Shown here piece by piece: positions 1 through 64,000 of a stretch of 64,000 nucleotides of DNA. The translations under genes were made by a program, and so were the position numbers. How positions within the stretch are numbered: position 1 is the stretch's first letter; every line of letters starts with the position of its first letter. The DNA lies in contig NZ_AAWS01000002.1 of assembly GCF_000169175.1 (NCBI RefSeq), positions 124,001 through 188,000 of the forward strand, given 5' to 3'. The notes below the pieces were generated by a model, which saw nothing but the letters and a program-made list of their open reading frames with translations, was not told the DNA's origin and did no database searches. The DNA comes from Microscilla marina ATCC 23134. GTDB taxonomy: Bacteria; Bacteroidota; Bacteroidia; Cytophagales; Microscillaceae.

Positions 1-1651
1 TCTTGCTATCTTTTCCTTTTTTGTCTTTCTTTTGGGGGGGAGGAGGCAACTTGCCTTTATAAGTGGCTGCCCAGGCAATGGTTTTACCCTCAGCATCTTC
101 TCCGGTTCCGGCAAACTTCTTTTTGGCTGCCCAACCCGACAAACGCGTTTTTAAAGCACCTTTCTTTTTCTTGTCCAAGTTAAAACTCAAGGTTACCAGG
201 CTTCCCGACATTTTTCCTTTTACCTTGGTATTGCTAGAGTCGCCAGGTTGTTTGATGGCAAACTTAGGGCTGCCCGGCTTGCCGCTTACGTGTAGTTCGT
301 AGCCGCTTTTAGTGCCCAAAGTCATAGCGTATACTCCACGCAAATCAAGCGTAGGCATTGTTTTGAGCACATAACGTTTGCCTTGTACCCAGTTTTCGTA
401 AATACTGTTTTTTCCCTTAAACAAGTTGCCCGAAGTAATGATAAAGTTGGCGTGCATTCCTTTTTTGAGGCTCCCCAATTGGTTGTCCATTTTCATTAAC
501 TGAGCAGGCGTGTATGTCAAAGCTTTGAGCGCTGTTTTTTCACTTAAGCCCATTTTTATGGCTTTTTTCAGGTTTTTCCAGAAAGCAGGGTTACCCGCTG
601 CAGTAAGCGCAAAGTTAACTCCGGCTTTTTCTAAGCGTGCCAGGTTGGTAGCGGCAAGCTCCCAATGTTTCATTTGTGCCAGCGACACCATCTCGGCATC
701 TAGAGGATCTTCTACTTTAAAGGCTTTTGGAAAACGTAAAGGCAATATGAACGAGGCTCCCGTCGCTTTTATTTCGTCCATACGGTGGTACTCATCGCCA
801 CTGCCACGAATGATAAATTCTTTGCCAAACTCTTTGGCCACCTTGTGTATAATCAGGGCATCTTGCCAGTTGCGGGCTTCAAAGATGGCAGGCAACTTTT
901 TGGTAGCGTTGAATGCGTCTAACGAGAGGTTTTTTTCTTTTTTGCCGCCTCCTTTGGCATACCAGTCAGCATCGAGCATTGTTTGGCGAACCAAGGCTAC
1001 CGTACCCATCATAGAGTTGGGGTAAGGTTGGGTAGAGCTTCCCTTGCTAAAAGAGTAATGGGTAGAAGCTTGCCCTTTCAGTATGACCTCGTTGTCACGT
1101 CCGTTTGCCAGGGTTACCAAGGCTCCGGTTCCACGCATTACTCCATCTTGTTTGTGGGTGAGTACTGCGCCAAAACCCATTTTTCTCCATTTTTTCGCCT
1201 GTTTTTGGTCAATGGTAAACAGTTGTTCAGCGTTTACTTCGGGCAACACGGTTTGGTTCCAGTTATAAGCCCCCTTTTTTTTAGAAATAAATTGGTCGAT
1301 GCTTGCCGCAAAACTAGCAAAGCTAAATCCCCGGCTTCGTTTGGGTTTAGGCATCGCATAGCCAGTGTAGAGGTCAATCATCGAAGGATAAACATATTTT
1401 CCTTTCAGGTCTATTTCAGTGGCTCCTTTAGGCACTTTTAATCCTTTGCCTACTGCAGTTACCTTACCATTGCGTATAACAAGGGTAGCTCCTTCTACCT
1501 TGGTTTGGTAGTCGGTATAGACTGTGGCGTTGGTAAAAGCGTAATAACCTTCGCGGTTATCGGCTACTCCATTCACTGGGTAGGTTACTTGTGCTTGCGC
1601 TATAGTAGTACATAGCAACATCAGCATTAAAAACAGATACTTTTGTTTCAT
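1..1651 (-). CDS. Secreted amidohydrolase-family protein, C-terminus beyond the left edge
   Basis: The reading frame is open from the ATG at 1651 to the window edge (about 550 codons), so the gene is partial. It starts with a signal peptide ending near TIAQA. A short composite beta-sheet follows (KVEGATLVIRNGKVTAVG), typical of the amidohydrolase N-terminus. The C-terminal part of the fold is recognisable as LTYTPAQLMKMDNQLGSLKKG followed by HANFIITSGNLF, the usual closing motif of the family. At the position where catalytic members have G-x-I-D-x-H-x-H, this protein reads YPSMIDLYTGYAMP, so the metal-binding HxH is missing. Bacteroidota often carry long proteins with two such domains, one degenerate, so a catalytic second domain may lie outside the window (inference). 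It is probably periplasmic or outer-membrane. The family is clear; substrate and activity are not. Confidence 0.8.
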   Translation of the reverse strand, partial: MKQKYLFLMLMLLCTTIAQAQVTYPVNGVADNREGYYAFTNATVYTDYQTKVEGATLVIRNGKVTAVGKGLKVPKGATEIDLKGKYVYPSMIDLYTGYAMPKPKRSRGFSFASFAASIDQFISKKKGAYNWNQTVLPEVNAEQLFTIDQKQAKKWRKMGFGAVLTHKQDGVMRGTGALVTLANGRDNEVILKGQASTHYSFSKGSSTQPYPNSMMGTVALVRQTMLDADWYAKGGGKKEKNLSLDAFNATKKLPAIFEARNWQDALIIHKVAKEFGKEFIIRGSGDEYHRMDEIKATGASFILPLRFPKAFKVEDPLDAEMVSLAQMKHWELAATNLARLEKAGVNFALTAAGNPAFWKNLKKAIKMGLSEKTALKALTYTPAQLMKMDNQLGSLKKGMHANFIITSGNLFKGKNSIYENWVQGKRYVLKTMPTLDLRGVYAMTLGTKSGYELHVSGKPGSPKFAIKQPGDSSNTKVKGKMSGSLVTLSFNLDKKKKGALKTRLSGWAAKKKFAGTGEDAEGKTIAWAATYKGKLPPPPQKKDKKGKDSK

Positions 1652-1959
1652 TCGTTATACAGATTGGATTAATAAAGTTTATTTTGGCGCCTCTGCTGCC
1701 CAATAGCAAGCGTAAGCACTCAGACAAAATCATGTACAATGAAGCAGTTGTGTGACAATATTGTTTTGGCAAGGTTGTGTAATTCAGTCCTATGATTGTA
1801 AAACCTCCATTGATATGTCTGAAGACCAATAATAATCCAAGCAAGTTAGCAAAGATTGTCTCATTATTACAAATAACCTTCGGCTCTTTACTACCTCAGG
1901 CAAGGCATCAAAAGTAATTTAACAGTCTATTAACAAAAAGATTTTTTGTTACCACTAGG
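1652..1959. other. Intergenic, no gene recognised
   Basis: This stretch lies upstream of the amidohydrolase start. The short frames crossing it show no recognisable protein. It presumably holds the amidohydrolase promoter, but I could not fix a convincing -7 element. Confidence 0.5.
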
Positions 1960-2021
1960 GTATAAGAAGAGGAATTACGAATGGGCGCAAGGCTTATTAA
2001 TTACGAATGGATCAATTACGA

Positions 2022-2106
2022 ATTACGAATGAGCGCAAGCGACGCTAAAAAACTACAGTCTACAGACTACGGACTAAATTACGAATGGTTCAATGAATGG
2101 CTTTGC
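2022..2106 (+). repeat. Left arm of 85-bp perfect inverted repeat
   Basis: The 85 bases at 2022-2106 are the exact reverse complement of 3318-3402. Both arms lie in clusters of the motif ATTACGAAT/ATTCGTAAT (about 1970-2205 and 3255-3515). More imperfect inverted matches lie outside the arms, for example GCGCAAGGCTTATTAATTAC near 1985 and its complement near 3485. The two clusters bracket the LRR gene at 2331-3257. Confidence 0.9.
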
Positions 2107-2330
2107 GTAATTCGTAATTCTCAAACTCGTAATTCTTAAACTGACTCCGGACTAAATTACGAATGGATCAATTACGAATGGCTTTGCCCAATTCGTAATT
2201 CTTAAACTAGCTCTCGGCTAATCTAATCACCAAAAACCTTGACTAGTGCAGCCAGATTGCATAAATTGCGCGGCTTTTATAAACCTTGTCAAGTGCTCAC
2301 GATATTCTTACATATTTTAAAATAATATTA

Positions 2331-3257
2331 ATGTCACAATACCTCACGCTCCCTTTCGGGAAATACAAAGGACTGACAGTAAGCCAGTTGAAAAATGATT
2401 TGCCTTACGTAAAATGGCTACTCAATCAACCTTGGTTGTCTGACAAGGTAGACCCCAAGCTACAAATTGCTTTGCAAGGTTTGTTGCCACAAGAAGATTT
2501 TACCGAGCAGTCGTTTCTGGAGGTATTCCGCAAAAATTATCCGCATACAGCCATTGAAGAGCTCCAGGAAATAGCCTTGGACAATCGCCGTATTTCACGG
2601 CTAAGTACCGATATAGTGTCTGAAAAAATAAAAATACTGAAGCTCGCCAAAAACCAAATTAGTAAAATAGAAGGGCTGGAGCGCCTTCGCAATCTACAGT
2701 TACTTGATTTGAGTAACAACAAGATTGCGGTCATAGAAAATCTACATTACCTGGGCAAGCTTAAACAGTTGTACCTGAATGGCAATTGTATCAACAAAAT
2801 AGAAAACATGGAGTTTTTGCGGGGCATTGAGTTTTTGAGCCTGGGCAAAAACAAAATCAAAGTAATAGAAAACCTGGAGCAACTGCCTTATCTGCGAAGC
2901 ATAGAACTGTATCCCAATCCTTTACAATTTATTACCATGAAAAGCTATCAGTTTTTGCAGGCAAACCGGATACGTATGTATTTGGGCAAAAGCTACAAAA
3001 AGAAACGGGGCGAAAATCTTCGGATTGATGAGCACGGCCAAGCTTACAAAGAGGTAGACGCTTTTATCCAAAAGTTTCAGATCAATATACTCAACGATGC
3101 CCGCACGCTCAACTTTGGTAAATATAAAAATCAGCCTTTTCAACTATTGCAAAACGACAAACCCTATGTTCGTTGGCTATTGGATCAAGACTGGATCGAG
3201 AACAAGCTTTCGCTGATGGAGATTGCCCAACTGAGGAAGTCGCTTTGCGCCCGTTAG
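2331..3257 (+). CDS. LRR protein with a FGKYK-type (DUF3820-like) domain at each end
   Basis: This 308-aa cytoplasmic protein has no signal peptide. Residues about 5-55 contain LPFGKYKG...YVKWLLNQPWL, and residues about 262-305 contain LNFGKYKN...YVRWLLDQDWI. These are two copies of the small FGKYKG module found in DUF3820-like proteins. Between them lie SDS22-type leucine-rich repeats of about 22 residues (LKLAKNQISKIEGLERL, LDLSNNKIAVIENLHYL and so on). I chose the ATG at 2331. The frame is open from a TTG at 2286, but the FGKYK module starts directly after 2331. The architecture suggests a binding scaffold; the ligand is unknown. The gene stands alone between inverted repeats. Confidence 0.75.
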   Translation: MSQYLTLPFGKYKGLTVSQLKNDLPYVKWLLNQPWLSDKVDPKLQIALQGLLPQEDFTEQSFLEVFRKNYPHTAIEELQEIALDNRRISRLSTDIVSEKIKILKLAKNQISKIEGLERLRNLQLLDLSNNKIAVIENLHYLGKLKQLYLNGNCINKIENMEFLRGIEFLSLGKNKIKVIENLEQLPYLRSIELYPNPLQFITMKSYQFLQANRIRMYLGKSYKKKRGENLRIDEHGQAYKEVDAFIQKFQINILNDARTLNFGKYKNQPFQLLQNDKPYVRWLLDQDWIENKLSLMEIAQLRKSLCAR

Positions 3258-3317
3258 GAATTACGTTAGGAATTACGTTAGGAATTACGAATTTGAGAAT
3301 TACGAATTACGAATTGG

Positions 3318-3402
3318 GCAAAGCCATTCATTGAACCATTCGTAATTTAGTCCGTAGTCTGTAGACTGTAGTTTTTTAGCGTCGCTTGCGCTCATTCGTA
3401 AT
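3318..3402 (-). repeat. Right arm of 85-bp perfect inverted repeat
   Basis: This is the exact reverse complement of 2022-2106. It sits in an AT-rich cluster (3258-3538) of ATTCGTAAT motifs that fills the whole gap between the LRR gene and the DUF1294 gene. No other feature is seen in that gap. Confidence 0.9.
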
Positions 3403-3538
3403 TGACCAATTCGTAATTCACTCATTCCTAATTAGCTTATGCAGAGCTGGTCGGTTCGTAATTGAACCATTCGTAATTCGTAATTAATAAGCCTTGCGCC
3501 CATTCGTAATTATTTAATTCTTAATTAATCCCCATTTT

Positions 3539-3808
3539 CTAACGCCCAAAGTAAAACAACACCAAGTAAAGTATGCCTACCCAAAGCGCCAAAATAAGGT
3601 AAGTCCAACCGTAATACGCAAACTTTTGATTTTTGTGGCGCAAAGTATACATGAGTACCAACATAGAAAATACCCCTCCGGCAAGCTCAAAAGTATGCAA
3701 GCGTTTTTCGCTTATCCGGCGTTGTTTGCGTTTAGCGAGCCCTTTATCTTGGCTAAAAATAAAAGCAGCCACTACATTGATAAATATAAGGTAATAAACA
3801 AGTAACAT
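3539..3808 (-). CDS. DUF1294 small membrane protein
   Basis: This 89-aa protein has two to three hydrophobic segments: MLLVYYLIFINVVAAFIF, then GGVFSMLVLMYTL, then a C-terminal segment ending YLVLFYFGR. The conserved DUF1294 pattern is visible: a basic stretch followed by RRISEKRLHTFELAGG and then RHKNQKFAY. The function of the family is unknown and it is presumed to be an inner-membrane protein. The gene starts 6 bases after the stop of the GlmU-like gene upstream, so the two are probably co-transcribed from the 5014 side. Confidence 0.85.
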   Translation of the reverse strand: MLLVYYLIFINVVAAFIFSQDKGLAKRKQRRISEKRLHTFELAGGVFSMLVLMYTLRHKNQKFAYYGWTYLILALWVGILYLVLFYFGR

Positions 3809-3814
3809 AATAAA

Positions 3815-5014
3815 TCAAAGAGTTAGTCGGTGATTGAATACGTGGGTTAATATAGCTTGTTCGGCTTCGTCGCAGGCTTTGCCCCGGCGCTGCATCATTA
3901 AGTTGGCCGCTTCAAAAGCTTTTTGTAAGTTGTATGTGCCAAAGCCAGCATCGGCACCACCCCAGGCAAACGATGGAATAAATTTAGCCGGAAAACCCGC
4001 CCCATATACATTGGCGTTGATGCCTACCACTGTGCCTGTATTAAACATAGTGTTGATACCTGCTTTGGAGTGGTCACCCATCATTACTCCACAAAACTGC
4101 TGCCTGGAGTCTATATAATCATGTACACCATAGTTCCAAATCTTTATATTGCCATAGTTGTTTTTTAGGTTCGAGCAATTGGTGTCAGCCCCAAAATTGC
4201 ACCATTCGCCTACTACCGAATTGCCCAAAAAGCCGTCGTGCCCTTTATTGCTATAGCCAAAAAACACCGAATTGCTAATTTCTCCTCCTACCTTGCAATA
4301 AGGACCTATAGTAGTATCACCCCGCATTTTGGCGCCTGGATTTACCACCGCGTGGTCGCCCAAGGCAAAGTTACTTTGAATAATGCTGCCTTCACTCACC
4401 TGAGCTCCTTTGCCTATATAAATCACCCCCTTTTCGGCGTTGAGTACACAAGCTTTCAATTGGGCACCTTCTTCTACAAATACGTTTTGTGGGTTGTATA
4501 CTATAGTGTGTGGGTCGGCAATAGGGGCAGAGGTGCGCCCTTGGGTAATAAGCCTAAAGTCTGCCTGAATTTGGGCGGCGTTTTGCTGAAAAATATCCCA
4601 AAGGTTTTCTATACGAGTAAATTCGTTGGCGTAAGCCACCAGTTTTTTAGGCTGAAACGCCTCTCTTAGGTCTTTGGCAAACACTGCTTTGTCGTAATGC
4701 ATCGCCAAAATTTCGCCCTTGCTGTTGCTCAAAGCTTCTCCAGGCTGTAGCTGTTGTATGGCAGCCGTTAACGAGAGGTCGGGGCATATACTACCGTCAA
4801 TCAATATGTATTTGTCAAGGGCATCGAGGGGAGGTACGGCAAACTTGGTTTCGAGGTATGCTTCGGTCTGAAAGCTTACCTGGGTGCCTAAATATTTTTC
4901 CCATTTTTGGGCTATAGTAAGTATTCCTACCCTTATACAAGCCACCGGACGAACCAGGGTAAAAGGTTTGAGGTTGTTGCGAACGCCAAAATGGTCGAAT
5001 AAAATGTATTGCAT
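3815..5014 (-). CDS. GlmU-like putative sugar nucleotidyltransferase/acyltransferase
   Basis: This 399-aa protein belongs to the Bacteroidota GlmU-like family. An N-terminal degenerate nucleotidyltransferase-like part (about 1-190) precedes a left-handed beta-helix of hexapeptide repeats (about 190-370), seen as ...VFVEEGAQLKACVLNAEKG... and GAKMRGDTTIGPYCKVGGE. Conserved N/D/G-rich turns near NFGADTNCSNLKNNYGN resemble sugar-1-phosphate acetyltransferase ends. Canonical GlmU has an LxAGxGTRM start; this protein instead begins YILFDHFGVRNNLKPFTLVR, as is normal for this alternative family. The likely role is in UDP-sugar or cell-envelope precursor supply (family knowledge). It leads a two-gene operon with DUF1294. 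Confidence 0.8.
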   Translation of the reverse strand: MQYILFDHFGVRNNLKPFTLVRPVACIRVGILTIAQKWEKYLGTQVSFQTEAYLETKFAVPPLDALDKYILIDGSICPDLSLTAAIQQLQPGEALSNSKGEILAMHYDKAVFAKDLREAFQPKKLVAYANEFTRIENLWDIFQQNAAQIQADFRLITQGRTSAPIADPHTIVYNPQNVFVEEGAQLKACVLNAEKGVIYIGKGAQVSEGSIIQSNFALGDHAVVNPGAKMRGDTTIGPYCKVGGEISNSVFFGYSNKGHDGFLGNSVVGEWCNFGADTNCSNLKNNYGNIKIWNYGVHDYIDSRQQFCGVMMGDHSKAGINTMFNTGTVVGINANVYGAGFPAKFIPSFAWGGADAGFGTYNLQKAFEAANLMMQRRGKACDEAEQAILTHVFNHRLTL

Positions 5015-5065
5015 TGATGTATTTTTATTGGCTTACCTATTTACAATAGTCCATAGCATTTAGTC

Positions 5066-5640
5066 CATAGCACCGACAGGAGCAAGCTTTAAGCAACAAG
5101 CTTCAAGTTGCCTCCTGTTCCAGAGACAACTAACAAAATCATAGTATACTTATTTTCAGTGGTTTATGAATTTGTTAGTTAAAAGCCCCGACAGGGGGCA
5201 AGCTTTAAGCGACAAGTCGCAAGCTAGACCCTGTTCCACAGGTAACTACACTTTTGTATAACGTTGATTTTCAGTAGCTTACAAAAAGCGTAGTTAAAAG
5301 CCCCGACAGGGGGCAAGCTTCAAGCGACAAGTCGCAAGCTAGACCCTGTTCCACAGGTAACTACACTTTTGTATCACGTTGATTTTCAATAACTTACAAA
5401 AAGCGTAGTTAAAAGCCCCGACAGGGGGCAAGCTTTAAGCGACAAGTCGCAAGCTAGACCCTGTTCCACAAGTAACTACACTTTTATATCACGTTGATTT
5501 TCAGTGATTTATGAAAAGCGTAGTTAAAAGCCCCGACAGGGGGCAAGCTTCAAGCGACAAGTCGCAAGCTAGACCCTGTTCCACAGGTAACTACACTTTT
5601 GTATCACGTTGATTTTCAATAACTTACAAAAAGCGTAGTT
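5066..5640. repeat. 115-bp tandem repeat, four full units plus a degenerate one
   Basis: Four units start with AAAAGCCCCGACAGGGGGCA at 5181, 5296, 5411 and 5526, giving an exact 115-bp period. A diverged unit precedes them from about 5066. Each unit carries an imperfect palindrome: CAGGG...GCGACAAGTCGC...CCCTG. Each also carries a block matching TAACTACACTTTT...GTTGATTTTCA. Related single units occur at about 11575-11770, 17570-17709, 37140-37260 and 43995-44215. No reading frame runs through the units. Confidence 0.9.
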
Positions 5641-5854
5641 AAAAGTCCATAGCGGATTCGAGTAAATGTTTACCCGCCTAATCTCTGTAAACCGAACTTG
5701 TGAGCTCAACGAAGTTAATCAGTGGCGTATGTAAAAAGTTGCGTACTCGCTTTATTTTTATTTAAAAGGGCGTTGGGGCGTATGCCTACGTACGCAATTA
5801 AATAATTTTTAAATTTCAACTTTGACTAAAATCACTGTGGAGTATTGTCTTTAA
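5641..5854. repeat. Dispersed repeat, related to 30270-30395
   Basis: The pieces GTCCATAGC, GAGTAAATGTT, TGTAAACC and CAACTTTGACTAAAATCACT appear in the same order here and at about 30270-30395. This shows a dispersed non-coding family. No protein is visible. Confidence 0.6.
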
Positions 5855-6013
5855 GTGATCTTTCATAAATAATTTGAGCCATTAAAGTGTATCTATTGCC
5901 CTCATTCTTCTCAAAAAAAAAGCCTCATAGCTTTGGCTATGCACCGTTTTTTTTGAATCGTCTGAGAACAATATATTTTCTTAAATTGGCACATCTTATT
6001 TTTTCCAGATCAC
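5855..6013 (+). mobile_element. 159-bp MITE-like element B, copy 1, with internal bidirectional terminator hairpin
   Basis: The ends are GTGATCTTTC and CCAGATCAC (inverted repeat GTGATCT). The element is flanked on both sides by TAA (5852-5854 and 6014-6016), a 3-bp target duplication. The same 159-bp element, inverted, lies at 35599-35757, also flanked by TAA. Its middle holds an A run, the stem CATAGC/GCTATG and a T run, the form of a terminator that could work in both directions. Confidence 0.85.
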
Positions 6014-6306
6014 TAATGGGTGCGAATATGGCTAATCCTGTCAAAATAACCTAATCTGTTGTCTTTAGCACTTGTTGGTTCAGCCACTACTTTTTTATTT
6101 CTCCCTTTTCAGGGAAAGCTTATACAAGTTCTTTGAAATAAATTGAGACTTAAATAATAATTCTATAAATTTGTTCGCAAAATTTTGAAGCCCCACCAAT
6201 TCTGTGGATATTCATCAATGAGTTTTATAAAAGATTTATAATCAGAATTTTAAAACTAAAGCAATTGCCCTGTGCTTGAGCGCGCAGCGGACTAAAATTT
6301 AAGAAA

Positions 6307-8418
6307 ATGAGCATGGAAACGACACTGCAAAATGCCATAAAGCAGGCATTCAAGGAATTGTTTGATTTAGAAGTTACCGAAGTAGAACTACAACCTACCC
6401 GCAAAGAGTTTGAAGGTTCTCATACTTTTGTAATGTTCAGCTTCCTGAAGGCAGTGCGCAAAAGACCTGACGAATTGGGGCAAATGTTGGGCGATTACCT
6501 GACTCAAAACACCCAGGTGGTGAGTGGCTATAATGTGGCAAACAAAGGCTTTTTAAATATTTCAATTGCCAATAAGGTCTGGATAGATACTTTTGGCAAC
6601 ATTGCCCAAAGTAGTGATTACGGCAAACTACCCCACAAAAACCAAAAGGTAATGGTGGAGTATTCGTCGCCCAATACCAATAAACCTTTGCACTTAGGGC
6701 ACTTGCGAAACAATTTTTTGGGATACTCGGTGGCTCGAATACTAGAGGCGGCTGGCTACGATGTGGTCAAAGCCAATCTGGTAAACGACCGTGGGGTGCA
6801 TATATGTAAGTCGATGTTGGCTTACCAAAAATTTGGCGAAGGCGAAACTCCTGAATCTTCGGGCATCAAAGGCGACCACTTGATTGGTAAATACTATGTG
6901 GAGTTTGACAAACAAATGAAAAAGCAAGTAACGCCCATCATTGCCAAAATTGCCAAGAATGAGTTCTCTTTGTTTACCGACGAAGAGGTGACTAATATTA
7001 GAAATTACCAAAACAAAATTGCTAAAATAAACGAAGAAATTCGCAACGAGCAAGCCAACCTTTCTGCCCTCAAAGGACAACTACTGGCAAGTTTTGATGC
7101 TGACTTCCAAGAGTTGTTTACCAACTGGGAGGCTTCGTTGACTTATAGCAGTCATTTTAAGAAATATATTGACAATCAGTCGTTTACCAAGAAACAACAA
7201 CCGTTAATCAAGCTGATTCGTCGCATTATTAAATTATACAATAGCATAGCCAAAGAAGATGGCAACATTAAGCAGATTGCCAACAACAAAACACCGTTGA
7301 TGAATGAGGTGACTGAGATGTTGCAAAAGTGGGAGGCTAAAGACCCTGAAACGGTTGCCTTGTGGCAAAAAATGAATGGTTGGGTATACGAGGGCTTCGA
7401 TGCTACTTACAAGGCAATTGGGGTAGACTTTGACCAGATGTATTATGAGTCGGAAACCTATTTGTTGGGCAAAGACATCATTAAAGACGGGCTGGAGAAA
7501 GACTTGTTTTATACCAAGCCCGACGGTTCGGTATGGGCTAAACTACCCAAAGAAGTGTCGGACAATGACAAGATTTTGCTCCGAAGCAATGGTACCTCGG
7601 TATATATGACTCAAGACCTGGGCACTGCCGATAAGAAATACGAAGACCACACCATCAATAAATCAATTTATGTGATTGGCAACGAGCAAGATTACCATTG
7701 CAAGGTGTTGTTTCAGATATTGAAAGACTTGGATAGACCCTATGCCGATGGCTTGTACCACTTATCGTATGGAATGGTAGATTTGCCTACAGGCAAAATG
7801 AAATCGCGTGAAGGTACAGTAATAGACGCTGACGATTTGTTGGCAGAGGTAAAAGAAACCGCCCGAAAACGAACCGATGATTTAGGGAAGTTGGATGGGA
7901 TGAGCGATGCCGAAAAGATAGAGATTTACCGAATCATTGCGTTGGGAGCGCTTAAGTATACTTTGCTGAGAGTAGACCCCAAGAAACGAATGTTGTTTGA
8001 CAAGGAGTCTTCGGTAGACTTTCAGGGCGATGCCGGGCCGTTTGTGCAAATGAACTATGTAAGAACCCGCTCTATTTTGCGAAAAGCTGCCGAAATGGGC
8101 ATTAGTACCAACGAACCCTGGACAGTGAGTGACCTGCACGCGATGGAAAAAGAGTTAATTAAACTTTTACTACAGTACGAAGCAGTGGTAGAAGAAGCAG
8201 GCAATGAGTATAACCCTTCGTTTGTTGCCCAATATGCTTATGACCTGGCGAGAACTTATAGCCAGTTTTTTGCCGAATGCCCTATTCTTAAAATGGACGA
8301 TGGGTCTGCCGCAAGTATAGAGCGTCGCAAATTTAGAATTGCCCTCTCTACCAAAACCGGAGAGTTGATTAAAAAAGCATTGGGCTTGTTGGGCATTGAA
8401 GTGCCAGAAAGAATGTAA
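6307..8418 (+). CDS. argS: Arginyl-tRNA synthetase with an internal insertion
   Basis: This 703-aa class I synthetase charges tRNA-Arg with arginine in the cytoplasm. The HIGH signature is HLGH at about residues 129-132, within SPNTNKPLHLGHLRNN. The KMSKS-like loop is GKMKSREGT at about 497. The C-terminus ends GLLGIEVPERM, as in other Bacteroidota ArgS. Bacteroidota ArgS is usually close to 600 residues (from memory). Here roughly 105 extra residues lie between YYVEFDKQMKKQV and KTPLMNEVTEMLQKWEA (about 205-320). They are lysine-rich, likely helical or coiled, and reading frame is kept. The ATG at 6307 is the first codon of the conserved N-terminus. The gene is monocistronic and followed by a strong terminator. 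Confidence 0.97.
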   Translation: MSMETTLQNAIKQAFKELFDLEVTEVELQPTRKEFEGSHTFVMFSFLKAVRKRPDELGQMLGDYLTQNTQVVSGYNVANKGFLNISIANKVWIDTFGNIAQSSDYGKLPHKNQKVMVEYSSPNTNKPLHLGHLRNNFLGYSVARILEAAGYDVVKANLVNDRGVHICKSMLAYQKFGEGETPESSGIKGDHLIGKYYVEFDKQMKKQVTPIIAKIAKNEFSLFTDEEVTNIRNYQNKIAKINEEIRNEQANLSALKGQLLASFDADFQELFTNWEASLTYSSHFKKYIDNQSFTKKQQPLIKLIRRIIKLYNSIAKEDGNIKQIANNKTPLMNEVTEMLQKWEAKDPETVALWQKMNGWVYEGFDATYKAIGVDFDQMYYESETYLLGKDIIKDGLEKDLFYTKPDGSVWAKLPKEVSDNDKILLRSNGTSVYMTQDLGTADKKYEDHTINKSIYVIGNEQDYHCKVLFQILKDLDRPYADGLYHLSYGMVDLPTGKMKSREGTVIDADDLLAEVKETARKRTDDLGKLDGMSDAEKIEIYRIIALGALKYTLLRVDPKKRMLFDKESSVDFQGDAGPFVQMNYVRTRSILRKAAEMGISTNEPWTVSDLHAMEKELIKLLLQYEAVVEEAGNEYNPSFVAQYAYDLARTYSQFFAECPILKMDDGSAASIERRKFRIALSTKTGELIKKALGLLGIEVPERM

Positions 8419-8439
8419 GCCTGCTTAAGTTATATTTAA

Positions 8440-8479
8440 AACCTTCTGTTTGTTTTTATCCAAACAGAAGGTTTTTTTT
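8440..8479. terminator. Intrinsic terminator between argS and the convergent TonB-domain gene
   Basis: A perfect 13-bp stem (8440-8452 with 8461-8473) has an 8-base loop and is followed by a run of eight T. The stem begins with AAC on the + strand, giving weak A/T support on the other side. It could therefore also stop transcription coming from the minus-strand genes. Confidence 0.9.
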
Positions 8480-8483
8480 ATGG

Positions 8484-8906
8484 CTATCGTCTGATGTCAA
8501 ACCTTACCGGGATAACAAATTTACTCCTTATTTTTCTGCCTGCTTGTGTGCCTGGCGCCCATCGGGGGCTGGTGCGGAGTACCCGAACGGCTTCTTCGTC
8601 GCAACCTGAGCCCAATCTTTTTACTACCTCAAACTGGCTCAAACTACCATCTTTTTCTACCACAAACTCTACATATACTCTTCCTTCTACCCCCAGATTA
8701 TAGGCTAGGTCAGGGTAGCGTAGGTTTTGGTGGATGAATCGATAAAAATTATTAAAACCACCTACAGGTTGTGCCTTGGTCTCTGTAAATGCCACCACGA
8801 GAGGTGGTGCTGGTTTAACAGGTGGTGGTGGGGGTACCTGTGCCAGGGCAAACTGGCTCAAGCCCAATAATAAAAAGGCAAGTAAAAAGTAGTATTGTTT
8901 TTTCAT
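8484..8906 (-). CDS. Exported TonB C-terminal-domain protein (paralog 1)
   Basis: This 140-aa protein has a signal peptide (MKKQYYFLLAFLLLGLSQFALAQ) and a proline-rich stretch VPPPPPVKPAPP. A TonB C-terminal domain follows (about 50-140), seen as GRVYVEFVVEKDGSLSQ and GSGCDEEAVRVLRTSPRWAPG. The start is placed at 8906; a longer frame to 9077 only overlaps the neighbour. It lacks the N-terminal membrane anchor of classical TonB, so it is probably periplasmic, as is common for such proteins in Bacteroidota. It lies 53 bp downstream of its paralog at 8960-9388. Confidence 0.85.
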   Translation of the reverse strand: MKKQYYFLLAFLLLGLSQFALAQVPPPPPVKPAPPLVVAFTETKAQPVGGFNNFYRFIHQNLRYPDLAYNLGVEGRVYVEFVVEKDGSLSQFEVVKRLGSGCDEEAVRVLRTSPRWAPGTQAGRKIRSKFVIPVRFDIRR

Positions 8907-8959
8907 AGAATATTTGGGGGTAATGATTAGCCGCAAGCCTTTGTTGCTGGGCGATGCGT

Positions 8960-9388
8960 TTATAGTATCTGGAACCTGATAGGAATGCGACACTTGCTTT
9001 GGGTGGGTCTTCCTCTTTGTATGGCAGGTCTCCATTTTGGGGCACGTCTGAGCACCTGAAGGGCTACTTCGTCGCAACCCGATCCCACACTTTTGAGCAC
9101 TTTCATATTGGACAACCTCCCGTTTTTGTGCACTACAAACTCTATCAATACTACCCCTTGCACCCGATTGCGATAAGCCAACGAAGGGTAACGATACCTT
9201 AGGCTGCGAGCTATATGACGATAAAATGCTTTGTAACCCCCAATGGGCTGGGCTTTTTCTTCTACTAATACAAAAATCTCAGGTTCGGGTTCAGGGGGTG
9301 GAGGAGGAGGAGGTACTTGTGCTTTGACCACTTGGCTCAAGCCTAGTAATAGTAATAAAAGGAATAAAATATAAATGTGTTTTTTCAT
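8960..9388 (-). CDS. Exported TonB C-terminal-domain protein (paralog 2)
   Basis: This 142-aa protein has the same plan as its downstream neighbour. It has a signal peptide (ILFLLLLLLGLSQVVKAQ), a polyproline and Pro-Glu tract, and a TonB C-terminal domain with VQGVVLIEFVVHKNGRLS and GSGCDEVALQVLRRAPKWRPA. The pair looks like a tandem duplication and is likely one transcript. Without a membrane anchor, energising of outer-membrane receptors is not demonstrated. A structural or accessory role is equally possible. Confidence 0.85.
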   Translation of the reverse strand: MKKHIYILFLLLLLLGLSQVVKAQVPPPPPPPEPEPEIFVLVEEKAQPIGGYKAFYRHIARSLRYRYPSLAYRNRVQGVVLIEFVVHKNGRLSNMKVLKSVGSGCDEVALQVLRRAPKWRPAIQRGRPTQSKCRIPIRFQIL

Positions 9389-9506
9389 TTTATTTTAAAC
9401 GTAATAAATAGGCTTGTATTTTTAAGTTTGATAGCTAATTATTTTCTATGGGGTTTTAGGCTTGATCACTCAGGCAGGGTAAGCTTGAAAAGGTGATGAC
9501 AATCAA

Positions 9507-10589
9507 TTAGAAAGAGGCCCTTAAGTTTCTGCGTTTTACAATCACAAAAATAACGACTGGTGCACCTACCAATGCGGTGACTGCGTTGATGGGCAATGTC
9601 ACGTGACTGCCAGGCACTTTGGCTATAATGTCGCAAATGAGCATAAGCACGGCTCCCAGCATGCAAACCGCAGGTACCAATAAACGATGGTCGGAGCTGT
9701 TGAGCAACGATCGGGTAAGGTGAGGCACTGCTATGCCCACAAACCCAATGGGTCCACAGAAGGCAGTAACACTGCCTGCTAACAAACTAGTGACAGCTAT
9801 GACCAGTATACGAGACCTGCGTATGCTCAAGCCCAAGCTCTGGGCATAGTTTTCGCCCAGCAGCAAAGTATTCAAGGTTTTGGTGATGAGCAATGAAACT
9901 ACTATGCCTGCTCCTACAGCCATAGACAGTACCATCAGGTGGTGGTGAGTAACTCCGCCCAGGCTGCCAAATGTCCACATGAGGTAATCTTGAATTTGCT
10001 CAGGTTCGCTAAAGTACTGCCAAACGCTTACTAAAGCTATAGTAATATTGCCCACCATCATGCCCACAATCAATACCACCACATTATCGCGGATGCGCAA
10101 AGAAACCAGTAGTACCAAAGCTAATACCATCGCCGAACCTGTAACTGCAGCCATAACAATAAGCCAACTGCTGAGCAGGCCTGTACTCACAATGCTGGTG
10201 ACTCCAATGACCGACCCACTGGCAAGCATAATGACTGCTACCCCCAGGCTTGAGCCAGCTGTAATGCCCAGAATAGAAGGCCCCGCCAAGGGGTTACGAA
10301 ACAAGGTTTGCATTTGTAGACCACCCAACGACAAAGCTGCTCCGGCAAGCATGGCGGTGATTGCCTGGGGCACTCTTATTTGATGAATGATGTTGTTCCA
10401 GGCAAAGTTACCACTGTCTTGTCCGGCAATAATTTGTATTATTTGCTTTAAAGGTATTGCTACCGAACCCAGCGTAAGGTCAATAACAAAAACCACTACC
10501 AGGGCGGTTGCCAGCCCCACTAACAAACCCGTATGCCGTAGGGTAGTTTTTTTTGCCCACAAGTGGTGTTCAGATGTTTTGGTACTCAT
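9507..10589 (-). CDS. BtuC/FecCD-type ABC transporter permease
   Basis: This 360-aa polytopic inner-membrane protein has about nine to ten hydrophobic helices. FecCD-family motifs are clear: RVPQAITAMLAGAALSLGG, QTLFRNPLAGPSILGI and GPIGFVGIAVPHLTRSLL. The family imports vitamin B12, haem or ferric siderophores with a binding protein and an ATPase. A cobalamin riboswitch precedes the binding-protein gene 1.2 kb upstream on the same strand, so B12 is the favoured substrate (inference). No ATPase gene follows in this window. The 1.2-kb gap to the binding-protein gene is full of repeats, so co-transcription is uncertain. Confidence 0.92.
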   Translation of the reverse strand: MSTKTSEHHLWAKKTTLRHTGLLVGLATALVVVFVIDLTLGSVAIPLKQIIQIIAGQDSGNFAWNNIIHQIRVPQAITAMLAGAALSLGGLQMQTLFRNPLAGPSILGITAGSSLGVAVIMLASGSVIGVTSIVSTGLLSSWLIVMAAVTGSAMVLALVLLVSLRIRDNVVVLIVGMMVGNITIALVSVWQYFSEPEQIQDYLMWTFGSLGGVTHHHLMVLSMAVGAGIVVSLLITKTLNTLLLGENYAQSLGLSIRRSRILVIAVTSLLAGSVTAFCGPIGFVGIAVPHLTRSLLNSSDHRLLVPAVCMLGAVLMLICDIIAKVPGSHVTLPINAVTALVGAPVVIFVIVKRRNLRASF

Positions 10590-10815
10590 TTTCTTCTTTT
10601 TTTAATGTCCGGCGATTGAATCAAAAACATTAATTCAAGCGAAAAATAGCAGCGTAGTTTTACAAGTGCCGATTTTTTAATAGTCAGGTAGCAACCAGTG
10701 TGTAAACCATTGAAAATGCACAGGATTTATGGATTAAGCTTGCAAGTGTAACTCATTGACACGGGGTATAACCTTGGTAATCAGTAGCCTGTGATTTGTT
10801 GCTTAAAGCACCATT

Positions 10816-10850
10816 CCTACCTGCCAGGTTTTTAAAACCTGGCAGGTAGG
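10816..10850. repeat. 35-bp perfect palindrome
   Basis: A 17-bp arm CCTACCTGCCAGGTTTT, a central T and its exact complement form a hairpin at 10816-10850. The right half (CCTGGCAGGTAGG then GTGTTCAAAATT) also matches the end of the repeat at 10929-11262. Confidence 0.85.
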
Positions 10851-10928
10851 GTGTTCAAAATTAGGTAATCTCTTCCCCAAGAAAATATTCGAAATCTATA
10901 AAAACCACTACATTCGGCTTATTCCATG

Positions 10929-11262
10929 CCTGTTAGGTAGGCTGTTCAAAATTAAGGAATTTCTTCCCCACACTTTTATTCTAAAATACCAAAACTTCAT
11001 ACCACTTTGAACGAGTCAAATTCACTTAAATAATACCGTCACCGCCTCGGGCAGTGTCTCCACGCCCGATCGAAACCTTGAAAAACAGCGTTTAAATTGA
11101 GATTCGTGCCCTCGAAAAGGTGTGTAAAACGATAATTTTTAAGTGAGTCATCCTCCGAATAAAAATAACCTTATATTGAGTAAATAAAAATAAGACAATT
11201 ACTCAAAAAGAGGTTAAAACCTTGGGAACTTTTTTAAAAATTTTGAACAGCCTACCTGGCAG
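10929..11262. repeat. About 335-bp element with 25-bp inverted ends
   Basis: The left end CCTGTTAGGTAGGCTGTTCA and its continuation AAATT are matched in inverted form at the right end (about 11238-11262), with two mismatches. The interior has no coding frame. The left end is a direct repeat of 10838-10880. It looks like a small non-autonomous mobile element, but no clear target duplication was found. Confidence 0.6.
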
Positions 11263-11379
11263 GTATAAAGTAGGGTTTGCCCCTGTCGTTACTCCTAATT
11301 AACAAGATCATAATCTGCTGAAAATAAGCGTACTATGCATTGTTAACTACCTATGGAATAGAGTGCACCTAGCACCTAG

Positions 11380-11567
11380 TGCACTGGAAACTAAATTCCT
11401 ACCACATTATTCGGAGTCTTTAGCTCGCTGACTTTACTTAAAAAAGTTTGCGTAGCTCCGGTTCCGATATACATCGGAATTGTAAACTAACTCTGCGCAC
11501 TTTTTGAAGTGCGTCAGCAAACAAAATACCCTCGAATAAATAGCACATTTATTTAATCCCCAGTGCA
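11380..11567 (+). mobile_element. 188-bp MITE-like element C, copy 1, CTAG target duplication
   Basis: The ends are TGCACTGG and CCAGTGCA, flanked on both sides by CTAG (11376-11379 and 11568-11571). The interior is shared with 58161-58420, including CTAAATTCCTAC near the left end, AAAAAGTTTGCGTAGCT in the middle and AAATCCCCAG near the right end. It is non-coding. Confidence 0.8.
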
Positions 11568-11574
11568 CTAGTCC

Positions 11575-11770
11575 CTAGAACTCTGTCGGAGCTTCTAACT
11601 ATCAAATTTGTAAACAACTGAAAATAAACATTTTACAAACTTGATAGCTCCCTATGGAATAGGGAATAGCACCGATATTCATCGGTATCTAAGGACTTGC
11701 GACTTGTCGCTTAAAGCACCGATATTCATCGGCATCTAGGGACTTGCCCCCTGTTGGTGCTTCTAACCAA
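11575..11770. repeat. Single dispersed unit related to the 115-bp repeat
   Basis: This unit contains GTTTGTAAACAACTGAAAAT, ACTTGCGACTTGTCGCTT and ACTTGCCCCCTGTTGG, with two copies of ACCGATATTCATCGG. It resembles the unit before the PfpI gene (about 17570-17709). It sits directly downstream of the BtuF stop codon and might form hairpins in the transcript. Confidence 0.7.
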
Positions 11771-11774
11771 AAAA

Positions 11775-12956
11775 CTACTTCAGTTGTTGGTAATATACCA
11801 ACTCGTGCTCAGGCAATAGTTCAGGGTGAAATATTTTGACCAAATCGCTGAGCACCAGGTGTGGGTTGACAAACCCTGTGACCCAATAGTCGTTGCCCCC
11901 TCCGGCATTGATCCGTTTGTTGTTGTTGTAGATACGCTTTTGGTTAAATGCGGCAAACTTGGTAAACCTGGCGTCTTTATTTTGAATTTCTTTCAGGCTT
12001 TTGGCGGCGCTTACATTGAGCCAAAAGTCGCCATTGTGGGCTTTGGCAAATACAGTTTCAAAGTCGAAGGGGTGACTACCACTGCCTGGGGTATTGTTCC
12101 AAAAATAAGCAGCTTGAGCATCTCTGATAAACTGCGCCATGTAGCTGCCCCCTTTGGCAGTATACCAGGTACCTTTAAAAGGCAAGCCACAAAGTACGCT
12201 GGGTTTTTTTTGTGCCTGGGCAGCTAGTTTTTTTACCCGGAGGTATTGGGCTTCTATAGCATCAAACTTTTCTGTAGCCAGTTTTTCTTTGTTATAAAAC
12301 ACGGCCAAAAACTTAAGCCATTCGGCACGTGCCAAGGGGTGTTGTTCCATCCAGCCTGAGTTTACTATCAAGCAGGTACTTTTGCCCATCACGGCTTGTT
12401 TTTTTTGATAACCAGCGGTATGTGTGCTACTCATGAGCACTATGTCGGGTTGCAATGATACAAGCAATTCTTGATTAAAATTACGCGAGCTGCCCAACTC
12501 TACTACTTTACCTTCTTTGATTCTTTTTTGCATCGAGGGCAAGCTTATCCAGGCATTGTTGGCGTTGCCCGTGATAAACTCCGTAAGCCCCAATACATCG
12601 GCAAGCGCCACGTGGGTGGTTGACAAAGTAACCATAGAGCGTACCGGAACATGGACTATTTGATGGGGCTTAAAACCCTTAGGTATTGGTTGCTGGTGGG
12701 GTACCAATACATACTGTAGGCTGTCGGTTTGGTCGGTAAATGCCTTGGTCACTGTGACTACCTTGTAGTGATCGTAATAATCTACTTTAAAGTTCTGGGC
12801 GTATTTGAGCGTGGTTTTGTCAAATAGTGGCTGAGAGGCATTGGTTTTTGTCGAGTCGCTCCTTTGGTCTTGTGGTTGGCGGTTGTTTGACTGGCAACTA
12901 CTTAAAAACCAGACCATACACAAGCCATACAAAGCTTGCTTGAATATATACTTCAT
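11775..12956 (-). CDS. btuF: BtuF-type ABC substrate-binding lipoprotein (vitamin B12 likely)
   Basis: This 393-aa protein has a lipoprotein signal ending MVWFLSSC, so it is membrane-anchored in the periplasm. From about residue 110 it matches the class III periplasmic binding fold: TTHVALADVLGLTEFITG, LVSLQPDIVLMSS, a long helix rich in K/A, then GTWYTAKGGSYMAQFIRDA. Such proteins deliver B12, haem or siderophores to BtuC/FecCD permeases. Start 12956 was chosen over a longer frame (13004) because the lipobox signal begins there. The leader carries a cobalamin riboswitch, which argues for cobalamin or a precursor as ligand. The partner permease may be the gene at 9507-10589. Confidence 0.88.
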   Translation of the reverse strand: MKYIFKQALYGLCMVWFLSSCQSNNRQPQDQRSDSTKTNASQPLFDKTTLKYAQNFKVDYYDHYKVVTVTKAFTDQTDSLQYVLVPHQQPIPKGFKPHQIVHVPVRSMVTLSTTHVALADVLGLTEFITGNANNAWISLPSMQKRIKEGKVVELGSSRNFNQELLVSLQPDIVLMSSTHTAGYQKKQAVMGKSTCLIVNSGWMEQHPLARAEWLKFLAVFYNKEKLATEKFDAIEAQYLRVKKLAAQAQKKPSVLCGLPFKGTWYTAKGGSYMAQFIRDAQAAYFWNNTPGSGSHPFDFETVFAKAHNGDFWLNVSAAKSLKEIQNKDARFTKFAAFNQKRIYNNNKRINAGGGNDYWVTGFVNPHLVLSDLVKIFHPELLPEHELVYYQQLK

Positions 12957-13004
12957 AAATGAACATGTTTTACCTTTCACCCGAAAGCAAATGAATGAAA
13001 CCAT

Positions 13005-13175
13005 TATTTTGGCAGGTTTTCTGACTTCCCAAAAGCAAGCTGCCTTCCCACCTAAAATGGCAGTGGCACCGGGGCTTACTTATTTTGTGTTGGGTTACAG
13101 CAGCGGGGACTGCTCAGGACTTACACCTGATTCCCTGTTGAGTGTCTGGTAAACTTGGTTTTGTGTACCAGATAC
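13005..13175 (-). promoter_or_regulatory. Cobalamin (AdoCbl-type) riboswitch
   Basis: Read on the minus strand, the leader contains the conserved blocks in order. GGAATCAGGTG leads into TAAGTCCTGAGCAGTCCCC and GCTGCTGTAA, followed by GCCACTG, then GGGAAGGC and finally AAGTCAGAAAACCTGCC. These are the signature elements of the B12 box and its core. It lies about 50 bases upstream of the btuF-like start codon. In known cases cobalamin binding turns off expression of the import gene. Confidence 0.95.
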
Positions 13176-13206
13176 AAAGAGCATGTATGCTCACCAAAAA
13201 TTTGGG

Positions 13207-13240
13207 CAAATGTAGGCAAAAGCAATAAGCTTCGGGCAAT
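13207..13240 (-). promoter_or_regulatory. Probable Bacteroidota promoter of the riboswitch transcript
   Basis: The minus strand reads TACATTTG at 13214-13207, an exact match to the TAnnTTTG -7 element. A TTG lies 22 bases further upstream, slightly beyond the usual spacing. It sits just 5' of the first riboswitch helix, as expected. Confidence 0.5.
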
Positions 13241-13378
13241 GAATGGATAGTTTTTTGGTGCTAAGTGAGTTAGCTTTCTAAACGTCCTCCCTTTAGTCTT
13301 CGTGATTGGTTTTTAGGACGACGCGATTGATCGAGTGCTTGGTTGTCAGCGAGTATAAAACTTGTTGTTACAAGAATT

Positions 13379-13602
13379 TAGGGCTTTCTTATAAAATTTA
13401 AGGCTAAAAATTATTTTCTGTTTAATCGCTTGGTTATCAGTAAATAACAACATCACATCCGGATCGAATCGTTGCATAAACGTATTTCGAGGTTTTGACT
13501 TTTTATTCGTTTGTGGGGACACAAACGAAGGCGTCAGGAGGGAAGATGTACTTTTTTCAAACAAGTAACCAAGTGTTTCTCATTTTTTATAAGAAAGCCC
13601 TA
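13379..13602. mobile_element. 224-bp MITE-like element D with ISAs1-like ends
   Basis: The ends are TAGGGCTTTCTTATAAAA and the inverted TTTTATAAGAAAGCCCTA. They are flanked by TACAAGAATT (13369-13378) and TACAAGGATT (13603-13612), a 10-bp target duplication with one mismatch. The same end sequence occurs at about 26606 beside a transposase remnant, a likely source of transposase in trans. No protein is encoded. Confidence 0.75.
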
Positions 13603-13658
13603 TACAAGGATTAGGGGTAGCAAACGTTAGTAAGCGAACAACTCTCACTAAAAAATAA

Positions 13659-14027
13659 ATGATCATGTATCAAGTCCTGTTCAAAATCAAAGTAATTGTA
13701 TTCGCTACTTGTTTGGTTACAGCATTGGCGCAAGCCCAACAAGCCCAAACCAAGCCTGAGGAAGTTGCCCCCAATATACAGGTAGAGGTTTTTCCTAACC
13801 CAAGCCCTACCCGCGTTTTTTCGGTCATCATCAAAGCAACCCAAAGCCAACCGTTCATTGTACAAGTACAAGATGCTTTGCAAAGAACAGTATACCAAAA
13901 AGCAGTGAAATCGGTATACGGGTTTTCGTTGCATACCTTGCGCCTTGATACGCGCCCCAAAGGTTGGTATTACCTGGTAATTACCAGTGCTAAGGGTAAG
14001 GTAATAAAGCGACTTAAGAGCCTGTAG
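13659..14027 (+). CDS. Short exported protein made mostly of a T9SS type-A sorting domain
   Basis: This 122-aa protein has a signal peptide (about 1-26, ending TALAQAQ) and a short linker. From about residue 45 a typical type IX secretion C-terminal domain follows: VEVFPNPSPTRVFSVIIKA, QDALQRTVYQK, RPKGWYYLVITS and the basic end KVIKRLKSL. The T9SS carries such proteins across the outer membrane and anchors them. Normally a large passenger precedes the sorting domain; here almost none is present. The start could be the ATG at 13659 or 13665. The 5' end lies 47 bp from mobile element D. It may be a truncated relic or a genuine small surface protein. Confidence 0.75.
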   Translation: MIMYQVLFKIKVIVFATCLVTALAQAQQAQTKPEEVAPNIQVEVFPNPSPTRVFSVIIKATQSQPFIVQVQDALQRTVYQKAVKSVYGFSLHTLRLDTRPKGWYYLVITSAKGKVIKRLKSL

Positions 14028-14133
14028 TGACAGTATCAATACATTGATTCCATCTTGGGTAAAATTTGCCCAATTAATTCAGCGATTTTTAACAAAGTAT
14101 GGCAATAAGGTTTGTTGTCAAACACATCACTAA

Positions 14134-14365
14134 GGAACATGTTCAAAATAAGTGTCGAGATTGAGGGCGTATACTCGAGGCTGGCTGAGGCACTTTTTGC
14201 AGTCGTAGCCATAGCTACGGCGAAAACCGATGGCTGCAGCCCTGCTGCGCCGAGCTCTGCCAAAGGCTAAAAGTAACGAAAGTCAGTAAAGAGAACCGCA
14301 GAACGAAGTTCAAGCTCTGCGAAGCTAATATGTTCTAAACCGGACAGTTATTGCGATCACGTTCC
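14134..14365 (+). mobile_element. 232-bp MITE-like element A, copy 1
   Basis: The ends are GGAACATGTTC and GATCACGTTCC, an imperfect inverted repeat, flanked by TAA at 14131-14133 and 14366-14368. Other copies are at 63696-63850 and, split by an IS110-type element, at 33285-35090. It ends 9 bp before the start codon of the next gene and so forms that gene's whole leader. Confidence 0.88.
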
Positions 14366-14374
14366 TAAACATGT

Positions 14375-15079
14375 ATGGGAGTAGAATGGGACATAGGCTG
14401 CCAAGTCTGCAAAAAATTTATCTGGATGGGTTCTATGAAACCCTTCAAGTGGCATGGGTTTCAGGTAAGCGATGCCACCATCAGGCGGTTTTTCAGTTTA
14501 CACGCCATCGCCCAAAAAAAAGGTTGCCACCTGTATTTGATGACAGATAGCGGGGGAGATACTCCCTGGAGCAATGATGTAGATGCCTGGCAAGAAGACA
14601 TTGTATCGAGAAGTTTTTGGGATTCAATAGCAACCAATGATCACGGCAGTTCATGTGCTTACTGTGGCAAGGCCTTGAAAGAAAAGCCCTTGTCATATCA
14701 TTACCTGCAACGCAACCAGTGCTTGTGGCTGTGTAACCAAGACTGTGTAGAGGCTTATGTAGCACGGACAACCCAAGAGAGAAATCATTGGGGCGAAGGT
14801 TGTATTTATGACTCTACCCTTGACACGGTTTGGTTTGATCCCAATGCTGCCCTGGAGATAGGCTGTACCGAATGTCATAGTTACGTGGTGATTGATGGCA
14901 AAAGTGTTGATGCCCACCACCAAGTGTATGATTTTGAGTACCTCGCCTTATTTTTGGGCAAGCATATAGGGCACTGTCATTTGTTGGTTCATTTTGAGGG
15001 AGCTGGTCAGCCGATAACAGTACCCTGGCACAACGAAACTACAGCAAGCCAGTGGACAGTATACACCAGGTACTTGTAA
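14375..15079 (+). CDS. Cys/His-rich protein with an internally duplicated CxxC domain, function unknown
   Basis: This 234-aa protein has no signal peptide, and I do not recognise a family. Residues about 7-62 and 165-222 appear to be copies of one module. The first has IGCQVCKKF, a central F/H segment, GCHLYLMTDSGG and PWSN. The second has IGCTECHSY, FEYLALFLGKHIGHCHLL, then VPWHN. Between them lies a separate zinc-finger-like block, CAYCGKAL...CLWLCNQDC. Twelve or so cysteines and many histidines suggest metal binding (inference). Its leader is entirely mobile element A. The next gene is convergent, with stop codons 1 base apart. Confidence 0.7.
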   Translation: MGVEWDIGCQVCKKFIWMGSMKPFKWHGFQVSDATIRRFFSLHAIAQKKGCHLYLMTDSGGDTPWSNDVDAWQEDIVSRSFWDSIATNDHGSSCAYCGKALKEKPLSYHYLQRNQCLWLCNQDCVEAYVARTTQERNHWGEGCIYDSTLDTVWFDPNAALEIGCTECHSYVVIDGKSVDAHHQVYDFEYLALFLGKHIGHCHLLVHFEGAGQPITVPWHNETTASQWTVYTRYL

Positions 15080-15080
15080 G

Positions 15081-15698
15081 TTAGGTTTGTCGTCTTACCA
15101 GTTTAAACCCAATATCGCGCCCCATCCCTTGAAAAATAGCCAGGTTGATCCATGACAAAGCAAATTGCTCCAGCAACACGACTTTGTCTGCCTTGCCAAA
15201 GTCATAACAATGGGCAAAACCTGCCTCCTGAGCAAGCCTACCCGTAATGGCTTTGGCTTGTTCACTACTGCCTGCCATCATCATATCCAGTACTACATGG
15301 CCATAATCAGGCTGTTGCATATTCTCAAACCCGGTCGTATTAAAACATTTAATTACCTCCGCCTTGGTCAACGCGGCAAAAGCATGAAAAGCCGTGGGGT
15401 AACCTTCGGGAGATGCATTGATAGTATTGGTAGCATCGATGATTACCTTGCCTGCTACATTGCCCATTTGTGCCGCCAGTTGAGGTGCTATTTGTGGTGG
15501 AGTAGCTACCAGTATTACCTCCGCTTGTTGGGCAGCATCTGCTACCGTATGTACACTGGTGTGAGGGTTTTGCAGCAAGTGTTTACCCTTAAAATCAGTC
15601 ACCTCTTTTACCCCTAAAAAAATAGTATGGGCTGCTTTAGACCATTGCGTAGCCAAAGCTCCGCCTACATTGCCTGTACCTATAATTGCTATATTCAT
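15081..15698 (-). CDS. NADPH-dependent F420 reductase-like NAD(P)-binding protein
   Basis: This 205-aa protein has an N-terminal Rossmann fold, MNIAIIGTGNVGGALATQW (GxGxxG at about 7-12). The order of helices and strands matches the F420-dependent NADP oxidoreductase/pyrroline-5-carboxylate reductase-like family. Further family motifs are VILVATPP, KVIIDATNTI, KCFNTTGFENM and MMAGSS. Cytophagales are not known as classical F420 users, so a flavin or another small molecule may be the real substrate (inference). It is the last gene of a probable operon with the DUF481 protein (3-bp gap) and the bestrophin. Confidence 0.8.
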   Translation of the reverse strand: MNIAIIGTGNVGGALATQWSKAAHTIFLGVKEVTDFKGKHLLQNPHTSVHTVADAAQQAEVILVATPPQIAPQLAAQMGNVAGKVIIDATNTINASPEGYPTAFHAFAALTKAEVIKCFNTTGFENMQQPDYGHVVLDMMMAGSSEQAKAITGRLAQEAGFAHCYDFGKADKVVLLEQFALSWINLAIFQGMGRDIGFKLVRRQT

Positions 15699-15701
15699 TG
15701 T

Positions 15702-16454
15702 TCAAAAAAGTTGAATGTTTACACCAAAAGTTAAAAAGCTGTCTTGCGGGCGTTCGTTGACTACCACCAGCTTTTCGTACATATACAAATAATTTACCCG
15801 TAGGCTTACAAAACGCCATAGGGGTGTTTCCAGACCCGTTTCTATTTGCCAACGCATATTACCTGCGTGTACCAGAGAAGGTTGAACGTAACTCTCATAA
15901 TGCCACGAAAGGTGTTTACTAAGCGAAAACTTGCCCAATAGCCAAACTGTAGCGCGCCAGGTAGTAATGGTTGACTTTCCGTTAAAAATGGGTTGGTTAA
16001 ATTTATCCTGAGCAAAATAACTTTGCTCATATTCACCCGACAGTGCCAGTTTCAGCGTTTGTGCCTTTCGGCGAATGATTTGCCAGGTGAGCCCTGCACC
16101 CACAAAATAGCGCAAGTTGATCTGACGGCGAAAATTAGTGGCGACAAAGCCCAGCATAAAAGGGTAAATGCGGCGTTTGGGAGAAAAATAGACAAAGTTC
16201 CGACTAAAAATATCTTCGTCTGCTTTTTGTCTGAAAAACTCCTGGTAGAGATAAGCATTTTGAGTTTTGAACATCCATTGCCCGGTGCGTACGCTTACGT
16301 TGGCTTTGCCCCTAAACACCAACACTTCTGCATTGCCTTCTTGCCAAAAACCGGTAAGCGTCAGCCTGGTTTTTAAGCCCAAGCTATCGCTTTTGTTGAG
16401 CTGAGCCGCCGATATTTGGGGCAATAGTAACCATAAGAAAAAGAGATGCTTCAT
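15702..16454 (-). CDS. DUF481-type outer-membrane protein
   Basis: This 250-aa protein has a signal peptide (MKHLFFLWLLLPQISAAQ). Alternating hydrophobic/polar strands follow, ending in an aromatic C-terminal residue (GVNIQLF), as in outer-membrane beta-barrels. The pattern GFWQEGNAEVLVFRGKANVS fits DUF481 (YdiY-like). I placed the start at 16454 because the signal peptide begins there. The frame continues upstream into the bestrophin gene without coding meaning. It lies 17 bp after bestrophin and 3 bp before the reductase-like gene. Confidence 0.72.
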   Translation of the reverse strand: MKHLFFLWLLLPQISAAQLNKSDSLGLKTRLTLTGFWQEGNAEVLVFRGKANVSVRTGQWMFKTQNAYLYQEFFRQKADEDIFSRNFVYFSPKRRIYPFMLGFVATNFRRQINLRYFVGAGLTWQIIRRKAQTLKLALSGEYEQSYFAQDKFNQPIFNGKSTITTWRATVWLLGKFSLSKHLSWHYESYVQPSLVHAGNMRWQIETGLETPLWRFVSLRVNYLYMYEKLVVVNERPQDSFLTFGVNIQLF

Positions 16455-16471
16455 AAAATAAGTGCTTACGC

Positions 16472-17410
16472 TCAAAACAAAAAACCATCTACAGGTACCA
16501 GCTTTTGGGGCAATTGGGTTTCTTCCAGTGTTTCTCTCAAGTCGCGTTCTATGGTATTGCAAAGTGTGGTCAGTGGCACGTCTTGAATACGGTTCTCGAA
16601 CGGATCTTCATTGACTGCCCCGGTGCGTTCTATAGCCGAAAATACAAAAGCTACCACGACCGTTACAGGAACCACCGCCCAGGCTATCCCCATTTTGGCA
16701 AGTGGACCAATCAGACCGAGAGGAAAAAATAAAATAAATACGTAAAGAAAAACCCTGGTAAAGTAGTGGTATTGCCGGGGCATAGGCGTATTTTTGATGC
16801 GTTCACAAGACCCTTGATAGTTGGCCAGGGCCGCCAGTTGTCCTTCCATCTGAAAGCTATCAAAACCACCCAGGGTGCCATCTGCCATGGCGGTGTAGAT
16901 TTGTTGCCCCATCATTTTTTGCAAATAGTTGGGCTTGTTTTGAGCGCGTACTAACCTGGCAAACTCAGCTTCACTTACCAAAGGCTTTAGCTCCTCCCAT
17001 AAGGGTTGCTCACGCAAATGAAAGCGCAATGCATGCACCCAGGCAATTTGCTTGTAAACCAACGATTTTTTAAAAGCCTCGCTACGTTTTTTCTGATAGT
17101 TAGCCTGATGTTGGTGGCTGTCGGCAAATGTGCAAACCAAACGCGAAAAAATTCGGCTAGAGTTGACAATGCCCCCCCAAAGCTGGCGAGCTTCCCACCA
17201 GCGTTGATAAGAAGAACTATTACGAAAGCCCAAAAAAATGGCAAGCGCCGTGCCCAGTACGCCTACTATCATAAAAGGCAATGCTATTTGGGTAAACCCT
17301 GCTCCTGTGTGCAGCCCAAAAACAAGCAAGGCAAGCCCGGTACTAAACAGCATAGGCGGCCAGGTATAAGTGAGGACTTTTAGGGGGTGAAAATTTTTTT
17401 TGACAATCAT
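16472..17410 (-). CDS. Bestrophin-family (UPF0187) anion channel-like protein
   Basis: This 312-aa inner-membrane protein has an N-terminal pair of helices, a central cytoplasmic part and a second helix pair at about 230-275. Family motifs are FLGFRNSSSYQRWWEARQLWGG near residue 62 and, near the C-terminus, FSAIERTGAVNEDPFENRIQD, then PLTTLCNTIERDL. Bacterial bestrophins are pentameric ion channels (family knowledge). It leads a three-gene minus-strand cluster. The start ATG at 17410 is the first possible codon before the conserved N-terminus. Confidence 0.9.
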   Translation of the reverse strand: MIVKKNFHPLKVLTYTWPPMLFSTGLALLVFGLHTGAGFTQIALPFMIVGVLGTALAIFLGFRNSSSYQRWWEARQLWGGIVNSSRIFSRLVCTFADSHQHQANYQKKRSEAFKKSLVYKQIAWVHALRFHLREQPLWEELKPLVSEAEFARLVRAQNKPNYLQKMMGQQIYTAMADGTLGGFDSFQMEGQLAALANYQGSCERIKNTPMPRQYHYFTRVFLYVFILFFPLGLIGPLAKMGIAWAVVPVTVVVAFVFSAIERTGAVNEDPFENRIQDVPLTTLCNTIERDLRETLEETQLPQKLVPVDGFLF

Positions 17411-17569
17411 AAATCAAGTCATTGTAAATTATTAACAGTAAACAAAAGACGCACGAAAATTTTAAAGCATTGATATACAGAATGTAGGAGTACCATTGTA
17501 AATTCAGTATCAAGTACATTGTCAATTGAATCCTTGGCTAAAATGATATGTTGTGGTACTTATTCAATT

Positions 17570-17709
17570 GACAATGCTTCTAACTGTCAAGTTTGTAAAC
17601 AATTGAAAATAAACACTTTACAAACTTGATGGCTCCCTATGGAATAGGGCATAGCACCGATATTCATCGGTATCTCAGGACTTGCGACTTGTCGCTTGAA
17701 GCTTGCCCC
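17570..17709. repeat. Dispersed repeat unit downstream of the PfpI gene
   Basis: The order CTTCTAACTGTCAAGTTTGT, TTTACAAACTTGATGGCTCC, ACCGATATTCATCGG and ACTTGCGACTTGTCGCTT repeats the arrangement at 11575-11770. The inverted pair AAGTTTGTAAA/TTTACAAACTT can form a hairpin. The rest of the 300-bp gap (17411-17569) shows no feature. Confidence 0.7.
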
Positions 17710-18483
17710 CTATTGGGTCAACTGCTCTACCACCAAGCGTGCCGCAGCAGCCCCTGAGTTTTGCTGTTGCCCTGTGATAAGGTTACCGTCTGCAATGGCA
17801 TACGCCGAAAAGGGAGCGGCTACTTTAAAAGTAGTATCAGCCAGCTGACGGGCAGCGGTTTCTATGCGGTAAGGCTGAATCTTCATGCCTACCGCCTGAT
17901 CTGCAAAATCCTCTTCGGCATCGGCAAAGCCAGTCCAGGTTTTATCCTTTACCAACAATTGCCCATCAGACTTTTTGGCGTCGAGCAACAACGTAGTTGC
18001 ATGGCAAACTGCGGCACTGGGCTTGCCACTTTCGTAAAAAGTAGTGAATAATCGAGAAAGGGTGTCATTGTCTTTAAAAGTATACATAGGTGCTTGTCCG
18101 CCTACCAAAAACAGGGCGTCATATTCTTGGGCGTTTACATCGTTGAGCTTGAGCGTGTGGTCGAGTAAGTCGTTGAACCAGCCTTGTTGCATATAGCCCA
18201 GCGACACTACATCATGCGCCGAATAACCGCTTTCATCGGTAGGGTTAGAATAACCATCCATCACTATTTTTCCCCCTGCGGTAGAAGCAATGGTAACCTC
18301 ATAGCCCGCTTCTTGAAACACTTGCAAAGGGTGGGTAAGTTCGGCAGCCCAAAAGCCAATTGGCCAACCCGTTTGTTGAGACACCGCCGGACTGCTGGCT
18401 ACCATCAGTATTTTACCCTTGTGGGGAGCGCCATGGGGGTGTACATAGTTTTTTACTTCTTTGATTTCTTGTGTAGTATGCAT
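17710..18483 (-). CDS. DJ-1/PfpI family protein (Hsp31-like class I glutamine amidotransferase fold)
   Basis: This 257-aa protein has the nucleophile elbow AAVCHATTLLLD (Cys at about 161). A conserved acidic residue sits in FWAAELTHPLQVF, and the dimer/active-site motif LFLVGGQAPMYTF is present. Such proteins act as glyoxalase III, deglycase or chaperone (family knowledge); which applies here cannot be read from sequence. It is divergent from an HxlR-type regulator with 139 bp between them, the usual arrangement for a regulated oxidative or electrophile-stress gene. Confidence 0.88.
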   Translation of the reverse strand: MHTTQEIKEVKNYVHPHGAPHKGKILMVASSPAVSQQTGWPIGFWAAELTHPLQVFQEAGYEVTIASTAGGKIVMDGYSNPTDESGYSAHDVVSLGYMQQGWFNDLLDHTLKLNDVNAQEYDALFLVGGQAPMYTFKDNDTLSRLFTTFYESGKPSAAVCHATTLLLDAKKSDGQLLVKDKTWTGFADAEEDFADQAVGMKIQPYRIETAARQLADTTFKVAAPFSAYAIADGNLITGQQQNSGAAAARLVVEQLTQ

Positions 18484-18554
18484 TGTATCTAAATGTTTGT
18501 TTGGGTTTATCGTTTGTTTCTTTGCAATATTACCCGATATACCTAAGTTTGTTA

Positions 18555-18583
18555 CGATACTGACTTTTTAGTGCGATACTAAC
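18555..18583. promoter_or_regulatory. Direct repeat, candidate HxlR operator
   Basis: CGATACTGAC (18555-18564) and CGATACTAAC (18574-18583) are direct repeats 19 bp apart, about two helical turns. They lie between the divergent PfpI and HxlR genes. A third partial match, CGATATACC, lies near 18535. Binding is inferred from position only. Confidence 0.35.
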
Positions 18584-18622
18584 CTTTTTGAAAGTATATT
18601 GATAATCAGATAGTTATAAATT

Positions 18623-19018
18623 ATGCCAGATTTTGTTTATGATGGAAAGGTATACTACAATCCAGTGGAATTTGCCATGGATAGGGTAGGTGGTACTTGG
18701 AAAATGCCCATATTGTGGAGGCTCAAAGGCAAGTTGTACCGCTACAGCGAGCTCAAAAAATCTATTCCTCACATTTCAGACAAGATGCTCACCAGCCAAC
18801 TAAGGGAGCTTGAAAAAGACGGGTTTATTCACCGAAAGGTGTATGCAGTGGTGCCACCCAAAACCGAGTACAGCATTACCGAGCTGGGGCGTACTGCTAT
18901 TCCTATAGTAGAAACTTTGCGCAACTTTGGTATTGACCTGATGGAGAGTAATGGCATTGATATTAGTCATTATATACAAGAGAAAAATAAAAAACCTGAT
19001 GCCTCATCCTCTAAGTGA
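18623..19018 (+). CDS. HxlR-family transcriptional regulator
   Basis: This 131-aa winged-helix protein has the HxlR core: VGGTWKMPILWRLKGKLYR, then FSELKKSIPHIS-like YSELKKSIPHISDKMLTSQL and LRELEKDGFIHRKVY, PPKTEYSITELG, and the C-terminal dimer helix. HxlR proteins are redox- or electrophile-responsive dimers; no cysteine sits in the usual N-terminal position here. It is probably autoregulatory and controls the divergent PfpI gene (inference). Confidence 0.92.
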   Translation: MPDFVYDGKVYYNPVEFAMDRVGGTWKMPILWRLKGKLYRYSELKKSIPHISDKMLTSQLRELEKDGFIHRKVYAVVPPKTEYSITELGRTAIPIVETLRNFGIDLMESNGIDISHYIQEKNKKPDASSSK

Positions 19019-19075
19019 ACTGGTTTGGGGAATTAGGAGTATAAGTTGCTTATTTTTAGGCGTCCATAATTTTAG

Positions 19076-21889
19076 CTAAAAAATAATATTAAGAGCTAAA
19101 TTAGGAGTAAAGCCTAATTGGGTGACATCAAAGCGAACCAATTCACTCACTTTTTTACCACCTTTGCCTTTAGGGTCAATTTCCAGCTCTTCAAAAGTGA
19201 CACTTCTGATGTTTTTTTGTCCATAAAGGTTAAATACCGAAGCACTGATTTGCCCTTTACCTCTGCGGCCAAACCTAAAGTTAAACGTAGCTGCTATGTC
19301 TAAACGGCTATAGTCTGGCAGACGCAGTGTTTTGCCTCTGGCAAGTGCGTGTAAGTCAGTTTGTCTTACATTTTTATCTTCCAACAACAACTCGCCGTCT
19401 TGTATGCGACGGGCAAAGCCCTTAGGCAAGCGATACCCCCTGCCAGTGCCATACACAAAAGTAGCCGAAAAGTCGAACCTGCCCAGCGAGAGCATATTCA
19501 CCGATTTGAACTCATGAGGCGTAGACGCTGAAGGAGTAAAAGGCTGGTTTTTATCAATGGCTCTGAATTGGTAAGTAAGGTCATTGAACGAATAGCTTAG
19601 CCATCCGGTATATTTACCTTTTTTCTTTTGCAATAGTATATCTACTCCCTGACTTACGCCATTGCCTGGGTTATACCTTTCATCATTGTCAATGATTTCT
19701 CCCCTGCGTACCTGCCGGGCATCAAAGTCATAAAACACCAGACCATTCAATGTTTTATAATATCCCTCTACATCAATGGTAAACAAATTGGTTTGCAGGG
19801 TAAAACCTGCAATCAAGTGATTAGACTCCAGAATGGGTATATTTTCGCCATCGGGCAACGTCCAAAAGTCAAAGCCACTTTCGCGTAAATCACTGGTAAT
19901 AATTTGGCTGATAAATTGGTAGTATTTACCTGCGGCACCCTTGAATTTTAGTTTTTTTGTAGCATCATACTGAAACGATAGCCTTGGGGCAACATAAGGG
20001 GTTTGGTTCAGGTTGTAATAAGTAAAACGTAGTCCTGCATTGACTTGCAATCTTTTTGCCGGACGAAAAGCATCTTGCACATACAAGGTGTACTGGGTGC
20101 CTGTGGTGCTTCGGCTTTCAAACAGGTATTCATTGTCTACCAATTGCTTGTACTTAATGTTGTTGTAGGTAGACATAAGTCCAAACGACAAAGTATGGCT
20201 GTGGTCAATGGTCCAGTCGTTGTCCCAGCGAAAAGTAATGTCATCCAAGTCATTATTTTGTTTACTGCTATCTTCCTCCTTCAGTATCACTCCATCACCT
20301 TCGTCTTGCTTTTGTATCGACTCTCCCGCATAAATGCCATAATATCTGGAGTAACCCAGCTTAACATTGCTATAAAACTTTTGGCTCCATAATCTGCCCC
20401 ATCGGAAGCCAACGCCTGTATTTCCCCATTCTAACTGATCATTTACCAGCATTTCTACGTCTACCTCTCGTTTTTTAGGAGCTTTATCTTCTCCTGATGG
20501 TGGGTTTCCTGGTCCACCACCACCACCAGGTTTGGGCTTTTTTTGTGGGGGAGGTAACTTTGCCCTGCCTTCAAACTCACTCGATATATACACATCGTCT
20601 TTGCCGTTGTAGACACTTAAGGCTAAAATATCTTTTTTAGTGGGACGAATGGTATACTTTACGTTCAAATCATAAAAGTTAACTTTGGTACTGGGTGCCT
20701 GCTCACGGTCTTCTTTGGGGTCAAATAAAAAACGGATGCGGGGCTGACTCGATGCATAGTTTGCCAGTGAGTCGGACACTGGACTGGCAAAAATATCGCG
20801 GTACGACCGCCGCCCGGCAATCAACAATGAAGCATTGTGTTTGAGCGGTACCTCTACAAACAGGTTAGAGCTGACCATGTTCATCCCTACACCTACTTTG
20901 GTTTTGTATTGATCTCCCGCTTTTCCGGTAATATCTATGACGCTCGAAACCCGTCCTCCAAACTTGGCTGGAAACCCCCCTTTATATACTTGAATATCTT
21001 TGATGGCATTGGCGTTAAATGCACTGAAGATGCCTAAGAAATGATCGGTGTGGTATACCGAAAAACCATCAAAATAAATCAGGTTTTGGTCAGGGGTGCT
21101 GCCCCGTACACTGAGTCCGGCGGTAGTTTCATTGGTGGCATTAATGCCTGGCAACCATTGTAAAGTTCTAAAAATATCGTTTTCGCCTAAATTAGGCAGC
21201 GAAGAGAACTTGGCAGGATTGATAGATATTTGCCCCACATCACCTGAGGGTTGAACCATTTTTGCCTGGTACTCTACCACTACCTCTTTGAGCTGACTTA
21301 TAATGGGGGTAAGCTTGATTATATATTTGGTTTGTCCTGCTTTAAGTGCGTAATTCTTGGTTTCATAGCCTATATACGACACTTCGATAGTAGCAGGAGT
21401 TATGGGCATATTAGCCAAGGCAAAAATACCGTCTACGTTGGTTACTGTACCTCGTCGGGTATCCAACACCCTGATGTTGGCAAAGGGGAGAAGTTCGCCC
21501 GTAGTGGCATCTTTTATCTTTCCGGTAATGTTTATTGTTTCAGGAGGCTTCTTGGGGTGGTTATCAGGATCAGTGACTTTTTTAAAGAGTACTACTTTGT
21601 TACCTCTTACTATGCTAAAACGAATGGGATGCTGTTGTAAAAGTTGGGTGAGCGTTTCTTGCAGGTTTTTTTTGTTAATGCGTTGATTTACCTTGATGCC
21701 TTTCACCAGGCGCGAGTCATAGGCAATCTTTACATGGTACTTTTTACTAATGGTGGCAAGCGCTTGTTTCAACGTTACATTGTCGAAACGCTCGCTAATA
21801 ATAACAACTTGGCTTTGAACCGGCAATAAACCGACCCAAAGCCAAGCTAGTAATGGTAATAAGTAGTACTTCCTCTGCATTTGTTTCAT
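19076..21889 (-). CDS. TonB-dependent outer-membrane receptor with STN and carboxypeptidase-regulatory-like domains
   Basis: This 937-aa protein has a signal peptide (1-26). An STN domain (about 30-105, TLKQALATISKKYHVKIAYD) is the part that talks to anti-sigma factors. A carboxypeptidase-regulatory-like domain follows (about 120-205, GTVTNVDGIFALANMP), then a plug (about 215-330, GLSVRGSTPDQNLIYFDG) and a beta-barrel ending LALNIIF. A Pro/Gly-rich loop with KKPKPGGGGGPGNPP lies near 455-475. The start overlaps the stop of the anti-sigma gene by 4 bp, so the genes are translationally coupled. The substrate is unknown; cell-surface signalling of the FecIR type is expected. Confidence 0.93.
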   Translation of the reverse strand: MKQMQRKYYLLPLLAWLWVGLLPVQSQVVIISERFDNVTLKQALATISKKYHVKIAYDSRLVKGIKVNQRINKKNLQETLTQLLQQHPIRFSIVRGNKVVLFKKVTDPDNHPKKPPETINITGKIKDATTGELLPFANIRVLDTRRGTVTNVDGIFALANMPITPATIEVSYIGYETKNYALKAGQTKYIIKLTPIISQLKEVVVEYQAKMVQPSGDVGQISINPAKFSSLPNLGENDIFRTLQWLPGINATNETTAGLSVRGSTPDQNLIYFDGFSVYHTDHFLGIFSAFNANAIKDIQVYKGGFPAKFGGRVSSVIDITGKAGDQYKTKVGVGMNMVSSNLFVEVPLKHNASLLIAGRRSYRDIFASPVSDSLANYASSQPRIRFLFDPKEDREQAPSTKVNFYDLNVKYTIRPTKKDILALSVYNGKDDVYISSEFEGRAKLPPPQKKPKPGGGGGPGNPPSGEDKAPKKREVDVEMLVNDQLEWGNTGVGFRWGRLWSQKFYSNVKLGYSRYYGIYAGESIQKQDEGDGVILKEEDSSKQNNDLDDITFRWDNDWTIDHSHTLSFGLMSTYNNIKYKQLVDNEYLFESRSTTGTQYTLYVQDAFRPAKRLQVNAGLRFTYYNLNQTPYVAPRLSFQYDATKKLKFKGAAGKYYQFISQIITSDLRESGFDFWTLPDGENIPILESNHLIAGFTLQTNLFTIDVEGYYKTLNGLVFYDFDARQVRRGEIIDNDERYNPGNGVSQGVDILLQKKKGKYTGWLSYSFNDLTYQFRAIDKNQPFTPSASTPHEFKSVNMLSLGRFDFSATFVYGTGRGYRLPKGFARRIQDGELLLEDKNVRQTDLHALARGKTLRLPDYSRLDIAATFNFRFGRRGKGQISASVFNLYGQKNIRSVTFEELEIDPKGKGGKKVSELVRFDVTQLGFTPNLALNIIF

Positions 21890-23952
21890 TGAATCACGAC
21901 TGTTTTAGTACTGTCATTTTTGATCGTGTACTTTAAACTCATGGGGTCGCAAATAAATTTTAAAGCCGAAGCTAAATCCTTGTTAGAGAAAAAACCAGTA
22001 TACAACCTGTTTTTAACATCTGTTTTGTATTCTATTTTTACGTTGAATTGGCGGGCTAGTTCGTCAAATACTTGCTTAAGAGGCGTTTCCTGGTATTGAA
22101 AGTCACCTGTACGCCAGTTAGAGGCATTGGTTTTGTCAAACTGATAAGGCTTTAGTTTTTCGCCCTCTAGTTTTGAGCCCATTCCTGGAGTCAATACCAA
22201 AGAAGCATTTCTGGTAGCAGTAGTAAGCTTTACTTTTCCAGTCATACATTCCACCTTGAAATCTTTTTGCCGGGTATACACATTAAAGCTAGTCCCTAGC
22301 ACTTCTACCTTGCCTACTGCGGTGTTTACTTGAAATTCGCTCCCTTTTTTTACCTGAAAAAAAGCTTCTCCGTTTAGCTCCACATTTCTATTTTGATCCC
22401 AATTATCCGTTTGGTAGATAATACGTGAGTCGGCGTTGAGTGTGGCCATTGAACCATCGGGCAAAGCAATACTTTTTTGCTCTCCCAACTGAGTACTCGC
22501 CACTGTAAGTGGGGTACTACTTGTCATACTGCGAAAGATAAAAAATGTGCCCAGTAAAATAATTACACTGGCAGCGGCGGCATATACCTTGCGCATAGAA
22601 ATGCTGCGAGTAGTAGCGCCCTGAGTCTGTTGAATATCCTGGTTGATCTTTTGCCAGAGGTGGTCTATGCGGGTTTGCGATACTTCTGTTTTTTCGGTAC
22701 CCTTTATCAGCGCCTTGGCTTGGTCAATTACCTCTTCTTTTTCGGGGTTTTGTTCCAGCCAGGTGTTCCAGTGCTGGGTTGTCTCCTCGTCAGGTTCGGT
22801 TACCCACACAAAAAACGAGGGGTCGTTGGCGAAGTCTTCAGCCGTAAAGTTAGCATATTGGTCAATGGCCTCTATACCGCTTTCAATGTTGTTCCAAAGG
22901 TTGCCAATGCGACTGTCGATGCGGTTCCACAAATCATCGATTTTGTGCTGCGGAATCTCTTCTTCCTTTACCTGAATCAACCCAATGAGCTTTTTAGCCT
23001 CTTCAATCAATCCTTTTTTTTCGGGGTGTTGCTCTAGCCAAGTGTTCCAGTGTTGGTCTGTCTTTGCATCAGGTTCGTTTACCCAGGCAAAAAACGAGGG
23101 ATCATTGGCAAAGTCTTCAGCCGTAAAATCAGCATATTGGTCAATGGCCTCCATGCCGCTTTCAATGTTGTTCCAAAGGCTGCCAATGCGACTGTCGATG
23201 CGGTTCCACAAATCATCGATTTTGTGCTGCGGAATCTCTTCTTCCTTTACCTGAATCAACCCAATGAGCTTTTTAGCCTCTTCTACCAACCCTGCTTTTT
23301 CGGGATGTTGTCGCATCCAGGTGTTCCAATATTGGTCTGCCTTTGCATCAGGTTCGTTTACCCAGGCAAAAAACGAGGGATCATTGGCAAAGTCTTCGGC
23401 CGTAAAATCAGCATATTGGTCAATGGCCTCCATACCGCTTTCAATGTTGTTCCAAAGGTTGTCAATGCGGCTGTCGATGCGGTTCCACAAATCATCGATT
23501 TTGCTTTGCGGAATCTCCTCTTCGGTGAGTTGCAACATACCAATCAACGATTTAGCTTTTTTCACTAAAGCGTGTTTTGTTGGGTTTTGCTCCAGCCATG
23601 CCTTCCAGTGTTGGTCTGCTTCTTTGTTGGGTTCAGTTACCCAGGCAAAAAATGAAGGGTCATCGGCAAAATCTTCGGCAGTAGTGTACTGCTTGTATTT
23701 GTCTAAAGCCTCTATTCCAGCGTCAATTTTGTTCCAGAGCGAATGTATTCTCTCTGTTGGCACGTCCTCTTCTACAATGTCGAGGGCGCCAAGTAAAGCT
23801 CTAGCCTCCGTAATAACGGCGTACTTGTCGGGGTGTTTTTCAATCCATTGGTTCCAAAAATCGTTGCTTTTGGGATCAGGATTTGTCACCCAGGCGTAGA
23901 ACTGCGGATCTTCTGCAAAATCCTCTACGTTAAAGTCGTGATACTTATCCAT
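21886..23952 (-). CDS. FecR-family anti-sigma factor with five N-terminal module copies
   Basis: This 688-aa protein has five copies of the cytoplasmic anti-sigma module at about residues 1-89, 90-182, 183-275, 276-368 and 369-450. Each has the pattern D-F-A-x-D-P-x-F-x-x-W-V, then W-x-x-W, then x-x-P and A-x-x-L-I/L. A membrane helix follows (about 457-473, AAAASVIILLGTFFIF), then a FecR domain (about 495-605, LPDGSMATLNADSRI) and a C-terminal DUF4974-like STN partner (about 620-688). Ordinary FecR proteins are about 320-400 residues with a single module. Copies 2-5 end in or share IDDLWNRIDSRI-type helices. The gene lies between the sigma gene and the receptor gene. Confidence 0.93.
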   Translation of the reverse strand: MDKYHDFNVEDFAEDPQFYAWVTNPDPKSNDFWNQWIEKHPDKYAVITEARALLGALDIVEEDVPTERIHSLWNKIDAGIEALDKYKQYTTAEDFADDPSFFAWVTEPNKEADQHWKAWLEQNPTKHALVKKAKSLIGMLQLTEEEIPQSKIDDLWNRIDSRIDNLWNNIESGMEAIDQYADFTAEDFANDPSFFAWVNEPDAKADQYWNTWMRQHPEKAGLVEEAKKLIGLIQVKEEEIPQHKIDDLWNRIDSRIGSLWNNIESGMEAIDQYADFTAEDFANDPSFFAWVNEPDAKTDQHWNTWLEQHPEKKGLIEEAKKLIGLIQVKEEEIPQHKIDDLWNRIDSRIGNLWNNIESGIEAIDQYANFTAEDFANDPSFFVWVTEPDEETTQHWNTWLEQNPEKEEVIDQAKALIKGTEKTEVSQTRIDHLWQKINQDIQQTQGATTRSISMRKVYAAAASVIILLGTFFIFRSMTSSTPLTVASTQLGEQKSIALPDGSMATLNADSRIIYQTDNWDQNRNVELNGEAFFQVKKGSEFQVNTAVGKVEVLGTSFNVYTRQKDFKVECMTGKVKLTTATRNASLVLTPGMGSKLEGEKLKPYQFDKTNASNWRTGDFQYQETPLKQVFDELARQFNVKIEYKTDVKNRLYTGFFSNKDLASALKFICDPMSLKYTIKNDSTKTVVIQ
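22848..23406 (-). repeat. 279-bp in-frame tandem repeat inside the anti-sigma gene
   Basis: Two adjacent units (modules 3 and 4; 23406-23128 and 23127-22849) are nearly identical at DNA level with a 279-bp period. For example, the block reading CGACTGTCGATGCGGTTCC recurs at 22910 and 23189. Flanking modules are more diverged, so expansion seems recent and may still be unstable. Confidence 0.9.
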
Positions 23953-24069
23953 TACTCCTCAATAATAAGTTAGATTATCCTTTTTTAAAATAATAGTTCA
24001 TCAGTTCTACTCTTATAAGCAAGTGCAACTTAACTTGTACTCCTTACGTAAAGCTTTTTTTCGAGTACA

Positions 24070-24642
24070 TTACAACAAACCACTACTTATGAGTAATGCC
24101 CATGCCAAAAAATTCTTCTTTAATGCTTTGAGTGCACTGTAAACAAGGTTTCGAGCCGATTGATAGTTAATATCCATGATGTTCGAAATTTCGTTGTACT
24201 CCAGTCCCTGATAGTATTTCAGGTAAATGGCCTCTTTTTGCCTTTTCGATAATTTTTGCAGCTGTCCTTGTAATTTTTTGTTGTTCAACTCATTAGTTTC
24301 GTCACTAATGATCATCTCTTCGGGGGTAAACTCCACCTCAAAATTATAATTTTCTATGTCTGTATTTTTATCATATTTTTTATTTTCAGAAGTAGATTTT
24401 CTGATAATTTTTCGGCGCAAAGAACTGAGCAAGTAAAGCTTGATAGAGTCGGTTTTACCCAAGTTTTGTCGGTTTTTCCAAATTTCAAGAAACAAGTCCT
24501 GGATACAGTCTTCAACCAATGCATCGTTTACGGTAAATTTCCTTCCGTACTTATACAAAAGTCTTACGTGTTGATTATAAATTTGTGAGAGGGCGGTTTT
24601 ATCTCCCTGTTTGAACTTTTCCCACAACAATGCATCTTCCAT
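24070..24642 (-). CDS. ECF sigma-70 factor (FecI-type)
   Basis: This 190-aa protein has sigma region 2 at about 20-85 (ALVEDCIQDLFLEIWKNRQNL) and region 4 at about 128-175 (LSKRQKEAIYLKYYQGLEYN, EISNIMDINYQSARNLVYSA). The C-terminal tail is hydrophobic (LAWALLISSGLL), as is common in the Bacteroidota subgroup. It is followed on the same strand by the multi-module anti-sigma gene (117-bp gap) and the TonB receptor. The expected circuit is receptor STN to FecR to sigma. Confidence 0.93.
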   Translation of the reverse strand: MEDALLWEKFKQGDKTALSQIYNQHVRLLYKYGRKFTVNDALVEDCIQDLFLEIWKNRQNLGKTDSIKLYLLSSLRRKIIRKSTSENKKYDKNTDIENYNFEVEFTPEEMIISDETNELNNKKLQGQLQKLSKRQKEAIYLKYYQGLEYNEISNIMDINYQSARNLVYSALKALKKNFLAWALLISSGLL

Positions 24643-25390
24643 AAAAAACTGAATAAGTTCTGTGTGTCAAATAGTTTTAAAGTAGAGTAAACGAATTGCA
24701 AGTTTTATGTTTCCAAACAATTAAAAATATTTATTGTTTACTCTTTTTCAATAGTGCAACGCTTTTCACGTCGATAAGATCAAACTAGCCAAGTGTGATA
24801 GGTTATTCGCTCAAAAAAAGTCACCTTTGGGGCTTTTGGGCAAACAATCAGAAAACTCAGTAGCATAGCAGTATAATTTTCAAAACCAATGTTTTTAGAA
24901 TATTGGTAGAAACTTATGCTTACGCAACGGCTTTTGACCATCGACTGAACGTTGTGAACTATTGTCTTTTTGATAATCTCGCAAAATGCGCAAGATTCGA
25001 GCCATAGGTTGTGTAAACTTTAAGGTTCGAACCAATAACAAATATAGAGAGTTTTGGGGGGAGGGCAACATGGAAAGCCAAGTATTTGAAGGCAATGGCT
25101 CAATCCGAGCATTTGCGTATCTTCATCTGTAAATTTTCAAAAGTTAAGGTGAAAAACCTCTTTTTGTTACACAAAATTTTAATATCGCTGCTTAACATAG
25201 CTCTATCTTTAGCCATTCTATAAAACAAATGATTTACTTGCTAATTTTGTTCAATATCAAGTATTCACAAAAAAATATTTACTAATTCAACGCTGTGTTT
25301 TTTGTTTTTGATAGGTAAACATTTTTACTGCTAAAATATCTAATATGTTCAAAATGGCTAAAGTAGAGCTTACAATTAGGTATTAGTAGG
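24643..25390. other. 750-bp intergenic, nothing recognised
   Basis: This AT-rich stretch lies between the sigma gene and the DUF1328 array. Short frames (for example 24895-25095 on the minus strand) show no family features. Presumably it holds the sigma-gene promoter; no clear consensus was found. Confidence 0.5.
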
Positions 25391-25555
25391 CTATACCTTT
25401 CGGAGAAATTTCATTAGAATGGCTCCAACGAACACCACAATAAAAATGTAGAATAAAATTTTGGCGATTCCGGCAATACCAGCGGCCATTCCACCAAATC
25501 CAAGTACAGCAGAAACAAGGGCTAAAATAAGTAAAGTAACAATTAATCTGATCAT
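25391..25555 (-). CDS. DUF1328 (UPF0391) small membrane protein, copy 1
   Basis: This 54-aa protein consists almost entirely of two hydrophobic helices ([19 protein letters not shown], then [20 protein letters not shown]) with a short basic end. It matches the DUF1328/YtjA family, stress-related inner-membrane micro-proteins of unknown role. It begins ATG-ATC-AGA like the other three copies. It lies in a tandem array with a period of about 275 bp. Confidence 0.88.
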
Positions 25556-25664
25556 AAAATTTAAGGTTAGTAGTTAGTGGTTAATAAATTGATTGCATAA
25601 GGTTGATATTCAACTCAAATGATTGAGAGATTTAAAAGAGCCAGAACAGGCGCTTATGACGAGG

Positions 25665-25829
25665 TTAAACTCTCCGGACGAATTTCATGAGCAGGGCTGC
25701 AACGAAAACACCAAGGAGAAGGTAGAATAAAGCTTTGGCAATTCCTGCAATACCAGCCGCGATTCCCCCAAATCCAAGTACGGCAGAAATAAGGGCTAGA
25801 ATGAGTATAGTAATAATTATTCTGATCAT
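25665..25829 (-). CDS. DUF1328 small membrane protein, copy 2
   Basis: This 54-aa copy is the most diverged of the four. It reads [19 protein letters not shown] in the first helix, LLLGVFVAALLMKF in the second, and ends VRRV. The glycine-rich turn [12 protein letters not shown] is kept. Retention of frame despite divergence suggests that the array is under selection. Confidence 0.88.
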   Translation of the reverse strand: MIRIIITILILALISAVLGFGGIAAGIAGIAKALFYLLLGVFVAALLMKFVRRV

Positions 25830-25941
25830 AAAATTTAAGATTATAAGTAGTTAGTGGTTAATAAATTGATTGCATAAGGTTGATATTCAACTCAAATGAT
25901 TGAGAGATTTATAAGAGCCAGAACAGGCGCTTATGACGAAG

Positions 25942-26106
25942 CTATACCTTTCGGAGAAATTTCATTAGAATGGCTCCAACGAACACCACGATAAAAATGT
26001 AGAATAAAATTTTGGCGATTCCGGCAATACCAGCGGCCATTCCCCCAAATCCAAGTACAGCAGAAACAAGGGCTAAAATAAGTAAAGTAACAATTAATCT
26101 GATCAT
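25942..26106 (-). CDS. DUF1328 small membrane protein, copy 3
   Basis: This 54-aa copy is almost identical to copy 1 in protein and DNA. Spacers between copies also match: the sequence TTAGTGGTTAATAAATTGAT and a tract ending GCCAGAACAGGCGCTTAT recur in each. It is probably transcribed with the others from the 26380 side. Confidence 0.88.
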
Positions 26107-26215
26107 AAAATTTAAGGTTAGTAGTTAGTGGTTAATAAATTGATTGCATAAGGTTGATATTCAACTCAAATGATTGAGAGATTTATAAGAGCCAGAACAG
26201 GCGCTTATAACGAAG

Positions 26216-26380
26216 CTATACCTTTCGGAGAAATTTCATTAGAATGGCTCCAACGAATACCACGATAAAGACATAGAATAAAACTTTGGCGATTCCAGCA
26301 ATACCAGCGGCCATTCCCCCAAATCCAAGTACAGCAGAAACAAGGGCTAAAATAAGTAAAGTAACAATTAATCTGATCAT
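26216..26380 (-). CDS. DUF1328 small membrane protein, copy 4 (first of the array)
   Basis: This 54-aa copy is nearly identical to copies 1 and 3 but reads [16 protein letters not shown] in the second helix. Its upstream DNA differs from the spacers of the other copies, so the array promoter probably lies at about 26390-26500. Confidence 0.87.
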
Positions 26381-26604
26381 AAAATGTGGTTTAATGTTTA
26401 AGTAAATTAATAGATTTAGTTATCAGAGGCCGCGACGCAAAACTCGATAGTCTTGTAATCTCAAAGAAATTAGGTTTTCTTTGATGTATAATGAACATTG
26501 GTAGGCTTTCCAATAACAAATGTTCATTAATAGAACATTAACCCTTACAAATTGTTTTCGAACTTTGTGATAATTTGATTTTATCGTAAATATAAGTCGC
26601 TTTT

Positions 26605-27032
26605 CAGGGCTTTCTTATAAAAACCCAATAGCCTTCAATCAAATTTAGGGTAACAATGTTAAAATCACCCTGAAAAAGCTCATTTTGAGTGACTTACCCT
26701 CCATTCCCTTGTTTTCTCTTTTTATAATAATGTAATGACTGACCTCGACACTCCAACGATTTCTTGCTGCATCAAATATTCCTTCTTTTCGTGTTTCGTT
26801 AGAAATGCAATAACTTATTTCTCTGCTTATTTTTGCTGTTTTTTGATTAATATGGGTTCGTTGAGCCTTTACTAGATAGAGTTTTAAAAAGCTTTTTTGG
26901 GGCAAAATGCCAAAGAATGCTGGGTTGATGGTTGCCCTGTATGATAAATATAGTTGCTGTGGCTGTGTTCAGACAGGAGCAGGACACTGAAAGCGATGGG
27001 AAAGAAAGTTTCATAGAAAATATCGCTATCAA
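26605..27032 (-). pseudogene. Degenerate ISAs1-like transposase remnant with one IS end
   Basis: A minus-strand frame at 26905-26645 gives SREISYCISN and AARNRWSVEVSHY, resembling the ...S-x-E-x-x-Y-Y-I-S-S/N...A-x-R-x-H-W-x-V-E region of ISAs1/H-repeat transposases. Codons upstream (to about 27032) continue only in other frames. Thirty-eight bases after the stop is AGGGCTTTCTTATAAAA, the same end as mobile element D. So this is the 3' stump of an insertion sequence. The family call rests on short motifs. Confidence 0.5.
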
Positions 27033-27122
27033 AAGTTGCCTAAAGTTTTTACCTTTACCTAAATGTGCTCATCTCACAACATCGACAGACTGCACTAAAT
27101 AGACTTTTTAGACAAGCCCAAT

Positions 27123-28235
27123 ATGAAAAAAGACTCCTTTTTAAAGCTTAAATTTATAGCTACACCGCTTAAATACTGGTGGCTGTTCATAGGCTTTTTT
27201 TTTGTGGTAGGCTTTTTTTTAGGCTTAAACAATAAAATCTACTTTTCTTATATTGACAAAAAAGCTTCTTTGTTTGAGTTGATGTGGCCAGAAGTATTAG
27301 AATGGGTGATATGGGGTGTTTTGTGCCCGTTTATTATCATCTTAGCTAAAAAACACGCTAAAAACTCATCCTCTGGTTGGCTTTCTAAAGTGAAGTTCCA
27401 CGTTCCTGTGGCCATTCTTACTTCCTTTTTATATGCAGTCATATATGCCTATTTAAGGTGTGCCATTGGTTTCTTGTTAAACGAAGAGTTTCTTTGGTCT
27501 TTTTCAAGAAACTTCATGTATAGGTTGTTCTATTTACCCATACCTTTGATCTTATATTCAAGCATTGTAGGCATGACATATGCAGTGAGCTATTACCAGC
27601 AATTTAAAGATGAAGCACTAAAAGCCGCGGAGATTCAACAAAAATTAGCACAGGCAGAGCTGTTGGTATTGAAAAAACAGTTACAGCCGCATTTTCTTTT
27701 TAATACCCTACACGCTATTTCTACTTTAATGCATAAAGACATTGATGCCGCAGATAAAATGATTGTAAGACTCAGCCATCTTTTGAGGGCTACTTTAGAA
27801 AATACAGGCATTCAGGAAGTAACATTAAAGCAGGAAATGGAGATACTCAAAATTTATCTTGAAATAGAACAAATCAGGTTTCAGGATAGATTGGAAGTTT
27901 CTATTGAGGTTGATCCAGCAATTTATGACAAAAAGGTGCCTAACCTTATTTTACAACCTATTGTAGAAAACGCCATTCGCTATGGGGTAGCCCAGTTTGC
28001 CAAACAAGGTAAAATAGCCGTGGTTGCTCAGCAGGTAAATGGCCATGTCGAACTAAAAGTGGTGGATAATGGCAAAGGAATGCCAAGTACTCAAGTGGCT
28101 GATATTAAGGAAGGAGTAGGGTTGACAAACACCAGAATGAGGTTACAACAATTGTATGGTGACAAGGGACAGTTAATTTTGAATAATGTAGGGCAGAACG
28201 AAGGCCTGGAAGTGAAAGTTTTGATACCAGCATGA
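27123..28235 (+). CDS. LytS/YehU-type sensor histidine kinase
   Basis: This 370-aa inner-membrane protein has four predicted helices (about 18-36, 55-78, 92-115 and 132-155) and a short coiled linker. The His_kinase core follows, with phospho-acceptor His in LQPHFLFNTLHAIS (about residue 190). The N-box is LILQPIVENAIRYG and the G-box is VVDNGKGMP then GVGLTNTRMRLQQLYG. No extracytoplasmic sensing domain is seen, so the signal may come from membrane state or a partner protein. The stop overlaps the regulator's start by 4 bp, so the two are translationally coupled. Confidence 0.93.
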   Translation: MKKDSFLKLKFIATPLKYWWLFIGFFFVVGFFLGLNNKIYFSYIDKKASLFELMWPEVLEWVIWGVLCPFIIILAKKHAKNSSSGWLSKVKFHVPVAILTSFLYAVIYAYLRCAIGFLLNEEFLWSFSRNFMYRLFYLPIPLILYSSIVGMTYAVSYYQQFKDEALKAAEIQQKLAQAELLVLKKQLQPHFLFNTLHAISTLMHKDIDAADKMIVRLSHLLRATLENTGIQEVTLKQEMEILKIYLEIEQIRFQDRLEVSIEVDPAIYDKKVPNLILQPIVENAIRYGVAQFAKQGKIAVVAQQVNGHVELKVVDNGKGMPSTQVADIKEGVGLTNTRMRLQQLYGDKGQLILNNVGQNEGLEVKVLIPA

Positions 28236-28996
28236 ATAAAATTAAAACATTGATAGTGGATGATGAAGCCCTGGCAAGGGATAAGTTAGCCATTTTTTTA
28301 CAAGAAGAAGAGGACTTTGAAATTGTAGGCCAATGCAGCAATGGAATAGAAGCGTTGCAGTTGCTTCGTGATTCCTACCCCGATTTGTTGTTTCTTGATG
28401 TCCAAATGCCTGAAATGGACGGCATGGAACTCTTAAGAAATATTGATGTGCAAAAAATCCCTTGTATTATTTTGGTGACTGCTTATGATAACTATGCTCT
28501 TCAAGCTTTTGAATACCATGCCCTTGACTACCTCTTAAAGCCCTTTGACAGAGAACGGTTTCTGATGACAATTAAAAGAGTGAAAGAACAAATGTTGTTG
28601 CATAGTCAAGGAAACCATCAGACCCAATTACTCACTTACTTAAAAGACTCACTTCCTAAGGAAAAATACCTCGAAAAAATAGTAGTGAAAGATGGAGGTA
28701 AAATATTTTTTGTGAAGACAAAAGACGTTGAATGGGTCGAGTCGGCAGGAAATTATCTGAAACTACATATTGGTAAAAGCATGCATCTGATCAGAGAAAC
28801 GATGAATGCTTTTGAGCAAAAGTTAAACCCACAGGAGTTTGTAAGGGTTCATAGGTCTTCTTTAGTAAATATAGAAGCTATTCATCACCTCGAAAGCTGG
28901 GGGAACACAGAGTTTACCATCACCTTAAGCTCTGGCTATCAAGTACAATCTGGCAGAAGTTACTACTCTTCGATTCGCCAAAAATTACAACTCTAG
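28232..28996 (+). CDS. LytTR-type response regulator
   Basis: This 254-aa protein has a receiver domain (1-120) with acidic pocket DDE near the start, phospho-acceptor Asp56 in LLFLDVQMPEMDG, the Thr in ILVTAYD and the Lys in LLKPFDRE. A LytTR DNA-binding domain occupies about 148-252 (VEWVESAGNYLKLHI, FVRVHRSSLVNI). It partners the overlapping kinase. Possible targets are the propeller genes immediately downstream (inference; no LytTR site was identified). Confidence 0.94.
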   Translation: MNKIKTLIVDDEALARDKLAIFLQEEEDFEIVGQCSNGIEALQLLRDSYPDLLFLDVQMPEMDGMELLRNIDVQKIPCIILVTAYDNYALQAFEYHALDYLLKPFDRERFLMTIKRVKEQMLLHSQGNHQTQLLTYLKDSLPKEKYLEKIVVKDGGKIFFVKTKDVEWVESAGNYLKLHIGKSMHLIRETMNAFEQKLNPQEFVRVHRSSLVNIEAIHHLESWGNTEFTITLSSGYQVQSGRSYYSSIRQKLQL

Positions 28997-29146
28997 CGTT
29001 TCAAAATAAGCACCTGGTTTTTTACCCCTCCAAGTACGATAATTTCGTCACTTTTTTCTTTCTATTAGCAACTGTAGTACTACAGTTGGTCACTTTTCTA
29101 TTGCCCAAATTTGCTGCATGCAATATCATTGTATGCTACTTCGTGA

Positions 29147-29335
29147 GAGAAGGTAGCCCAAGAAATATTTAAAAGTTTTATTCTCTTTAGCCTTTCTACT
29201 TGGTCACCAGATGGTTCTAATCTCATTTTTACGTCTCAAGGACACATTTATATGGTGAACAAGGATGGCTCGTCGATAAAGAAAATGATACCTAATGCTG
29301 GACAAGCTGTTTGGTTGAAAATAAATAACAAATAG
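29147..29335 (+). pseudogene. C-terminal fragment of a TolB/PD40-type propeller protein
   Basis: An open stretch without a start codon reads STWSPDGSNLIFTSQGHIYM, then VNKDGSSIKKMI and VWLKINNK-stop. This is the S-P-D-G-x-x-I-x-F motif and last strand of a WD40-like beta-propeller. Upstream the frame closes at 29146. It is probably a decayed relative of the three PD40 genes that follow. Confidence 0.5.
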
Positions 29336-29363
29336 TAGAAGTACCACCAAATATTTATAAATC

Positions 29364-30245
29364 ATGAAAAATAGCACAGTACTATTGTTTTTAATGTTTC
29401 TGATGCTCACAAGTGGGGGCTTTGCCCAAAAAAGTAATGGTCAGGCATTCGCAGCTAAAGGCAAAGATGTATTCCCCCCTTTTAAGGATCGTTACCTGGG
29501 TCAAAAGCCACCAGGCTTAGTCCCTCAATTGTTTGCCCCTGGTATGGTTTCGACAAAAAAGCATGTGGAAAGTTTATATACGTTTACACCAGACATGAAG
29601 GAGTTTTATTTCAATAGGGTTGGTGGGAAATATAAAAAAACTACCTTATTTGTAATGCAATACAAAAACAATCAATGGAGCAAGGCATCTAACCTGTCGA
29701 CTGATATAAAGAAGTACAGGGGGCGATTTAAGCCAGGCTCTTCGAAGATAAAAAATCTTGCCCCTTTCAAAGACCTTCCCATCATAGGTTTCACGGTTTC
29801 GTCTAAAGGCACTTATTATGTATATTTTTTAAAGAGAGACGGCAGCGGTCATCTTAGCTGTTCGCGCCTTGTAAACGGCAAGTATGAAAAACCTGAAAAA
29901 ATGGATAAGCACATCAACTCAGGAAAATGGATTGCCCACCCCTTTGTTGCGCCAGATGAATCTTATTTGATGTGGGATGCTGAGAAAAACGGGGCAAATA
30001 CGCCTGACATCTATATTAGTTTTCGCCGGAAAGATGGCTCATGGGGACCAGCAATTAGCTTGGGAGATAAGGTAAACACCGCAGCTTATGAACAGCGCCC
30101 AAGGGTGACTCCTGATGGAAAGTATTTGTTTTTTTGGAGGGGAGATAAAAAGGCGAGAAAAGATGGGAGTACTTATTGGGTAGGGAATCCGTATTGGGTA
30201 GATTTTATTCAATTAAGGAAAGAGCTTCTAAAAAACAGCCATTAA
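29364..30245 (+). CDS. Exported PD40 beta-propeller protein (paralog 1)
   Basis: This 293-aa protein has a signal peptide ending LTSGGFAQ with no lipobox cysteine, unlike its two paralogs. A shared N-terminal block follows (FKDRYLGQKPPGLVPQLFAP), then repeated PD40 blades: FTPDMKEFYFNR, ISSKGTYY-like VSSKGTYYVYF, VAPDESYLMWDAE, PDIYISFRRKDGSWG and VTPDGKYLFFWRG. Such proteins are periplasmic or outer-membrane and bind ligands; the exact role is unknown. It is the first of a block of four co-oriented genes after the LytTR regulator. Confidence 0.82.
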   Translation: MKNSTVLLFLMFLMLTSGGFAQKSNGQAFAAKGKDVFPPFKDRYLGQKPPGLVPQLFAPGMVSTKKHVESLYTFTPDMKEFYFNRVGGKYKKTTLFVMQYKNNQWSKASNLSTDIKKYRGRFKPGSSKIKNLAPFKDLPIIGFTVSSKGTYYVYFLKRDGSGHLSCSRLVNGKYEKPEKMDKHINSGKWIAHPFVAPDESYLMWDAEKNGANTPDIYISFRRKDGSWGPAISLGDKVNTAAYEQRPRVTPDGKYLFFWRGDKKARKDGSTYWVGNPYWVDFIQLRKELLKNSH

Positions 30246-30249
30246 CCAA

Positions 30250-30395
30250 CCATTTCCAAATAACAATAGTCCATAGTCTTTAGTCGATAGTCCATAGCTG
30301 ATTTGAGTAAATGTTCACCTTGTTAAATGCTGTAAACCAGTATTTTATATTAACACCAGCAAACAACTTTGACTAAAATCACTGCGGAGTATTGA
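30250..30395. repeat. Dispersed repeat between propeller genes
   Basis: The blocks GTCCATAGCTGATTTGAGTA, AATGTTCACC, TGTAAACC and CAACTTTGACTAAAATCACT match 5641-5845 in order. The repeat lies between paralogs 1 and 2 and supplies most of the leader of paralog 2. Confidence 0.65.
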
Positions 30396-30407
30396 ATAAT
30401 AAAAACC

Positions 30408-31340
30408 ATGAAAAATTACTGTTTGATATTTTTGCTGCTTGGATTTGTCCTGTCTTTGAATGCCTGCGACACCCCAAAAGACACCTCACAAGATCGTAAC
30501 TTACCTACTGACAAACGACCCTCAAAAGCCCCTCCTGTTCCAGCCTTAAAGGACCGTTATTTTGGGCAAAAACCGGGTATAACTCCTCAACCTTTCGCGC
30601 CTGGTGCTGTTACAACAGCCAATTGGGAATGTTGTGGTGTGGCCTCCCCCGACCTGAAAGCATTTTATTTTGTCAGAGAAACGGGAGAAGGTGAGGCAAA
30701 GAAACAAATGGAATTTGTTGTGATGCAACATAAAAATAATCATTGGCAAGATTCAGTGATATCGCCCAGAATAGGTACTCCGTTTATGGCTCCTGATGGC
30801 AAAACCCTGCATTTGGGCAGTCGCTATAGGGACCGAACAAAAACTGGTGAATGGTCAGAGGTAAAAAAACTTGGCGCTCCCTTCAAAGATCTGCCGATTA
30901 TGCGTCTTACTACCTCTTCTAAAGGAACTTATTTTTTTGATGAGTTCAAATCAGACTTTACAGGTGATATTCGGTATTCACGGTTAGTAAATGGAAAACA
31001 TGAAAAACCGAAGCTACTCAGCAAAGAGATTAATGGCGGCAAAAGCTTTCACCCATTCATTGCACCCGATGAATCCTACCTCATATTTGATAGCAAAAGA
31101 GCAGGTGGGTATGGCGATTCTGACATTTATATCAGCTTTCGCCAGAAAAATGGTACCTGGGGTACCCCCATTAATTTGGGAGACAAGATAAACACACCAG
31201 CCTGGGAAGCAGTTGCAAGCGTAACATCAGATGGCAAATACCTTTTCTTCAGTAGAAATATGGGCTCAGACAAAAACGAAAATGTAGATATTTATTGGGT
31301 CGATGCTCAAATTATTGAAATGCTCAGACCCAAGAGATAA
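30408..31340 (+). CDS. PD40 beta-propeller lipoprotein (paralog 2)
   Basis: This 310-aa protein has a lipoprotein signal ending VLSLNAC, so it is anchored at the periplasmic face. The same KDRYFGQKPG.TPQPFAPG block is present, with blades ASPDLKAFYFVRE, IAPDESYLIFDSKRAGG and SDIYISFRQKNGTWG, then VTSDGKYLFFSR. The conserved tail DIYWVDAQIIEMLRPK is shared with paralog 3. The paralogs probably arose by tandem duplication. Confidence 0.83.
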   Translation: MKNYCLIFLLLGFVLSLNACDTPKDTSQDRNLPTDKRPSKAPPVPALKDRYFGQKPGITPQPFAPGAVTTANWECCGVASPDLKAFYFVRETGEGEAKKQMEFVVMQHKNNHWQDSVISPRIGTPFMAPDGKTLHLGSRYRDRTKTGEWSEVKKLGAPFKDLPIMRLTTSSKGTYFFDEFKSDFTGDIRYSRLVNGKHEKPKLLSKEINGGKSFHPFIAPDESYLIFDSKRAGGYGDSDIYISFRQKNGTWGTPINLGDKINTPAWEAVASVTSDGKYLFFSRNMGSDKNENVDIYWVDAQIIEMLRPKR

Positions 31341-31384
31341 ATAGTATTATTATCAATCAAATCATATCAACCAAAATAGATTAT

Positions 31385-32245
31385 ATGAAAACTATTCAAT
31401 TATTTATACTAATCGTTGCTGTATCATTCAATGCCGCCTTTGCCCAGAAAAACACCAAAGAAAGCGTTAAGTTAGCCTTCGCACGCACAACGGTAGTTCC
31501 TGTGAAAGATACCAAAAACGGAGGGCAATATGAGCTCTATATCAGGTTGCCAGAGAAATATTCAGAAAAAAAAGATATAAAACACCCCGTGATTTATTAT
31601 ACAGATGCCAGGTGGCACATCGAAACCCTGTCTGGCTCTACCGAATACATCATGGAGAACGCTATTTTAGTGGGAATATCGTGGCAAAAAGACATCAATG
31701 AAAAGCTGAAAAAAGAGGCTGGGGCACACGTAAGTAGGTACAGAGACTACTCAATAGCAAAGTCAAAGAAAGCAGCACAGCAAGCGAAATATCAATTTGG
31801 GCAAGCCAATAAGCACCTGGCTTTTATTCGTGAAGATGTCATCACTTATGTTGAAAGTAATTACCGAACCGACCCTGCCAACCGCACCTATTTTGGTTAT
31901 TCGCTGGGGGGTGGGTTTGGTGGCTACATACTATTGACCCAACCCGATACATTTAAAAACTATATTCTTGGCAGCCCCTCGAAGGGCAGCACTCCCCACC
32001 TATACAAGCTTGGAAACAGTGCCACCCTCAAAGCTAAACGCCTCAATGCCAATGTTTTTATTTCGTATGGTAGGCAAGAGAAAAAACTGGGCAGCAATGC
32101 CGATAAATTTATTGGCATGCTCAAAGCCAGGAATGATCAGAGCTTGTCTCTAAAGCATATTGTAGTGGAGGGTACCCATCAAACAGCGTTTCCTATGACG
32201 ACAGTACGCGGTATTTATTGGTTATCAGCCTTGATAAAAAAATAA
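31385..32245 (+). CDS. Exported alpha/beta-hydrolase esterase (Esterase D/Fes-like)
   Basis: This 286-aa protein has a signal peptide ending FNAAFAQ. The nucleophile elbow is FGYSLGGGFGGY (Ser at about 172) and the likely catalytic His is in VVEGTHQTAFP near the C-terminus. An early block, ELYIRLPEKY then HPVIYYTDARW, matches the putative esterase family that includes siderophore esterases. It lies between two propeller lipoprotein genes, all in the same direction, which suggests a shared extracytoplasmic task (inference). The natural substrate is unknown. Confidence 0.85.
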   Translation: MKTIQLFILIVAVSFNAAFAQKNTKESVKLAFARTTVVPVKDTKNGGQYELYIRLPEKYSEKKDIKHPVIYYTDARWHIETLSGSTEYIMENAILVGISWQKDINEKLKKEAGAHVSRYRDYSIAKSKKAAQQAKYQFGQANKHLAFIREDVITYVESNYRTDPANRTYFGYSLGGGFGGYILLTQPDTFKNYILGSPSKGSTPHLYKLGNSATLKAKRLNANVFISYGRQEKKLGSNADKFIGMLKARNDQSLSLKHIVVEGTHQTAFPMTTVRGIYWLSALIKK

Positions 32246-32273
32246 CTTGTCAAACTTTATAAAAACTTACACC

Positions 32274-33215
32274 ATGAAAAATTACCACCTCCTATTTTTA
32301 GTATCGGCATTTGCCCTGTTTTTAAATGCCTGCGGCGCTAAAAAGCAGCAAGCAAAAGAAAGTAATGAGCTTGCTACAAAACAACCCTCAAAAGACCAAG
32401 GTTTTCCAGCTTTGGCAGATCGTTATTTTGGAGAAAAACCACCAGGCTTAATTCCGGTAGAGTTTGCTCCTGTTATCATTGCCCCAGAAAGGCTTTTTGA
32501 AGGGGGGACGTTTTCACCAGATATGAAGAAATTCTATTTTTCCAGGAAAAATGGAAAATATAAAAAACGGACTTTTTTTGTGATTCGATATGAAAACAAT
32601 CAATGGGGGAACGAATCTGAAACCCATATAAAGTACCCAAGCTACTCTAGGGATGGTAATACGATATACAAGGGAAATAAATATAGGGAACGAACCGATT
32701 CTGGCTGGACGGAGCTCAAAAGTATGGGACCGCCTTTTACAGACAAGCACATCATGGGGATATCTGTTTCAGACAATGGCACTTTTTTCTTTGATGAGTT
32801 TGAAAGACCCGATACAGTGGGAGCCATCAGTTATTCGCGTTTTGTTAATGGTAAATATGAACCTCGTCAGAAAATAGGGAAGGAAATTAACACTGGAACA
32901 TGGATTGCTCACCCCCACATTGCTCCAGATGAATCTTATTTGATATGGGATGTAGTAAGAGAAGATGGCTATGGTGGTTCTGACATCTACATTAGTTTTA
33001 AAAACAAAGAAGGCTTCTGGCTACCAGCAATAAACATGGGAGGTCAAGTAAACACTGCACTCCAGGAAAGTGGTGTAAGTGTGACTCCCGATGGAAAATA
33101 CCTGTTTTTTTCAAGGGGGGAGTGGAAGGTGAGAAAAGATGGAAGTACTTATTGGGTAGGAAAACCCTATTGGGTAGATGCTCAGATTATTGAAAATCTC
33201 AGACCTAAAAAATAG
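32274..33215 (+). CDS. PD40 beta-propeller lipoprotein (paralog 3)
   Basis: This 313-aa protein has a lipobox signal ending FALFLNAC. I placed the start at 32274, not at the upstream ATG-like extension, because the signal peptide begins there. Blades include FSPDMKKFYFSRK, VSDNGTFFFDEF, IAPDESYLIWDVV and SDIYISFKNKEGFWLPA, then VTPDGKYLFFSRG. The C-terminus (VGKPYWVDAQIIENLRPK) resembles paralog 2, and the insert KARKDGSTYWVG-like VRKDGSTYWVG resembles paralog 1. This mosaic may reflect gene conversion. Confidence 0.83.
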   Translation: MKNYHLLFLVSAFALFLNACGAKKQQAKESNELATKQPSKDQGFPALADRYFGEKPPGLIPVEFAPVIIAPERLFEGGTFSPDMKKFYFSRKNGKYKKRTFFVIRYENNQWGNESETHIKYPSYSRDGNTIYKGNKYRERTDSGWTELKSMGPPFTDKHIMGISVSDNGTFFFDEFERPDTVGAISYSRFVNGKYEPRQKIGKEINTGTWIAHPHIAPDESYLIWDVVREDGYGGSDIYISFKNKEGFWLPAINMGGQVNTALQESGVSVTPDGKYLFFSRGEWKVRKDGSTYWVGKPYWVDAQIIENLRPKK

Positions 33216-33436
33216 ATGATGAGGTTGTTTTTTTAGATAACCCGCAGTTTGGGTTAAATAATAAAAACCATACAATTACTTTTAGGAACGTGATCGCCCC
33301 GTAAACGGGATTTCGGGCATAGCCCTCAACAATAATCCCGATAAGAAATCGGGACTTTGAAGCTGTCCGGTTTAGAACATATTAGCTTCGCAGAGCTTGA
33401 ACTTCGTTCTGCGGTTCTCTTTACTGACTTTCGTTA

Positions 33437-34916
33437 CCCCGGCAGTTCCGCCGGGACTTATACCTTTGTATTAAATAAAAAAAGTACAATATAACGTTAA
33501 CAATAAAAGCCTAAATAACAGGTAGTCAACAGATCAATAAACTCTTTTTCTATAAAGGGGACTAAGTACTATCATACGATAGATACAGACTCGTAGATAT
33601 ATGCTACCTGTTTTTCTACTCCGAAATAGAATTAAGTATCTAAGGCATAAATGCGTTTTATAGCCCGCGTTCTAATAAGTAACATTGAGTAAGATAGGCT
33701 TCAATAAATGGTATGGTTCCCCCGATAAATCGGGAATTTCAACTTAAATGGTGGATAAATGAAAAAACACTCATACATTCAAATGGGTCTGGGCATGGAC
33801 ATAGCAAAATCGGATTTTAGTGCTTGTATCATGGGTTTTGAGGGTAAAAAGAAATACAAGGTTTTAGCCAGTTCCAAGTTCTCTAATACCCCCTCTGGCT
33901 TTGAGAAATATTGGAGCTGGAGTCAAAAACACTTGGGCAAGCATGACTGTGAAGATATAGAATACTTAATGGAGGCTACTGGGGTTTATCATGAAAATTT
34001 GGCGTGGTTTCTCTATGACAAATCTGTAAAGGTTGTTGTCGCCTTGCCTAGCCAGGCAAAGGACTTTATGAAGGGCGAAGGATTCGGAGTAAAACTGATA
34101 AAATAGATGCTCAAGGTTAGCTAAAATGGTTCTAGTCAAAGACTTAAGGCCTGGCAACCAATATCTTCCTCTATGCAGCATTACGTTCTCTTACCCGTCA
34201 CACGAAACTATACAAAAGACCTTACTCAAAGTCGGAATCGCTTACATGCGCTTGATTATAGTCATAACCCTGATAAGTTTGTTGCCAAACAACTCAAAGC
34301 TCAGATTAAGTTCCTCGAGAAACAACGAGATCAAACACATGATCAAATAGAAGCTACAGTCAAAGAAGATGAAAGCTGCATGAAAAAATAAAACATTTAC
34401 CAGTATCATGGGGTGGCTGCTTACCGCAGCAGTAGTGTCGCCGAAACTAATGGTTTTGAGCTATTTACAAGTGAAAAGCAGCTTACCAGTTATGCCGGGT
34501 ACGATATTGTGGAAAACGAATCGGGCACCCGCAAAGGAAAAACAAAGATTTCAAAACAGGGAAATGCTCACATAAGGCGTATTTTATGTATGCCAGCATT
34601 TAACGCTATAAATGTTGAGGGTGTTTTTCTGAATTTGTACAACCGGGTTTTTGAGAGAACTAAAGAGAAAATGAAAGGCTACACTGCAGTACAACGGAAG
34701 CTCTTGTGTATGATGTACACATTATGGAAAAAAGATGAGGACTTTGATTACAGCATTAATAACAAAACTGTAGAAGAGCAAAATGCCCTCCTACACTAGG
34801 TAACTGCTAAAGCAGCTCCTTTTGGGTTAATGCAAATATAACCAGTTGTTGGTATATATTCAAAATCTTAAAATATTTATATTAAATTATTTGTTTTTTA
34901 AGATAGTATCTATGAG
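33437..34916 (+). mobile_element. IS110-type insertion sequence, degenerate
   Basis: The 1480-bp insert lies exactly where the 63696-63850 copy of element A reads uninterrupted (...GACAATAAAAG|TAACGAAAG..., here inverted). It has no obvious inverted ends and no target duplication, as expected for IS110. About 320 bp of non-coding left end (33437-33758) precedes the transposase, starting with the hairpin CCCGGCAGTTCCGCCGGG. In IS110-group elements a long non-coding left end encodes the bridge RNA that guides recombination (established for IS621). Whether one is encoded here is inference. Confidence 0.75.
33759..34799 (+). pseudogene. IS110-family DEDD transposase, frameshifted
   Basis: The N-terminal DEDD (RuvC-like) part is intact at first: GLGMDIAKSDFSAC, then YLMEATGVYHENLAWFL and VVVALPSQAKDFMKG. 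Near 34093 the frame slips, so the expected KTDKIDA motif continues in another frame. The middle (about 34110-34390) is spread over two or three frames. The C-terminal Transposase_20 part follows from about 34413: LTSYAGYDIVENESG, KGKTKISKQGNAHIRRIL. At least two frameshifts are needed for a full protein, so it is inactive as read. Confidence 0.88.
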
Positions 34917-35294
34917 CTTTTATTGTCCGTAGCACCGTCCCACGGTCTGGCTCAACATCCCACGGATGTTGCCTTGCCCGCAAACCGATAGCTGCAGCTT
35001 TGCTGCGCTGAGCTCTGCCAAAGGCTAAAAGTGCCTCAGTCAGCCTTGAGTTTATGCCCTCAATCTCGACACTTATTTTGAACATGTTCCTTAGTACTTC
35101 TTGTACTAGCCAATGGTAGCTTTGCCTAACAAAACGACAGCCAGGCACCAGAGGCTACGGCTGCCGAAGCCAAGCGCTCATTTTGGGATATTCCCCGTTT
35201 CAAAAGAGCCTTTATCGATGCATCACCCACTGACAAAAAAGACGGCACCTTTGTGGGTAAGTTGGGTGTCAATGGTGGCAATAAAGCCCATTGA

Positions 35295-35598
35295 AGCCCT
35301 GTGGCAATAACTTTCCTGCCAAAACATTTGATCGTAATCATCAGTCAGAGTCAAAGATATTTTAAGGCATCGCCTCGGCGATCAACTCCCCGATTAATTA
35401 CCCAACCCCAATACAATTCTCACAGCTTTTTTCAAAACATTACCATTTTCAAAAAATACCTGTATTTTTGCCGAATCATAGAAGAGTTAGCGAGCTAATG
35501 GGAGTATGATTTATACTCATTCGTTATTCGTAATTAAGACTACATAAAGCCCCCACAATAGACAAGGCTTTATGCATTCGTCATTTAATCATTCGTAA
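35295..35598. other. Intergenic, remnant region without clear feature
   Basis: This stretch lies between the dead hydrolase fragment and element B. No coding frame is convincing. ATTCGTAATTAAG-type motifs related to the LRR-flanking repeats appear near 35521 and 35575. Confidence 0.4.
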
Positions 35599-35757
35599 GT
35601 GATCTGGAAAAACTAAGATGTGCCAATTCAAGAAAATATATTGTTCTCAGACGATTCAAAAAAAACGGTGCATAGCCAAAGCTATGAGGCTTTTTTTTTG
35701 AGAAGAATGAGGGCAATAGATACACTTTAATGGCTCAAATTATTTATGAAAGATCAC
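35599..35757 (-). mobile_element. 159-bp MITE-like element B, copy 2 (inverted)
   Basis: The ends are GTGATCTGG and GAAAGATCAC, flanked by TAA (35596-35598 and 35758-35760). It has the same length and nearly the same sequence as 5855-6013, including the terminator-like hairpin (stem CATAGC/GCTATG between A and T runs). It ends 19 bp before the bcp start codon, so it may insulate bcp from upstream transcription or supply its promoter (inference). Confidence 0.85.
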
Positions 35758-35776
35758 TAATTACTTAAAGTACACC

Positions 35777-36229
35777 ATGGAACTAAAAGTAGGAGATAAG
35801 GCTCCATTGTTTGAGAGCAAAGACCAACAAGGAAATACGGTAAAACTAGAAGATTATAAAGGCAAGAAAGTTATTTTATATTTTTATCCCAAAGACAACA
35901 CCAAGGGTTGCACCGCCCAGGCTTGCGACTTGCGCGACAACTATGAGCTGATCCAGAAAGAAGGCTACGAAGTGTTGGGGGTAAGCAAAGACGATGAAAA
36001 GTCACACCAAAAATTTATTGATAAGTTTGAACTGCCTTTTACCCTCATTGCCGATACCGATACCTCAGTAAACCAGTTATATGGGGTGTGGAAAGAGAAA
36101 AAAATGTATGGTAAAACTTATATGGGTACGGTGCGCACTACTTTTGTGATAGACGAAGAGGGCATCATTACCGATATTATCACGAAAGTGAAAACTGCGG
36201 AACATACCAACCAAATTATAACAAAATAG
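35777..36229 (+). CDS. bcp: Thiol peroxidase, BCP/PrxQ-type peroxiredoxin
   Basis: This 150-aa cytoplasmic peroxiredoxin reduces hydrogen and organic peroxides with thioredoxin as donor. The peroxidatic Cys45 and resolving Cys50 lie in KGCTAQACDLRD. Flanking motifs are LYFYPKDNTKG, VLGVSKDDEKSHQKF and VRTTFVIDEEGII. Length is typical of the family. The leader is almost entirely mobile element B. Confidence 0.96.
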   Translation: MELKVGDKAPLFESKDQQGNTVKLEDYKGKKVILYFYPKDNTKGCTAQACDLRDNYELIQKEGYEVLGVSKDDEKSHQKFIDKFELPFTLIADTDTSVNQLYGVWKEKKMYGKTYMGTVRTTFVIDEEGIITDIITKVKTAEHTNQIITK

Positions 36230-36288
36230 ACTATCAAGTAGCAAGTTGTCTGTCAACTTCCTGAGAGCTTGCGCTTAAATGCAAAATT

Positions 36289-37137
36289 ATGGAGAATACA
36301 GAAATTAAAGAGCTGGAAAAAGTAGCTTCACAAGTACGCCGCGATATTGTAAGAATGGTGCATGCGGTTAACTCTGGTCATCCGGGAGGCTCATTGGGTT
36401 GTACCGACCTGTTTGTGGCGTTGTATTTCAAAGTATTGCGTTACGAAACCCCCTTTAAAATGTCTGGAGAAAACGAAGACCTGTTCTTTTTATCTAACGG
36501 ACACATTTCTCCGGTTTGGTATAGTACATTGGCTAGAGCCGGATTTTTTGAAACAAGCGAGCTTGCCACTTTTCGTAAGATCAACTCAAGGGTACAAGGG
36601 CACCCGGCTACCGAAGAGGGCCTGCCTGGTATCAGAGTAGCTTCGGGCTCGTTAGGGCAGGGGTTATCGGTAGCAACCGGGGCAGCTCAGGCTAAAAAAC
36701 TCAATGGTGACGACCACTTGGTGTATGTGCTCATGGGAGACGGCGAACAGCAAGAAGGACAAGTATGGGAAGCGGCCATGTATGCTGCCCACCATAAGGT
36801 AGACAATTTGATTGGAGTCATTGATGTAAATGGGCAACAAATAGATGGTCCTGTAGAAGATGTAATGTCGTTGATCAGCCTCGAAAACAAGTGGAAAGCT
36901 TTTGGCTGGCAGGTATTGCACATGAAAGGCAACCAAATGGACGAGGTAATCAAAACGTTGGTACACGCCCGTGGTTTAACCAAGCGCGACAAGCCTTTGA
37001 TGATTTTGATGCAGACCGAAATGGGGGCAGGGGTTGATTTTATGATGGGTACCCACAAGTGGCACGGAGTAGCGCCCAACGACGATGAACTTGCCAATGC
37101 TTTGGGGCAGTTAGAAGAAACTTTAGGAGACTACTAA
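36289..37137 (+). CDS. Transketolase, N-terminal subunit
   Basis: This 282-aa protein carries the thiamine-diphosphate-binding half of transketolase. Motifs are VNSGHPGGSLGCTDLFVALY, ASGSLGQGLSVATGAA, MGDGEQQEGQVWEAAMYA (the GDG...N motif) and, near the end, GTHKWHGVAPND. Split transketolases normally have the C-terminal half in the next gene. Here a nitrilase follows after 340 bp, so the partner must be elsewhere. It lies 59 bp downstream of bcp and could share its transcript. Confidence 0.93.
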   Translation: MENTEIKELEKVASQVRRDIVRMVHAVNSGHPGGSLGCTDLFVALYFKVLRYETPFKMSGENEDLFFLSNGHISPVWYSTLARAGFFETSELATFRKINSRVQGHPATEEGLPGIRVASGSLGQGLSVATGAAQAKKLNGDDHLVYVLMGDGEQQEGQVWEAAMYAAHHKVDNLIGVIDVNGQQIDGPVEDVMSLISLENKWKAFGWQVLHMKGNQMDEVIKTLVHARGLTKRDKPLMILMQTEMGAGVDFMMGTHKWHGVAPNDDELANALGQLEETLGDY

Positions 37138-37139
37138 TT

Positions 37140-37260
37140 AGGCGATAGCACTCACAGGGGCAAGTCCCTAGATGCCGATGAATATCGGTGCTTTAAGCGA
37201 CAAGTCCTTAGATACCGATACATATCGGTGCTTCAAGTTGCGCCCTGTTCCATAGGTAAC
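37140..37260. repeat. Dispersed unit related to the 115-bp repeat
   Basis: This unit contains GGGGCAAGTCCCTAGATGCC, GCTTTAAGCGACAAGTC, ACCGATACATATCGGT and CGCCCTGTTCCATAGG. The arrangement is the inverse of the unit at 11690-11760. It lies just after the transketolase stop. Confidence 0.65.
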
Positions 37261-37404
37261 TAACAAATTCATAGTATGCTTATTTGGTTTATGAACCCCA
37301 CGCTGTTTTAAGTGTTCCTTTAAGGCACTTGAAACTTATAGATAAAAAGAAGCCTCTGATCTTTACAAGACAGGCTTTCTAGCCGAATAGCTTTTTATTA
37401 TATC

Positions 37405-37442
37405 AACGACAAGTCATAGAACAAAGGCTTGTCGTTTTTTTT
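37405..37442 (+). terminator. Intrinsic terminator upstream of the nitrilase gene
   Basis: The stem AACGACAAG (37405-37413) pairs with CTTGTCGTT (37428-37436), followed by a run of eight T. It separates the bcp/transketolase unit from the nitrilase gene. Confidence 0.85.
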
Positions 37443-37476
37443 CTTTAGCTAACCCCAGCAATAAAACCATTTACTT

Positions 37477-38385
37477 ATGTCTACCCTTGATATAGCAGTG
37501 ATACAAGCTGCCCCTGTTTTGTTTGACCTGGAGCAAAGCCTTGACAAAACCTATGATTTATTAAAAAAGGCCACCGCACAAGGAGCAAAAATGGTGGTGT
37601 TTCCAGAGTCGTTTTTACCTGCCTATCCGCGTGGACTCAGCTTTGGCACTGTAGTGGGCAGTCGTACCGATGCGGGCAGAGAGGTATGGCAGCTTTATTG
37701 GAAAAACTCGGTAAAAGTACCCGGCAAAGCCACCAACTTATTGGCAAAATGGGCCAAAGAATACGCTGTTTACCTGGTAATGGGTATTACTGAGCAAGAC
37801 ACCGTTAACGGTTCGTTGTATTGTTCGTTGCTTTACTTTTCGCCAGAAGGCCACCTACTGGGCAAACATCGCAAACTGAAGCCTACAGCTGCCGAGCGTA
37901 TTATTTGGGGCGAAGGCGATGCTACCACCTTGCAAACTTACCCCACACCTTATGGCAATATAGGAGGCTTGATTTGCTGGGAAAACTACATGCCGTTGGC
38001 GCGAATGGCTCTTTATCAGCAAGGCATTCATCTGTACCTGGCACCTACCGCTGACGCCCGCGAATCGTGGCAGGCTACCATGCAGCACATTGCCCTTGAG
38101 GGGCGCTGTTTTGTGGTGGGGTGCAACCAGTTTGTGACCAAAAGTATGTACCCTCCACACCTCAGAGAACTTCCCGAAATGACCTCCCAACCCGAAGTAA
38201 TGAGCAGAGGAGGCAGTGTGGTGTTGTCGCCGTTGGGCAAGGTGTTGGCAGGACCTGTTTTTGACCGTGAGGAGGTACTATTGGCTACGCTTGACTTAGA
38301 CGATATTATCAAAAGTAAGCTCGATTTTGACCCGGTGGGGCATTATAGCCGCCCAGACATGTTAAATTTTAACATTTCAAACTGA
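37477..38385 (+). CDS. Nitrilase-family carbon-nitrogen hydrolase
   Basis: This 302-aa protein has the Glu-Lys-Cys triad. Glu44 is in VFPESFLPAYPRG, the Lys is in HRKLKPTAAERIIWGEGD (about residue 132) and the Cys is in GGLICWENYMPLARMALY (about 167). The P-A-Y-P-R-G and C-W-E-N-Y motifs point to the true nitrilase branch, which converts nitriles to acids and ammonia, rather than to amidases. The natural substrate is unknown. It is a monocistronic gene between a terminator and a repeat-rich gap. Confidence 0.93.
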   Translation: MSTLDIAVIQAAPVLFDLEQSLDKTYDLLKKATAQGAKMVVFPESFLPAYPRGLSFGTVVGSRTDAGREVWQLYWKNSVKVPGKATNLLAKWAKEYAVYLVMGITEQDTVNGSLYCSLLYFSPEGHLLGKHRKLKPTAAERIIWGEGDATTLQTYPTPYGNIGGLICWENYMPLARMALYQQGIHLYLAPTADARESWQATMQHIALEGRCFVVGCNQFVTKSMYPPHLRELPEMTSQPEVMSRGGSVVLSPLGKVLAGPVFDREEVLLATLDLDDIIKSKLDFDPVGHYSRPDMLNFNISN

Positions 38386-38859
38386 TTTTTAAGATAAATG
38401 TATTAAATTTGAAAACAATAGTTGCAAAAATGGGAGCATTGAATTAATATGCCGTGTTTTTGTTTTTTTGTAAAATATTTTAGCAATTATTTAATATATT
38501 CGAAGGTTAATAAATGAAGTTATCTTGAGTTTTTATAAAAAACAGTACTCTACCCAGCTTTTAACTTCGTTGAGCTCAGCACAGTAAAACTGTAGCTTCA
38601 GTTTTTTAAAAGTGCCGTCCTCGCCTCGGTTGTGTGTCTTCACCAATTGATAAATCCCGCCATTCGGGGGCGATCGGAACCCTAAAATAAGTCGTTCTTA
38701 GGCTTATGGGTGGGGTGATTTAGCTTTGCTGAGCACCGACATTCATCGGTATCTAAGGACTCGTAAACTCGGTTGTGAAGACACAAATCAGGGCGAAAAA
38801 TAGTAGGGTAGAGTAAAAAAACAGGATAAACTCAGTAAAAACAATATTTTTTATTTAAA
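38386..38859. other. Repeat-rich intergenic region
   Basis: This region holds the palindromic family GAGCTCAGCACAGTAAAACT (38572) and the motif GCCTCGGTTGTGTGTCTTC near 38624. It also holds ACCGACATTCATCGGT near 38736. No gene is seen. Related motifs occur near 11041, 39240, 39710 and 59460-59740. Confidence 0.6.
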
Positions 38860-39144
38860 ATGCACACCAATAAAAAACATTACAAAATATCTGTAATTGG
38901 GAAGGTGCAAGGAGTAGGATACCGAGCCTTTGCCAAAAACATTGCTGACAAGCTGGGAGTAAAAGGGTTTGTGAAAAACGAACACGATGGCACAGTATAT
39001 ATGGAGGCCGAAGCACCTCAGGTAACTGTAGAAAAATTTTTGTTGGAATGTCATAAAGGTCCGCAATTGTCAAAAGTAGACCATATGGACATTATACAAG
39101 TACCAGTGACTGATTTTACCGACTTTAATATTCAAACACACTAA
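38860..39144 (+). CDS. acyP: Acylphosphatase
   Basis: This 94-aa enzyme hydrolyses acyl phosphates. The phosphate-binding loop GKVQGVGYRAFAKN contains the catalytic Arg. The catalytic Asn lies in GFVKNEHDGTVYMEAEA. Length and pattern are typical of the family. The gene stands alone between repeat-rich gaps. Confidence 0.95.
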   Translation: MHTNKKHYKISVIGKVQGVGYRAFAKNIADKLGVKGFVKNEHDGTVYMEAEAPQVTVEKFLLECHKGPQLSKVDHMDIIQVPVTDFTDFNIQTH

Positions 39145-40189
39145 TACCTTAAACATTAAGTAAATGCGCTATTAGCTGAAGCAGAGCCCCGAATCAAGTT
39201 CAGTTTACAACTCCGATGCTTGTTCTCGGAGGATTTAGAAACTCGGCACAGTAGAACTGTAGCCTCGGTTATTTGGGATAAATTTTGGCGGTTAATGTAT
39301 TGAGGTACTAAATTTTACAGTATTTAATAAGGTGAACATTTACTCGAATCAGCTTTTAACTACGCTTTTTGTAAGTTACTGAAAATCAACGTGATATAAA
39401 AGTGTAGTTGCTTAGAGGGTGTACCTTGCACCTAGTCCCTAGAGCCTTGTTAGGGCTATGGACTATCGAAATAAAAGACATATAAGATTATTTCAGAATC
39501 AGGCTGCTATACTAAATAGTTACTGTTTTTAGCCAACCTGTGGGATTGCTACCCCACAGGTTTTTTTATGCCTTATTTCAAAACCGTACACTAATTTTTC
39601 ACTACTAATCCTTGTGTAGAGTTTAATTTTATCAGTCTCAAAAGTGCTTGAAAAACAGCGTCTTTACTTTCCGCCTTAGTTTGTGGGCGTTAAGAAATTA
39701 CCTTCGGTGAGCTCAGCACAGCGAAGCTGTAGCTATCGGTTTGAGCAATGAAGCCGTAAAACCGAGGCTGCAGCTTTGCTGCGCCGAGCTCTGCGTAAGC
39801 TAAACAGATCACTGACCGAGGAACGAGGGAATGTTTGAGCTGTTTAGCCGAAAAGGCAGAGCCCCGAATCAAGTTCGGGATTTTAAAACTTGGGCTTCGC
39901 CCTGCGGTTCGGCGTAATGAAACAAATTTTAGCCAGGCAAAAGCGGTGGCTTTTTAGCCTTTGGCAGAGCTCGGCACAGCAAGCTGTAGCCATCGGTTTT
40001 GGTTCGTTTTTTTAGCTAAAGAAAATCCATGATCCCGAACTTGATTCGGGGAAATGAACGGATGCCTGAGGGAAACGAAACCAGGTTTTATTCTACAACT
40101 CAGCAGATTAGCAGCTATTTTTATGCGGTAAAACTATCAAAAAAATCAAGACTTATCTGCTATAAAAAAGTGTACGGTTTCAAAATGTC
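39145..40189. other. 1-kb repeat-rich intergenic region
   Basis: No gene is supported here. Four copies of a short palindromic family occur (near 39239, 39711, 39769 and 39968) with the core CTC-x-GC-ACAG...CTGTAGC and a following CGGTTT. Near 39340-39410 lies an inverted piece of the 115-bp repeat block (TTTTTGTAAGTTACTGAAAA). A terminator-like stem lies at 39535-39567. Confidence 0.65.
39535..39567 (+). terminator. Intrinsic terminator-like hairpin
   Basis: The stem AACCTGTGGG pairs with CCCACAGGTT, followed by T7, in the gap downstream of acylphosphatase. It is about 390 bp from the stop codon, so its linkage to that gene is uncertain. Confidence 0.7.
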
Positions 40190-41626
40190 TTATATATTTG
40201 TTGGCTGCTCTAGGGAAGCCTTAAGAAGGTCTTCATATGTTTTTTGTAATAGTTGCCAGGTACGTTCCAGGTCTTTTTGTTGGGTACGCCAGTTGGCAAA
40301 TGCTGCCCGAATAGCAAATGAGCCTTTATAAAAAGTAGGTGACATAAATACCTCCTGACTGGTGGCAAGCTTGTGTAAAAATAATTGGATAAGCTCTTTG
40401 TTAACAACTTGATGGTTGGGTAGGCGCAGTGTAAAACAAACAATGTTTAACCTTGTGACTGCCAATAGTTCAAAGCGATTGTCCTGGGTTATGTACTGCC
40501 CTAGTTGTTGGGCCAGTTGACAGTTTCTCTCCATAATTTCTCTATAGCCTTCCTTGCCGTATGCTTTGAGGGTAAACCATACTGGTAACCCTCGCCAACG
40601 ACGGCTGTTTTCAGGAGTAAGATTTATAAACTCATAGTGATCTTCCTGAGGGGCGAGGTAGGCAGCTTTATTTAAAAAAACTTCGTGTTGTAGTGCCTGG
40701 TGTTGGGTAAAAATTACGGCAGCGTCATAAGGTACATTGAGCCATTTATGAGCATCTATGGTAATAGAGTCAGCGTGGGCAATGCCCTGCCAATAGTGGG
40801 CGTATTGGGGCGAACAAGCCACAAATCCCCCAAAGGCCGCATCTATGTGCAACCAAAATGAATATTTATTCTTGAGCGCACCTATAGCCACCAGGTCGTC
40901 AAAATCGCCAGTGTTTACAGTGCCAGCACTTGCCACTACTATAAAAGCTTCACCAGGGTATTGTTGGCTAAGTTTTGCCAGGGTAGTTTCCAGCAAAGCT
41001 ACATCAATGGCTTCGCGTTGGGGCAAAGTGGGTACTTTAATTACGTTTTGCTTGCCTATTCCCAGCATAGAGAGTGACTTGAATATGCTAGAGTGAGGAA
41101 CTGCCCCCAGTATTTTTATATTGCCCAGCTCACCCAGCCCGGTTTGGTCAACGGCTTTACCCTTTTGTTTGCCCACCCATTGTCGAGCAGTGGCAAGCCC
41201 CGAAAAATTTGCCATGGTAGCGCCTGTTACAAAGTTGCCTTCAAAAGTTGTCGGAATCATAAACAATTCGCGTAGGTTATTTATCGCCTCTTGCTCTACC
41301 AAATCCTGAATGTTAGAATTGCTCTGGTCAAAAGTACTGGTGAGCAGATCGCCCATGAGTGCTGCCGGAGTGCTGCCTCCAAGCACAAAGCCAAAAAAAC
41401 GCCCATTGCCCGATGCTTGTACATAGTGTCCAAAACGTTGTGTAAACTCGGTAAGCGTATGCTGAGCACCCACTCCCTGAGTTTCTAAAGGTTGGTAAGG
41501 AAGGTTTTCTACTGGAATAAAAGGAGCAATTTGATCTATATGGGCAATAAAATCCTGGTTGTGTGTATGGGCTTGATCTAGCAATTGCCTAAAGTTTGCT
41601 TGATCTTGTGCAAGTAATGTATACAT
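40190..41626 (-). CDS. PLP-dependent group II amino-acid decarboxylase
   Basis: This 478-aa protein carries the decarboxylase signature SITIDAHKWLNVPYDAA with PLP-Lys at about 294. Other motifs are GNFVTGATMANFSGLATAR, VVASAGTVNTGDFDDL and IDAAFGGF. It belongs to the aromatic-L-amino-acid/glutamate decarboxylase group; the substrate cannot be set from sequence alone. It is divergent from a MocR-type regulator (122-bp gap), which is likely to control it. Its TAnnTTTG element is at 41666-41673. Confidence 0.9.
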   Translation of the reverse strand: MYTLLAQDQANFRQLLDQAHTHNQDFIAHIDQIAPFIPVENLPYQPLETQGVGAQHTLTEFTQRFGHYVQASGNGRFFGFVLGGSTPAALMGDLLTSTFDQSNSNIQDLVEQEAINNLRELFMIPTTFEGNFVTGATMANFSGLATARQWVGKQKGKAVDQTGLGELGNIKILGAVPHSSIFKSLSMLGIGKQNVIKVPTLPQREAIDVALLETTLAKLSQQYPGEAFIVVASAGTVNTGDFDDLVAIGALKNKYSFWLHIDAAFGGFVACSPQYAHYWQGIAHADSITIDAHKWLNVPYDAAVIFTQHQALQHEVFLNKAAYLAPQEDHYEFINLTPENSRRWRGLPVWFTLKAYGKEGYREIMERNCQLAQQLGQYITQDNRFELLAVTRLNIVCFTLRLPNHQVVNKELIQLFLHKLATSQEVFMSPTFYKGSFAIRAAFANWRTQQKDLERTWQLLQKTYEDLLKASLEQPTNI

Positions 41627-41665
41627 ATATTGATTTGTAAAAATGATTGAAAAAAATAATTACAC

Positions 41666-41717
41666 AAAATTAAGGGGAGGATTACAGACAAAACAGAGGT
41701 AGTTTTTTGTAATTTTG
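41666..41717. promoter_or_regulatory. Divergent pair of TAnnTTTG promoter elements
   Basis: TAATTTTG occurs on the minus strand (41673-41666, towards the decarboxylase) and on the plus strand (41710-41717, towards the MocR gene). Both match the Bacteroidota -7 consensus exactly. A TTTTGTC lies at about the -33 position for the minus promoter; the plus promoter lacks a clear -33. The 36 bp between them would suit a MocR operator. Confidence 0.5.
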
Positions 41718-41748
41718 ACCATATCAGTTTTTATACGAAATAAAGACA

Positions 41749-43194
41749 ATGAAATCAACTCAGGAATTTCTGTATTTGCAGATTGCCCAAAGCATTGAGC
41801 AACAAATAGTGAGTGGTACCTTGCCCGTTGGGCACAAACTCCCTTCTGTGCGTGTATTGTGCCAACAACAACAGGTAAGCCCCTCTACAGTGTTTAATGC
41901 CTACTATAGGCTCGAAACTATGGGCTTAATAGAAGCACGCCCCAAGTCTGGTTACTATGTGCGCCAATCACGTGCTGTGCAACGAATGCAGCGTTACCAG
42001 GAAATATTGCCCTCGCCCCAAAAACTGCCGCCACTCAACCCCTCAGTATCCGATATTATAGATGACATAGAGCAGTTCAATCAGTTGTCAGGAGTTACCT
42101 CATTTGCCCCTGCTACTCCTGCGCTGCAAATGTTGCCAGGGCAAAAATTACAAAAGTCGGTGAGAGAAGTAATGCGAAAATATTCGGATGAATGCCTTAA
42201 CTATGCGCCGGTGCATGGGTTAGCCTGCCTCAGAGAGCAAATTTTGTTGCATGGGGCACATTGGGGATTTCGGGGTAGTCCTCACGAGGTATTAGTAACA
42301 GCGGGTTGTTTGGAAGCCATAAGCTTGTGCCTTCAGGCGCTGACCCGCCCTGGTGACTTGATCATTACTGAAACCTTGACTTACTTTGGTATCCAACAAT
42401 TGATTCAAAACCTGGGACTGAAGGTAGCACCAGTGGCAATACACCCTGAAACAGGGCTCGACATGAAGCATATAACAACACTGTTGAAAGCACATAAGGT
42501 AAAGGCATGTTTGTTTACTTCTAACTTTCATAACCCTACAGCTTATAGCTTGCCCAACGAACAAAAGCAGTGGTTGGCTCAATTGGCGGCAAGCCACCAA
42601 ATACCCGTAATAGAGGACGATGTATATGGGGAAGTATACTTTGGCAAGCAACGCCCCACTACCATCAAGCGCTATGACACTGAAGGTTGGGTAATTTATT
42701 GCTCTTCTTTCTCTAAAATGCTATCGCCAGGGTATAGACTAGGGTATTGTCTGCCAGGACGTTTTATGCAACAGGTTGCCCGACAAAAACGCATTCATTC
42801 TATTGCCACCAGTTCGTTGGTTCAGTATACATTGAGTCATTTTTTGCAAAAAGGACGTTTCAGTTATCACCTCAAAAAACTGAGGCAAACACTCTACCTT
42901 AATATGTTAAAGTATGAGCAGTGTATAGACGCTTATTTTCCTGCGGAAACCTATTTTGCACCTCCACAGGGAGGTTATGTTTTTTGGATAGGCTTTGCCC
43001 CCAATACAAACACTTATAAACTTTATCTAAGTGCCAAAGCGCATCATATAGGAATAGTTCCGGGGCAATTATTTTCGCTAGGCAAACAATATAAGAACTT
43101 TATTCGTCTGAGTTTTGCTACTCCTTTTGATCAAAAGATAGAGGAGTCGTTAAAAAAACTAGGTAAGCTCGCTAATAATTTGAACATATCTTAG
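41749..43194 (+). CDS. MocR/PdxR-type transcriptional regulator (GntR HTH plus aminotransferase domain)
   Basis: This 481-aa protein has an N-terminal GntR winged helix (about 8-75, GTLPVGHKLPSVRVLCQQQQ, VSPSTVFNAYYRLETMGLIE). A fold-type I aminotransferase domain with PLP-Lys follows, in YCSSFSKMLSPGYRLGY (about residue 323). Other aminotransferase motifs are VIEDDVYGEVYFG and SNFHNPTAYSLP. MocR proteins use PLP or a PLP adduct as effector. It is divergent from a PLP decarboxylase and probably regulates it (inference). Confidence 0.92.
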   Translation: MKSTQEFLYLQIAQSIEQQIVSGTLPVGHKLPSVRVLCQQQQVSPSTVFNAYYRLETMGLIEARPKSGYYVRQSRAVQRMQRYQEILPSPQKLPPLNPSVSDIIDDIEQFNQLSGVTSFAPATPALQMLPGQKLQKSVREVMRKYSDECLNYAPVHGLACLREQILLHGAHWGFRGSPHEVLVTAGCLEAISLCLQALTRPGDLIITETLTYFGIQQLIQNLGLKVAPVAIHPETGLDMKHITTLLKAHKVKACLFTSNFHNPTAYSLPNEQKQWLAQLAASHQIPVIEDDVYGEVYFGKQRPTTIKRYDTEGWVIYCSSFSKMLSPGYRLGYCLPGRFMQQVARQKRIHSIATSSLVQYTLSHFLQKGRFSYHLKKLRQTLYLNMLKYEQCIDAYFPAETYFAPPQGGYVFWIGFAPNTNTYKLYLSAKAHHIGIVPGQLFSLGKQYKNFIRLSFATPFDQKIEESLKKLGKLANNLNIS

Positions 43195-43268
43195 GGATAG
43201 GATGTTATTTTTTCAGAAAAAATAGGCAATTTTGCCGGATTATTCAAAAAAAGCAATTTTAATAGCCA

Positions 43269-43988
43269 ATGAACTTGAGTGTTATACTTCTGCAAGTGAT
43301 AAAACCGCCTTACCACGAGTATCATGCAGAGTACATTATTACCCAACCCTGGAACGCCGTGTCTTCGCTGGTGTTTTTTGTTCCGGTCATTTATTGGACC
43401 TGGAAACTCAAACCTCACTACAGGCAATACCCTGTAATGACTGCCATTTTGCCTTTGCTATTTCTCAATGGGCTGGGTTCTACCTTGTTTCATGCGTTTG
43501 AGCCCAACCTTGCCTTGGCCTTGCTCGATGGCATTCCTCCATTATTGATGATTATTTTACTCAGTAGTTATTTTTGGACCAAAACCACCAATTCCTGGTT
43601 TTCGGGGGTGTTGATCGTGCTGGGTTGTTATGGCATCAATGCATTGATGGCGTACATATTTTATATCAATGGCAAGCCCGAAGCCGCTACCAATATTACC
43701 TATTTCATTACGGGGATGATTGTACTTACCCCGGTGGTATTTATTCTTGCCCGAAGCCGTTGGCGAAAATGGAAAATGGTGGCATTGGCCATTGTATTGC
43801 TCAATCTGGCGCTGTTGTTTCGGGTATTGGATAGCTACGAATACCCCACCAACCCGTTTGCCCATGTCTTGCCGCAAGGCACTCATTTTTTGTGGCACAT
43901 TTTAAGCGCAGCGGCAGTATTTCCATTGGGGCGTTTTTTAATCCACTTGCGTTATGTAGACACCCGCCCTATGGAAGCGTATGCTTAG
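43269..43988 (+). CDS. CREST-type (alkaline ceramidase-like) membrane hydrolase candidate
   Basis: This 239-aa protein has about seven hydrophobic segments. The pattern of the CREST/ceramidase superfamily can be read: ITQPWNAVSSLVFF in the first helix, GLGSTLFHAFEP (Ser and His), LALLDGIPPLLM (Asp), and a C-terminal HFLWH (HxxxH) in PQGTHFLWHILSA. These would be the zinc-hydrolase residues. The family includes ceramidases and PAQR-like proteins; a lipid amide substrate is possible (inference). It starts 74 bp after the MocR gene. The call rests on motif spacing. Confidence 0.6.
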   Translation: MNLSVILLQVIKPPYHEYHAEYIITQPWNAVSSLVFFVPVIYWTWKLKPHYRQYPVMTAILPLLFLNGLGSTLFHAFEPNLALALLDGIPPLLMIILLSSYFWTKTTNSWFSGVLIVLGCYGINALMAYIFYINGKPEAATNITYFITGMIVLTPVVFILARSRWRKWKMVALAIVLLNLALLFRVLDSYEYPTNPFAHVLPQGTHFLWHILSAAAVFPLGRFLIHLRYVDTRPMEAYA

Positions 43989-43994
43989 TTTAGA

Positions 43995-44215
43995 AGCTAG
44001 AGTACTAGGGACTAGGTGCAAGGTTCTAGGTGCACCTTGTTTTATAAGTAGGTGAAAAATTATAATATTCTTATTTTCAGTTAGTTATGAGATTTCTTAG
44101 CTAGAAGGGGCAAGTCCTTAGATACCGATGCATATCGGTACACTGCAAGCGGGATGTTGGCATAACCTCTACTAGGTGCACCCTGTTCCTTGATACCTTT
44201 ACTTGAAAATTTAAG
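43995..44215. repeat. Dispersed repeat unit
   Basis: This unit contains AGTACTAGGGACTAGGTGCA, ACTTCTTATTTTCAG-like TATTCTTATTTTCAGTTAG, GGGGCAAGTCCTTAGATACC and CACCCTGTTCC. These are pieces of the same family as the 115-bp repeat and the element near 39415. No gene is present. Confidence 0.6.
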
Positions 44216-44258
44216 TTGATGCTCAATACAGCGTACCGATCAATGTAACCACTACTGA

Positions 44259-45380
44259 ATGGAAACTATAGGAGTAATTGCCAGAAGGCTGGAAGATAAA
44301 CCACCTTTTGGCAAACAAACATATTTTTTTGAAGACATGCCGCTCGGCGACCGGAGCTTACCTCCGGTTTTTTTCTTTAGCCCTCTAGACTGGAGCCCAC
44401 ACCAGGCAACCATACCGGGGTATACCTATGCTCCCGCCCAGGGCAAGTGGCAACCCTGCGTACACCCTTTGCCACGTTATATCTACGATCGGTTTTGGGC
44501 AAGAACCCCGCAAGACTTAGCCCGGGTAAGGGCGCTCAAGGCACAGGTAATGGCGGCTGGAGGCAACATTCAAAACCCCCAGGCATTGTCTGATTTTGCC
44601 CGTGACAAATACCAGGTATTTGAGTTTTTGAAACAACAGCAATTGCCTACCATTGATACCTTGCAGCTTGCGCCTAACCAAGAAGAAGCGTTGGCCGCTT
44701 TTTTGGACAAATACCCCATGAAGAAGGTGTTTTATATAAAGGCAAATACAGGGGGGCAAGGCAGAGACATTTACATTTTGCACCGGGCGGCGCCAGGTTT
44801 TTCTATAGAGTGGGGCAACAAGGGACACGTTTTTACCCAAGTGTCTGAGTTGCACGCCTTTTTGGTGCAACACCTTGCCCACCAAACGTTTATAGTGCAG
44901 CCCCGCGCGCATACGGCACGGGTCAACGGGGGAAGCTTTGATGTACGGGTGCTGATTCAAAATTATGGCAATGCCCAGTATCACCTGGGTGGCATGGGCG
45001 TAAGGGTAGGGGCCAGGGGAGGGTTTATGTCTAACCTGAGCCTGGGCGCCACTGCCATGTCTTTTGATGACCTGGTGCGCTACTTCCAGCGTGTGTATGC
45101 GCAGGATTTGGCGCACTTGCGTGAAAAAATGACCGAATTGTGTTTGCACGCCGCCCACTTGTTGCACCAGCAATACGGCGATTTTGTCGAGTTGGGTTTT
45201 GACCTTTTGCTTACCCAAGACCAGCAAATACAACTATTGGAAATCAATGCCCGCCCTGCCCGCTGGCTATTTACCATGATCGCCAATGCCTCTGACCACC
45301 ACCCCGCCCAACAAGCCGAGTTTAGACGCATCAGGCGGGCGTCTACGGGTAAGTTCATGCATTTTTTCAAACAACAATAA
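44259..45380 (+). CDS. YheC/YheD-like ATP-grasp protein
   Basis: This 373-aa protein has an N-terminal region (about 1-120) unlike other families. An ATP-grasp domain follows, with KVFYIKANTGGQGRDIYILH (nucleotide-binding Lys and Gly loop), FIVQPRAHTARVNGGSFDVRVLIQ, and the metal-binding end LGFDLLLTQDQQIQLLEINARPA. This pattern fits the YheC/YheD (spore-coat-associated in Bacillus) group, here in a non-spore former. It likely ligates an amino acid or similar substrate; the product is unknown. The AAA+ gene downstream is convergent. Confidence 0.82.
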   Translation: METIGVIARRLEDKPPFGKQTYFFEDMPLGDRSLPPVFFFSPLDWSPHQATIPGYTYAPAQGKWQPCVHPLPRYIYDRFWARTPQDLARVRALKAQVMAAGGNIQNPQALSDFARDKYQVFEFLKQQQLPTIDTLQLAPNQEEALAAFLDKYPMKKVFYIKANTGGQGRDIYILHRAAPGFSIEWGNKGHVFTQVSELHAFLVQHLAHQTFIVQPRAHTARVNGGSFDVRVLIQNYGNAQYHLGGMGVRVGARGGFMSNLSLGATAMSFDDLVRYFQRVYAQDLAHLREKMTELCLHAAHLLHQQYGDFVELGFDLLLTQDQQIQLLEINARPARWLFTMIANASDHHPAQQAEFRRIRRASTGKFMHFFKQQ

Positions 45381-45586
45381 GCGGGTTGGTGGAGAGAATT
45401 GCCACTGGCTAATTTGCAAATATGCGAAAGTGTTGCCTGGAAAATGCGCACCACCGCAAGAACCAAAAGCAGGCAGTAGAACAGAGGGTGGGTGTGTTTT
45501 TTGTCCAAAAAAGCTTTGCTTACCCCCCCAAAAAAATGTGCGTCCGCCACCGCAAGAGCCAAAAGCTAATAGCTAACGGCTAAAAC
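45381..45586. other. Convergent gap with short direct repeat
   Basis: CACCACCGCAAGAACCAAAA near 45450 recurs as CGCCACCGCAAGAGCCAAAA near 45546. No clear terminator with a T run is seen. Confidence 0.4.
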
Positions 45587-48322
45587 CTACTGCAGCCCAT
45601 ACTTTTCAATCGCCTTCAGAATATGTTCAGAGTAGGCAATGAGCGGGGGTTGGTCTTTGCCAATAAACTCAGTGGCTTGCTTGAGAATATCTTCCATTGA
45701 TCCTACCGAAACATTGGGGTAGAACTTGGCAAGATTGCTCGACAAGTCGCGGCGGGAGTAAGCGTACCCCTCCGGAACCGCATTTGCCCAATAACGCGGG
45801 GCAGTCTTCCAGCCGGGCACCACATCGCGGCGTTTAGCCTCTTTTGCTTTCTCTTTTTGGCGTTGTTCTTTCAAGTCCTGGCGCAGAAAATGATCCCGGT
45901 CCAGCTTTTCGCCCTTTGCCTTGCCTAGCTCAGCCGCCACCACATCCATGGCCCCCTGTAGGTGGCTTGCCCTGATCTCTATATCGCCGTTTGCCTTGGT
46001 TTCATGCGACTCATCCGCTTTCGCTAATTCGGCCGCCTTTTCTACAATTTGTATAATGTACCACTTGCTCAAGGTATAAATCTGCGCCATGTTTTTCACC
46101 ATATCTTTGCGGGCAAAGGCAAAACCCTGGGGCAAAGGCGTTGCCCAAAATTTTTCGGCCTCGGAGGGCGATAATATTTTTTTGAGCTTTCTCTCTTCCT
46201 CTTCTTTTGCTGCAGCTTTTTTTGCCTTTTCTTCGGCAGCTTTGCGCAATTTTTCCTGGGCTGCCTGCTCTTCTTTAGTTAACTTCTTCTTGGGTAACTT
46301 CTTTTGGGGTGCCTCTTCTTTCTCGGCGGCTTCCTTCTCCTCCTTCTTTTTGCCCATGTCCTTGAGCTTGCTCAGGTCTACCAACTGCACCGTGCGGCTG
46401 CTTTTTTGCTCCTCTTCCTTGTTGCTTTTTGCTTTCTCTTCTTCCAGCAATTGATAAATCTTTGCCTGAATCTCGTTCCAGTTCAGGTTTTTTACCGCGC
46501 ATAAATCGCGCAACACTACCTCTATGCCTTCCTTAAAGGGAATGTCGTGGTAAGGACCTCCTTCCCAGCGGCGCTTGACCTTCTTTACCAACGCCTTGAT
46601 GTCTTCTTCGGTGAGCACCACCGCCTGGCTCAAAATACGGGGCATATACAGCGGGTTATACTGCCACTTGGGAGGCAGGGCGCGTTCCCAGAGCAACTGC
46701 TGCAAGTACTCCTCTTCGTCTACCTGTGCCTCGTTCATCAGGTCGCGGGGGCGCACATACACCTCATCAAACTTGATCAACTCGCTCTTGATGGCGGGCT
46801 CCATGTGCAAGTCGTAATCGAGCACCTTTACCTTGGTGCCATACACCGCCAGCGCCACCTGTTTCATTATATTGTTGATTTGCGCCCCGGTCAGCCTAAA
46901 CTTTTCGCCCAGAATGCGGGCAAAATTATCGGTGGGGTACTCCAGGTTGGCGGGGCGGTAGTTTTTCCACAGTTGGGTACGCTCGTCGGCTTCGGGGGGC
47001 GGCACCAATATGGTAGCCCCAATCCGGCGTTGAATCGCCGAGTCGAGGTTTTGCTGAAAGTTAGACGCCAGGATAATGAGCCCCGGAAAACTCTCAATTT
47101 TTTGCAACAAGTTGCTCACGTCAAAGTTGGCGTAACGGTCTTTGCTGTCGTTTACCTCAGAGCGTTTGCCAATGAGGGCATCGGCTTCATCGATAAACAA
47201 AATACTGGGCTCGCCCTTGAGGTGGTCAATGGCGCGGGTGAGCTCTTCAAACACCTTGTTGATGTTTTTAGAAGTTTCGCCAATGTATTTAGACACCACC
47301 TGCGCCAGCTCCAGCTGATAGGTAACCAAGCCCACCTCTTTGCCAATCACGGTGGCAATGAGGGTTTTACCCGTGCCCGGAGGGCCTTGCAACAAGCTAA
47401 TGTAGCCGCTCTTGAAATGACCGCTCGCTTCGGCATCGTTGAAAAAGTCTTTGCCATTGCGGGCGTAATTGAGCAAAGGAGTCAAGGCGTTTTTGGTTTC
47501 GTCGTTGAGCACCAAATCGTCAAAAGTAAGCGGGGTGTCGAGCTTGGTAATGGGCAAGTCTTTGTTTTCTTCGGGCAAGGGCATATTGCCGCCCAAAAAG
47601 TATTGCCAGATGTTGGGGTTGAGCGAGATGAGGAGGTTTTTCCATTCGTCGTTACTGTCCGATTGAGAATAACGACTGTTGGGAGAAGTAAGCTCTATTC
47701 CCAGTTTGTGCAACAGGTCGGCCCTGGAACGAAAATATAATTGGTATTTGGCTTGGTTGCTTAAGTCGGCACCCGCCAACAAGTACAATACGGTTTGGAT
47801 AGAGGGTAAAAAACGCCTGCCTTTTTCTTCTACTTTTCCGCCTACCATGGACGAGATCACCCTGGGCTTGGTGAGTTCCTGGAGGGCAAAAAATAAGGAG
47901 TCGTTGAGGCTCAGTGCCATCGTGGTGGCAAGCAATAAACGAATGTTGTACGCTTCGCTTGCTTGGTGTTTATGTAACCATTGCCCATATTGGCTGTCAG
48001 TTTCTATAGGTGGAAAATCAATAGGAACGTCATTAAAGTCGGGTAAGCCTAGAAAATCTTCAAAGTCGAGCTCTCCGGCAGGGTCTTGATAACGGTACCA
48101 AATAATTTTTAGCCACCAGTTGAGCTCGCTGTGCACACCGTCCAGGTCTTTGTTTTTGGGCACCGATCGGCGCAAAGCCACTACTCGGTTGAGTTCTTTT
48201 ACTCGGTCGAGTGGTAGCATGTCCTTAGACGCGTCTAAAGAAGCCTGGCTTTTTTGTAACTTAAACTCAGTGTCGTGGCTCTTTTCGGGCTTATTATCTT
48301 CTGGAATGTGTTCTAACTCCAT
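45587..48322 (-). CDS. AAA+ ATPase resembling contractile-injection-system (Afp15/Pvc15-like) ATPases
   Basis: This 911-aa protein has an N-terminal helical region (about 1-270) with YNIRLLLATTMALSLNDSLF and FLPSIQTVLYLLAGADLSN. A AAA+ domain follows, with Walker A GPPGTGKT (about 312-319), Walker B ILFIDEADA (about 373) and RRIGATILVPPP near the sensor/arginine-finger region. A Lys/Glu/Ala-rich coiled segment (about 650-720) leads to two copies of a short motif: FWATPLPQGFAFARKDMVKN and YWANAVPEGYAYSRRDLSSN. I placed the start at 48322 (MELEHIPEDN); the frame extends to 48511 without family features. The match to injection-system ATPases is by pattern memory. It is divergent from an 848-aa protein gene. 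Confidence 0.75.
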   Translation of the reverse strand: MELEHIPEDNKPEKSHDTEFKLQKSQASLDASKDMLPLDRVKELNRVVALRRSVPKNKDLDGVHSELNWWLKIIWYRYQDPAGELDFEDFLGLPDFNDVPIDFPPIETDSQYGQWLHKHQASEAYNIRLLLATTMALSLNDSLFFALQELTKPRVISSMVGGKVEEKGRRFLPSIQTVLYLLAGADLSNQAKYQLYFRSRADLLHKLGIELTSPNSRYSQSDSNDEWKNLLISLNPNIWQYFLGGNMPLPEENKDLPITKLDTPLTFDDLVLNDETKNALTPLLNYARNGKDFFNDAEASGHFKSGYISLLQGPPGTGKTLIATVIGKEVGLVTYQLELAQVVSKYIGETSKNINKVFEELTRAIDHLKGEPSILFIDEADALIGKRSEVNDSKDRYANFDVSNLLQKIESFPGLIILASNFQQNLDSAIQRRIGATILVPPPEADERTQLWKNYRPANLEYPTDNFARILGEKFRLTGAQINNIMKQVALAVYGTKVKVLDYDLHMEPAIKSELIKFDEVYVRPRDLMNEAQVDEEEYLQQLLWERALPPKWQYNPLYMPRILSQAVVLTEEDIKALVKKVKRRWEGGPYHDIPFKEGIEVVLRDLCAVKNLNWNEIQAKIYQLLEEEKAKSNKEEEQKSSRTVQLVDLSKLKDMGKKKEEKEAAEKEEAPQKKLPKKKLTKEEQAAQEKLRKAAEEKAKKAAAKEEEERKLKKILSPSEAEKFWATPLPQGFAFARKDMVKNMAQIYTLSKWYIIQIVEKAAELAKADESHETKANGDIEIRASHLQGAMDVVAAELGKAKGEKLDRDHFLRQDLKEQRQKEKAKEAKRRDVVPGWKTAPRYWANAVPEGYAYSRRDLSSNLAKFYPNVSVGSMEDILKQATEFIGKDQPPLIAYSEHILKAIEKYGLQ

Positions 48323-48500
48323 GGTGGTTTTATTGTGGTGATAACGTTTTCCAATGAGCTGTAAAACTACTAAAAAAGTTTGTAGGTGTTGGTTTTTATG
48401 GTAGATGTTTTGCTGCTTTTGGCTTTCTTTGTATTTTGCAATGCCTGCAGTCAATATAACATAAAATAAGGAATCAACGCATTTACAACAAGCAAAGTTT

Positions 48501-51047
48501 ATGATGGACAAGCATCAGCAAAAGTTAGACCCACCTGGTTTTTGGGAGGAGGAGTTTTTTGGAGAGCAGGGAGATTTGTATGACCAAGACGAGGTGCTGG
48601 AAAAGCACGACTGGGTGAAGGAAAGTATAGAAAAAACAGCGGCTATCAAGAAACAAATACTCACCAAAGAGTATGAAACCCATAGCTACAAAGGGTACGC
48701 CGTAGATGGGTCGTTCTATAACTTTTGGCGCAGGCACCACGAGGCAGAGCAAATAAAAATGAGTTATCTGGAGTTTAAAAAGTTTAACGATCATTTAGAC
48801 TGGAACAAGGGAGCTCAAGAAGGAGACGAAATTCATTTGCCGCTGGGAGCGCAATACATAAGCATGGACGACCTCATGAAGCTCGACGCCACCAAAAACG
48901 ACTATGCGGTGTACCTCGACAAGGCAAAAAACCTGATTTTGAGCAACCCCCATATAGGCTATATCTCGCCACAACGCCTTGATAGTATAGATATGCGCCC
49001 CGATGAAAAGATTTGGGCTAACAAAAGCGATGAAGTTAACCCTCCAAACCTCAAATATTTGCGTTATGTGGTACTCCTGAATGATGACTTTGCCTTTATT
49101 AGCCAAAAAACCGGCTTGCCCGAACAAGTACTGAAGGCTGGGCTGGAGGGACCATTGCAGCCCGGAGTGTCTATCAGAATAAACCCCAACCAAGGCAATA
49201 TGATTCTCAATTTTGAGAAATGGGCAGCGCAAGCCAAGCATTCCGGGGCGCTCTTGTCACAAATGTCTTTAACCCAAGGGCACTCAAACAATTTTATCCA
49301 CATCATTTGGATGGAGACCTATAGTTTTTTTGCCAGGGTATACAACAACGACAGCTTTGAGACGGTTACCCACCAGTTCATTACCAATGCCATCCAAGCA
49401 CATAATAAAGACAAATGGATACCCCCCAGCAACGGCAACAATCCGATAGGTGATAATATAGATGAAAAAGGCTTTGCCGATGTGGTAGTGGCGTGGTTAG
49501 ATGGAACCGGCTCTAAACACATGTATGTGTATACTTATTCTTCTCAACTCAACCGCGTAGAGTATAAATGTACTTATGAAGACTATGTGCAGGCGAAGTA
49601 TGACAGGGATGATGAGAAGAAGCGGAAGGAAGAGGAGGCAGTTAAAAAAGATAAAGAAGCTTTGGCGAAAAACTTCAAGAAAAATGGCACAACCACCAAT
49701 TTGCCTGGCTTTTATCAAGGGCTGGGAGAAACCATTAATAAAATGGTGCCTAATGATGGCAGCAAAGCTAAACTTGAAGTGGAGCTAACTATTCCGCTAG
49801 GCATAGTATGGGGCGGGTTTCATGGCATGTTTGAAATTGAAAACGATGGGGGCAACATCAAAGTCCATTGCCGCCTGGGGCTGATGGCAAAGCGAGAGCT
49901 TGGCGGCTTTATAGAAGTAGCGCTAAGGGCAGGAGGCTATATAGAGGCGCAAGGCAAAACCGGGCAACACGCCATGGAGTTGTTTTTATTTAACTTTTAC
50001 CATTGGTTGAGAATGAAGGCGAGTGGTTTAGTACATAGTAGTTTGCTTAATGAACTTATAGAAACAGCTGTATTGGGAGTAGCTTTTAGAAGCTCTCTTA
50101 GTCCATCAAAAAAAGCAGGAGCAGCCTTGCATCTGTTTTTGAATGGTGCGTTTAGTAGACTTGATGAACCCAAGAAGGCCGCTAAAGATTTTAAAGGGGC
50201 TGAGCGATGGGCAAACATTGTAAAAAGCCAAATAAAAAATGGAGAATACTATACCGAAAGTGGTTTTTACTTTAAGTTCACGGCAGCCCTTGATTTGGCG
50301 GCAAAGTGGCAAAAAGCCAGTAAGTTTGGGGCGGAAGTCGAAGTAGACTTGTTGTTTGGGAACCGGATAGACAAAGATTCGATAAAAAATGCAGAAGCCC
50401 AAAGAGAAGATGACAACAAACCTTTGGCACCCAGCCCCAGCGACTACTACCCACTGGGCGAAGATATGACCACGCAGGTTTATAAGATCAAAGGGGCACT
50501 TACGGTACCTGACCCAAGCGACCCCGCTAAAATTTTGGATGCTCGAGACAAAGGCTCGCTAGAGATAGCATTGAAAATAGTCAACGGAGAACAAGGTTTG
50601 AAAGAAGTAGAAGTAGAGATAGTGCCCAGCATAGACAGCAATTGGGCATTGGGCAAACTGAAAGGCATGGACTCGCTAAAAGCCTGGCACAAATGGATGG
50701 GGGCAGGTTTCTTGTCTACTGCTTTGGCTGGAGTAGGTTTACTTTCGCGAGACAAAAAGGCGCCAGTTATGGGCGATGCCATCAATGTAATGACTACTGC
50801 TTTGAGCCGTATTCCGATTGATAAAATCGCCCCCAGCATAGGCAGCTCTAAGCTGGGTATAAAAAATTATTTTCAGTTGTCTATCAAATATAAATACGTG
50901 CCCCCTCAAAAAGGTAAAAAGAAAGGGGAAAAATCTATAGAGTTTATCATGTACGATACCCAAAAATTTTATTTAGATTTGAAAGCAATAAAAATAGAGT
51001 TTGAGAAGTCAAACCCATTGTCGCCTAAACTCCCAATAAAATTTTAA
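48501..51047 (+). CDS. Large cytoplasmic protein of unknown function, divergent from the AAA+ ATPase
   Basis: This 848-aa protein has no signal peptide. Residues about 64-115 and 187-230 resemble weak LysM-like modules (each ends GDEIHLP or GVSIRIN). A Lys/Glu-rich helix at about 370-400 (KKRKEEEAVKKDKEALAKNF) precedes a region of glycine-rich alternating strands (about 425-480, PLGIVWGGFHGMFEIEND). The remainder has no recognised domain. It shares a 178-bp divergent region with the AAA+ gene and ends 14 bp before the LRR array. A link with contractile-injection machinery or its cargo is a guess from position. Confidence 0.7.
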   Translation: MMDKHQQKLDPPGFWEEEFFGEQGDLYDQDEVLEKHDWVKESIEKTAAIKKQILTKEYETHSYKGYAVDGSFYNFWRRHHEAEQIKMSYLEFKKFNDHLDWNKGAQEGDEIHLPLGAQYISMDDLMKLDATKNDYAVYLDKAKNLILSNPHIGYISPQRLDSIDMRPDEKIWANKSDEVNPPNLKYLRYVVLLNDDFAFISQKTGLPEQVLKAGLEGPLQPGVSIRINPNQGNMILNFEKWAAQAKHSGALLSQMSLTQGHSNNFIHIIWMETYSFFARVYNNDSFETVTHQFITNAIQAHNKDKWIPPSNGNNPIGDNIDEKGFADVVVAWLDGTGSKHMYVYTYSSQLNRVEYKCTYEDYVQAKYDRDDEKKRKEEEAVKKDKEALAKNFKKNGTTTNLPGFYQGLGETINKMVPNDGSKAKLEVELTIPLGIVWGGFHGMFEIENDGGNIKVHCRLGLMAKRELGGFIEVALRAGGYIEAQGKTGQHAMELFLFNFYHWLRMKASGLVHSSLLNELIETAVLGVAFRSSLSPSKKAGAALHLFLNGAFSRLDEPKKAAKDFKGAERWANIVKSQIKNGEYYTESGFYFKFTAALDLAAKWQKASKFGAEVEVDLLFGNRIDKDSIKNAEAQREDDNKPLAPSPSDYYPLGEDMTTQVYKIKGALTVPDPSDPAKILDARDKGSLEIALKIVNGEQGLKEVEVEIVPSIDSNWALGKLKGMDSLKAWHKWMGAGFLSTALAGVGLLSRDKKAPVMGDAINVMTTALSRIPIDKIAPSIGSSKLGIKNYFQLSIKYKYVPPQKGKKKGEKSIEFIMYDTQKFYLDLKAIKIEFEKSNPLSPKLPIKF

Positions 51048-51061
51048 ATTAATTAAACTGT

Positions 51062-52228
51062 ATGTATAGAGTAAAATACGGCTGGCTGTTAGTATGTGTA
51101 TTATATACCTTGACCAGTTGCGCCCAAAACAAGCAAGAAACCGTGAAACTATTGAGTATGGAAGCGTTGGAAAAAATGAAGGGCACCGACCCTGAAGAAA
51201 CCATTGAAAAACCTGAAGAAGTAATAAAGTTGGATTTGACGGGGGGAGTAGGTACCAAACATATCAAGAATTTGTCACAGTTTAAAAACTTGCAGTATTT
51301 GTCGTTAGCAAGCAACAGTTTGAATCAGTTTTCGCCAGCCATTACTGAAATGAAGAACCTACAGTGGTTAGATATTTCGGGTAATATGCTCAATCAGTTG
51401 CCAGAAGATATAGGCAAGCTTATTACGTTACGTAGACTACACATAGGAGGAAACCCTATAAAAGAACTTCCTGCAACAATAGGTAAATTGACAAATTTGG
51501 AGTATTTGCACCTAGCTGATGTAAAGCTTACATCTTACCCTAAAGAATTGAGTCAACTAAAAAAGCTTCAGGAGGTAGTGTTGCAGAACAATAATTTAAA
51601 GTCTCTACCTGACTTCTTCGGTGAGCTAGAATCTCTACAAGCTATTTATTTAGATTATAACTCTGAGCTCAACATTGAACAAACTATAAAAGTATTGTCT
51701 AAATTAAATCATCTAGAGGAAATAGTCTTGGTCGGTAGCAATGTTAAAAGGTTACCAGAAGCAATGGGTAAGATAAAATCTTTGAAAAACTGTCTTTTGA
51801 TGCTAAGCTTATGGATATGTCTCAAGCTGCATCAGTTTTAAAACAATTACCAAATCTTACATCTTTATATATCTATAAATTAAAATTTGTCCCACAAGAA
51901 TAAAACAATTAACGGCACTTAAGAGTGTCACATTTTTATAGAAAGTACTACTAAAGATGAACGTGAAGACTTATTTACCAATTTGAGCAAGGTTTCATTA
52001 GAAGAGTTACAAATTCGTGGTGATAACTTTACGACATTGCCAAAGCAGGTTGGCTTATTTAACAATCTTATGAGATTCAATTTGCAAGGAAACGATTTAA
52101 CAAAACTTCCAGAAGAAATAAAAAAACTGAGGAATTTGAAATTACTTAATTTAAAATTTAACAACTTCTCCGACGAAGAAAAAGCCCGCATCAAAAAACT
52201 ATTACCCAATACTGAGATTAAGTTTTAA
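51062..52228 (+). pseudogene. LRR lipoprotein gene, first of the array, frameshifted
   Basis: The lipobox signal ends TLTSC, followed by the shared start AQNKQETVKLLSMEALEKM. LRRs continue to about 51797, where the frame slips; the next frame reads LSFDAKLMDMSQAASVLKQL, matching paralogs. A stop and a further shift follow near 51903-51960. The C-terminal LRRs and the family tail ARIKKLLPNTEIKF reappear at 51983-52228. At least two frameshifts separate it from the intact paralogs, so it is probably inactive. Confidence 0.88.
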
Positions 52229-52251
52229 ACAAAAAGTTTTAGTATATTGGC

Positions 52252-52284
52252 AAGCCTTGTTCCTGTGTGGGGCAGGGCTTTTTT
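52252..52284 (+). terminator. Intrinsic terminator, LRR array unit 1
   Basis: AAGCCTTG (52252-52259) pairs with CAGGGCTT (52273-52280), then T6. The same terminator follows the next two genes almost unchanged. Confidence 0.82.
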
Positions 52285-52306
52285 GTTGGACAAAAACCTG
52301 AATACT

Positions 52307-53473
52307 ATGAAAAAATATATTGGGCTATGCAGTTTCCTGTTTTTGCTGACAATGACCAGCTGCGCCCAAAACAAGCAAAACGCCGTGAAACTATTGAGTA
52401 TGGAAGCATTAGAAAAAATGGAGGCAGTAGCTCTTGAAAAAGCGTTGGAAAAGCCAGAGGAGGTGATAAAGCTAGATTTAACAGGAAATGGTAAGAAGCA
52501 TATTCAGACTTTGGGGCAGTTTAAGAACCTACAATATTTATCTCTTGAAGGATCTGAGTTGGGCGAAATACCAAAGGTAGTATTTGACTTGCCCCATTTA
52601 CAGTGGTTAAATATAGTAGATAATAAGTTAGATAAATTGCCCAAAGGCATAGGTAAATTAGCTCAAATACGTAGGTTAGATGTAGGAAGCAACCCTTTTA
52701 CTGAGTTACCAGCCGAAATCGGTAAATTAACTACACTTGAGGAGTTAGGTTTGGCAAGTACCCAAATTAAAACTTACCCACAGGAGTTTGCTAATTTAAA
52801 AAAATTACATTCAATCAATTTCCTAATGGCTAATGTGAAAGAGTTACCTGAGGTATTGGGTAAGCTATCTTCACTTAAAAACATCTATTTGCACTTTAAC
52901 CCTGAAATTGATTCTAAACAAGTGTTTGGTGTATTGACCAAACTGCCAAATCTGGAGGTGTTAATTTATGACAACTGTAATGTAACTACTTTGCCACAAG
53001 AAGTAACTCAGCTGAAAAGCCTAAAAAAGTTTGAGTTTGGTGATAAGGATATAAATACAAGTCAGGTATTAAAGTTATTAGGAGAGTTACCGAAACTTGA
53101 GTACTCAACCATGAGCGTATTAAAAACTTTACCGAAAGACGTTAGACAATTAAAAAAACTAAAAACCTTACAGTTAATGTTAACAAAAAATACTCAAGAA
53201 GAACAAGACCAAGTATTTATAAGCTTACAAGGAATGTCCTCACTAAAGTATTTACATGTGTATGGTGATGATTTTAAACCTTTGACCAAAGAAATAGGTA
53301 AACTTGCCCAATTGACAACCTTAAAGCTCATTGGTAATAGTTTGAAAACGCTTCCCGAAGAAATTAAAAATCTTACAAAATTACAGTTGTTAGACCTTAC
53401 ACGAAACGATTTCTCCGACCAAGAAAAAGCCCGCATCAAAAAATTATTACCGAATACCGAGATTAAGTTTTAA
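52307..53473 (+). CDS. LRR lipoprotein, array copy 2
   Basis: This 388-aa protein has a lipoprotein signal ending LLTMTSC, followed by AQNKQNAVKLLSMEALEKM. About fourteen leucine-rich repeats of roughly 22-23 residues follow (LPKGIGKLAQIRRLDVGSN type), and it ends ARIKKLLPNTEIKF. The start is placed at 52307; an upstream TTG frame runs through the terminator and is not credible. It probably sits in the outer or inner membrane as a binding surface. First 100 and last 70 bp are nearly identical to the other copies; the middle is diverged. Confidence 0.9.
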   Translation: MKKYIGLCSFLFLLTMTSCAQNKQNAVKLLSMEALEKMEAVALEKALEKPEEVIKLDLTGNGKKHIQTLGQFKNLQYLSLEGSELGEIPKVVFDLPHLQWLNIVDNKLDKLPKGIGKLAQIRRLDVGSNPFTELPAEIGKLTTLEELGLASTQIKTYPQEFANLKKLHSINFLMANVKELPEVLGKLSSLKNIYLHFNPEIDSKQVFGVLTKLPNLEVLIYDNCNVTTLPQEVTQLKSLKKFEFGDKDINTSQVLKLLGELPKLEYSTMSVLKTLPKDVRQLKKLKTLQLMLTKNTQEEQDQVFISLQGMSSLKYLHVYGDDFKPLTKEIGKLAQLTTLKLIGNSLKTLPEEIKNLTKLQLLDLTRNDFSDQEKARIKKLLPNTEIKF

Positions 53474-53496
53474 ACAAAAAGTTTTGGTATATTGGC

Positions 53497-53530
53497 AAGC
53501 CTTGTTCCTGTGTGGGGCAGGGCTTTTTTT
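53497..53530 (+). terminator. Intrinsic terminator, LRR array unit 2
   Basis: AAGCCTTG pairs with CAGGGCTT (53518-53525), followed by a T run. It is identical in stem to the ones at 52252 and 54742, so it is duplicated with the gene. Confidence 0.85.
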
Positions 53531-53551
53531 ATGGACGAAAACCTGAATGAT

Positions 53552-54718
53552 ATGAAAACATATATTGGGCTATGCAGTTTCCTGTTTTTGCTGACAATGA
53601 CCAGCTGCGCCCAAAACAAGCAAAACGCCGTGAAACTATTGAGTATGGAAGCGTTAGAGAAAATGGAAACTATAGACCCTGAAGAAGCTATTAAAAAGCC
53701 TGAAGATGTGGTTAAATTAAATTTTGCGGATTTAGGGAAACAGTATATTCAGGAGCTAGGTAAATTTACTAACTTACAATATTTAAAGTTAGAAGCTAAT
53801 AAGTTAGATGAGGTTCCTGTGGAGCTTTTTAAGCTTAAAAATTTACAATACCTCAATATTTCATCTAACCAAATAAGCAAATTATCGGCTGACTTTGGGA
53901 AGTTAAAATCTTTACAGGTTTTATATTTAGGTAATAACCCATTAGAAAGCTTACCTAAAGAGTTTGTGAATTTAAGTAATTTGAAGTTTTTAAGCTTGAT
54001 TAATACCAAGATTAAGTCTTATCCAACGGAGTTAGACAAGCTAAAAAATTTAGAGCAATTAGTGTTACAAAATGCTAATATAACTACATTACCTGAGCAG
54101 TTTGGTAAGCTCAGTTCTTTGAAAGAAGTTTACTTAAACTACAATCCTGAAATTGACCTTAAACAAGTGTCAAAGGTTTTATCTAAGTTGCCAAATTTGG
54201 ATGAAATAGTACTAACCAATAGTAACATAAAGGCTTTGCCATCAGAATTGACAGGCTTAAACCATCTCAAAAAGTTCTCTATTGATGCTAAAGTACTAGA
54301 TATTCAACAAGCCCTCACAATACTCAAAAAATTACCTAAACTAGAGTTTATATATATATACAAACTTTCAGCTCTTCCAGTAGAAGTAAAAGAGCTAAGA
54401 CAGCTTAAGAAAGCAATGTTTTGGTTACAAAGACCAACCCAATCAGATTGGGAATCTCTATTTAATAACTTAGCAATGTTAGGATCTTTAGAAGATTTAC
54501 AGGTTTATGGAGGAGGAGGTAAGGCTATACCTAAACAAATAGAGCAATTTCAGAAATTGAAATCCTTGCGTTTAGCTGGGAATGGTTTAACAACGCTTCC
54601 CGAAGAAATAAAAAACCTTACAAACCTTAAGCTTCTAAACTTGGAAATGAATAAGTTCCCCCCCGAAGAAAAAGCCCGCATCAAAAAACTATTACCCAAT
54701 ACTGAGATTAAGTTTTAA
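53552..54718 (+). CDS. LRR lipoprotein, array copy 3
   Basis: This 388-aa protein has the same signal (LLTMTSC) and start block as copy 2. The repeats differ at most variable positions: LKNLQYLNISSNQISKLS, LGNNPLESLPKEFVNLSNLK, LAGNGLTTLPEEIKNLTNLK. A non-canonical central part (DAKVLDIQQALTILKKLPKL) interrupts the LRRs in every copy at the same place. It ends FPPEEKARIKKLLPNTEIKF. It has its own terminator and start signals, so copies could be expressed separately. Confidence 0.9.
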   Translation: MKTYIGLCSFLFLLTMTSCAQNKQNAVKLLSMEALEKMETIDPEEAIKKPEDVVKLNFADLGKQYIQELGKFTNLQYLKLEANKLDEVPVELFKLKNLQYLNISSNQISKLSADFGKLKSLQVLYLGNNPLESLPKEFVNLSNLKFLSLINTKIKSYPTELDKLKNLEQLVLQNANITTLPEQFGKLSSLKEVYLNYNPEIDLKQVSKVLSKLPNLDEIVLTNSNIKALPSELTGLNHLKKFSIDAKVLDIQQALTILKKLPKLEFIYIYKLSALPVEVKELRQLKKAMFWLQRPTQSDWESLFNNLAMLGSLEDLQVYGGGGKAIPKQIEQFQKLKSLRLAGNGLTTLPEEIKNLTNLKLLNLEMNKFPPEEKARIKKLLPNTEIKF

Positions 54719-54741
54719 ACAAAAAGTTTTAGTATATTGGC

Positions 54742-54775
54742 AAGCCTTGTTCCTGTGTGGGGCAGGGCTTTTTTT
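54742..54775 (+). terminator. Intrinsic terminator, LRR array unit 3
   Basis: AAGCCTTG (54742-54749) pairs with CAGGGCTT (54763-54770), then a T run. It has the same stem as the two preceding units. Confidence 0.85.
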
Positions 54776-54796
54776 ATGGACGAAAATCTGAATAAT

Positions 54797-55960
54797 ATGA
54801 AAAGATATATTGGGCTATGTGGCTTCCTGCTTTTGCTGACAATGACCAGTTGTGCCCAAAACAAGCAAAACGCCGTGAAACTATTGAGTATGGAAGCGTT
54901 AGAGAAACTAGAGCGAATACACCCCGAAAAAGCATTGGAGAAGCCAGAGGAGGTAATGAAATTAGAGCTAACAGGAGGATCATTTAATGATGTGATACCA
55001 AAGCTTAAGTCATTTAAAAACCTTCAATATCTTTCTTTAGAAAGTTGTAATTTGGGTAAAATACCTGGGGTTGTATTTGATTTGAAACAGTTACAAGTAT
55101 TGAATGTAGTAGGAAATAAGCTGAGTATTTTGCCTAAGCAAATAGGCTCGCTTGTAAACTTGCAAAAGTTAGAAGTTGCATTTAACCCTTTTACACAACT
55201 GCCAGCAGAAATAGGAAAGTTAGAAAAGTTAGAGCATCTGAACTTGTCAGGTGTTCAATTATCGTCTTATCCTTCTGAGTTTACCAAATTAAATAATCTA
55301 AAGGAGGTTATTTTACAACAAAGTAACATTACATCTTTACCAGAGCAGTATAAAGGCTTATCATCTTTAAGTTCTATATGGTTAAACCAGAATCCAAATC
55401 TTAACCTGTCAGAAACATTTAAGGTGCTGTCTACATTGCCAAAGTTGGCTGAAGTAATACTTACAGATTCTGATATAAAAGTGTTATCAACCGATCTACC
55501 TGTATTACCTTCTTTAAAGAAGCTACTGGTAGATGCTAAAAATCTAGATGTAAAGCAATCTATTCCGTTTTTGAAAAAACTAAGTGGATTAAAGCATTTG
55601 TATTTAGAGAATGTAAGTAAGGTACCAGAAAACCTTGAGCAACTAACTCAAGTAAAAGAATTAGTTTTACGTTTGAGAATGGAGAATAAAGAGGATATAC
55701 AGCAATTATTTGCAAATATTGAAGCGATGTCTTCGCTTAATCTATTACAGGTTTATGGTGTGAAATCATTGCCTACAAATATAGGAGAACTAACAAACTT
55801 AACTACATTAAATTTAAGGGGAAATTTTTTAAAAACACTTCCAGAAGAAATTAAGAGCCTTAGCAATCTTAAGTTGCTAGATTTACAAATCAATAGCTTC
55901 CCTCCCGAAGAAAAAGCCCGCATCAAAAAACTATTACCCAATACCGAGATTAAGTTTTAA
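54797..55960 (+). CDS. LRR lipoprotein, array copy 4
   Basis: This 387-aa protein has signal LLLLTMTSC and the same start block. Its LRR surface residues differ from copies 2 and 3 (LESCNLGKIPGVVFDLKQLQ, LRGNFLKTLPEEIKSLSNLK). It ends FPPEEKARIKKLLPNTEIKF. The sequence after its stop keeps AAACAAAAAGTTTTGGTATAT but then departs from the unit, marking the right edge of the duplication. Confidence 0.9.
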   Translation: MKRYIGLCGFLLLLTMTSCAQNKQNAVKLLSMEALEKLERIHPEKALEKPEEVMKLELTGGSFNDVIPKLKSFKNLQYLSLESCNLGKIPGVVFDLKQLQVLNVVGNKLSILPKQIGSLVNLQKLEVAFNPFTQLPAEIGKLEKLEHLNLSGVQLSSYPSEFTKLNNLKEVILQQSNITSLPEQYKGLSSLSSIWLNQNPNLNLSETFKVLSTLPKLAEVILTDSDIKVLSTDLPVLPSLKKLLVDAKNLDVKQSIPFLKKLSGLKHLYLENVSKVPENLEQLTQVKELVLRLRMENKEDIQQLFANIEAMSSLNLLQVYGVKSLPTNIGELTNLTTLNLRGNFLKTLPEEIKSLSNLKLLDLQINSFPPEEKARIKKLLPNTEIKF

Positions 55961-56088
55961 ACAAAAAGTTTTGGTATATTTACAGTCTCCCAATACATTG
56001 GCAGGCTTTTTTGAACATAGCCCGAAAAACAAATTGTTGGTACTCTTTCTATAGTCTTAAAAATTCTCTTAACAGTCAAACTTAAAAA

Positions 56089-56853
56089 ATGATGAATCAC
56101 TTCAAATCCACAATAACCTTGTTTTTAATTTTAACGGCGTGAGGGTACCCGAAAGCCCAAAACAGTAAAAGAAACGCTTAAAAACCCTAAGGTTGCCAGA
56201 AGTGGCACTACTGAGAAGAAGGGAAAGTATAAGTCACTGGAGGAAGCACTCAAAACTCCTGAGGATGTAACTGATCTAGATTTGGATTTGAAACAGCTCA
56301 CCGCTATGCCTGGAGAAATCGGGGAACTGACAAATTTGAAGCATTTGTCTTTGAGCAAAAATGAACTTAACACCTTGCCTGCGACTATAGGAGAGATGAA
56401 AAACCTGGAGTCGTTACTTTTTTGCCTGGTGAAATTGGAAACCTGAACAATTTAGAGAATTTACGTTTGAATAAGAACAAACTTACCACTTTGCCCCCAA
56501 CTATAGGGCAATTACAAAATTTGGAGGAGTTGCACTTGGATGATAACAAACTCACTACTTTACCTTCGGATATTGGGCAGCTAAAAAAACTAAAGGAGTT
56601 GTATGTTTGGAAGAATCAACTCACGATTTTACCTTCATCTATTGGGAATCTGACAAAATTGAAAGGATTGTATTTATCTAGAAATCAATTGAGTTCTTTG
56701 CCAGACAACATTGCTGCACTTAAAAGTTTAGAAGTGTTGAATTTGGATAATAACAAATTAACTAACTTGCCTTTGGCTATACTTAAGTTGAAGAGTTTAA
56801 AGATGTTGGATTTGCATAGTAACCAGCTCACTAGTGTAACAGGAATGAAATAA
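56089..56853 (+). pseudogene. Degenerate LRR lipoprotein gene, more distant relative
   Basis: It starts MMNHFKSTITLFLILTA, then TGA at 56140-56142 where the lipobox Cys (TGC/TGT) is expected. After a frame slip it reads TVKETLKNPKVARSGTTEKK, then canonical LRRs. Another slip near 56425 moves the rest (LRLNKNKLTTLPPTIGQ onward) to the frame 56422-56853. The repeats are regular 23-residue LRRs, unlike those of the main array. The last frame alone could still make a 143-aa protein, but no signal peptide would be present. Confidence 0.8.
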
Positions 56854-56900
56854 ATGTAATATTAATTATTATCTTTGGGTTGTAGCAAAATTTAGCAACC

Positions 56901-58153
56901 ATGAACAGAGGCAAAGCATTACCCAAGTTAGAACTTAGCACTCGCCAGCATCAGCTTTTGAGTGCCTATCTCAATAAGCGAACAGTTCCAAAGCATTATG
57001 AACAACGCATTCATATTATCCTTCGGGCTTTTGATGGCTGGAGCAATCGTAAAATACACCTTGAATACACCCTGCATGTGATGACTGTGTCTAAGTGGCG
57101 TAATCGCTGGTTGGCTCACTACAAAGATTTGTGTGCCTATGAACTAGAGGAAAAGACTACGGGTGCACTTTTGCTTTCGAAGATGCTTTCGTTGCTTTCA
57201 GATCAGGCTCGTCCAGGCACCCCCTCACGCATTAGCTTGTCGGAAAAGGAGAGCTTGGTGGCATTGGCTTGCAAAAAGCCCGAAGATTTTGGAATACCTC
57301 TGAGTCATTGGAATCGGGAGGAGTTAGCTAAGTTCGCTATGAAAATGGGTATTGTTCAACAAATTTCTCCACGTTATGTGAGTAAGATTTTAAAAAAAGC
57401 GGGCGATTCGTCCTCACAAAAATAGCTATTGGTTGTTTCCCAAAATAGATAATTGGGAAAGTTTTAAGGCTCAGGTGGAAATGATTTGCGACCTGATTCT
57501 GGAAGCCACTCACCCTCACCAACCACTTTTAAACAAACATCTAATAAGTGTAGATGAGAAGAGCGGAATCCAAGCCTTGGAGCGAATCATTACTTCAAAT
57601 AATGGAAGCCAACGCTTGGAATATGAGTACAAACGTCATGGAACTACCTGCCTGATGGATGTAGAAAATGGAGAAATCTCTTAATGATACACGTAATGAA
57701 CAGGATTTCCTATCTTTTATCAAGGTGTTGATAGAAAAATACCCTGTAAATGATGATATAACTATCATTGCCGACAATTTAAATACTCACATGTTTGCTT
57801 CTCTTGTAAAATGGGTAGCAAAACAAATAGATTTTCAGGGGGATTTGGGTGAAAAAAGAGGAGGAGGCATTTTAAAGTCTATGGTAAGTAGGAAAGCGTT
57901 TTTAGAGGACAAAAGTCATCGGATTAGGTTTGTTTTTACACCAAGGCATTGTTCCTGGTTAAACCCTATTGAAAACTGGTTCTCCAAAATTCAAAGGCAA
58001 CTCATCAGCCGGACAAGCTTTACATCTAAAAGCATGCTTTGTGAAACAATAGAAAGATATATCAATTGTTACAATCAGCATTGGCTAAAGCCTTTGAAAT
58101 GGAAGTTCAAAGGCTTTATAAAGGAAAAGGAAATTAATATCATATTAACTTAG
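56901..58153 (+). pseudogene. IS630-family transposase, split by two frame changes
   Basis: Frame 1 (56901-57425) carries the helix-turn-helix part (IHIILRAFDGWSNRKIHLEY, SKWRNRW) and PGTPSRISLSEKESL. After a shift near 57395, frame 2 (to 57684) gives RPHKNSYWLFPK and the first catalytic Asp in ISVDEKSGIQAL. After a second shift near 57675, frame 3 (to 58153) gives the second Asp in IIADNLNTH and the Glu in HCSWLNPIENWFSKIQRQL. All DDE residues survive. A programmed frameshift at one site is conceivable, but two shifts argue for decay. IS ends were not identified. Confidence 0.85.
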
Positions 58154-58160
58154 TTCCTAG

Positions 58161-58420
58161 TGCACTAGGAGCTAAATTCCTACTACATTAGCTTCGCAGA
58201 GCTCGCCACAGCAGAGCTGCCCCGATGAAATGAATCGGGATTTAGAAATAGGCTCAGTTCTTCGGAGTCTTTAGCCTGCTGACTTTACTTAAAAAAGTTT
58301 GCGTAGCTACGGTTCCGATAGCCATCGGAATTCAGAAAGTGAACTCTGCGCGCTTTTTGAAGTGCGTCAGCAAACAAAATACTCTCGAATAAATAGCGTA
58401 TTTATTAAATCCCCAGCGCA
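58161..58420 (+). mobile_element. 260-bp MITE-like element C, copy 2, CTAG target duplication
   Basis: The ends are TGCACTAGG and CCAGCGCA, flanked by CTAG at 58157-58160 and 58421-58424. The interior matches 11380-11567, with about 70 extra bases (near 58195-58260) that include the palindromic GAGCTCGCCACAGCAGAGCT motif. It lies directly after the IS630 stop codon and may have removed that element's right end. Confidence 0.8.
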
Positions 58421-58615
58421 CTAGTGGTCAGGTTTTCCTATTTTCAAAAAAAATTTAATATTTTTGTAATAGCTTTGTTTTCAGGCAATTACAATCTTAT
58501 AGTTCATTCAGGAACTGTTCTTTTCAGGTATTCCATTCAAGCAATTTCAATGTTTATAAATAACAGGTTACCCTCAAGTGATATTGACTTCAAGTTGAAA
58601 CAGAAAAAACAAACT

Positions 58616-59179
58616 TTACTCAGGGTAAATTGCTACAGCTTCTATCTCTACCAAAATATCGGGACGAGCCAGTCGGTACACTCCTAAAGTAGTGCGGGCA
58701 ACCTTCGTAGGGTTTTGCGCATTGTTAAAAAACTTATTATATGCTTTGAACCAAGCGTCAAAATCAGGCTCCTGGCTGTTTTGGGCATCAGGTGCAATGT
58801 ATACTCTTAAATATACCACATCTTTCATTTCCAAGCCCGCCTCCTGCAATATTTTTTCAATGCGTTGGAGCGTATGAATGCTTTGGGTGTATGTATCTCC
58901 CCGGCGCTTGTGTGCATTGGTTTTGGCTGCAGTAGAGTCTAGCAATGGAGCTACTAGTCCACTGGTCAAAAAAGTTTTTTTTCCTTTGGGTATGGCTACT
59001 CCCCGTAGTATAGACGATGTCGGATTGTCGTAGCGCTTAATTTGGAGATTTTCTGGCTCTTTAGGTTTTCTTTCTGTGGTTTTATTTTTGGTCTCACCAT
59101 TAGTTGGGGCACTTTGTTTACTTTGACAAGCTGTTATCAGGCTTAGCCAAACCATACACTGGAGTAATTTTGCTGTCAT
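58616..59179 (-). CDS. RidA/YjgF-family lipoprotein
   Basis: This 187-aa protein has a lipobox signal ending LSLITAC and a low-complexity Lys/Glu/Asn linker. A RidA domain follows (about 62-185), with RTTLGVYRLARPDILVEIEA (Arg and Glu of the active cleft), EAGLEMKDVVYLRVYIAPD, and YNKFFNNAQNPTKVARTT. Cytoplasmic RidA deaminates reactive enamine/imine intermediates; an exported, lipid-anchored version would act elsewhere, and its substrate is unknown. A dead alpha/beta-hydrolase fragment lies just upstream. Confidence 0.9.
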   Translation of the reverse strand: MTAKLLQCMVWLSLITACQSKQSAPTNGETKNKTTERKPKEPENLQIKRYDNPTSSILRGVAIPKGKKTFLTSGLVAPLLDSTAAKTNAHKRRGDTYTQSIHTLQRIEKILQEAGLEMKDVVYLRVYIAPDAQNSQEPDFDAWFKAYNKFFNNAQNPTKVARTTLGVYRLARPDILVEIEAVAIYPE

Positions 59180-59184
59180 ATTGC

Positions 59185-59280
59185 TTACAAATTTAGGTGT
59201 TGAATAAATTCAGTCATTTTTTTAAGCGTAGCTTTTGGGTATTCTTTATGAAGAGCGTGTCCACAATTGGGCAACCTAAC
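59185..59280 (-). pseudogene. C-terminal stump of an alpha/beta hydrolase
   Basis: The minus strand reads RLPNCGHALHKEYPKATLKK, then MTEFIQHLNL-stop. This is the G-H-x-x-x-x-E-x-P end of an alpha/beta hydrolase with its catalytic His. No in-frame start or nucleophile elbow is present upstream, so the gene has been cut. It ends 5 bp from the RidA gene start and may have been its operon partner. Confidence 0.6.
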
Positions 59281-59887
59281 TATTGTTCAATGCCCAAAAG
59301 AATAAAAAAAACTCGAAATAGGGCAGACTTAGGTCAACTATCTTGTTGAAAATTTTAAGTAGATTTAGTTTACAGGTTTGTTAAAGTGGGCAAGTGTTTG
59401 ATGAATTCAAAAAAACGATGGTTTTATAGTAGTACTTGGCATACAGGCAATCAAAAAGGCTACTCTACCCTACTATTTTTTCGCCTCGGTTTGTGTCTCC
59501 GCAAATCGCTGGGGGTTTCGATCATCTCGTGAAGACACCATAGCCGTCAGGCTACTATTTTTTTACCCCTGAAACATCTTTTAGTATTCAAATTTTGGCG
59601 ATTCGATCAGCGCGTGGGGACACTCGCTGAGGCGGTGACAATATTTTTAAGTGATTTTTTTACTATGCTTCTCTTAGCCTGACGGCTATGGTGAAGACAC
59701 GAGCTGAGGCGATGACGGTACTTTTGAAAAACCTACAGTTTTACTGTGCTGAGCTCAACGAAGTTAAAAGCTGGGTAGAGTACAAAAAGGCAAATGAAGT
59801 ACTTCTTTTTATTTTTTCTTCTGGTTTGTTGCCAAAAAATGGTATTTTTACACCTGTTTTTCTTTATCTAACCCCCTTATTTTGTAA
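59281..59887. other. Repeat-rich intergenic region with 19-bp inverted repeat
   Basis: CACCATAGCCGTCAGGCTA (59536-59554) is the exact reverse complement of 59675-59693. Short pieces such as GTGAAGACAC, CGCCTCGG and GAGCTCAACGAAGTTAAAAG recur here and near 11041-11100 and 38560-38770. No gene is recognised. Confidence 0.65.
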
Positions 59888-61210
59888 ATGATGATGAGAG
59901 TAGGCGATCGTTATGAGTATGACCCTGAACATGATACTTTAGATAAAAAAGGCTTAGGAACAGTTTACCGTGCAGTAGATACCCAAGAAAATAGGGTAGT
60001 AGCGCTGAAGTGTATTTCACCTGACTTGTTGCCTGCCCACTACGATCTGGCTGATGAGATAGAACGGGTAAAATACCACTCAGACGAAAACCTGGTGCGG
60101 TATTACGATGTGTTCGAGCAAGAGCTGCCTGTAGATGTTTCTGCGATTCCTGACAATGTATTGTCGAACACCAATATTGAGATAACTTCTGATGCTGAGG
60201 ATGAAAACACGCTTAAAGAAGAAACTTTGCTGTTTCATATCGTAGTAATGGAGTATGTAGAGGGCAAAACCTTGAATAATTTCCCTATTTACAACCTCAC
60301 AGAAGAATCCCTGCAGCATTTACTGCGCGACATATTGTCAGGCTTGCAATACTTGCACGACCACCGCATTATTCATCGAGATTTGAGGCAAGCCAAAGTG
60401 ATTATCAAAGAAGAGAATGGAGGACTTACGCCAAAGATTTTATACTTTGGACTAAGTGCACAATTGAGCCAGTATATGTCCAACTATGGTTATTTGCCTC
60501 CCGAACGCTTGGGTAAATATGACGAGAGGATTACTGAAATGTCGGATATATGGATGTTTGGGGTGTTGGTGTATGAACTATTGACCAATCAATTGCCTTT
60601 TGGCTCTACCCAAAACGGCACTACCAATGATGTAATCATGGCAAATATTCTGAGTGATCAAATGCAAGGCGATTTAAATAATTTGATTCCCCCCTATGAT
60701 GCCATCGTACAAAAATGCTTAGCAAATGACCCAGAAGAGCGTTATGAGCAAGTAGCCGACTTGATCAAAATGTTTCCCAAAAAGACTGATGAAACAAAAT
60801 ATTCGGCTTTTGAAACCACTAAAGGTTTTGGTGATACAGCGGCCTCGCTTGGGACTACTCAAGAAGAATATGACAAAGAAATATATGGTACCACAAATGT
60901 CGACCAGGTAACGATTGGTGATGCTACTTTTAAACCTGCGGATGGTTCAGACGAGCAGCCTGCTTCAGTGATTAAACCAAAGTCAATGTTCGATACTTTA
61001 GATGAAGTAACCGATTTTGAGGAAGCAAAAGAAAAACGTACCAATAAGTTTCTCATCGTTGCCTTGATACTTTCGGTGATTTTGTCATTGTTTGTGATTT
61101 ATTTTTTAACCCAATATGGCAAAAAGAAATTGGATTATCATCCTATGCCTAACCCTGCCAAACAAGTAGTGGCAGAAGCATTGCATCAAGGCATGACTAC
61201 TCTTTCTTAA
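59888..61210 (+). CDS. Membrane-anchored protein kinase homologue, predicted pseudokinase
   Basis: This 440-aa protein has an N-terminal Ser/Thr kinase fold (about 1-300). The ATP-binding Lys is present (VVALKCIS), as are HRD (163-165), PPERLG and the DIWMFGVLVYELLTNQLPFG helix. The catalytic-loop Asn is Lys170 (HRDLRQAKV instead of HRDLKPxN). The metal-binding DFG Asp is Tyr186 (LYFGLS). An acidic insert (about 75-100) separates the N-lobe strands. One helix (about 387-408, FLIVALILSVILSLFVIYFL) leaves the kinase in the cytoplasm. Loss of both Mg-binding residues suggests a regulatory pseudokinase. It is convergent with a vWA/OmpA lipoprotein gene. Confidence 0.88.
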   Translation: MMMRVGDRYEYDPEHDTLDKKGLGTVYRAVDTQENRVVALKCISPDLLPAHYDLADEIERVKYHSDENLVRYYDVFEQELPVDVSAIPDNVLSNTNIEITSDAEDENTLKEETLLFHIVVMEYVEGKTLNNFPIYNLTEESLQHLLRDILSGLQYLHDHRIIHRDLRQAKVIIKEENGGLTPKILYFGLSAQLSQYMSNYGYLPPERLGKYDERITEMSDIWMFGVLVYELLTNQLPFGSTQNGTTNDVIMANILSDQMQGDLNNLIPPYDAIVQKCLANDPEERYEQVADLIKMFPKKTDETKYSAFETTKGFGDTAASLGTTQEEYDKEIYGTTNVDQVTIGDATFKPADGSDEQPASVIKPKSMFDTLDEVTDFEEAKEKRTNKFLIVALILSVILSLFVIYFLTQYGKKKLDYHPMPNPAKQVVAEALHQGMTTLS

Positions 61211-61221
61211 GAAAAATTAAA

Positions 61222-61266
61222 CCTGGGGCGCAAAAGTCGTTCAAGAAGGTGATTTAGTGCCCCAGG
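61222..61266. terminator. Possible bidirectional terminator stem between convergent genes
   Basis: CCTGGGGC (61222-61229) pairs with GCCCCAGG (61259-61266) across a loop of about 29 bases. It lies between the stop codons of the pseudokinase and vWA/OmpA genes. There is no T run, so the call is weak. Confidence 0.4.
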
Positions 61267-61281
61267 GTCTAAAGCAAATAC

Positions 61282-63606
61282 TTACTCAAGTAGCAACAAC
61301 TCAATGCGACGGTTTTCTTTGGCTTGCCAATCATGTTTTTCATTTTTCCAAATTGGTTTGGCTTTTCCATAGCCCTTGGCAGTAATGCGCTTGGCAGCAA
61401 CGCCGTGTCTGACAAAATACTGCTTAATGGCATTGGCGCGGCGTTGTGAAAGCAACAAACAAGCTGCTGCAGTGCCCACTTGGTCGGTATGCCCATAAAT
61501 GGCAAGCTCCGCATTTTTGTTTTTTTGCAAATACTTGATAAATGGCTCTAGGTTTTTTATAAACTTATCTTTGAGTTCGTACTTGTTGTACTCAAAAAAT
61601 GCCACCGATTGAGGTGGAGCTACAGGGCGCTTTTTGAGGTTGGTTTGGTATTTATATGCCCCTTCATAGTCGTACTTATCTATCTCGTAATTTTCGCCAA
61701 TATGGGTACTAGACCCTACTGTTTGGCTTTTGCCCAATCCATTGTTATACGTGAGCTCTATGTCGTGTTGCCCCTGTACATTTACCGGGCGGTAGGTAAT
61801 TTCATAAAAATTGCGGAAAATGCGTGGCAACTCTTCATACACTTGCTTTATCTCATCGGGGTTTTCTATAAAGTAAGTCTTGCCATCGGTGAGCATCGAG
61901 AGTGCATTCAGGGTTTTGTTGTTTACTCCAGTACCATAGGCAATAGTAAACACCCTGATGCCTTTTTCACGGGCTTTTTTTACTACTTCGCTGGCGCGAA
62001 AAGCCCGCTTACCAAAATATTGCAAAGAAGAATTTTCCTCCCCATCGGTAAACAATAACATCACCTTGTTATTTTGGGCATTTTTTAGGCTTTCGAGCCC
62101 CTCATCGGCCCCTGCATACAAGGCAGTACTGCCACCATAGCGAGTAAGGCCATCAAACTTTACACAATCGGTTTTGCTGCCTTGTGCCGTCAGTCTTAGC
62201 TCAGTCTCTAATCGTTCGTCAAACTTTACCACCGATATTTTATCGTTGGGGTGCTTGGTCAAAATAAACTTACGGGTAGCTTCTTCCAGTTTTTTAATAT
62301 TGCCCGCCATTGAGCCACTGTAGTCCATCACCAACGAAATATCATAAGGTTTAGAGATCATTTCGTGTATTTCGCGTACTTTGAAGTTGTTAATGGCATA
62401 CCGTCGCCCTTTTACACTCTCCACTATTTTGCGGAAAAATTTGCGTGATTCGCGGTAGCTTACATACGGTGGGGCAAGGTGGCTTATAAAGTTGCCACTG
62501 GTATCTGTCACTAGTACATACAGCTTTACCTCTTTGGGAAACTTAGAGCGGTCAGTGGCAAAAATATCAAAATCAAGTTTTTGCCCTTTTTTTAAGGTAG
62601 TTTTCTTCGCCACATTTTTTATAAATTTTCGTCTAATTACCCTCACCCTAAAGCTTTTTACAAAAGATTTTTCTCCGTCATCTATCAAAAACTTATAAGT
62701 GGTATTACGCAAAGGGGCTACCTCCATGCTGCCCACCAAAGGCAAACTGTCACCTCGGTAAATTACACTTTTCATCCCTTTGGCATTCCATCTAATCAGG
62801 GTTTTACTGCCCAGTAAAATATCTTTTTTACCCTTAAAAGTAACCGGAACAACCTTGATTGGTAGCTTTACAAAGTTTACCTTGCGGTTGTTGCGTATCA
62901 CCATCATTGAGTAGTTTTTTGACCTTTTGGGCTGCAACAGAGTCGTTCCTTCGGTGGGCAAAGTATCGTTCTGAAAAACCACAAAACGCGCTTGCTTAAA
63001 CCGCCACTTTACCCTTACTTTCTCACCTACACTTATGCTACGGGGACCTTTAAAGTATTCGTCAAACTTTACCTTCACCGTGTGGGTGTCTCTTACTACC
63101 TCGCCGTAGCGGTCTTTAGCTTCTAATATATATTGAGTAGTACTGTCAGGCTTGATCGTGAGGCTTTCGTTGGCTTTCAAGGTTTTGTCAAGCCCGGCAA
63201 TACGAATGGTTTTGGCATCGCGCACGCTCCAGTACAAATTTGCCTCTTCGCCTTCGGCAATTTCATCGTCTCCATCAAACTTATCAATCACTGCTGAGCG
63301 CTTCACTACTTTTACTTTGTATTCTTTAGTAACTGTATGTTTTTTGTTGCGGGCAATCAGCTTGTAAGTAGTGGTTTGGCCAGGTTTGATTTTAATTTTT
63401 CCCTTGGCGGGTAAATTGTTTTGAACCCCCTCTATTTCTACTGAAGTGGCCTTGGGCACATTCCACGACAGGGTAACTTCATCGCCATAATTTACAAAGC
63501 GCCTGCCGCGAAAACGTTCTACGGTAGGAGGAGGGGTACAGGCTTGAGCCATCAAAACAAAAATGCATAGCCATAAGAACAGGTAGTAGTGTTTAAAATT
63601 AAGCAT
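61282..63606 (-). CDS. Lipoprotein with Ig-like repeats, vWA domain and OmpA C-terminal domain
   Basis: This 774-aa protein has a lipobox signal ending LMAQAC. Three or four Ig-like modules follow (about 30-400), each with a V-T-L-S-W-N / N-L-Y-W-S-V-style strand: VTLSWNVPKATSVEIEGV, ANLYWSVRDAKTIRIAGL, VRVKWRFKQARFVVF. A von Willebrand A domain (about 418-600) has the MIDAS start LVMDYSGSMAG. An OmpA peptidoglycan-binding domain lies at about 665-774 (AIYGHTDQVGTAAACLLLSQ, RITAKGYGKAKPI). I placed the start at 63606 because the lipoprotein signal begins there. It likely sits at the outer membrane, holds peptidoglycan and binds a partner through the vWA. Confidence 0.92.
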   Translation of the reverse strand: MLNFKHYYLFLWLCIFVLMAQACTPPPTVERFRGRRFVNYGDEVTLSWNVPKATSVEIEGVQNNLPAKGKIKIKPGQTTTYKLIARNKKHTVTKEYKVKVVKRSAVIDKFDGDDEIAEGEEANLYWSVRDAKTIRIAGLDKTLKANESLTIKPDSTTQYILEAKDRYGEVVRDTHTVKVKFDEYFKGPRSISVGEKVRVKWRFKQARFVVFQNDTLPTEGTTLLQPKRSKNYSMMVIRNNRKVNFVKLPIKVVPVTFKGKKDILLGSKTLIRWNAKGMKSVIYRGDSLPLVGSMEVAPLRNTTYKFLIDDGEKSFVKSFRVRVIRRKFIKNVAKKTTLKKGQKLDFDIFATDRSKFPKEVKLYVLVTDTSGNFISHLAPPYVSYRESRKFFRKIVESVKGRRYAINNFKVREIHEMISKPYDISLVMDYSGSMAGNIKKLEEATRKFILTKHPNDKISVVKFDERLETELRLTAQGSKTDCVKFDGLTRYGGSTALYAGADEGLESLKNAQNNKVMLLFTDGEENSSLQYFGKRAFRASEVVKKAREKGIRVFTIAYGTGVNNKTLNALSMLTDGKTYFIENPDEIKQVYEELPRIFRNFYEITYRPVNVQGQHDIELTYNNGLGKSQTVGSSTHIGENYEIDKYDYEGAYKYQTNLKKRPVAPPQSVAFFEYNKYELKDKFIKNLEPFIKYLQKNKNAELAIYGHTDQVGTAAACLLLSQRRANAIKQYFVRHGVAAKRITAKGYGKAKPIWKNEKHDWQAKENRRIELLLLE

Positions 63607-63695
63607 CTTTCGAATAGTGTTTATAGTAGTATATACGGTTGTAGGTGCTACAGTTTTTATTGAATACCAATGTATATTTTGGCAATGAGTGATTA

Positions 63696-63850
63696 GGAAC
63701 ATGTTCAAAATAAGTGTCGAGATTGAGATCATAAACTCAAGGCTGACTGAGGCACTTTTTGCGGGCGTAGCAGCGCTACGGACAATAAAAGTAACGAAAG
63801 TCAGGAAAGAGGATATGTTCTAAACCGGACAGTTATTGCGATCACGTTCC
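63696..63850 (+). mobile_element. 155-bp MITE-like element A, copy 3
   Basis: The ends are GGAACATGTTC and GATCACGTTCC, flanked by TTA at 63693-63695 and 63851-63853. It is the shortest copy and shows the uninterrupted site (GACAATAAAAGTAACGAAAG) into which the IS110-type element went at 33437-34916. It lies upstream of the vWA/OmpA gene. The remaining bases to 64000 show no recognisable gene. Confidence 0.88.
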
Positions 63851-64000
63851 TTAGCTCTATAAATAAGCCCCGCTCATTATAGATAGGCTAACTACACTTA
63901 CTTGTTAGCTGTATCTACGTTCCAGTACTCAAAAACGTGCAGGTTTTCTTATTTTTATCCGTTCCTATCTGTATACTTTGTCGAAGTGAAACACTGGAGA

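Follow-up and report, generated by a model that had tools for sequence, protein, structure and literature searches.

The minus strand of the window (the whole 64,000-nucleotide stretch of Microscilla marina ATCC 23134 DNA analysed here) carries, at 21886-23952, a gene for a 688-residue sigma regulator whose N-terminus is built of one domain repeated five times in tandem (83, 94, 93, 93 and 84 residues), followed by a likely transmembrane helix and a periplasmic FecR domain. By the features tested, the protein is a FecR-type regulator, unusual in how many N-terminal modules it has. The five copies are present in a second species of the genus and all are under purifying selection, and a second expansion, of three modules of another subfamily, occurs in the same two genomes. 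We know of no link between Microscilla and disease.

Domain architecture and genomic context

The regulator gene has an ATG start and is an intact open reading frame. The original prediction, of a module repeated five times in frame before a transmembrane helix and FecR domain, is borne out: all ten module pairs score above every shuffle (500 shuffles per pair), the lowest identity being 34/78, between copies 1 and 5, and the highest 85/93, between copies 3 and 4. Beginning from the N-terminus, and all on the minus strand, the modules are module 1 (aa 1-83, 23704-23952), module 2 (aa 84-177, 23422-23703), module 3 (aa 178-270, 23143-23421), module 4 (aa 271-363, 22864-23142) and module 5 (aa 364-447, 22612-22863), the last of which adjoins the membrane. 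A period of 93 residues had been proposed, which describes copies 2 to 4 (94, 93 and 93 residues) and fails for copies 1 and 5 (83 and 84). The two copies that had been singled out as nearly identical in DNA are copies 3 and 4, at 93% identity; the longest exact run common to them is 103 nt in the window and 91 nt in the sister genome. At the DNA level one repeat finder reported three 300-nt copies at a spacing of 279 nt (100, 88 and 79% identity to the reference copy), and a second reported a period of 279 with 3.4 copies. A motif of the last helix, LW(N/Q)xI, occurs twice in each of modules 2, 3 and 4, the repeats being 11 residues apart, and once in modules 1 and 5, for eight motifs in five modules.

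The array is followed by the likely transmembrane helix (aa ~453-473, 22534-22596), a hydrophobic run in the sequence that the AF2 model also draws as a helix (pLDDT <50 there); by the FecR domain (PF04773, aa 485-575, 22228-22500; E 3.2e-20, 72.8 bits against a cut-off of 24); and by a FecR_C domain (PF16344, aa 618-681, 21910-22101; E 2.1e-11, 44.1 bits against a cut-off of 24.4). The Pfam search of the regulator returned no FecR N-terminal family match. A DUF7146 match (27.5 bits, cut-off 27) was taken as noise summed over the repeats, as no single stretch passes.

The regulator gene lies between a sigma factor gene and a TonB-dependent receptor gene on the same strand. Upstream, an ECF-type sigma factor gene is located at 24070-24642 (minus strand, 190 aa; Sigma70_r2 and r4_2 above cut-off), just where the original prediction had placed it, and its product is 98% identical to the sister-genome sigma. 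Downstream, with a 4 bp overlap between the stop of the regulator gene and the start of the receptor gene, is a 937-residue TonB-dependent receptor (19076-21889, minus strand) containing an N-terminal STN/FecR_C-type signalling domain, a carboxypeptidase-regulatory-like domain, a plug and a barrel (Pfam). The regulator thus has the neighbours expected of a FecR-type protein, an adjacent ECF sigma factor and a TonB receptor that carries a signalling domain, and the three together have the gene content of a cell-surface signalling system like FecI/FecR/FecA.

A dyad, GAGTAAAC-N43-GTTTACTC, lies upstream of the sigma gene (24685-24743, minus strand) and is kept in the sister genome, there with a spacer of N44; upstream of this dyad the sister DNA differs, by eye. 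Also upstream of the sigma gene, on the minus strand at 25391-26380, are four similar tandem genes encoding 54-residue membrane-protein-like products, which presumably resemble DUF1328, and this gene array overlaps a 274-bp tandem repeat. On the plus strand at 52247-55960 the window contains three consecutive paralogous frames of ~408 codons with a mutual identity of 53-54%, the first of which has a lipoprotein-like signal by eye.

The repeated unit and its single-copy relatives

A search of the order with profile A1, built from the five window modules and two single-copy relatives, matched 177/390 genomes, and the frames among the matches listed are mostly 330-400 residues long. From loci gathered with this profile, which contains the window modules, we compiled 29 distinct single-module proteins (one of them, L034, a frame of 120 codons only), and computed conservation on these 29 alone. 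Fourteen alignment positions are conserved in at least 70% of them; the 29 themselves keep 7 to 14 of these positions, and modules 1 to 5 keep 13, 13, 12, 13 and 13, including three Trp. Because every module keeps 12-13 of the 14 family-conserved positions, each is, by sequence, a complete copy of the single N-terminal domain ordinary in many Bacteroidota FecR proteins. The N-terminal family domain expected of a FecR-type regulator is accordingly present five times over.

All fetched loci with a clear A1 match contain one copy each, except the window's own protein (L001), in a count made without the loci of the sister genome and without duplicates of the window locus. Against A1, the three-module protein L009 described below gives two weak matches (E 0.02-0.04). 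Two other arrangements of the domain were observed. In L117 (G419:C175), a 569-codon frame, a single FecR-type N-terminal module is joined to a long part that is non-FecR-like by eye. Short frames with such a module occur at G360:C13 and G334:C1 (161 codons each), G346:C10 (134 codons) and G195:C1 (120 codons); too short for a FecR domain, they are possible free-standing modules or broken genes.

Occurrence of multi-module FecR proteins

FecR-domain frames number six in the window's genome and five in the sister, and two in each (2/6 and 2/5) are multi-module. The second multi-module protein (L003 at G000:C50 and, in the sister, L009 at G001:C102; 496 residues stop to stop) has three diverged modules that belong to a different N-terminal subfamily from the window modules, and its gene adjoins a sigma gene of its own. 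That L003 has three modules is concluded from a shuffle test and alignment, in which module identities are 25/67, 29/69 and 28/74, with scores reached by 0/2000 shuffles per pair. Its array shows dN/dS values of 0.36, 0.67 and 0.35, on 7-9 nonsynonymous and 3-6 synonymous changes, indicating weak constraint.

FecR proteins with repeated N-terminal modules were sought across the order and the class with two further, tandem profiles, A2 and A4, built both from pairs that are neighbours in the proteins and from self-joined modules (for A4, those of the three-module type). Both contain Microscilla modules, and top scores in that genus are hence expected. A2 matched 171/385 genomes of the order and 32/395 of the class; A4 matched 219/390 of the order and 124/385 of the class. 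The genome sets overlap; those of the order include both Microscilla genomes, those of the class only G000. Among the matches listed in the A1 survey of the order and the A2 and A4 surveys of order and class, none outside Microscilla has more than one module per frame; at most the best 9 candidates per genome were scored with A2 or A4 and the best 14 with A1, a depth at which diverged or lower-ranked cases can be missed. A few rows of other genomes, for example G091, G146 and G739, cover the two halves of a tandem profile in model coordinates, but with about one module of DNA or a frame of ordinary length; G082:C3 spans 414 nt of a tandem profile, but has one module only; and in some other tandem-profile rows the matches run across stop codons. 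Ten unusually long frames have one significant module each, with two weak extra matches (E 1.3 and 6) elsewhere in two of the frames. The best A1 match outside the genus, among the matches listed, is the single-module G006 protein (L013/L019), whose sigma, regulator and receptor genes are, by eye, in the same order as at the window locus.

A single N-terminal module is therefore the norm, in agreement with the original prediction, and multi-module FecR proteins appear to be known here, among the matches listed, only from the genus Microscilla. In the open-licence literature, none of the titles and abstract openings listed (weak evidence of absence) reports repeated sigma-binding domains in FecR or any other anti-sigma factor.

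Origin, conservation and selection

Five modules, at 94-95% protein identity, are also encoded in the sister genome, G001, which is of the same genus (record L012, uncultured Microscilla sp.). An assembly artefact, the objection that accompanied the original prediction, is ruled out because the sister has the identical copy number in a separate assembly. In a tree with the 29 single modules (82 columns), all ten modules from the two species group as one clade with an ultrafast bootstrap of 99, and the array therefore arose inside the Microscilla lineage.

Between the window and the sister, dN/dS for modules 1 to 5 is 0, 0.01, 0.21, 0.17 and 0.24, module 1 having 0 nonsynonymous changes, and for the membrane and periplasmic part it is 0.09. 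All five modules are under purifying selection. Conservation is greatest in modules 1 and 2, which lie farthest from the membrane, and lowest in module 5, which changes fastest. The copy number is five in both species at a module dS of 0.11-0.40, with no decayed copy.

Alignment of copies 3 and 4 from both species reveals 10 nucleotide sites at which both copies of one species differ together from both copies of the other; they fall at positions 72, 75, 151-156 and 183-197 within the module. Another 11 sites distinguish copy 3 from copy 4 in each of the two species, 1 is crossed, and 18 are changed in a single sequence. Such a pattern points most readily to gene conversion in tracts.

Proposed multivalent binding of the cognate sigma

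A sigma/anti-sigma switch is generally regarded as a one-to-one pairing. The reading to which we give an even chance is that the modules bind the cognate sigma multivalently, with copy number setting how much sigma is held and released; we judge it the most likely because the same conserved domain is present five times, in copies that are all constrained, next to one sigma gene. Sigma binding by a module is inferred by analogy with E. coli, where, in the available part of the source, residues 9-59 of FecR interact with FecI and activate it, short N-terminal FecR fragments activate FecI, and induction-negative FecR mutants hit conserved Leu and Trp, the conserved Trp being required (PMC9249621). 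RseP frees a cytoplasmic fragment of FecR, and this fragment activates (PMC8144685, in the part available).

Under multivalent binding, a sigma-binding cytoplasmic domain would have been multiplied to five within the Microscilla lineage. Each module could hold one sigma (the product of 24070-24642), and one membrane protein might then store up to five. A signal from the receptor would lead to cleavage of the regulator in the membrane, such that one event would free a five-module fragment together with its sigmas. Because the freed N-terminal fragment of E. coli FecR itself activates sigma, each signalling event could yield several active sigma-module complexes from the freed array, and module copy number would set both the sequestration threshold and the gain. 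Two expansions of different subfamilies in one genus argue for a use of some kind. Against multivalent binding stand the rapid change of module 5, the weak constraint on the L003 array and a presumed anti-sigma fold without a structural match (below).

Orphan sigma region 2 proteins

In both genomes, a search with the window sigma returned two 96-codon frames that rank after the sigma itself and before the full-length paralogues. Their products, 92 residues long, have sigma region 2 without region 4, and we call them orphans: one at G000:C9:106517-106792 (L087, L127) and the other at G000:C5:108497-108772 (L085, L133), with sister copies L084 and L086. Such proteins offer a second candidate reading, a division of labour in which some modules would bind sigma and others related partners, above all these two putative region 2 mimics, which would free the real sigma as anti-anti-sigma factors. 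We rate this as rather unlikely.

Several features of the orphans speak for mimicry. Two are present per genome, they are 44-47% identical to the N-terminal half of the window sigma, and they are conserved between the species (dN/dS 0.14 on 8 nonsynonymous changes and 0.07 on 1). In a search with one orphan of 15 genomes of the family, the best match beyond the two Microscilla genomes was the G006 sigma, at 33%. At sigma position 48, which we take to be the beta-prime clamp or core-polymerase contact of region 2.2, 74 of the 86 full-length sigmas encoded at the fetched loci have Q (9 have H, 2 have S and 1 has A); in all four orphans, which make up two orthologue pairs, the residue is V or L, with other conserved positions such as F51 and W55 kept. 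The two orphan genes also share ~60 bp upstream, with a GCTAACA/TGTTAGC-type dyad (local score 46 versus a maximum of 37 in 2000 shuffles). The modules in turn offer a possible docking site, in that class I anti-sigma domains contact sigma region 4 through helix 1 and region 2 through helix 4 (PMC7406223, in the part available) and modules 2-4 carry the doubled last-helix motif.

On the other side, the orphan genes are on other contigs than the window and unlinked to the FecR locus, and their shared element is absent from the 64-kb window, where the sigma operon carries a different dyad. The sigma of the three-module FecR likewise has no orphan of its own; among its 39 matches in the genome, the only frame <150 residues is one of the window-sigma orphans.

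Predicted structure of the modules

The AF2 model of module 3 contains five helices (8-12, 15-22, 26-38, 40-58 and 65-91; mean pLDDT 79). In the full-length AF2 model four short helices recur five times, with block means of pLDDT of ~54-85 there; this model is poor outside the modules (mean pLDDT 46.5). Foldseek comparison of the module model with the PDB gave no match at E <= 10, and the module profile gave no significant match to PDB sequences (best E 0.16).

The long helix (65-91) that ends the module 3 model and the motif repeated 11 residues apart in modules 2-4 are consistent with another function for part of the array, in which one or two modules alone would bind sigma and the rest would act as a spacer, for self-association or as a docking scaffold, holding sigma away from the membrane or forming a regulator dimer. 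The cytoplasmic domain of PupR reportedly dimerises, according to the title of a study cited in PMC9249621, which would fit such a role. We find it doubtful, since no module has lost the core conserved in the family, and since conservation is strongest in modules 1 and 2, at the far end from the membrane, something a spacer would not require.

Multivalent binding and mimicry may also act together. A multivalent sigma sponge could be paired with the two orphan mimics, perhaps co-induced via their shared element, which would occupy module sites (above all the extra motifs in modules 2-4) and release several sigmas at once; the whole of this combination we think distinctly unlikely. If true, sponge-plus-mimic would amount to a titration switch of graded valency, with an antagonist that acts by sigma mimicry outside Alphaproteobacteria. 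The binding of several different full-length sigmas, one of the uses put forward in the original prediction, is less likely, because, of the other full-length sigmas found in the genome, the closest shares 28% identity with the window sigma and because FecR is reported to be specific for FecI (PMC9249621, in the part available); the orphans are more plausible as a second partner. Neutral repeat expansion, by in-frame tandem duplications tolerated and homogenised by recombination without functional gain, we consider improbable: gene conversion between copies 3 and 4 and the other tandem gene families in the 64-kb window would suit it, but copy number is equal in two species with none decayed, modules 1 and 2 are strongly constrained, and the genus has a second array of another subfamily.

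The five- and three-module regulators of one genus allow a direct approach to the question of whether anti-sigma valency tunes threshold, noise and gain, with the orphan sigma-2 proteins adding a candidate mimicry layer.

Comparison with known systems

RsoA/SigO is the two-part sigma of Bacillus subtilis, and likewise has a separate region-2-like sigma protein; the present case differs in that, among the matches listed, no frame is short enough for a region-4-only partner. With PhyR-NepR, the sigma-factor mimicry of Alphaproteobacteria, the orphans would share the principle that an anti-sigma factor is titrated by a protein resembling sigma, a likeness that does not apply to the FecR itself; they differ from it in being without a receiver domain (92 aa, region 2 only).

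In their predicted form the modules resemble the class I anti-sigma domains of RseA, ChrR and RsiW in being small, all-helical and cytoplasmic, with a last helix that follows a break and lies next to a likely membrane helix, a likeness without a fold match by Foldseek. E. coli FecR is itself a member of group AS243 of class I, whose proteins are described, in the available part of the source, with one N-terminal domain (PMC7406223), as against five here.

Closest are FecR/FecI/FecA of E. coli, PupR and FpvR. These systems and the window locus alike have a sigma gene, a TonB receptor bearing an N-terminal signalling domain, and a membrane regulator whose periplasmic part holds FecR and C-terminal domains, and in FecR, PupR and FpvR, as here, the N-terminal cytoplasmic domain has conserved Trp. 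In contrast to theirs, the domain subfamily here is widespread in this order and without the FecR N-terminal Pfam match, and the regulator has five N-terminal domains where FecR-type regulators normally have one, a number that is usual for such proteins rather than defining.
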